Of a stretch of 64,000 nt of DNA, positions 1 through 64,000 are shown one piece after another. Position 1 is the stretch's first letter; the number at the start of each line of letters is the position of its first letter. Location: positions 310,001-374,000 of the forward strand of contig JAHLTZ010000018.1 of NCBI GenBank assembly GCA_025786725.1. The letters run 5' to 3'. The notes beneath the pieces were generated by a model. It searched no databases. It had not been told where the DNA came from and saw nothing but the letters and a program-made list of their open reading frames with translations. Source of the stretch: Syncephalis fuscata. Its lineage: Eukaryota > Zoopagomycota > Zoopagomycetes > Zoopagales > Piptocephalidaceae. Position numbers and translations under genes: made by a program.

Positions 1-87
1 TGTATTTACATTATTAAGTAGTAAAGTATAGTTTCTTTTCTTTTACACTTTATATCCATTAGTACTCTTTGCTAGTCTTTTGCTAAT

Positions 88-1852
88 ATGTCCTCGCGAT
101 TACCTACTAAAAATACTTCAGAGCGTGATCGTCCAGCTGAAAGAGGTAGAGTGGCGCGTTATTGGCCAGGAAGGGCGCCGACCAACCAGACGAACGAGTT
201 AACGGATTCCGAGTCTGAAAGCTCTGCGGATGAAGAACCAACAACGAGTAATGTACGCAGACCGGGACATAATATCAAAGTAGAAGTGCATGCTATACAG
301 AGTAGAGAACTAGCGCCTATTGAAGATCGTGCTCATTTAGTACGGGCTAGACGACGACAACAGCAACAAAGAGGTAGGTAGTATTTGTCAATAAATTGTC
401 CCATTAATATTTAAAGTAGAGGAAGAAGAAGAGCAAGAAGAAAATGATAAAGAAGAGGAAGAGGAAGAAGAAGGCGATGACGATGATGATGCGGCTCAAG
501 CACGGCGTCGTCAATTACTTAGACAACGTTTATTACAACGACGCCGAGAAGAACAACAACAACAAACTGAATCAGTAAAAGAGGAAGAGGAAGAGGAAGA
601 GGAGGAAGAAGAAGAAGAACCAAAGAATGTAGAGGCACAAGATGAGGCAAGTTAATGGTATAACAAGTTATTTATATCAATATTAAATGTGTTTATAGAA
701 TGAATATACAACGGAATATGAAACAGAAGAAGAGAGTGAAGAGGAAGCTGTTCTATTAAAGCCAGTATTTATACCAAAGTAATTATTATAACTAAATTAT
801 AATTGATCACTTATACCACCACTGTATAGAGTAAAACGTCAAACCATTGCCGAGAAAGAGCAATTGGCACAAGAATTGGAAGAAGCAGAAGCAAAACGAG
901 AACAGGAACGTGAAGAACGTCAAAAGGCTGCCCATCAAATGGTAGCTGATTTAATTAAGCGAGAAATTGAAGGTAGTATTTATAATGAATTAAATGGTAT
1001 ACATTATTTAACCTATTGTATTGATAATTAGCACCATTACAAGAAACCAATGTTCTTAATGATATCGATGATACAGATGACTTGAACCCAGCATCAGAAT
1101 TAGAAGCATGGAAATTACGTGAATTAAAGCGTATTCAACGAGATCAAGGAGAACAAATGAAGTAAGCGATTAAACACGCAAATGAATAAGCCTCTATATA
1201 TATTATATCGTATGTTAATTTTATTTTCTTTATAATAGACGTGAAGAAGAGGCAAGAGAGACGGAACGACGACGTGCTATGACAGATGCTGAAATCCTTA
1301 AAGAAGATGCTGAAAAGCTAAAAGCTGAACGAGAAGGCAAAAAGAATCATCAATTTACATTTATGCAGAAATATTATCATAAAGGAGCCTTTTATCGAGT
1401 AAGAGTTATAAATAATAGATTATTTAATAATAATAATAATAATAATAATATGTATTTGTATAGGAGGAGGGCGGTGAATTAATGGGACGTGATTATACAG
1501 CACCCACTCTAGATATGCCTAATGTTGAACTATTACCCAGTGTTATGCAAGTACGCGATTTTGGTAAACGTGGTCAAACCAAATGGAAACATTTAACAGC
1601 CGAAGATACATCAAATGTAAGTATATGGTTATTACTATGATCATCCTCATTATATATAAACTATAATATATTAATACATTTATCTATTTATCTATTTATC
1701 TATTTATCTATTTATCTATTTATCTATTTATTTATTAGAGAGAGGCGGGCTGGTCACAATCAAGTGATGTTAATCGACATATGCAAAAACGAATGGGTGG
1801 CATGAAAAGAACCGCCGAAACATCATCGGGTGGTAAAAAAAGACGCACGTAA
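88..1852 (+). CDS. MFAP1: MFAP1-like spliceosomal protein, 8 exons
   Basis: Homologue of microfibrillar-associated protein 1, a nuclear component of the spliceosomal B complex in other eukaryotes. Exons read 88-373, 417-646, 699-778, 830-972, 1032-1161, 1239-1398, 1464-1616 and 1739-1852. The order is an N-terminal Ser/Glu-rich region, two long Glu/Asp tracts, the family motif LLKPVFIPK at the end of exon 3, a charged coiled coil (KREQEREERQK), then EAWKLRELKRIQRD, FMQKYYHKGAFY and MQVRDFGKRGQTKWKHL, ending in a basic KKRRT tail. These match the conserved C-terminal half of MFAP1. Intron 2 begins GCAAGT, a GC-AG intron. Start chosen as the first in-frame ATG. It converges on the Nudix gene with about 137 bp between the stops. 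Confidence 0.92.
1679..1734. repeat. TCTATTTA octamer repeat inside MFAP1 intron 7
   Basis: About six to seven head-to-tail copies of the octamer TATCTATT fill the 3' half of the last MFAP1 intron, ending a few bases before the TATTAG acceptor. It is a simple tandem repeat and probably length-variable. Confidence 0.85.
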
Positions 1853-1988
1853 ATGTTATTACACACACACACACATATATATATATACGGTTTAAATGAT
1901 TGTTTATTAATAGATTTGGGATACAACACGTTTTATGTATCATGCTATAAATTGTGTTTATTTATATTGGTGTATGTGTGTATTAGCA

Positions 1989-2916
1989 TTAATTATGAGA
2001 ACCAAATAGTGCTATGCCATCAGCAAATGCTTGTAAACGTGCATCCACTGCCATACCTTCATCGATATAACCTAGACAATATTAATAATGATTATAATTA
2101 ATATTAATATTTATGTATTATTAGTTACCTTTTAATGTTTGTGAGAGTGTTGCTAGTGGCACGGTGACCACTTCGATATCCTCGCCTAATTCAAGCATGG
2201 GTGTAGGATTCTTGTTCTCTGGTCGTGTAGTATCGATTTCCATATAGACAAGTTGCATATTGGCCCCACTTAATCCTGGGTCACTATAGACAATAGGTGA
2301 TACATGAGTAACTTGACCGCTATAGCCTGTCTCTTCTTTAAGTTCACGTATCGCTGTTTGTTCAGCTGTTTCATTTGGATCAAGTAGACCTATTAAGAAT
2401 AGATGTTTACTATCGATGATTACGATGTTGCTTAACTATTACTAACCAGCAGGAAACTCGACACAAATCTTGCCAACTGGTGGTCGGAATTGGCGTACCA
2501 ATACAGTACGTCTATCTGATGGATTTGCTGCCTTTAGAATAGGTATAATGGCAGCAGCTAGTTTATTAATACCATTACATTAATATCAATAAAATAAGTA
2601 GTAGATTAATGAATGAATATACGATATAGACTAACTAGTTTACTTACCATCACATACACCTGTGCGTGTTCTACGATTAGCACTCTCCCATATCTATAAT
2701 TATTATATTATAATAATTATAATAATTATAATAGTATAATATTAGTCTATTAATTAGAATAACTAACTCTAGACTAAGTGGTAAGCATATCATTGTACTT
2801 ACGCGTTCGTTACCAGCGCGATCTTTGTATACAAGACGTCGGAGTGAAATCCATTTAGCGTCCGCGTCATTCAGTGGTTCACTACGTAGAACCTGTGCTT
2901 TATGTTGTTGCGACAT
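1989..2916 (-). CDS. NUDT5/YSA1-type ADP-sugar pyrophosphatase (Nudix)
   Basis: Nudix hydrolase of the ADP-ribose pyrophosphatase family, which cleaves ADP-ribose and related ADP-sugars to AMP and sugar phosphate. Reading leftward, exon 1 starts MSQQHKAQVLRSEP and contains KWISLRRLVYKD. A small exon gives WESANRRTRTG, then VLVRQFRPPVGKICVEFPAG, then the full Nudix box: G, five residues, E, seven residues, then RELKEETGY. Next come VYSDPGLSGANMQ and the end DARLQAFADGIALFG. Order and spacing match NUDT5. The ATG at 2914-2916 was chosen because homology begins there; an in-frame extension to about 3123 exists but is not protein-like. Cytosolic, with no signal peptide seen. Confidence 0.9.
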
Positions 2917-3257
2917 AAGACGACGAGATACTTGTTGATAAACTAGTGTAGAATAGACAAATCTAGCACGGAATGGACAACAGTAACAAAGAGAACAACG
3001 AGATAACAATAATGGTGACGCAATCAATAGTTTGTCACAGTTACTACTAATACTACTAATTCTCACCAAACTTAACATGTATTGTATATAGATATAGACG
3101 AGTATCGATGCAATATCAATCAATCAATCAATCAATTGGTAAAGAGGAGAAATAGATTTAATTTGGTTTATTCAGTGTCAAGCATATCAACGATCTATAA
3201 TTATTTGGTCTTTGTTGTATAAATGATCATTGTAACTATGACCTAATAATAGGAATA

Positions 3258-3608
3258 TTATTTAATTTTTGCCTCAGTAAATAGTACATGTTGGCGCACT
3301 AGAATACACATCGTCAAACATCAATTATGATATACATTATAATAGTAGAGTCAGTAGGTTACCTTTAGGATCGTATTTCATCATAGATAACTTGGGTGCA
3401 AGACGTGGACGGGAACGAGCATAGAAGAACCCAGTATTGGCCGTACTAAGTAATTTGACGAGAATCACGCTAGAATACACATTAATCTATGTTCGCGTCA
3501 CTCTCGCTTACTACTTACCGAGCCTTTGCCTTTTTTGCCACTACATAGTTGAAAAAGGTTGTAAAATAATGAGCTGTGACCTATTGTCGCTTATTGATAT
3601 TACTTACT
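3258..3608 (-). CDS. Mitochondrial large-subunit ribosomal protein bL33m, start codon split by an intron
   Basis: A 56-residue protein in four exons (3608 plus upstream leader, 3519-3540, 3363-3469, 3258-3298). It reads MAKKAKARVILVKLL, then STANTGFFYARSRPRL, APKLSMMKYDPK and VRQHVLFTEAKIK. This is the whole bL33 family, including the TGFFY and MKYDP motifs. The initiator is assembled by splicing: the leader exon ends in A before GTAAGT (complement of 3602-3607), and exon 2 begins TG after ATGTAG. Introns 2 and 3 share the identical 3' end ATGTGTATTCTAG. It functions in the mitochondrial ribosome. The gene is divergent from SPF27. Confidence 0.87.
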
Positions 3609-3720
3609 TGTTAGTATAGAGCAGAGATCAATAGAATGTTAAAAGAAAAAGGAATCGTTAATAATTGATCTAAATACAACACGTCTTTTCATTTTCACTT
3701 TCTATCGTTTAACTAAAAAC
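3609..3720. promoter_or_regulatory. Short divergent promoter between bL33m and SPF27
   Basis: Only about 112 bp separate the leader exon of bL33m from the SPF27 start codon. The two genes point away from each other, so this interval must carry both promoters. It is AT-rich and no clear TATA box was identified. Confidence 0.5.
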
Positions 3721-4732
3721 ATGAACAACACTAACCACACTTCTCAAGAAGTATTGCTGGACGCGTTACCTTGTAGGTCTATTACAACGCTATAGATTAC
3801 TATTATTATTATTATTATTTAACATAGATGTTATATAGATGTTGACCGTCAACTAGATGAAGAAGGTAACTATTGTTTATACGCTTTAAAAGCAGTATTT
3901 ACTGATGCTTACTAACTGACCTGTCATTATACGACTATATACACTATTAGGTGTACGTGAATCGGTAGAAAAGATGATTGAAGATGAACTAAAGACGTTT
4001 TCATTTGAGGAACGCGATCGATTGCCAGTATTCTCGGATAAAGCATTGGTGAGTGGCATATAGACTGGCTATACTACCATCCTTGTTAATAGTATTATGT
4101 TGTAGGCACCCTCTAAAGAAGGCGCAGTATGGAAGGCTACCCTGGATAGTATGACGGATAGTAAACAAAAGCTGAATGCATTGGATACACTACGTTATCG
4201 TATGCCTACCGAGCCAGATGATAATGATAATGATGTTGATCTGGCAACATGGCAAGCATTATGTGCATCCACTGAGACACAGTTACAGCATCAACATTTA
4301 AGGTAGAGTACTGTATAATAAAAGTTTTATATTTGCTAATAATGGATTTAATTGATTAGGCTGTGTAATCTTGAGTTGTTGCAGAAATTTGGTGGCAATG
4401 CCTGGCGTTTGCACAATTATCAAGTTGAAGGACAAGTTGATGCTATGAAGCGAACACTTGAAGCGGAAAAGGCCAAAGTTGTGACTGTAATCAACAGCGT
4501 AAAATGATGCAAGTAAGTGTATTATTGAATGAATAGTGACAGTTGTATAAATGCTAATTAATTAACTAATTATCATGTAGTTGGATGCTGGAGAGAAATT
4601 ACGTAAATTGGAAGAACAATGGCAAACATTAATCGGTCAGAATGCACATTAGAAGTGGCTTGTGCAGTATTGGAGAAAGAAATTGGCGATTGGCAGAAAT
4701 ACAAAGAGACTTTAACACAGTATCAAAAATAG
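3721..4732 (+). CDS. SPF27/BCAS2/Cwf7-like splicing factor, with two frame breaks
   Basis: Homologue of pre-mRNA splicing factor SPF27 (BCAS2), a subunit of the Prp19/NineTeen complex. Exons are 3721-3772, 3839-3865, 3951-4048, 4106-4302, 4360-about 4513 and about 4580-4732. Visible features are LLDALPYVDRQLDEEG at the N terminus, a middle helix region, ELLQKFGGNAWRLHNYQ, then NQQRKMMQ, EKLRKLEEQWQTL and VACAVLEKEIGDWQKYKE. Frame must shift by one missing base near 4488 (between VVTV and NQQRK) and again near 4650 (between GQNAH and LEVAC). Without these, stops truncate the conserved coiled-coil end. Because the protein is otherwise intact and the neighbouring ZW10 end has the same fault, sequence error is likelier than decay. 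Confidence 0.85.
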
Positions 4733-4856
4733 TAACAACAACAACAATAATAATAATAAGAGCATTAAGAACCGCGGTGTTAAATGGTATTAAATTGATC
4801 GAATGGATTTGTGTAATTGATCTATTAAAACTGATATATTCGAAATAAATGATTGT

Positions 4857-7800
4857 CTATTCCGAACGAGCAGTGCTTATTTCTTCTAAATTCTTTTTAC
4901 GAAGTGGTGTATCAGAGAATAGAGCACACAACAGAGTGGTTAATTCATCCAAGGAGAATACATCAAGTAGATGGGCCGGAATCGTTGCATAATATCGGCA
5001 AAGCTTAGTTCTAATAGTTCAACTAATTGACGGAACTTGGTCCAACTTGGTACATAATGAGGTGGTGGTGTCTATGATGCAAATTGTTATAATGTTATTA
5101 CACTAACCACAGCTGATTTATTAAACTATTTAACAACTTACCTGATGATGTTCTTTTGTTGTATCAGTCACAAATAGATTAGCTAGTTCAAATAACATTT
5201 GACATGCTTTATGCAACTGATAAGATTCATTAGCAGATATATCCGCTAATTTGAGAATATCATTGGTTATTCGCATAAGTAGACAATCGATTAATTGACC
5301 AATGGCACGATCATGTAATGGACGGGGTAGAGTGGACTGTTAACTAGCTATTAGTATAATGGCATTTAATAAACTTGCTAAATATGTTACTTACTTTCCA
5401 AACATCACTAAGTTTACGTAACTGATAGACAGTTTGTAGGATGGTTTGTTGGATCTTTTCATATCTTTCATTCTCACCCGCATCGTGTAGTCCATTCAAT
5501 TCATTATACGCTTCAAATAAGGCTTTTTGTTGATATGTCTATTAATTCGTATATATATATATATATATATATTGGTTAGTAATATTTAATGATTATGCTA
5601 ATCTATTAACAATTACCAATGTTCGATTAAAGTAAACTTGACCCAATTGACGAAGAAGTGGTACTAGATCGGTAAAATGAATGGCCAGTCGTTCTGTATC
5701 AGTCGGTAGATAAGAGCGATAGGTAAGATCAAGTACTAGCATTAGATGAGCTAGTAGCATGCAGTCATTGTGAAATTGCATAGCCAGTGCCGGTACACTT
5801 TCTAGAATACGTGATTGTTGCTGAGGTACAAGTGCTTGAAATAGCTCAGCCATTTGACGTACAGCAAGCAGTAATTCTTTAGCACTGCATAGCATCTTTT
5901 AGTATAATTCATATTAAGCATAGTTGTAATTACCCGTCAGGTGATGCTAGTTGACATGCTTCTTCCACAATCGTTTCAATAGCTTGTTTCAATTGAATGA
6001 TGGATGTGCTGACTAGGCATACCGGCATATTGAATGGATCCTGCGGTAGACATAATGTTCCCGGTGTGTTGCTGGCACGATTCTCAGTCAGTACCACAGC
6101 CTTAAACGAGTCTTCATTTGTATATCGTACTATATATACATATATACTAATTAATTAATTGTCAATAAATTATAGCCAACTTACATTGCCAAACTACATC
6201 TTTTAACTTGACACTTGTAAAATCATAGGTCGATAAAAGCTTTCGTGCTTGTTGCAAACAATGACGATGCTTTTTTTGTGCATAATACTTATCATTTTGT
6301 TTTGTAAACTGTATTAATTGACTATTTGGTCCAATATTAAATCCTATATAATAGCATGTTAATAAATATAATAGCATGTTAATAAATATAATAGCCTATT
6401 ATTTATAACTAATAATATACCTAATTCTTTAAAGCTATTTTCAAATTGGCGTGTTTGCTGATTAATTTTATCAAACAGTTTCAGCGATGCGCTATCTACA
6501 GGCAGTATGGCTTGCAGATAATCCGATACTAACAGTTCATAAAGAGGATTCACAATAGCAGTGCTGAATAGCAATCTAATCTGCCGCGATACCTCCTCAT
6601 TTTCTGATCTAGTCAATGTATTTAATATGAATTCAATTATCTTTTGTATATTTTTATACAATGTATCTATCATTTATGTTAATTAAATAGTATATAGCTC
6701 AATTTATAACCAACTATACCTGATTGCTCCACTACTTTATCAAATGCTAATGAGTTTAAAGATTCATCATTTAATTGTAAAGTTAAAACGTGTGTTTTGG
6801 CGTTCGATTGTTCATTCAAGCCACTGTTCTGTCGATGTAATAAAGGCTGAATCATATTACGTAGCAAAAGACGTACAATTATATCCATTCGAGTGGGTAA
6901 TGCATTCAAACGAAATAGAGCGTAAACAGTGTCATCAAGATGGCCTTTAATTGATACATCATCATCATCATTATTATTATTAAAAATAATTTAACACTTT
7001 TTAGTAATCTTAATTTACCTTGTTTTTGAATGTCTACAATTAATTCAACGCTCTTTCCTTCCGTATTGAAGCGAATCATTTTTGTAAAAGCCCCTTCAAT
7101 TTCATTCACCAAATTGTTATGTAATTGACGAATACGATCCTGACAATACCAATTAATTACTATACTTAATTCACATCTATCTACTTACTCGACATAGTGA
7201 AATGATATCAATTTGATCAATAGTATTGGCTTGAGAAAGAATTAATTGCTAATCATCATCAAAACAGTTATTATACAGCTAAAAGTGATATGGATAAAAT
7301 AACAATAGTAGCCGTTACAACTATTGCACTCTTACCATGGCATCCAAGCTATCGAGTGCATTACAAAACTTCATAGCGGTTCGAGCTATTTGAAATTGTT
7401 CTAATTGCTCTTGAAACTTTGATATAATAGTAAATTATTTGTAATTATTTGAGTTTTTGCTGTCGTTTACCTTGGACAACAATTGAAGCATTTGAATAAT
7501 GCTATTTTCCTGTTCAATATCCTTTTCAAGCGTTGTTTGTTGTTGCAACACTTGGACAAGTTCATTTTTGATTCCATTCTAGAACATTAATAAGATATAC
7601 ACATAAATAGACGCTTATTTGATTTATCAACATATTTACCGTGCCATCCAATGGTAAAGCAAGTGTATTTGCTTGTCCAAATAAATCGGCCAGTTCCCCA
7701 GCCAATTCGGTCGATGTACTTAGTAGCTGCTGTAATGAGTCAGCATTATTGCTAATTAGACCAACCAGCTGATCCTGCAATATGACGTGGTGAATAAGCA

Positions 7801-8001
7801 ATAGGATTCTATTACTATTGGGTGGTTTAGTTAGAGTCTACTTACTGAGATCTCTCCCATTTCAACGTTAATCTGAGCAATACAACTCAGTAACGAGGCA
7901 CGGTCAGCCGTCTGGCCACTAAACGACGAGTCATCACTGGGAGAAGACGACTGCAAGAGATGCGTGACAAACTGTTGTTGTAATTGCGTATTCGCTGGCA
8001 T
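4857..8001 (-). CDS. ZW10-like tethering/kinetochore protein, many exons
   Basis: Resembles ZW10, which in animals serves in the RZZ kinetochore complex and in the NRZ complex that tethers Golgi-to-ER vesicles (Dsl1 in yeast). The start MPANTQLQQQFVTHLL is at 7999-8001. Coiled-coil exons follow (LVQVLQQQTTLEKDIEQE), then the mid-region NDKYYAQKKHRHCLQQARKL, which matches the conserved ZW10 block, then AMQFHNDCMLLAHLMLVLD and a C-terminal FSLDELTTLLCALFSDTPLR. More than ten short exons are needed. The C-terminal block lies one frame away from the upstream LLELSFAD, so one base appears to be missing near 4995. Family assignment rests on scattered motifs, so confidence is moderate to good. It converges on SPF27 with about 125 bp between stops. 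Confidence 0.75.
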
Positions 8002-8738
8002 TATGAAAGAAAGTCACCTGTGTTCAAATAGTTCATGGTCTTCCCTTTTATGTTTGATGAGATCATTGTTGAAAACCTGATTCAATATAAATTTGATTTT
8101 ATATTATTTTGTTTCCATATCTATTGTTTAAGATGCATAGATAAGTGTAGTCTAGTAAACATAGAACACAGCTTATTGCAATTATTAATAAAACAATCAA
8201 TGTTTAATAAGATTTTATACAGCGTCGTAAGCAATTTACAAAGTGGCTGGTTAATATTATTAAGTAAATCAATAAGTCCTATTGAACAACACGTGTATTG
8301 ATATTCAATACATATAAAATATATTTCAGTAACCAATCAATAATTATACACGGATACGGATATAATGATAAATATAGATACAATGTCAATGCCAAATACA
8401 TTTAAATATCGCTTATTTCCATGCTATCCAATAAATAATATCAATGTATACAAGTATAACAGAAGACAAACGGTAAATGATATAACCAGTGGATAATATT
8501 GCTAAAATAGGCATACATTGTTTAATATACTGTTGGCTTTGAATTAAGAATTTGCAAACGCAACTCGATGCGCTAACACAATTCAAAATCCCAAATGTCA
8601 TTTTCATCAAATTAATGTCATATAATGCATTTTTACAACAGGATTATCTCTGATTATTATGTCGTATTTTATTTATCTACACTGAAGCTAGATATACAAG
8701 ACTGGTATAACCTAGCGAGCACAATCCAGTATTTTGCA
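8002..8738. other. Intergenic, no supported gene
   Basis: AT-rich interval between ZW10 and the leftward secreted-peptide gene. It contains overlapping short open frames on both strands. The best is a 65-codon leftward frame at 8413-8610 with a hydrophobic C-terminal half, but nothing distinguishes it from chance. It may hold the 3' UTR of the gene at 8739-9144. Confidence 0.5.
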
Positions 8739-9144
8739 TTATTCTATAAACAAAGAATTAATAAAATTGATGTTCAAACCCCATGATTTGTTATCGGGAA
8801 TGTCGTTATGCAAAGGCCAATTGCTAACTGTGATACCTGCATCAGCATTTGGTAGTACCGTGTTAAAATGAATAGTCTATTTTATTAAACAATCTGTAAT
8901 GCCGAATTTAATGTATATGCAAATCAATCAATATGATTTATAGCTAAGTAATTGCAGCCAACTTATCTATAGCATAAAACACTTTTAAAAAGACGCAAAT
9001 ATACTAGATCAAAATTGATAATATACTGAAGCTATATGTTACTTTGAATAGCATACATGCAGATGTTGGGGCAAGTTTTTCGGTAAAAGCGACAGCAAAG
9101 GCGCAAAACAAAACAATAGCAAAGGCACAGTAATTCATTGCCAT
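8739..9144 (-). CDS. Small secreted protein, two exons, unrecognised
   Basis: Exon 1 (9043-9144) encodes a clear signal peptide, MAMNYCAFAIVLFCAFAVA, followed by FTEKLAPTSACMLFK. A phase-0 intron (8877-9042, GTAACA to AATAG) leads to exon 2 (8739-8876), TIHFNTVLPNADAGITVS, then NWPLHNDIPDNKSWGLN and INFINSLFIE. The total is 79 residues, about 60 after cleavage, with one cysteine in the mature part. No family is recognised. Support comes from the signal peptide, the in-frame splice and the protein-like composition of exon 2. The gene is divergent from the secreted-peptide gene beginning near 9391, and the two seem to share one short TATA-containing promoter. An effector-like or extracellular role is inference. 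Confidence 0.6.
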
Positions 9145-9270
9145 TGTTGTAGAATCAATAAATTTAGCTTATATTGTATGGCCTAGTTGTGTAACAGCAT
9201 GGTGAAAGCCGATATATAAACCTTTACTGTATAAATACCAGATTATTGGTGTTACCAGCTTGTCTGTTTA
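9145..9270. promoter_or_regulatory. Divergent promoter with TATATAAA element
   Basis: The octamer TATATAAA at 9213-9220 (TTTATATA on the other strand) lies about 70 bp upstream of the leftward start at 9144 and about 50 bp before the first ATG to the right at 9271. A second TATAAATA follows at 9230-9237. The position suits a shared promoter for the two secreted-peptide genes. Confidence 0.45.
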
Positions 9271-9390
9271 AATGTTAAACAAATTAAAACAAAGAGCTAG
9301 GCTGCATATCATCACGTTATCAGTGTGTTGGTATACGTGTGCCTCAAGTCATCATGTGAATGTATCGCTATTGGCTCACACTACATTTCA

Positions 9391-10821
9391 ATGGTATAGT
9401 CCATACACTACAGCCTATTGACATTTCAGCATAACCATAGGCTTAAATAGACCACGCAATACACACAGCTAACCATTGCACCACAATTGCACTCTCTTTC
9501 TCCAAGTATTCACCACTATCTACTTTATACCAATTATATTCTATTATCTGTTTTATTTGTTTGTTTCAACAAATCAGAATCAACATAAAGCGTCCTATTG
9601 CTGTCGTCTGTACCATCGTCGTGGCTTTTGTGGCCAACATAGCCATGGCAGATGCTAAGCCAATGCTAGTTCGTCGTGGTAGGTTGCAACTACGATGCTC
9701 AATTAATTAGTTACTCAATCAAATACTTTTTGTAATACCAAACTGAATTTGATAGCCTGTAAGTGATTTTATAAATCCTTAAACATGCTAAATACATATC
9801 GCCCACTATACGTGTTTAGTAACTTATATTGATAGTTTGTAAGTAGCTCCATCTATTAATTAGTTATATAATAACCATATGCCATTCACCTTTTTGTGAT
9901 TAATAATTTGTATTAATAAAGAGTAAGCAGCGTTGTATATTAATTTAATTATATACCAACAATTTTGCATTTACTTTGCGTGCTCAATAATGTGCATTAA
10001 TAGAGCGTAAGTAACGTTTTACATTAACTAATTATATACTAAATTTATGCTGTTTACTGTGTGTACTCAATAATATGTATTAATATTTTGTAAGTGGTGG
10101 TTTAGCTTAACTAGCTATATGCTAAGATATTTCATGCACCATGTGTGCCAATGATTTGTATTAATAGCAGGTAAGTGGCGGTGTATAGTAATGGGCTATA
10201 TATTAATCATGTTTCATGCGCTGTGTTTGTTCAATAGCCTGTATTAATAGGCGGTAAATAAGATCGTATATTGATTAACTATCATTAGCTAATCCGATAT
10301 TTGTACGTTGAATGGTTTTTATTGATAGATGGTAGGTGAGACTGCATATTAAGCTACTATGTTCTAATCATAAACCATGCATTGTGCGTTTTTAGTAAGA
10401 TATTTTTATAGAATGTAAGTGGAGCTGTATGGAAATTGGATAAATGTTAATTATATATTATACATAGTATGTAGCTAGTAATTTAATGCTAACAAACAGT
10501 AAGTGATATTTCACACCATCTAATTATGTACTAATCATATACTGTTACTGAACATTTTAATGGCATTTGCCGATAGATGGTGAGATAAACTGCATAATAG
10601 TTAGCTATATACTAATTAAACGAACTTTACTGTATACATCTATACCATGAAATAACTAGCATAATTTAAAACATTAGCATGTATAATCATTAGGTTACCG
10701 TTTCCACTACGTTAGATATATATATATGGCAAGAAGCAAAATCATTTGACAAATGCCGTTTAGTCCATTCACATATCAAGCTCCAGCCAATGCTCCGGGT
10801 TATTCATATTTCAATCAATGA
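9391..10821 (+). CDS. Putative secreted peptide gene containing the micro-exon/intron array; start and splicing unresolved
   Basis: An open segment ending at 9678 encodes a signal-peptide-like stretch (KRPIAVVCTIVVAFVANIA, then MADAKPMLVRRG) and stops at a GTAGGT donor. The position expected for the initiator is ATA (9585-9587), not ATG. A candidate start is the ATG at 9391-9393, immediately followed by GTATAG, spliced to the AAAG acceptor before CGT at 9591. A plausible last exon starts at 10764 after CCGTTTAG and reads SPFTYQAPANAPGYSYFNQ to a TGA at 10819-10821. Between them lie thirteen intron-like units (see the repeat entry). The phase left by exon 1 (one base) does not match the last exon (two bases), and joining all triplets in exon 1 phase gives an early stop. 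The exact transcript therefore cannot be stated, and it may be a decayed or non-standard gene. No family is recognised. Confidence 0.4.
9679..10763 (+). repeat. Tandem array of 13 intron-like units separated by 3-nt spacers
   Basis: Donor-like hexamers begin at 9679, 9759, 9839, 9923, 10007, 10090, 10171, 10254, 10332, 10415, 10499, 10580 and 10681. They read GTAGGT, GTAAGT, GTAAGT, GTAAGC, GTAAGT, GTAAGT, GTAAGT, GTAAAT, GTAGGT, GTAAGT, GTAAGT, GTGAGA and GTATAA. Spacing is 78-84 bp except the last (101 bp). Most units carry a mid-position TATACTAAT-like branch motif and end in TATTAATAG or GATAG. Exactly three bases then precede the next donor: CCT, TTT, AGA, AGC, TTT, CAG, GCG, ATG, AAT, ACA, ATG, CAT. 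Three acceptors have lost AG (before AGA, the second TTT, and ACA). The rest of each unit has diverged strongly, so the splice signals are the best-kept parts. Confidence 0.85.
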
Positions 10822-11279
10822 TATTATCATATTACAAACAATTTTACAATTAGTCGTGTATATATAGCTATGTAAACTTGTAGTAACAAACATATAGTCA
10901 TATCTATGCTTATGCTTAATTTGCATCCAATTATTGAGAAGCACTAGTCAGTAAATATATTAGCATTGTATTTGTACAAATACAATTTATTATGTCGACT
11001 TGCGTGATGCAGGGCAATGTTAATGATTAAGGATGTACAAACCAAAACTATTAAAATCCAAAGTAAGCCACATTAAAATGAAACTGAGGAATTAGAATTT
11101 AGCAACAATGTTAATACTCTATCATTAATATTAACTTTAAAAACAGTCTTTTTATTAGCAACAGCCTTTCAGTAAATAATAAACATAAGATTAAACATAA
11201 CATTATCGTAAAGCTTTTAATCTTCATTACTATTTGTTGACATGCTTTTGTAAACAATTATAGCATTTCGCTTTTTTAA
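10822..11279. other. Intergenic, nothing recognised
   Basis: AT-rich sequence between the end of the array gene and the metH stop codon. No open frame or repeat of note was seen. It presumably carries both 3' ends. Confidence 0.5.
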
Positions 11280-14200
11280 TTACGTTTCATAAGCAAGAAT
11301 AGGACGAAGCCACTTCTCTACTTCATCTACCGATACCGATTTACGCTCGGCATAGTTTTCAATCTAGTTGTAAATGAAATACATTATTAGTTGTCTATAC
11401 AAACAAGCTTATCGTTTCTACTTACTTGATCCTTTTCAATCTTGCCTACTGCAAAGTATCGTGACTCTGAGTTGGCAAAATAAAGGCCGCTAACCGATGC
11501 AGCTGGCCACATGGCAAGTGATTCAGTCAGTTGAATATCCGTTTCTTGTTCGATATTGGCAAGCTTCCACATAACACGTTTCTCTGTGTGGTCTGGCTGA
11601 CTTGGATAGCCCGGTGCTATATAAGATACCATTATTTGTTAATTAATCTACCTACTATAATTAAAATGTTATTAAATACCTGGTCGAATGCCCTATTTTT
11701 ATACAATAAAATACACGTTATTAGCAATAAATTGCATATCCATCAATATGTCACTCACCTGATATTTCACCGACAACATGGCTTCAATATCCAAATTTTC
11801 ATTCTTGTTATAGCCCCAGTATTCCTGTAAATCATTGATGGCTAATTAGTATGTTCCATCTACTAACTTAGCAAAATGGCTATTTTATTTACCCGACGCA
11901 GTTCAACATGGAGTGCCTCGGCAAATGCTTCGGCCAATCGATCGGCCAACGCTTTAACCATAATTGAGTTGTAGTCATCAAACTGCTTTTCATAGCTCGC
12001 GGCAAGTTCATCGGCTCCAAAACCAGAACTAACGGCAAAAAGACCAATATAGTCTGCAATACCGCTATCTTTGGGTGCAATAAAGTCGGATATGCACAAA
12101 TATGGATCTTGAGATTCTTTATCCTATATAGAGATGCATTAGCCATTATTTCTATGCTGTATAGCAATGTACTTTTTCCGCTTGTTGTCTAAAATATAGA
12201 ACAAATAAGTATTTATAAGCAATTAACCCTGTATGCTTATCATACCTTAATCCACAGAATTTTGCTGAAACCGTTTGACGTGTCTCATCGGTGTAAACCT
12301 GCCATTCAAGTATTTAACAATTTTATACAAAGTGGCAGTATTAGATTTATTACCTCGATATCATCACCTACGCTGTTGGCTATACAATATCATTAGATTT
12401 AATTATAATATTTAGCAACCCTTACCTGGATATAGACCAATAATACCCTTGGCTTTTAATAGCTTTTCATCTATAATACGTCTCAACAGCACTTGTGCCT
12501 CGTCGTATAGTTTCTTGGCTTCAGCACCTATTAAATCACAATTAGATTGAGCCATGTCTATAATTATTCAACAACCTACCAACATTCTCATCCTTAAATA
12601 TCTTGGGATAGCCACGATTTGGATAGCGACCTCGTAGTTGCCACACTTGGAAGAATGGATTCCAGTCGATATATTTAAGCAGTGAATTCAGATCATAATC
12701 TTTAAACACCTATAATTGAAATATCAATAGCAATTATATGTAATTTGCCATTTATCTACCTTCACACCCAAAAATGATGGCTTAACGGGCGATGATTGTG
12801 CTGCCCAGTCGATTTGTAAGCCTTGTTCGCATGCCTTTGGATATTTTAAATATTTACGATCCTTTAAAGAATCATACTAATCAAAGCAATTACTTGTTAC
12901 ACTCTCCACCATTATTAAAATCAAAAGTAGCTACTTACATGATCCTCGCGTACCTCTTCATACTCCTCTCGGATATCCTCAGCAAAGTCTTCCTTTGCTT
13001 GTTCATCAAGTAGATTTGAAACAACAACAACACTAGCCATTTAACTATTAATAACTGCAATATCGATCGTTTTTACAACGATTACCTTCTAGAAGCATCT
13101 AATACATGAATTGCCGGTACAGAGTAACGAGGAGCAATCTTCACTGCTGTATGTGTTTTACTCGTTGTAGCACCACCAATTAAAAGTGGAATTTTTACAC
13201 CTCGTCGCTCCATTTCTCGAGCCACGTGGATCATTTCATCCAATGAAGGCGTAATTAAACCAGACAAGCCAACAATGTCGGCCTGTTCTGCAATGGCCGT
13301 CTCGATAATCTTTTCAGCCGGAGTCATGACACCCAAATCAATAACCTATAATTAAGGGTTAGTTACGGTATCAATTATATTGATGTATCTATCTATTGAA
13401 CATACTTTGTAATTATTACAGCCTAGTACAACAGCTACAATATTCTTGCCAATATCTGTTTATCATCCATTGTTAATAATACGATTACAAACATACATAC
13501 ACATATATATATATTCAACTATCATACCATGAACATCTCCCTTGACCGTAGCCAATACTAATAACAATGTTTAATGATATGTTTACATTATCATATTCCA
13601 CTTACCAATTGTGCCATTGTACATCGATTGACTGGCATCAGTGTTGGCAGTCAGCTGTTGCTTTAATCGCTCTTCTTCCATAAATGGAATTAGATGAGCA
13701 ACAGCTCTAATAATTAAATGCTTGTAATTCTATACTATTAATAATTTGATCGTTTAACTTACTGCTTCATAACACGTGCACTTTTAATTACTTGAGGTAG
13801 AAACATTTTACCTGCACCAAATAGATCACCAACAATATTCATTCCGTCCATCAACGGCCCTTCAATGACATGTAATGGCCTTTCAAACTATCATTGTTGG
13901 CATGTATCAGTTTTGTTTATATAATCACTATTGTTTGATAATTACCTCTGGCGATACACGGGCTTCTTCCGTATCTTCGATAATATACTTGGTAATACCT
14001 TTAACAAGCGCATAGGACAGTCGTTTCCTTACTGGATCTTTTCGCCATTCTTCTTCGTTCTCCTTCTTCTCACCTACTTTTCCGTGTTGTTCAGCGTATT
14101 TAAGTAGTTTCTCTGTTGATTCGGGATCTTTGTTGTGAACTGCATTTTCACAAATCTCAAGCAGATCTTTGGGAATATCGTCGTAAATGGTAAGAAATCC

Positions 14201-16869
14201 TGAATTAACAATGCCCATGTCTAGACCAGCTCGAATTGCATGGTACTATCAACGTCTATTAATAGACATGTCTATACTGTTTAATAAACGACTTACCAGA
14301 AACACGCTGTGCATTGCCTCTCGTACGACATCCTTACCACGGAACGAGAATGAGACATTTGAAACACCACCGCTTACCTAGATCGATTCATTTGTAAACG
14401 TGGCTTTAATTCGTATCTATTTATACTTACTTTTGCACCAGGGAGCTCTTGTTTAATTCTACGCGTTGCTTCGATGAATTCAACTGCATAGTTATCGTGC
14501 TCCTCTAAATAGACCATTAATATATAGACAAAAAGTATAGACTAATTACTCACCCATGCCAGTACAGATGGTCAAAATATTTGGATCAAATACAATATCA
14601 TTCGGATTGAATCCCACGACTTTGGTTAATAAATCATACGATCGTTTACAAATCTCAAATTTACGATCCTTTTCTGCTGCTTGGCCTTGTTCATCAAACT
14701 AATACAGAACAAGATTTAGAATTGCTAAATAGCATAATACAAATTTACTCACAGCCATAACAATGACTGCAGCACCGTAACGTTTGACAAGACGTGCTTT
14801 GTGTAAAAAGTCTTCTTCACCTTCCTTCAAACTAATACTATTAACAATGCATCGACCTTGATAACATTTGAGGCCCGCTTCAATAACATCGAAGTTGGAC
14901 GAATCGATCATTAAAGGAACCTATAATATTGGTTAGCGACATCATAGTATCACTAATAGTAATATTGGTGTTTTAATCATTACCTTGGCCACATCCGGTT
15001 CAGAAACAATTAAATTAACAAATTTTGCCATGGCCGTCATACCGTCCAGCATACCATCATCCAAATTAACATCTTAATTATAACAGTAATATAATTAATA
15101 TAACATAGATGACAAAATGCCACTAATATACTTACCAACAATCTGGGCACCATTCTCCACTTGAAGTCGAGCAATAGCCAGACCTTCGTCGTACTGATTA
15201 TCTCGAATATGTCGTGCAAACTTACGTGATCCTGAAACATTGCATCTATAGCCATATAGTCAATATTGCCATCTATCTATGTAGGATTGGTCATATTTAC
15301 CTTTCGCCTACATTCACAAAGTTGGTACGTTCGTCGATTGACAATGGCTCCAGACCCGATAACAACATTTTATTTAATGCTTCATTGGCGGGCGGCACTC
15401 GTGGCTTATACGGCAGGCATGCGTCGACAACAGCCTTGATATGTTTCGGCGTAGTGCCGCAACAGCCGCCTACAATATTAACAAGGCCACTTTTGGCAAA
15501 TTCAGCTACCTGTTGTGCCATACTTTCCGGTCTATACTCATTTAGTGCATGTTTAACCATTAGTATAAAATGTATAGACTGTGCTGCTATTAAATCATTA
15601 CTTACGATTGGTCATATTCACCAAATGTGTTAGGTAGGCCGGCATTTGGATAACATACAACATAGGACGAAGTAAAGTTGGCAATATTTTGAATAAACGG
15701 TCTCATTTGATCGGCGCCAAGAGCACAGTTAAGACCAATGGCTAGTGGACTGGCATGGGAGACACTAATAACAAAAGCTTCTCCTGTTTGGCCAGACAGT
15801 GTTCTAATCGTAGATATTGGTTAGTATATACATACATATATATATATATTAGTATAATCAATCGCTTCTTATTACTAACCGTCCACTTTGATCAACAATA
15901 GTACCAGAAATAAAGATAGGAACCCGTTCATAGCCGTCTTCATCGTCAAAAATCGAATCAATGGCAAAAAGAGCGGCTTTTGCATTAAGTGTATCAAAAA
16001 TTGTTTCTACAAGCAAAATATCCGCTCCACCATCAAGTAATCCACGTGTTTGTTCTTTGTACGCATCAACCAATTCGTCAAATGTAACATTACGATATGC
16101 AGGATTTTCGACCGATGGTGAAATAGAAGCCGTACTATAATGACTCATTAGCAGTCTATTCGGTCAGTTCAGCTTAGTACGCACCGATTGGTTGGACCTA
16201 TAGATGGTGTTGATAGGCAGACCATCGTTGTTATGCAACGGCCAACAATGTATTGCTGTACTTTAACTTACCTATAGCACCGCATACATAACGCGGTTTA
16301 TCCGGCTGTTCCTTAGTGACCTCCTCACAGGCTTGTCGGGCCAATTCAGCAGCTACTTTGTTAAGTTCGTAGGCCAAAGGTTCTAGGCCATAATCAGCTT
16401 GGGCAATACATGTCGATGAAAAAGTGTTTGTTTCGACAAAATCTGCGCCAGCCAATAGGTATTCCTTATGGATATTAACTATGGCATCTGGTTTAGTAAG
16501 TACAAGTAAATCGTTATTGCCCTTTAAATCCTTGGGATGATCAGTAAAACGTGTGCCTATAATAATAATAATAGTGTAAATTTAATAATGTTAAGTAAAT
16601 CGACTATATTGAAATCAAAAATTATTCACCTCTAAAGTCGTCCTCGTTTAAGTTTAGCGTCTGTATCTGCGTGCCCATAGCACCTTTTATCATATTGTGT
16701 TATTTTATCATATACTGTTTTTTATGACGGCGGCCAACTTACCATCTAGAAACAGTATACGCTCTTTCAACGCCGACGCGATATAGTCTAGATAGTAGCT
16801 GGAATTAACATGTAATTCCGCTTAACCATAGCAGTAGCTACCTTTCAAAGGAGGTCTTACACTTGACAT
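11280..16869 (-). CDS. metH: Cobalamin-dependent methionine synthase (MetH/MTR type), full length, many short introns
   Basis: Transfers methyl from 5-methyltetrahydrofolate to homocysteine using B12. All four modules are visible. The homocysteine domain starts [14 protein letters not shown], with [15 protein letters not shown] and zinc-ligand cysteines in [11 protein letters not shown] and VGGCCGTTP. The pterin domain follows (VNVSEN-like region around 15.3 kb, [18 protein letters not shown]). The B12 domain has DVHDIGKNIV (the D-x-H-x-x-G signature, split by an intron after DVH) and [13 protein letters not shown]. The AdoMet reactivation domain has [16 protein letters not shown] and [15 protein letters not shown], ending [10 protein letters not shown]. 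The start ATG is at 16867-16869, and an in-frame splice joins it to DYIAS. More than twenty exons are needed. Most Dikarya use only the B12-independent enzyme, so this is a notable marker of an early-diverging lineage. MET2 lies 5 kb away. Confidence 0.95.
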
Positions 16870-18881
16870 ATTGTTTTAATCGTACGTACTAATACTTGTT
16901 GTTGGTTACGGGAAATACACACGACTACAAGTTGATATTGGGGAAACTATGAAAAAGCCAATGAAAAAATGCTTTATCTCTATGATTAATCACGACATTT
17001 TAATCTCGATGCTCATTGGCTCGTATGAAATGATCTCAAAAGACGAGGATTTTAAACACCGAATTTCGTAACTTGTTAATTAATTAACTATCCATGCTAC
17101 AATTACGTAAATTATCATTATTGTAAAAGTAAAAGTTTATTTAATAAAGTTTTGGTATTTAATTGGCATTATAAGTGATTTATTAAACCAATTTATTATT
17201 AACTATTATAATTGTTGTAATTATTCTATTAATATATACTAAAATAGAGTGATCTGTTGACGGTATATTAGACATTAATTAACAACGACTATTATATTGT
17301 TATAAATAAAAACTGCCAATCGTTTCATTGCCAACTTAATTATTCATAATAGTAATTATTCTGGGTATTCATAGCCGTACTAAATGATTTCTAACCAAAT
17401 TAGTATACTAATATTAGTGAATTGAGTTTTGTTGATAATCACTACCAAATATGCAGTAAATTAATCACTCTTTGATCATAGCAACAACAATAGTGTAATG
17501 GTAGTCCATCAATGGATATCAACGATAAAACATCATTAGGAAAATGAGACTTGACAACGGTAATTCCTCACAACCATTGTTACACTACTCCTTTTAAACT
17601 TTGTCTATTATCGATTGGCTATTTATGTTTCATTGATGGCCCCTTTTCTATTTCACTCCACACATACATACAGAATGCACCATATATACATATTTATAGG
17701 CATCGATGCCTAGAATGTACCATATATATGTATGTATCACCAAAGAGAGATATACATATATAACTATCAACCAATCTCCTGCTTGTCGTCAGTACATAAA
17801 TAAAACGTCTCCTGCATTTCGATAGTGCAAATACCACAAGGGACCATAGTGTCATTCTCCGTCCATACACATCATCTATTCATACACATTTACATACAAT
17901 TCACCGCTTTGCCGTCATTCAATCTTTGTCTCTAGTTCAATTCTTTTTTATTTTGTATCGTCTTAAACGGTAAGTTATACGTCGATTATTCCTAAACCAT
18001 TGCCCTCCAATGATTGTCCCATTGAAGATGCGTGGGTGAGTGAGTACATGTCTATGTATCATATGCATCCGTTCTTGTTCGCTAGTTTACTTACCCTATT
18101 TAGTCCCTTGGCTACAGATGATATCTTACTCATTTAGTGGTCACTCACTCGCTTAATGGCCGATACACTCTTACACATTATAGCCGCCCTTTCTACTGCT
18201 ACTGCTGCTCCTCCTACCATTACCGCTACTAAGACTGCTGTCCTTCCCCCTTTGGTTAGATGCATTCACAGCTATATCAAAATTGATTACTTTCTTATCC
18301 CATTCAAAAGAATACTTTATTGCTCATCATAGCATTACATCGGTTTTTCTTTTGTTGTTCATTCATTCTGTCGTTTCTTTGTCTTTTTATCCGTTTGCTT
18401 GGCAGTTGCTTAGATGTTTGTTGCCTGGGCTTTGGCATTATCGCTATTTTACTGACCATTATCGTTATTATCATTGGCAGCATCGCGCTGGACACTGACT
18501 CGTCAGCTACACAGTCACACTTTTGGGCCATTAACGACGCGTGTGCTACACTACTCGTCATTCTTATTTCTGCCATTACGATCTGTCACTTTGTTCTCTT
18601 TAGAACTTTGCCAGGTGTGCTTCTTGCTACAACTTGCCTTTTTGTCGCATAGTCACGATACTAGTTTCTCTTTTTATTAAATACACGAAATTAACTGATT
18701 TTTTGACGATTATCATTCATAGCTATTTCTTCTACTGTGTCCATCCATCGTTTTTGTATTCTGCTAGAATTTAAGGTAAGCATTTGATACTTTAACACTT
18801 AACACTTTACTTATTCAATTAACTATTATCCATTGCAATTACAACTAAAGTATATAGTACTTAATTCTACCCAACCCCATT
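16870..18881. other. Divergent intergenic region with putative 5' UTR intron of the kinase gene
   Basis: About 2 kb between metH and the rightward kinase gene. From about 17.5 kb the + strand becomes pyrimidine-rich, a composition seen upstream of several genes here. A canonical intron, GTAAGC at 18776 to ATATAG at 18857, lies just before the kinase ATG and is probably a 5' UTR intron. A hydrophobic 110-codon open frame at 18320-18652 is best explained by the pyrimidine-rich composition. Confidence 0.45.
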
Positions 18882-21205
18882 ATGCCTAGCTCTCGACAAA
18901 CATTTGCAGTCCCCGGAAGCTTTTTATTCCTTCCACAGGATAAGCGTCGCGCGTACAATTCTCATCATGAGCAAGATACCAAGAGACAATTGTTAACAAC
19001 AACCGCCTTGTTGGCAAAAGGGGCTAGCAATGTTGACGATACCCCGAAGCATCATCACATATCGAATGTTCCCCTTGAGCAAAACTATAAACTATTGACC
19101 GAGATTGGCAAAGGAGCGTTTGGAAAAGTATACCGCGGTATTCATCTTGCTACAAAAGATGAAGTGGCAATCAAGGTTATTGAACATAAAAATCTAAAAA
19201 CCGCTCGACAACGTCGTAATGTTGAACGGGAAGTACGCATTATGAGCTTGCTACACCATCCAAACATTATACCAGTGCGTGAGGTAATTATCGTACCCGG
19301 CCGCTACACTGTAGTCATGAACCAAGCACGCGGTGGTGAATTATTCGAGCATATTAGCAAGTCTCGCCGCTTAAGCGAGTCCTCTTCACGCCGATACTTT
19401 CGACAGATTGTATCTGCGTTACATTATTGCCATGAGGTAAGTTATTTATGCAAAGAAGAAAAATACAATTTCTTCTAGTAGCACACATGTACTAATACGT
19501 GTGATGTACAGCATTCTATTATTCACCGAGATTTAAAACCGGAAAATATATTGCTTGATGAGACACGCAAACGTGCTTTTATCATTGATTTTGGTTTTAG
19601 CAACACTTATCGTGCAGACGGTGTCATCAACACGTTCTGCGGTTCTCCATCCTATGCATCACCCGAAATGCTTCGCGGGGTACCATATATTGGACCTGAA
19701 GTAGATATCTGGAGTTTGGGTGTCATTCTCTATGTGATGCTGACTGGTAATCTGCCTTTTTCTGCAAAAGAAGGTAAACAACTCTGTGCTCAAGTCTCGC
19801 TCGGTCAATTCCGCATTCCCGACTATGTCTCGGCGAGTAAGTTGGCAAGCCGTTACTACCTGCATAGCCATTCAAGCATGCTAACATGTGATATTTAGGT
19901 GCAGCGGATTTATTGAGAAGAATGCTTAATGTGGATTCATACAAACGCGCTACCATGCAAGAAATCATTAATCATACTTGGACAATGGAAGGCTACTCAC
20001 ATCCCGTAACGCGTATCCATAAAAACCGACCGTGCCTCGTGACAGATCCTAATGAGGAAAGTATTCAGCAACTTGTATCCTATGGATATAAACGCGAAGA
20101 TATAATCAAGTATCTACGTGATACACGAATAGTCAGTCATCCAATTATAAGTTTATATCATCTTTGTGAAGATGGCCGATTACGCAGAGAGATTGCTGCT
20201 CGTCGTACCGAGCTTGAAAAGAAAAAGCTTATTTACCATGGCCGCCGTTCCTACTCGTTGGTTGGACAGTCGAATTTCTTCAATACCAGCATCGAAGGAA
20301 CAGTGCCAATAGAGCAATATGACCCCACATGCCACATGCCATCACCACTGGCCATCGAGGACTATTTGGCACGTGCAACTGATAAGTCAATTAGTGGTCA
20401 ATTAGCGGTCAAACGGCAATCGACAGCACCGGCCAAAATGCCCCATACTGTAGCTGATACGATAGCCGATATGACTGTTTGCGGGTTATGTCACAATGTT
20501 GATGGTGATTGTGACTGTTTTGTCGTCGAATCAACATCAGGCTCGACTCATCCACGGATATCCGAAGAAGATCGTGAACGATTCTACACACCTGAATTAC
20601 CACCGGCCGATGATAGTGGATGTGCCAGCAGTGCCGGTCGAGCATCAAATCATAGCGCTCTTTTGGCTCTTGAAAGCATTAAAGACGGCCATTCACTGCC
20701 GAATAAAAGTGTTTCACTGATACATGATTACTGTAGAGCTTCGTCAGGCATGGCATCACCTACCGATGCTACCTTTGGCTCTGAGATTGAATCAGCTCAA
20801 TATTTGCCACAAAAAGAGTACAGGGCCCGCTTTAGAAATATACTCAATAGAAAGACGGCGGTGACCACGACAACGACGCCGCGGCTTGGCTCATCAGCAT
20901 CTTCAATCGTTAATGCAAATAGATTGCCTGCCACTGTTCAAACAAATCCACCATTATACGATTCTCATAAATTTACATGGAAGAAGAATGCCCAACACTC
21001 CAATGGTACAAATGTACGGCAATTCATGGGCCAATGCCAGTTATTAGTCGTTTATCGTAAATTATATCGCAAAATGGCTCGTTGCGTTCGACGTAAACGT
21101 AGTTGTAACAGCGCAACTCCTGATTCTTACGTATCAGCTCCTCCTATTGCACCAATCACATTTCCACATACACACATCACAGCTGCCAAGCGAAAGGCTG
21201 TATAA
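18882..21205 (+). CDS. CAMK-type Ser/Thr protein kinase (KIN1/SNF1-like), 3 exons
   Basis: Exons 18882-19436, 19512-19836 and 19899-21205 give about 728 residues. The kinase domain begins near residue 65: glycine loop IGKGAFGKVYRG, catalytic lysine in VAIKVIEHKNL, catalytic loop HRDLKPENIL, DFGFSN, the activation segment TFCGSPSYASPEM, DIWSLGVILYVMLTGNLPF, and the domain end RATMQEIINHTW. A UBA-like helical segment follows (EESIQQLVSYGYKREDI, HPIISLYHLCEDG), as in AMPK-related kinases. Then comes a long Ser/Thr-rich disordered tail with a CGLCHNVDGDCDCF cysteine cluster near residue 390. All catalytic residues are present. The closest class is the KIN1/KIN4/SNF1-related kinases, which control polarity, growth or nutrient signalling; the exact orthologue is not settled. 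Confidence 0.9.
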
Positions 21206-21791
21206 GCGCTTTTTGTCATCATGTATGTTTTAAAAAACATATATTCTATTTCGATACTGTATCATTTATATATATTTGCAATGAATAAATCGTGAACCAT
21301 TTTTTGAAAATCTATTAAAATTAATTTGACTAAATGTTGTCGAAAATACTGTCTTTGGAATAATAGTAAATTAAAAGAATAATTTGTTTTGTCTATTCGT
21401 ATGATAAATAAAGTAAATTAAAGTGTACATAAATGCGCTACCTTGACATTCAATCTCTATTGGCTTGGTGGATGAATGGTGGGAGTATTGTCAGGCAAAA
21501 TATTCAAACTCCGGAATTGAACATTTTTGTAATAATTTCTAATCTTTAATCTTTCTATGGACCATCATTGCATCTATACTAATATAGCAGTCCTAACGAC
21601 GTTGCAGATACTCAACTTTGATTGGATAGAAATGGCGTATGCTTGGGATGAATTTTGTAATTTCTCTTTCCTCTTCAAGTTCTTCATTCTTACACTAGTT
21701 AGCATTGCTTTCTTTTTTATTCCAATTGCATTCCTCATTTGTTTTTGAATTTAGTTTTTCATACCAGTAACACTTGTAACGACCTTTGAAA
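21206..21791. other. Intergenic, kinase terminator side and MET2 promoter
   Basis: Short AT-rich spacer. A 63-codon open frame at 21557-21748 is rich in F, L and I. It looks like composition rather than a gene. No other feature was seen. Confidence 0.4.
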
Positions 21792-23471
<1,680 letters not shown>

Positions 23472-23821
23472 TTTTACAGGCATAATGGGCAGGCCTAGTA
23501 ACACAAATCATGCTACCCTTGTCCACTAGAATCATAGGATACCCAATCGCCTGGCGTAAATGAATTCTAATGTAGTACAATTTAGTAGAGCATGTTTGTT
23601 CACACAATACTATTCTCGCTTCTGTTTCATCATTTTGTTTCCAATTGATTATTATTGAACATCTGTGTTGCCCATACTATCTTCATTCATACACGCACAT
23701 ATACATATACATATATATAGTGCTACGTTTATCCATTTCAAATAAATTATCATAACATCAAATCGCACTCATTACTCGCTATTTATCTATATTGCAACGA
23801 CTCTATTTAACTGCCTCCATT
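23472..23821. other. Intergenic spacer, GH8 promoter side
   Basis: About 350 bp, AT-rich, with a (CATATA)n-like stretch around 23698-23720 and no gene. The sequence just before the GH8 start (TTAACTGCCTCCATTATG) resembles other gene 5' ends in the window in being pyrimidine-rich. Confidence 0.4.
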
Positions 23822-24910
23822 ATGTCTACCGCTAGCCGATACACTACCTGGCGTCAACGCTACCTTCGCGACGAACCAAGTCTCGGCTCAGGACAGCCGT
23901 GCCGATATGTCGCCTACAACACAGATGGCTCCAACGGTGATGCCATCACTACTAGTGAATCTTCTGGCTATGGTTTGCTAATTTCCGTTCTAAATAATGC
24001 TCGCGAAGACTTTGATGCTATTCTGCGTTTTACCGACCACTTCATGAATAGCCGTGACCTACTCGGCTGGCAGCAGAGACGTGAACAAGGTTCAGGCCGC
24101 ATACTTCCCGGTAACAACGGCGGTGAAAACTCGGCTACCGATGGCGATCTTGACTGTGTAGCTGCACTATGGATGGCCCACAAACGATGGGGCAACAACC
24201 AGTACGCCGACCGTGCACGCAGGTGGGGCAATGCCATCCTAAACCACTGTATTAATTCAGATACTGGTGCTATTGTTCTTGGCGACTGGGCCAACTTCAA
24301 TAAATGGGATGATAAGCGATGGCTTACCCGTCCATCTGACTATGTTCTCGGTCATTTAACCATGTTTTCACGCAAGCATACCGATCGAAGCGATGCCTGG
24401 AACCGTGTCATTAACGCTACCCGTTCCATCATGAATAGCCAGTACAAGCTTAATCCAAATACTGGTTTGGTTGCTGATTTCTTGAAATGGGATTCAGGTC
24501 GTAACATGTACATGCCAGCGAATGGCTTTGTTCAGGAATCATCGCACGATGGCGACTTTAACTGGAACGCATGCCGAGTTCCATGGCGTCTAGCCCAGTA
24601 CTACTTCTATACTAGGGACTCTTCTGTCTTGCCACACTTGCAAGCACTTGTCAGATTCTTTGAAGCTAGGTGCAGCAACGGCTACGTACTTGCCGGCTAC
24701 CAGCTAAACGGTCAAGGATATGTCAACTATACAAACTTGGCATTCCTTGCTCCAGCTGCTTACTGCCTCAAAATCATGAACAGCCCGTTGGCCAACACTG
24801 TCTTTGGTCAAATGGACCAAGCTTATCCTAGCGCTACTTACTACGGTGAAACTATTTCTCTCATTACTCTATTGCAAGCCGAACGAAGCTCGCTTGACTT
24901 GATGAACTAA
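23822..24910 (+). CDS. Glycoside hydrolase family 8 enzyme, intronless, probably acquired from bacteria
   Basis: One uninterrupted frame of 362 codons (an upstream in-frame ATG at 23792 would add ten residues). GH8 enzymes cleave beta-1,4 links in cellulose, lichenan, chitosan or xylan. The family signature is clear: TTSESSGYGLLISVLNN holds the general-acid Glu, ATDGDLDCVAALWMAHKRW holds the Asp-rich DGDLD, WNACRVPWRLAQYY follows, and a YYGETISLI block lies near the end. Substrate specificity cannot be told. Unlike almost every neighbour it has no intron, and its wobble positions are richer in C and G. GH8 is typical of bacteria. No signal peptide is visible, which is unusual for a polymer-degrading enzyme; either it is intracellular or an upstream exon is missing. 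A dispersed repeat starts 107 bp after the stop. Confidence 0.88.
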   Translation: MSTASRYTTWRQRYLRDEPSLGSGQPCRYVAYNTDGSNGDAITTSESSGYGLLISVLNNAREDFDAILRFTDHFMNSRDLLGWQQRREQGSGRILPGNNGGENSATDGDLDCVAALWMAHKRWGNNQYADRARRWGNAILNHCINSDTGAIVLGDWANFNKWDDKRWLTRPSDYVLGHLTMFSRKHTDRSDAWNRVINATRSIMNSQYKLNPNTGLVADFLKWDSGRNMYMPANGFVQESSHDGDFNWNACRVPWRLAQYYFYTRDSSVLPHLQALVRFFEARCSNGYVLAGYQLNGQGYVNYTNLAFLAPAAYCLKIMNSPLANTVFGQMDQAYPSATYYGETISLITLLQAERSSLDLMN

Positions 24911-25017
24911 TTAGCTATTGCTTAGCAGCAGTTTGCTAACACTTAATAAAATAATATTTTATTATTTTAAATATATCTCAATATTTTATAATTTACAACT
25001 GTTTTATTAATTAAATA

Positions 25018-25603
25018 ATGATGATTAATAACCAATATGATTGTGGGTCGAATGTCTACATTTAATAATATTCGTGCAATTAACTAAACACTCTGAATAT
25101 TTTAATAAAGCAATAAATTTATGCATGCCATATTGTTTGCATATTTATCTGTATGTGAATAAACGAAATTGATCAAAGCTTGTTGGTAATTGAACTAGAG
25201 ACAAACGGACAGCAGTCACGAATATTATGTGGCTATTACAAGATCAACGGTATAGAATAGAACAAATATAAAGTGGAAAGTGTATGATTAGTAGTGTTAA
25301 CGTTACAATTCATAAAACCTTACCATTGATGCACAATATTTATACGCATTGTAAAATAACATTATTTGTTATTCTAAATATATAAGATTATTGTAGAAAT
25401 GCAGTATTATTATATCTGACAGCTATGATTACAACAAAAATATCTTTTATTTATTAAGAATAGCTTAAAATACCAATAAGCTTTATTTTATAAATTTAAT
25501 CGTAGAAGCATTGCATTAATGTTATGCCAGTATTTAGCAGTATTGAAAAGTAACTCTAATGCAATTAGGTGATAAAAGATACCGTTTAATTTAAAAAATC
25601 TGT
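25018..25603. repeat. Dispersed 0.6-kb repeat, copy A
   Basis: This segment is nearly identical (a handful of substitutions and a 2-3 base indel by eye) to 51995-52577, in the same orientation. It starts near TTAATAACCAATATG and ends near TTAATTTAAAAAAT. Flanks on both sides differ between the copies. It is AT-rich, has no long open frame and no obvious terminal inverted repeats, so its class is unknown. It lies just downstream of the GH8 gene and left of a reverse-transcriptase relic. Confidence 0.9.
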
Positions 25604-26093
25604 TGATATTATTTGCCATTTGGTCCTATGTTTAATAGAACGAACGTTTAGTTTAGTTGCACAAATAATAGTAAATATAACTATTTAGTACCAAATCATA
25701 CCAAATCATTAAAATATTACTTAATAATATTGAATTATATCATGTTATGTAATTAAAAACAATAAAAAATATTTGCCTAATCATGTAGTTTCATCCTATT
25801 TTCTGCCCTCAATATCAGTTCATCTGTAAATATTCTGTGCACGATATGTATCTGGCAGTATTTTCTCGCTTTATTTACACATAGTCATATTATAATTTGT
25901 TTAACTTGCTAAGTAATAGACCATAAATATCAGCATAATAGTGGTAAATTAACTTCTTGGTTTAATTTACATTCTAAATAATGCACATATGTATTGTCAT
26001 GCATTGTTAGTTTTTCTACTGTCCAGCTTTTTAATATTTAATATACATTTTTAACACTTGATTTAAAATAACACTATAAGCTTGTCTATGACA
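25604..26093. other. AT-rich intergenic sequence
   Basis: No open frame, hairpin or repeat of note. It lies between repeat copy A and the reverse-transcriptase relic, and may be decayed transposon sequence. Confidence 0.4.
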
Positions 26094-26500
26094 CTAAATC
26101 GCATAACACACGCACACATTAACAGCCATCAATACCAGCACTAGATTACAATCATTACACGCCGAACCTTCTATTGCTGCTTGCAGAACTTGTACAAAGT
26201 CTACCATGCAGCTTCCTTGCATAAAGCCAAAGTTACTGCATTTCAAAACTCCATGCTGTCTTACAATGTCTTGTAGTCGTCTTGCGACAATCAATAAGTA
26301 TAGCTTCCTCATTATTTATAACAGTGTAATTAACTGCAACTAGGCTATATCTCTACGCTGTGCAAATTCATTTATTTTTAGTACATCAGTACATGTCTTG
26401 CATTGTAGTTATGAATAAATTTATAGTATAGACTTGCCTTAACAATTGGTATCTCAATCATAGGTGAAACCAGTTGCTGAAACGGTCCAGTCCACTCATG
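26094..26500 (-). pseudogene. Reverse-transcriptase relic of a non-LTR (LINE-like) element
   Basis: Two leftward frames give fragments that read like the fingers/palm start of a non-LTR reverse transcriptase: WTGPFQQLVSPMIEIPIVKA (26427-26490), then RRLQDIVRQHGVLKCSNFGF and MQGSCMVDFVQVLQAAIEGS (26094-26312). The order fits the NN-Y-R / RL-x-x-I / F-x-G / x-x-D-x-V series of such enzymes. The catalytic YADD region is not present and the frames are broken, so only a short, decayed piece remains. Assignment rests on pattern memory, not alignment. Confidence 0.5.
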
Positions 26501-26752
26501 TGTGGTGCCACAATGTTTACTGAACAACAGTGTGTTTTGTGTGTGTGTGTGTGCTTGCGTGTACGTGCGCATGTGTGGGGCAAGGCAAAGGCAATCGACT
26601 TATCCCTGAATACACTCACTCATCTATGTTTTCGCTGCTAGCTATTGCAAAGAATAGTAGAGCTCGTCTTTTGTTATATATAATACATAGTTACATCTAT
26701 CTATACCTATATCTATATTTATATAGGTTATTGTTTATTGAATCTTTGACTA
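26501..26752. other. GT-rich simple repeat and promoter side of the next gene
   Basis: Contains a (GT)n tract at about 26531-26575 and a TCTATATC/TATA-type simple stretch near 26695-26725, just before the ATG at 26753. No gene was seen. Confidence 0.4.
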
Positions 26753-29459
26753 ATGGGCGATAGTAACAACTGTAGTACCAATAGCTTTCCTATAGGACAA
26801 TTTTGTCCGTCCACTACACAAGCGTCTCCTTCCTCTTTCTTACCAGAAGAGAATTCTAAAGAACTATCTCAGGGTCGTCCGTTACGTAGACCGCGACAGT
26901 TGTCACTTACCGAATGCTCAGCTCCATTGCAGTTAGCAAAAACTGGACACCAGCGCTCTTGTTCACTTTCAGATTCCACAACAACAACAACAACTTTATA
27001 CTCCGTTTCCTGGTCAACTAACAACAACAACGACAATAGCACCAATAACACCAATATTATTATCAATAATAATAGCCATAGCCATAGCAATATTAATAAT
27101 AACTATCAACATCATAGTAGTATATCAGAAATGGCCACAGATGAGCCAGATGTAAAAAGTATGGATCATGAATTGGCCACTTTATCAACATCAGCTCTTC
27201 ACCAATAACACCAAATGATCCAATGGCTATGGATCCCATCTCATCACATGAAAGTGAAAATAGATCCGAAGGACTTGCTATGACTGTACCTAGTAAATCT
27301 GAACCATTAATCAGTTCAAGTAACCGTGGTCACCATTATAATAGTAGCAGCAGCAATAACAGCAATAATAATGGTAATAGTGGCCATACTTCCAACTCTG
27401 CTCCAGCGCCTCTACATATGTCTATACGTACAGGAAGAGAGTTACCGATACATCAGTCTACTTCAATGATATCGCCACAGTCTATTCTACCAATGCCTAT
27501 TCCACCAAGACCATCGTCACCGCCTAATATGACATGGAATTTGGCCCGTCGTAAACGGCGAGCTACTTCGGCATCACCTGGACCGCAGCCGCATCGGCGT
27601 TTACGATTGCGCTCCCCACCAATGGCCCACCCGTATAACAACTACCATTCACCGTGTGGATCACCAACTACGGCAGGTTATCGGCTGGGTACTGTGCCGA
27701 CAATTGCAGGTGATCCAGCAATAACAACATTCCCGCCACCATTCTTTCCTAATAGCGTTAATGCTTTTCTATCTCCGGCTACCTTTTCCACTATGGGAGG
27801 ATCCTCACTTCTCAGTGGCAGTAGCAGTAATAGCAATAATAGTGGTAGTGGTAGTAATAATGGAACAGCACCTAGGTCATTGTTAAGCGGACGGGAAATT
27901 GCTATTCCACGACGTGGTCGTCAGCGAGCTGGCTCATTAACACTACTGTATGGTGCAGCCCATGCAGCAGCAGTGGTAGCTCAAGCAGCCCGTCGATCCC
28001 GTGGCCAGTGTGTATCGCAAGAGGAACATTTATTGATGGGAGAGCGCAGTTCTGCACCTAGTGCAACCAGTACACTGACTACTTCATCTTCATCTTAAAT
28101 GAAGCGCCATCCTCTTCATCTTCTTCATTATCTGTATCTCAATCACCTGGATCGTTAAATGGCAGTGAAGGATCACGTTCAGCGTTGAATCAATCAGGTT
28201 CACGAATGATGTCGCCAGCTGCATCAGGTAGAAAGCTATCAGCTGCCCTTGTTGAAGGCAAAGTAAGTTATCACTGCCAATAGACGATATGTTTATTAAC
28301 AATGATTACAATAGCTACGTCCTCGACTATTAAATCGGGTACAATCCATGCTTGAGGTAAATATAACAATGAATATATGAATATATTATACAAATCTGAT
28401 ATAAATTGTATTTAGTCGGAATCGCGTCCTTTAGAACAAGAAGTAGAACGTGAATGTGAATTACAAATGCAGTTACGGGAATTTGAAGATTCACTTGGAG
28501 TCGATCCAAATATTATGGCATCAGAATCTAATATGCGATTAGTAAGTTAATGATTTAATGGTTTAATATTTAATTAAAAGTATTTAACTAATAATAATAA
28601 TATAGCCATGGCTTACTGAGAATGATGGAGTCGATAATACAAATGCTGCAATGGCTACTAATTCTAGTACATTCTTTCGATCAAAATTAAATCCTGAATG
28701 GGATGTAAGTAAAATAAACAACTTTAATTATTATTAATATATTAATGATTTATAATATAGTTTTTCCGTGGAGATCCTTCACCATCACCTTCTTCATCGT
28801 GTATGTCTTCACCTGGTCTCTATCCAATACCTCCAGGTGGTGCTGCATCGCTCTGGAGCACTAGTTATTCAAGTACTACTGGTGGAAATGGTAGTACAGG
28901 TGGACCACGTCGTAGCAAACGTAAAGGTATTAGTAAATAGTATTTATTAATTAATCAACTAACACATAATATAGCATCTTGTGATCGTATGGATCCTTAT
29001 ACTTCATCGTTTTATAAACGACGTGCCGGATCACCAAATATTTCATCTGGATCGCCGCGTATTTCATCGGGTACAGGTTCACCTCGAACGTTATTTGGCA
29101 ATAATCTTTGGTTATCTGGATCGTTAAATAGCCTGCCAGCCAACTCATCTTTATCTTTACCATCGCCATTATCTACAACCGCTGCTCAGTCATCTTCAAC
29201 GGGTAGTCATGGAGAAAGCTGGCCTCTTAGTGGCCTATCACTTGGTCCACCACTACAGCCGTTACATTCACCGTCAGATCCAATAATGATTAGTCGAAAA
29301 GACTCGTTAATTAATATACAAGAAACAAATATGACCTTTAGTAAGATGTCACTGGACGATGAGTCGATAGAGCCATCTATTACTGCCAATAATGGTAATA
29401 CTACAGCAACTACGGCAATTACGCAACACAATAAGCATGGCGAAAACAACGAATCGTAG
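26753..29459 (+). CDS. Large Ser/Asn-rich protein of unknown function, 6 exons, two frame breaks
   Basis: The N-terminal part is a long low-complexity region with RRPRQLSLTE and GHQRSCSLSD motifs (RxxS-like phosphosites), Asn and Ser runs, and RRKRRATSASPG. It is followed by SAALVEGK, then exons encoding LRPRLLNRVQSMLE, a Glu-rich helix (LEQEVERECELQMQLREFE), SKLNPEWDFFRGDPSPS, GPRRSKRKASCDRMDPY, SSFYKRRAGSPN and a Ser-rich tail. The arrangement of short basic motifs and Ser-Pro sites suggests a nuclear regulatory protein, but I do not recognise a family. The frame needs one extra base near 27195 (into SSPITPND) and near 28094 (into LNEAPSSSS). Introns after 28263 are short and in frame. Confidence 0.6.
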
Positions 29460-31080
29460 TTTATAAGCATATTCGCTGTTACTGTTTTCTTGTATTTCAT
29501 AAAAATCTATTAGTATTTTGTGTCTATGGATGATTTCATATTTATTGCAGTTTATTTAGCTATTTATCTTGTTTGCTTTGTATTTGATATAATACAAGTA
29601 TAATACATTGCTTTACTTTCTTTTGTTTTGCTCTAATAAAGATTTAATACACTATATAGCTATTTAAGGACACAGTTATAATATTGTTTAAATTTTTGTA
29701 TTGAGCACAGCAATGGCTGTGCAAGCACGATTATGCAGACAAGCAAGCGTAAGAGCACGCATCTACACAAGCAAATGGGACTAGGGCGTTGACGGATATA
29801 AACAATTGCGCGCGCATAGACACGTAAAGTGTGTAGATGCACGTGCGCAACGCTTGCAAAGTGCGAATGCATAAGCGTGCGCGTCCGTCGAAAGTTCAAG
29901 GGAGCGGACCAGTGCGCGGTTAAGCGCTATACTTTACGTAGAGAGCAAAGGTAAAGTAGAAAGAACGTATGTATGCAGATCACCAAGAAAAGATGAGTGC
30001 AAGAAAATGGTGTACAAAAAGACGGCAGTATGAACTGCGCAGTACAAGTACAGTGTATAGTTGTAGAAGATTGCGTAACAGTGACGGCGGCATGTAATGT
30101 AAGCGGCGGTCAAAGTAGTGTGCAATGGTGGTGCGCAATTCATGTTCTATTTAAATAAAATAATCAATCGTTACGTTTACACGCATTGTGTGTGTGTATG
30201 CAGTGTAGAATAATGAAAGATAGATGATAATTAAATAGATGCATGGCAAACGGCACGGGTGGTTCTATCTGCATTGACAGGGCGGCGGCGGCGGCGGCGG
30301 CAACAATAGGGGCGGCGTAATTTATGCGGCAACCTATGTTATATAAATGCGGCGGCGGCGGCGGCGGCAATAATAGAAGCAAAGACGAACGGCGCAATTA
30401 TGGCGCGGAACGTAAGGTGTAGCAGGGAACCACGGAAAGGTGCGGCATACTTATACTAAGCAGAGGCGGCAATTTTTACGCAAAAATTATCTATGCGTGT
30501 ATGTGCTTGCTAATTAGATTATGTTGATGTTGATGCTTATAACGTTAAAAACAAAATGCTTGCTATAAAGAAAAAAGAAAATGCGCGCGTGTGTGTGAAC
30601 GCAAGTAAAAAAAAACAAGAAACCGCGACTCTATGTGGAGACATCGTCAGTGAATATGCTTGAAAAGCAATTAAAGAGAACGTCTGAAAAAAGGTGTATA
30701 TATTCCGATGCACAGCGTGTCTACAGTACGCATCAAGCATAGCTGTTATTGTACTCGTGTGTATATGCACCTTAACAACGACCAAGCGCTGTGCTGTATG
30801 TATGGAAAAGGAAAGGAAAAGCTAGTGGTAACCATAAACTAGCTAATCAATGCCGAATTGAGACTGGAATCCAAGAATAAGAGATGCATGCATATTGACC
30901 GGCATATAAGGTGAGTGAGTGAGTGAGTGGGTAAGCGTGTGTGTGTTGCTGTAGTGTACGGTCAAATATGGTTGACATTTCTAAACGCAAATGTAAATGC
31001 TACGAAAGGAAATGGCAGTAATGACGACAGGAAAGAAAAGTATGCAATACTTTTACAAACCAAGTCACAAATGAATTAAC
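29460..31080. other. Gene-poor, purine-rich (+ strand) stretch with GCG-repeat tracts
   Basis: No convincing gene. From about 29.7 kb the + strand is rich in G and A. It contains two (GGC)n tracts (about 30281-30302 and 30350-30368), separated by a similar GGCGGCGTAATTTATGCGGC segment, plus short (GT)n and GAGT repeats (30911-30929). Small leftward open frames here are rich in F, L and C, as expected from composition. Confidence 0.45.
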
Positions 31081-31926
31081 TTAGAATTGCCATTCCAAGT
31101 CCATCCATGGATCCTCAACGGCAGCTGGAGCTGACGTGGGGCGGCGTGTAGAAGAGAAGAGAGTGATGGCTTGTTCGGAAGAAGTGCCGGTGGTGGGGGC
31201 ACTGATTGGTGATTGAGGTAGCATGTCTGGCTCAGCAGCTGATGACTCTTCTTTTGAAGAGCCATTGCGGCGCAATTTGCGGCTGGCAGCAGACATCTTG
31301 CGCTTCATTTGACGCGCCATACGCACAAAGCGACGACGCAAGCGCTCGCTCGTTGGCTCGCGGATTTCATCCTCAAGGCCGGGGTAGCTGAGCGATTGGT
31401 AGGAGTGGTAGCTACGGTTTGAAGAAACAGAGTTGCGCTTGTTGGTCGGGTAGGCCACGCTCGATGTAGCAATAGGTGTTGATGCACCCATAGCTACAGT
31501 GGTAGCGGCGAGCATTTGTGGACGGCTACGACGACGGTATGGGGAACGTGCATCCATAGTTGAAGGATCGGAGAAGAAAGGTGATGCCACTAGCGAGACG
31601 GGTGATGCGGGAGAGAGAGGTGGAGGTGTTGGCAATGAGTTGGAAGCCGAGGATGATGTAGACGCAGTCGTAGAAGACGATGGTGAACGGCAGTACGTGA
31701 CTGGGGATGGTGCACGAGCGCCGTTTGACGCAAAGTAGAATGGATGTGATGGGTAGCTGGGTGTAGATGGTGTAGATGGTGAAGAGATTGAAGAAGCAGT
31801 GGAGTAAGCAGAGGCTGCAGAAGCGCCAGATGCTGAGCGAAGATGAGATGCTACGTCTTTACGGAAGATTTGGCTCATGCGACGAACAGTATTAGCGCAT
31901 GGCGTGAATGGGTTGAAGTGTGGCAT
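31081..31926 (-). CDS. Ser/Pro-rich protein of unknown function, single exon
   Basis: An uninterrupted 281-codon frame starts MPHFNPFTPCANTVRRMSQI. It continues with an Ala/Ser-rich stretch, repeated SSPSTPSTPSYPS-like motifs and TPPPLSPASPVS. A basic block near residues 195-225 (ERLRRRFVRMARQMKRKM, SAASRKLRRNGSS) may be a nuclear or membrane-binding helix, and the end is acidic/aromatic (VEDPWMDLEWQF). Mostly predicted disordered. No family recognised. Support is the length of the frame, its ordered amino-acid bias, and the pyrimidine-rich sequence upstream on its own strand, as seen for other genes here. Confidence 0.55.
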   Translation of the reverse strand: MPHFNPFTPCANTVRRMSQIFRKDVASHLRSASGASAASAYSTASSISSPSTPSTPSYPSHPFYFASNGARAPSPVTYCRSPSSSTTASTSSSASNSLPTPPPLSPASPVSLVASPFFSDPSTMDARSPYRRRSRPQMLAATTVAMGASTPIATSSVAYPTNKRNSVSSNRSYHSYQSLSYPGLEDEIREPTSERLRRRFVRMARQMKRKMSAASRKLRRNGSSKEESSAAEPDMLPQSPISAPTTGTSSEQAITLFSSTRRPTSAPAAVEDPWMDLEWQF

Positions 31927-34690
31927 AATAAATTGATCCTTGCCGGCCGAGCGGCTAGCTTTCGTGTATCTGAGTGTAAAAGTAAAACGTTAGTTAGAGA
32001 TGGTTAGAAAAGCAAGTAGGCGGTGCGCACAGATCCAGTTTTCGTTTAATCTTCGGCAGCGAATCACCGTGAAACACGGAGCTTTCGTTTGTATATGGGA
32101 TGTGTGTGTGTGTGTGTTTAAGTGTTTGTGTGAGATTGTATGAATTTAAAAGTGTATAGATGTCCTTTGAACAACAGTCGGCGATATTATTTAGGCCATA
32201 AAGCAAGGGGGCGTATAGTGAAGGGGGAAGGTTAATTAAAAAAAATAGTCATTGTCCTTTACGGGTCAGTTTCCCTGTGGGCTATTTGAACAATAATGGA
32301 CAAAATTGGCATTCGCCAAGTGACATAAGAATATGTACCATGTGGATTGACACAAGGAAGGAAGGATGAAGGAAGGAAAGAAGGATGAAGGCAAGTGAGT
32401 GAAGGAGGACAAGGCGGGCGGCATTATGGATAAAGATAGGGTGAACGTTTCAAAATAGCTGCACATGTATCGCCGCCAAGTTCGGTTGATGTGAAACACT
32501 CTGGCTCGTGCCTCAAGGCGGCTAGAGCCGAACACACACAAATAGCATCATACACATACATGCACAATGGGCTTGTAGCGACAATAGAGAAAGAGAGTTC
32601 TCAATCAATACTCGATCCGTTGTGCACAAATGTAATTATAGTTTTATCGTTCCCCAATGACTTACCAATGAAACAGAAGGACTATGGTATACAGTTATTG
32701 GTAGATGACCGTGGTACACTACCAAAACAAAGCGTTCCGAGAATAAAAGTCGTTTCAGCGTGGATAGAGTTGAGACTGATCGAAGGATGAATGAATAGTA
32801 GTTGTAGGAAGCGCTGTCGGTTTGTATAAGTCTATAAAGCGGTGGTGTTGGTGGTTTAAAGCGTCGGCGCTTAGTTGTAAAGTTAAGGCGCGCTCGGTTA
32901 TATGGCGTAAATATAAATACGCAGAAATAGGCAGTGAAACAACTATAGAATAGTTCAAGTTAATAACCACACATTCAGTTGATTAATAAGTGTTGCATCA
33001 GAGCCACACGGTTCTTATCGCAATGGATAAGACGGTGCTGTGCCACATGAGCAAGCTTTTCAAAAAGAAAAGGGGATTATTGCACAGTTCAGGATCGAAG
33101 GCAGAAGATGTGTGTGCAGCACGTGGAATAACTAACTGCGGCACCAAGTAGTACCGAGTCAACGATGGATAAAAGGCACTAGTCCAAATATATATAAAAA
33201 TAAACTACGTTGATTGTAGCTTTTAGAAAATTTACTAAGACACAATCGGATCGATTGTACAATAATAGATCTATCACTAATAATAAACTACTACTATTAA
33301 CAATAATAATAACAATAATAAGAGTGACGATAGCGATGTATACAGTCTATAATCGATCGCTTCGTGCGTGTATACTGTAAAAAGCAAATAAACTGTTTGC
33401 GGCTAATAAGCGGAAAACAGCCAAACGGTTTCAATCAAAAAATGAATAACCAACTATAAAATGATACTGTCGAAGTAGTAGGAATAACAGGAGAACCGCG
33501 CGCTTTGGAGGGTTCAACAATGTTAATAGGATAAGAAGAAAGGGGCGTTTTTAGGCGTAAACCATTGAGACAACGGCTAGTAGTTTAACAAAAGCTGTTG
33601 TTGTAGGAGAAAGCGGACGAGAGAGAGAGAGAATAACAGATTGTGTATACAACAAAGAATGGAAGGAGCGTGAAGGGGCGATATGGTAGTAATAATGGTG
33701 ACTACAAACAATAACGATAGGATAAAAAAGATAAAATCGACAGATCGAAAGTTACAGCAGTCTAAAGAGGAAAAGTGCTCTCTTTAATACATACGCACGC
33801 GCCGTTCCACAAATGAAGACTGCACGTGCAGACGGGCTTTTGGGGAAGCAAATCGCGTGGCGCGTACAGGCACACCCACACAGCCACACACACACACACA
33901 CACACGGGTACACACACACACACACACACACAAACAAGCTGGATATCATTAAGCTGGATATAATTGCTTAATATGTGCATCTGTTAATGATAAGCACGCC
34001 ACAAAGTGACAAAAGGAGAATATTTTGATAGTAGTGTGTGTGTAGTATGTGTCCTCCCTTACAGCAAATAAATCATTTGCTACAATGACAAGTTTCAAGT
34101 ACCCGACTCTATTTCATGTATGAGGGCGCAGATAAGGATAGAAGCAGCAACAGCAGCAATAGCAATAGTAATAGTAATAGTAGCCACTATTAGTACTAGA
34201 CCACCTTGTTGGTATGTCTGGGCCAATAAACATCCACCCACCCACCTGATACACTGTGGCCTATCGCCACTATGGCGAGTAAAGGCAAGAGAAAAACAGG
34301 TACAAAGGAATGGCAAGTTTCCGATAAATTGTTACACACCGCCTTAGAATGAAAGCATGCACTTGTATCAGAAAACTAAAGACAGAATCGATACGTAGCA
34401 GTGCAAAGGACAATGGTGAACTATAGAGTGCTGCACGTCATCAATGTAGTATTGATCAAAGATAGCTACTAAACGAAAACAATGCCTGCATACCGAGTAT
34501 ATTATTGTTATGTTATTATTCAACGAATAATCACCCAATAAAGTAATCAAGGCGATTTGTTATCATTATAATAATAAAATAATAATAACATTAAAAATAA
34601 AATAATAACAAATTCTGGGTTGGCAACAATGTATCACATGTAACAGGAAAGGAGAGTAGGACAAGTATAGCCAAGTGCCATTTCTGCACC
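31927..34690. other. Upstream region of the leftward gene; simple repeats
   Basis: About 2.8 kb without a supported gene. It holds a GGAA/GGAT purine tract (32355-32400), a (CA)n microsatellite (about 33887-33932) and AAT-rich runs (33280-33325, 34560-34610). The leftward strand is pyrimidine-rich, suggesting a promoter/leader for the gene ending at 31926. Confidence 0.4.
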
Positions 34691-37600
34691 ATGGATGAAC
34701 AAGGCATCACAGTCTGTGCACACGTCCAAGGTAGACATGGAAGAATACCAGAAAGATTTGCATGCACCTGGCACGCATGCCTTAATTATTCCCAATTTTG
34801 TATCACCACTCTATGTCTCAATAATAGAAGGCAAGGGAACAAACGATTTATACTATTGGCGCAATAAACACTTACCAAGGTGTATTAGCGAGAAATTTTG
34901 ATATTAGCGGCTGTATAATAAAAGTAAAGTACGAAAATCGAATGTGTATCGGCACAATCTGATGACTAGTAGTAGTAGTTGTGGTGGTGGTGGTAAAGGA
35001 AATGTAAACTGATGAAAGGGATATTTAGGAGCGCAATAAGCGGGTATATAACGTGCGCAAAGAACGACAGGCGAATAAACGGAAAGAAACGAAAGAGAAA
35101 ACAAGCAGCAAACGTGATGGAAACCAAACTCGAAATATGTGGGCAGTTAAAAATGTCGGTGTTTATATCAAAATACCGCATGCTTTTCTTGTACTCGCCG
35201 GAGATATTTTCGCTAAAGAAAGGTGCAGATTACGATGGCCCTTGCCTACTTGGTAATGATGGGAGGCAGCTTTGTGGTCGAGGGATAACATGTGGCATTC
35301 TAGTCTGACGAAAAGGGAATGCCTTGCGCTACAAGGATGGCTTCGTCTGTGCGAACATTGCGGGCATGCGCTTGATAGGACCTATTTCCGGTCGGCTACT
35401 CTCACCTCGACTCACAACAACTCCTGACATTAGCTGCCATGGATGGTCATTATTACTGTTGCTATTGTTATTATCGGTGCCAATGACCTCGATGCGTGCG
35501 GATGATGAAAGCACATGATTCTCACAAACTCCGCCGAAATGAACCAACAGTGTTGCTCTAGAACACCACATGACAATACAGCGAACATCTATCAGTTTTA
35601 CATCAAAGCGCATGGTTTGGCTGTGCGAAACATTGTCAGAAAGCAGCAATGGATAGAATGGTGACTTTGATTGTTGTATTAATTTAGTAAATGTAGATAG
35701 CTACCAGTTGTATATACACATGTGTCCAAGTTTATTTGTTTTTAATTAAAATTGTGTCGCCGCCACTGCACCCCTTTCCTTGTATGGCTTGATCATTGTT
35801 TAGCAACGACCATTGCTCATTTTTATTTAACTAAGCTGTTGTCCTAGGAAACGGTTATCATAGACTGCGGATGATCGTAAATGTGCGTTTGTGTGCTGTG
35901 GCGCTTTACTTTCCATAGATACTAAAGAGTAAATACTAAATTTGGCAATTGCCATTAATTTGCTGTCTAAATTAACGGATAGAGTAACGAGAATGGTCGT
36001 TCAAGGCAAGCCGCATGGCCAAAATATTCCCCGTGTAGCGTGACGCCAACACAATTGCCATGCCGCATGGAATCTATAATTTCCACTTGCTTGGCCGTGA
36101 TGCATGTGACAGGCATTATAGGATCGATAATAGAAGTTGGCTGTTAAGCCATGTGCGCCAAGGCTTTGACCACTCCAGAATCTTAACTTGACCAATAGCG
36201 ATATCAATTGTAATTGAATGTGCGAGATGGATCCAGTATTCCATGTGCCGCAAGATCGATGAACAATATTTGTCATACTACTGCTGAAAACATTTGTTTG
36301 CAACGTGGCTTTGAACAGATCGTGGCTAAAGATGGCCATCGAGACAAGGCCAGCGGAAGGCCTTTGGCATGAAGGGCTGTTGTAATGTTGTTGAAAAAGA
36401 AAAGTGTGTATTACACACATATTGTGCTATAAAGAAATGTACGCCGAAAATAGCGCTGTTGTATTAATCAAGACGAAATAGATCCCATGAATTATCGGTA
36501 ATGGCATCGGCATTACTTTGTAAAGTAGGACTCGGGCCAAGTCCTAGATTGTCGAAATATACCAATGCGTTCAGTAGCCATTTTGTGCTATAACGTTACC
36601 ATTGGCGTCTTTAAAAAATAATTTTATTTGCTTAAAATGGATAGATTCATGCATTTTTGTTTAACAATAGCTAACAGGTTATTTCAATTAAGTAATAACG
36701 ATGTACTATTTGAGTATGTTTACTAATCTAGTTATGTCCAGCAACAAATAAATCTACTAACTTTAGCTAATATCTAAAATAACAATTTTAATTATTTAAT
36801 GCTTTAAACATGCATGCATGAATATTTGTATAAAGTCTTTATTATAACATTATATTAATTCAAATTATTTTATATCACTTATTTAATAAATATTGTAGTA
36901 TTGTTAGATTTACCAATATTTACAGCACAATACCCGAGCTATAAACATGTTGTAATGATAAATTTGTAAATTTAAACCATCAAAAGCTATAAATAAATTA
37001 GTAATAAAATGTTCCAATAATAGTTATGATTAAAAAATGGATCAGTCGATTTTATGATAGATCCCACGCAAAAAGCGTGATCAAGCGGCAATGTAGTGGA
37101 TTATAACGTTAAATATATTTTAGTCAAAATCATCTATTCAATCATGAGAATAGTTGATACACTTTGCTGCACGAGCAGAATAGTTATAAACTATACATGT
37201 GATAAAGAGCAGCTAGACCATGCAGTCCGCATTTGTTATTAGACAGTCTGTCATGTGTGGTGAGTGATCCATCACATTTAAAATTATTTAAGCAATTAAA
37301 TACATCAAAATGATAGCAATAATAAAAAAGATTGGCTGTTATACTGCTACACAAACTACATAGTAATCATAAAGTGCTCTACATAAATAAACTATGATTG
37401 AGCTACAATCTTTTAATAAATACAAGTTTTAATATAAGTAATAATTGACTTTAACATCATATCTACAGCTCTACCTCATCACATGTATCATCATGCTAAT
37501 GGCGTTTACTTCAGTTCCCAAGCTTTATTACTATTGCTAGTAATCCCATAAGCATTGCTTACGATGGGGTCACATGATAAAGTCAGGCACTAATGCTACA

Positions 37601-38710
37601 GCCATTGTCTTACAGTAGCACAAGCCATAAAGATAGCAGCAAGAAGCAGAAGATCAGAATAGAAATGTGTACCAATAATGGACTAGAACAAAATGGACAA
37701 CCAAATTGCACAGACTACGATGTAGATAGAGAGAATGTTTGTGAATAAACGTCCATGGAAGATGACGACTATTCATATTGATATTGGACCACGCATGGTA
37801 ACACAATGCTGTCAAAGGCCGTCTGTCCATTGATCCTTGCTATACCAAGCCCAACCACCAATTTTGTCCATTAACACCAATCAGCGCTATTTTATTGGCA
37901 AAACATAAAAAACATTCAACCTACATTGTTGAACCATTAGCACCAATCATTGTAATACATCATTAAGCAAATTTTTAACAAAAATGGTTGCTACTTTTGC
38001 TGCTGCTACTTGTAAGGGATTGCACTGTAATTGAATTTATGCCGGAATATTTGCATGCTATCTAAAAACACCTGGTTACACCATAAGCATCTGAAAGACG
38101 CGCGGTTGCACCACTAGTTTATATGGGACAGATGACAAGTTCTCTATCGGGTGCCGAGCATACCAAGCAACTTCTAAAAGGCAGCACCAAAGTCGATGAC
38201 TGGTTTGGTCCTCTACTCATGTGAGGGTGCGTTTTGGTTTATGAAGGGGAATTAAGCACTATAAGTCTATGCCCTGCTACTTTTAGTTGGGATGCTGCAT
38301 ACAAGCATGACGCCTGCCTATTCAAGCTACTTGTCAGGTGTTTGGCGTATGTACATCCACTTGTATGTGTGTGTGTGTATCCGTGTGGGTATATCTGTGT
38401 GGGTGCGTGTATAGCTGCGTGGTTATGTATGTCCATGTATTTGTGTGTGTAAGTTGAAATTCATCGCCTGTACCATTTAAAACCATTTAAAACCGAACTT
38501 TTTACCACAAGGGAACTATCTTGTATCAGTAATTCGTTTTGTTATTTAGCTACCATCAACACACACACGCACACACTTATTCTGTTACTTATACCAGTAT
38601 TCTTTTCTTTCTTAACCACCTTGGTCGCTGTCCACTCCTTTCCTAAGTTTTCTTTTTATTTCTTTTGTTCACGAGTGATACTACCAAATCCACTACTTTG
38701 TTATATCATT
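34691..38710. other. Long gene-poor stretch, possible decayed sequence
   Basis: Short open frames of 60-140 codons occur (for example 34695-34901, 35012-35308 and leftward 36001-36420) but none has a recognisable motif, signal peptide or consistent splicing. The sequence from 36.0 to 36.4 kb is less AT-rich than its flanks and its leftward frames look protein-like but broken, so it may be a dead gene. 36.6-37.5 kb is very AT-rich and featureless. Confidence 0.35.

Positions 38711-64000: not shown

Follow-up and report, generated by a model that had tools for sequence, protein, structure and literature searches.

A putative family of small secreted proteins encoded one codon per exon in the fungus Syncephalis fuscata, with an apparently decayed member

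An array of splice signals three bases apart

The window analysed here is a stretch of 64,000 nucleotides from the genome of Syncephalis fuscata, a mycoparasite of the order Zoopagales (contig JAHLTZ010000018.1, positions 310,001 to 374,000). Towards its left end, on the forward strand, lies an exon encoding a hydrophobic leader that ends in RR with one base left over, and this is followed by a tandem array of intron-like units (Table 1). Donor-like sites occur at 12 positions (9679, 9759, 9839, 9923, 10007, 10090, 10171, 10254, 10332, 10415, 10499 and 10580), spaced 78-84 bp from one to the next, and between them stand 11 spacers, whose triplets are given in order in Table 1. Throughout the array exactly 3 bases separate an acceptor-like end from the following donor. 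GTAAGT is present at 7 of the 12 donors and AG at 8 of the 11 acceptors that precede spacers, the 3 of 11 without it being those before 9920, 10087 and 10496. A first-pass annotation of this DNA had proposed much of this layout, and the exact 3-nt spacing, the 78-84 bp unit size, the three acceptors without AG and the signal-peptide-coding exon ahead of the array were all borne out. It had counted thirteen units, however, where we find 12 donors and 11 spacers, and the end that it gave to the array, at 10763, is doubtful, as comparison with relatives (by eye) puts the end of the last intron near 10693.

A search of the window for the junction pattern TTAATAG-NNN-GTAAGT, with at most 1 mismatch allowed, gave 7 matches, all of them on the + strand within 9749-10420, compared with 0.22 in shuffled sequence. 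Chance or base composition as the source of the pattern was ruled out by these window shuffles together with reversed-pattern controls (see below). The units have nevertheless diverged far from one another, since Tandem Repeats Finder recognises no more than 2.7 copies of an 83-bp unit in the array.

Two other genes of the window may be mentioned. At 11300-12000 on the minus strand lies one that we take to resemble cobalamin-dependent methionine synthase; it contains a 62-nt intron of the form GTAAGT...CTAAT...TAG, by eye of the same type as the array introns. The window also encodes a GRR1-like protein, whose nearest match, from Thamnocephalis sphaerospora, covers 79% of the query at 68%.

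Table 1. Proposed parts of the array gene copy, in window coordinates
Feature	Position	Strand	Basis or remark
Exon 1 (putative signal peptide, ends ...RR + one base, phase 1; first codon position = ATA)	9585..9678	+	tblastn with family exon 1
Intron 1, donor GTAGGT, acceptor GATAG	9679..9755	+	
3-nt exon CCT	9756..9758	+	
3-nt exon TTT	9836..9838	+	
3-nt spacer AGA; preceding acceptor without AG; completes TAG in phase 1	9920..9922	+	same triplets in twin L010
3-nt exon AGC	10004..10006	+	exact consensus junction
3-nt spacer TTT; preceding acceptor without AG	10087..10089	+	
3-nt exon CAG	10168..10170	+	exact consensus junction
3-nt exon GCG	10251..10253	+	
3-nt exon ATG	10329..10331	+	
3-nt exon AAT	10412..10414	+	
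3-nt spacer ACA; preceding acceptor without AG	10496..10498	+	
3-nt exon ATG	10577..10579	+	
Last intron, donor GTGAGA; end set by comparison with relatives	10580..10693	+	by eye
Final exon + 3' UTR (similar to the 3' UTRs of relatives, both array and intronless); right edge approximate	10694..10830	+	by eye

Exon sizes, reading frame and paralogs across the genome

A DNA search of the organism's own genome (28.95 Mb, 299 contigs) returned 127 matches. The exact junction TTAATAG-NNN-GTAAGT occurs at 1,992 sites genome-wide, and its reversed form at 1. When the gap between acceptor and donor was allowed to vary from 0 to 30, there were 2,171 sites (reversed pattern, 105), and in 1,992 of these the gap was exactly 3. 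The exact consensus junction was found in 233 of the 533 modelled 3-nt exons described below, which gives ~4,600 3-nt exons genome-wide, a rough extrapolation in which near-identical copies are included. The signal-peptide exon had at least 150 scored matches (150 of the 326 candidates were scored). The pattern at the end of exon 1 matched exactly at 105 sites, 62 of which lead directly into GTATGTT; the remainder include intronless members (L039, L041) and donor variants (L035). For closer study we took 26 array loci (L009-L034) and then ten further stretches. Two long arrays with nearly the same triplets lie ~19 kb apart, at C2:226057-228495 (within L035) and C2:245449-247902, and by their sequence look like a recent duplication.

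A family exon 1 precedes the array in 25 of the 26 loci. Its alignment begins with M in 22 of these 25, the exceptions being L009, L010 and L030, and the N-terminus (MKLSIAVVCT...) is hydrophobic by eye, forming a putative signal peptide. A first junction scan, in which a 3-nt gap was assumed, yielded 580 junctions in the 26 loci, including L018, which is cut by its contig end. When donors and acceptors were instead scored separately, the nearest acceptor lay exactly 3 nt upstream in 521 of 597 donors. Gene models built for 24 loci under a flat exon-length prior (1-60 nt) assigned a length of 3 nt to 533 of 541 internal exons, and a stricter setting to 492 of 497; the donor and acceptor matrices had been trained on 3-nt junctions, so that these exon-length scores are not wholly independent, while the genome-wide pattern counts are. 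L018 and the window copy were left out of the models, and L010 was used in the stricter setting only.

In the flat-prior models of these 24 loci, 523 of 565 introns measured 60-100 nt; introns of 150-250 nt were retained in many models. The cleanest model, that of L019, has 20 of 20 internal exons at 3 nt and no long intron, and its last exon contains the stop. With an informed prior, L024 gave the longest series of 3-nt exons, 47. Clean loci lie at C57:600-2,600 (L019), C157:237,400-240,330 (L016) and C179:147,680-152,300 (L024). Models of L014 and L031 contained internal stops or odd exons. Somewhat longer exons also occur: there are apparent 15-nt exons in L016, L017, L020, L023 and L024 (pattern matches, by eye; the script chose otherwise), a 12-nt exon in the L024 model, and in L045 a 9-nt exon plus, by eye, one of 33 nt. 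The 15-nt pattern was present in 9 loci in all, and its occurrences in L021, L022, L025 and L031 were taken as spurious. In L026-L029 a stop codon is split over two 3-nt exons (CTT/AAG) just before the last exon.

The array introns are of the ordinary spliceosomal type, with a GTAAGT donor, a branch-like CTAAH and a YAG acceptor. CTAAH was found in 416 of 559 array introns, compared with 146 of 559 after shuffling; the position-wise consensus of donors and acceptors describes sites that had been picked by that same consensus.

Exon 1 ends on the first base of a codon, and the array triplets are accordingly joined in phase 1. Read in this way, 18 non-redundant loci have 2 stops in 379 codons, both at the array end (L027, L029). 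Shuffling the exon order within runs gave 15.1 stops (sd 3.0), and in 0 of 5,000 shuffles was the number as low as 2. Near-copies (L010, L012, L022, L023, L025, L026 and L028) had been removed before these counts. Additionally, phase-1 codon usage is one-sided (CCT 50/56 Pro, ACT 25/26 Thr, GCT 23/26 Ala, GAA 17/20 Glu, CTT 15/17). A phase 2 reading was rejected, with 37 stops in 379 codons as against 34.8 in shuffles.

The family also has intronless members (L036, L039, L041, L042), which share the leader and, by eye, have a like 3' UTR; deposited proteins of this kind exist as well. One array could be matched clearly to such a paralog. The array codons of L045 spell CKCQDEDGNCTSC over 1,058 bp and its 3-nt exons read KGDTCKCQDEDGNCTSCKEDQVFPIGN; contiguous L042 reads CKCRDDDGYCTSC. 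The 13 codons that are spread over 1,058 bp in L045 occupy 39 bp in L042, and 33 of the 39 bases agree; among 5,000 random orders of the exons the highest agreement was 27. At the protein level L045 scored 69 against its paralog in phase 1, and 24 in either of the two remaining phases. L045 was the one clear match among 8 arrays compared with contiguous paralogs. For the other 7, the real score was reached in 109 (L016), 135 (L030) and 361 (L046) of 2,000 shuffles, and in more than 1,000 of 2,000 for L035, L024, L009 and L013. The cysteine spacing of L035 resembled that of P0134 by eye, with a score not above shuffles.

Several smaller points of contact between the two kinds of gene were seen. 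The propeptide of L024 (exons of 3, 3, 15 and 3 nt, by eye) reads RR-AVAPLAKR and that of contiguous P0125 RR-AVEPLAKR, and in L013, L015 and L032 the last exon has its TAA where the intronless genes have theirs (by eye). The joined L016 protein matched some contiguous frames of its own genome into the mature part (e.g. C236:180432-180587, residues 1-52, 56%), with the leader carrying most of the score. The 17 deposited family proteins and 11 array peptides have no 5-residue words in common, and deposited models of array genes (P0126, P0129 and others) seem to read into introns. Among 8 proteins searched against Pfam no family exceeded the cut-off, the nearest being big defensin, to which the L045 peptide scored 17.5 bits (E 0.0043) where 25 was required, and none of six deposited proteins of the contiguous kind passed it. 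The mature part is contiguous in L036, L039, L041, L042 and L043, and cysteine-rich in some of them. Deposited P0137, on a contig of 333,414 bases, has a long charged region after its propeptide, DVVPLAKR.

Two other readings of the triplets have to be weighed against these results. They might be whole codons (phase 0) behind another first exon. Indeed, no stop occurs among 580 triplets in this phase, and for 410 triplets column shuffles led us to expect 6.5 stops, with none in 2 of 2,000; the missing stop triplets may, we infer, follow from phase-1 codon usage and avoidance of extra AG. However, in the modelled array loci exon 1 ends with one surplus base, L045 scores far lower in phase 0 (24 vs 69), and a leucine-rich string (Leu being 199 of the 580 triplets) would come to stand directly after the signal peptide, so that we regard this reading as barely credible. 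Alternatively, the arrays might be repetitive intron DNA, in which exon 1 joins the last exon, the internal signals are decoys or relics and the triplets are noncoding. Such an idea would suit the 17 deposited family proteins, which are without array residues, and the resemblance of the units to a diverged tandem repeat. But noncoding triplets should not avoid phase-1 stops beyond order shuffles, nor show one-sided codon usage, nor spell a stretch that matches contiguous paralog DNA, and we consider it very improbable. Recursive splicing without coding content, which had been suggested earlier for the window array, does not explain the data: its zero-length form (AG/GT, no exon) was ruled out, as the spacing of 3 nt is preserved and the bases within it act like codons.

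We read the arrays as one-codon-exon genes because of the open phase-1 frame, the codon bias, the match of L045 to its paralog and the 3-nt length of 533 of 541 exons. It is, in our view, highly likely that S. fuscata possesses a large gene family in which small secreted proteins are encoded with one codon to an exon, and that the window holds a decayed copy. The first-pass suggestion of a gene with 3-nt micro-exons is strongly supported for the family by the open frame, the one-sided codons, the L045 match and (by eye) a stop placed as in the intronless paralogs, and falls for the window copy, which looks decayed.

A model for the splicing, growth and decay of arrays

These results suggest a model whereby an ordinary exon would code for the signal peptide, ending in most members at a dibasic RR plus one base, and the rest of the protein would be carried by runs of 3-nt exons. 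Introns of ~80 nt, of the form GTAAGT ... CTAAT-like ... TTAATAG, would split nearly every codon after its first base; close to the start, some members would carry a few small exons of greater length (9, 12, 15, 33 nt), and the last exon would provide the stop and 3' UTR. The introns are presumably recognised singly, by intron definition, and removed one by one in order, because a 3-nt exon could hardly hold both splice complexes at once; each 3-nt exon would then be joined to the growing upstream exon. The product would likely be secreted as a peptide and cleaved behind RR, and behind KR in some members. Syncephalis is a genus of mycoparasites (PMC10386755), and the peptide might be used in contact with the fungal host.

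Such a gene may be alternatively spliced, as a 3-nt exon could be skipped without a frameshift. Indeed, since nearly all internal exons are 3 nt long and the introns are in phase 1, any subset of cassettes should be joinable without loss of frame. A bolder reading, which we hold to be possible while leaning against it, is that one gene with 25-50 one-codon cassettes would generate a very large set of peptides by skipping. Were this true, evolution would insert, delete and swap single residues by whole-unit copying, spliced copies might return as intronless genes, and the array would be a workshop for secreted peptides in an arms race between mycoparasite and host.

How arrays change can be followed in their introns. 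Intron identity within an array is 0.75 at lag 1 and 0.73 at lag 12, compared with 0.69 between loci (15 loci). In the same 15 loci, identity above 85% was found for 39 of 349 neighbouring introns versus 2 of 1,500 between-locus pairs, and close relatives occur within an array at lags such as 1, 2, 4 and 7. Length differences between related copies amounted to one unit (81 bp, L015/L032), two units (162 bp, L012/L013) and five units (413 bp, L016/L017). Large gaps that are not unit-sized were seen in L021/L022 (53) and L026/L029 (74), and a gap of 2,372 in L038/L046 reflects only the shorter L038. Growth of arrays via tandem duplication of exon-intron units is supported by these sequence comparisons; the first-pass annotation had raised such duplication, and the intron likeness and unit-sized indels bear it out as the route of growth. 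Arrays would thereby lengthen or shorten by whole exon-intron units, with whole amino acids gained or lost and the frame untouched.

In three diverged pairs of loci, differences were found at 51 of 116 codon positions 1+2, a count that misaligned units could inflate, and at 13 of 58 third positions; intron bodies differed at 730 of 4,181 positions and donors at 9 of 372 (codon positions 1+2 vs introns, Fisher p 7e-11). Five near-identical pairs showed no excess at codon positions (1/255 vs 65/6,361 in introns). In diverged copies, codons would differ more than introns while donors stay, which fits rapid protein change with the splice sites kept.

Where the arrays came from is a separate matter, on which a rival reading is compatible with one-codon-exon genes as such. 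Introner-like elements may have been inserted between the first and second base of nearly all codons of an old, originally contiguous gene. The family does include contiguous paralogs that share the leader and have a similar 3' UTR, and introns of different loci still average 69% identity. However, introns are more alike within an array than between loci, close copies differ by two, five and one whole units, and the contiguous copies could themselves be reverse-transcribed, fully spliced copies of array genes. We judge mass insertion to be rather unlikely.

The window copy itself looks, from its sequence, like a decayed family member. Its start codon position is ATA, where 8 of 8 other family loci compared have ATG, a difference absent from the first-pass annotation. 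Its third array codon is TAG, in agreement with the first-pass remark that triplets joined in exon 1 phase create a stop, and this stop is best read as damage because the coding phase is nearly stop-free in other loci. A 99% identical copy on contig C52 (L010) has an array interrupted by ~5.4 kb. One might argue that the window copy is still active, its lesions being bypassed by an upstream start or exon skipping, and the 7 of 12 donors with GTAAGT and 8 of 11 pre-spacer acceptors with AG would be in keeping with this. Nevertheless, the family start position without ATG, the TAG (present also in the twin L010), the three acceptors without AG and the large insertion in the near-identical array all speak against activity, which appears improbable to us.

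In L010 (C52:1-9500) the insert spans ~2109-7524 inside the array, with ~10 bases repeated at the joint, and contains two long open frames of 467 and 1,185 aa; it is probably a mobile element. L009 and L030 may be further decayed copies: each has a leader exon of the family type that is not in frame with its own ATG. L015 has one spacer without an acceptor AG (by eye), and L045 shows no evident last acceptor of the usual kind.

Relation to known gene architectures

We know of no precedent for a gene architecture of one-codon cassettes, and a search of the openly licensed PMC literature found no description of one-codon-exon arrays. If our reading is true, the arrays are an extreme of exon subdivision, in which each exon contributes a single amino acid to the mature protein, an arrangement repeated thousands of times across a 29-Mb genome. 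They would test the lower limit of exon size and the handling of serial 3-nt exons by the spliceosome, and would offer a system for measuring intron definition, ordered splicing and cassette skipping. Automated gene models are predicted to overlook a great part of an extensive secreted family in a mycoparasite. Duplication of exon-intron units as a means of gene growth would also bear on the spread of introns.

The first-pass comparison with schistosome micro-exon genes (MEGs) proved apt as an analogy, the arrays being akin to them, we suggest, by design and not by descent. Searches with the family proteins gave S. fuscata proteins only (15 and 17 matches), with no homology to MEG or aphid bicycle proteins; such searches need shared 5-residue words, and remote kinship may escape them. 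Bicycle exons encode several residues each, whereas here nearly every exon would be a single codon, in a fungal organism. According to one account, bicycle genes have ~17 exons per gene, with small internal exons nearly all of which start at codon position 2, and one 'megacycle' gene has over 100 microexons (PMC9168663). As far as this account goes, they share with the arrays a large, fast-evolving, effector-like family and internal exons that start at codon position 2.

In Schistosoma mansoni, MEG exons are described as 6-81 bp long (3-81 in the abstract of the same source) and mostly 15 bp, with 10 to 20 per gene and introns of 0.1-5 kb (PMC10526429). On that description, both systems have products behind a signal peptide (here putative), numerous short exons, most of them divisible by three in length, difficult annotation and variable products; the arrays differ in their 3-nt exons, up to 47 in a row, and in their ~80-nt introns. 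Introner-like elements, or introners, are reported as many similar introns in one genome (PMC4457414, PMC9860276). In contrast to what is reported there, the introns here follow one another in tandem at a distance of one codon, and copying seems to have involved the whole exon-intron unit. In the Trichoderma gene Xlr2 a microexon has been described, with functional microexons said to be new to filamentous fungi (PMC11121469); there, by that report, it is a single regulatory microexon. A single 3-nt microexon is spliced in Drosophila homothorax (PMC7392893). As reported, that is one 3-nt exon in a normal gene, whereas in the S. fuscata family a whole protein would be made of them.
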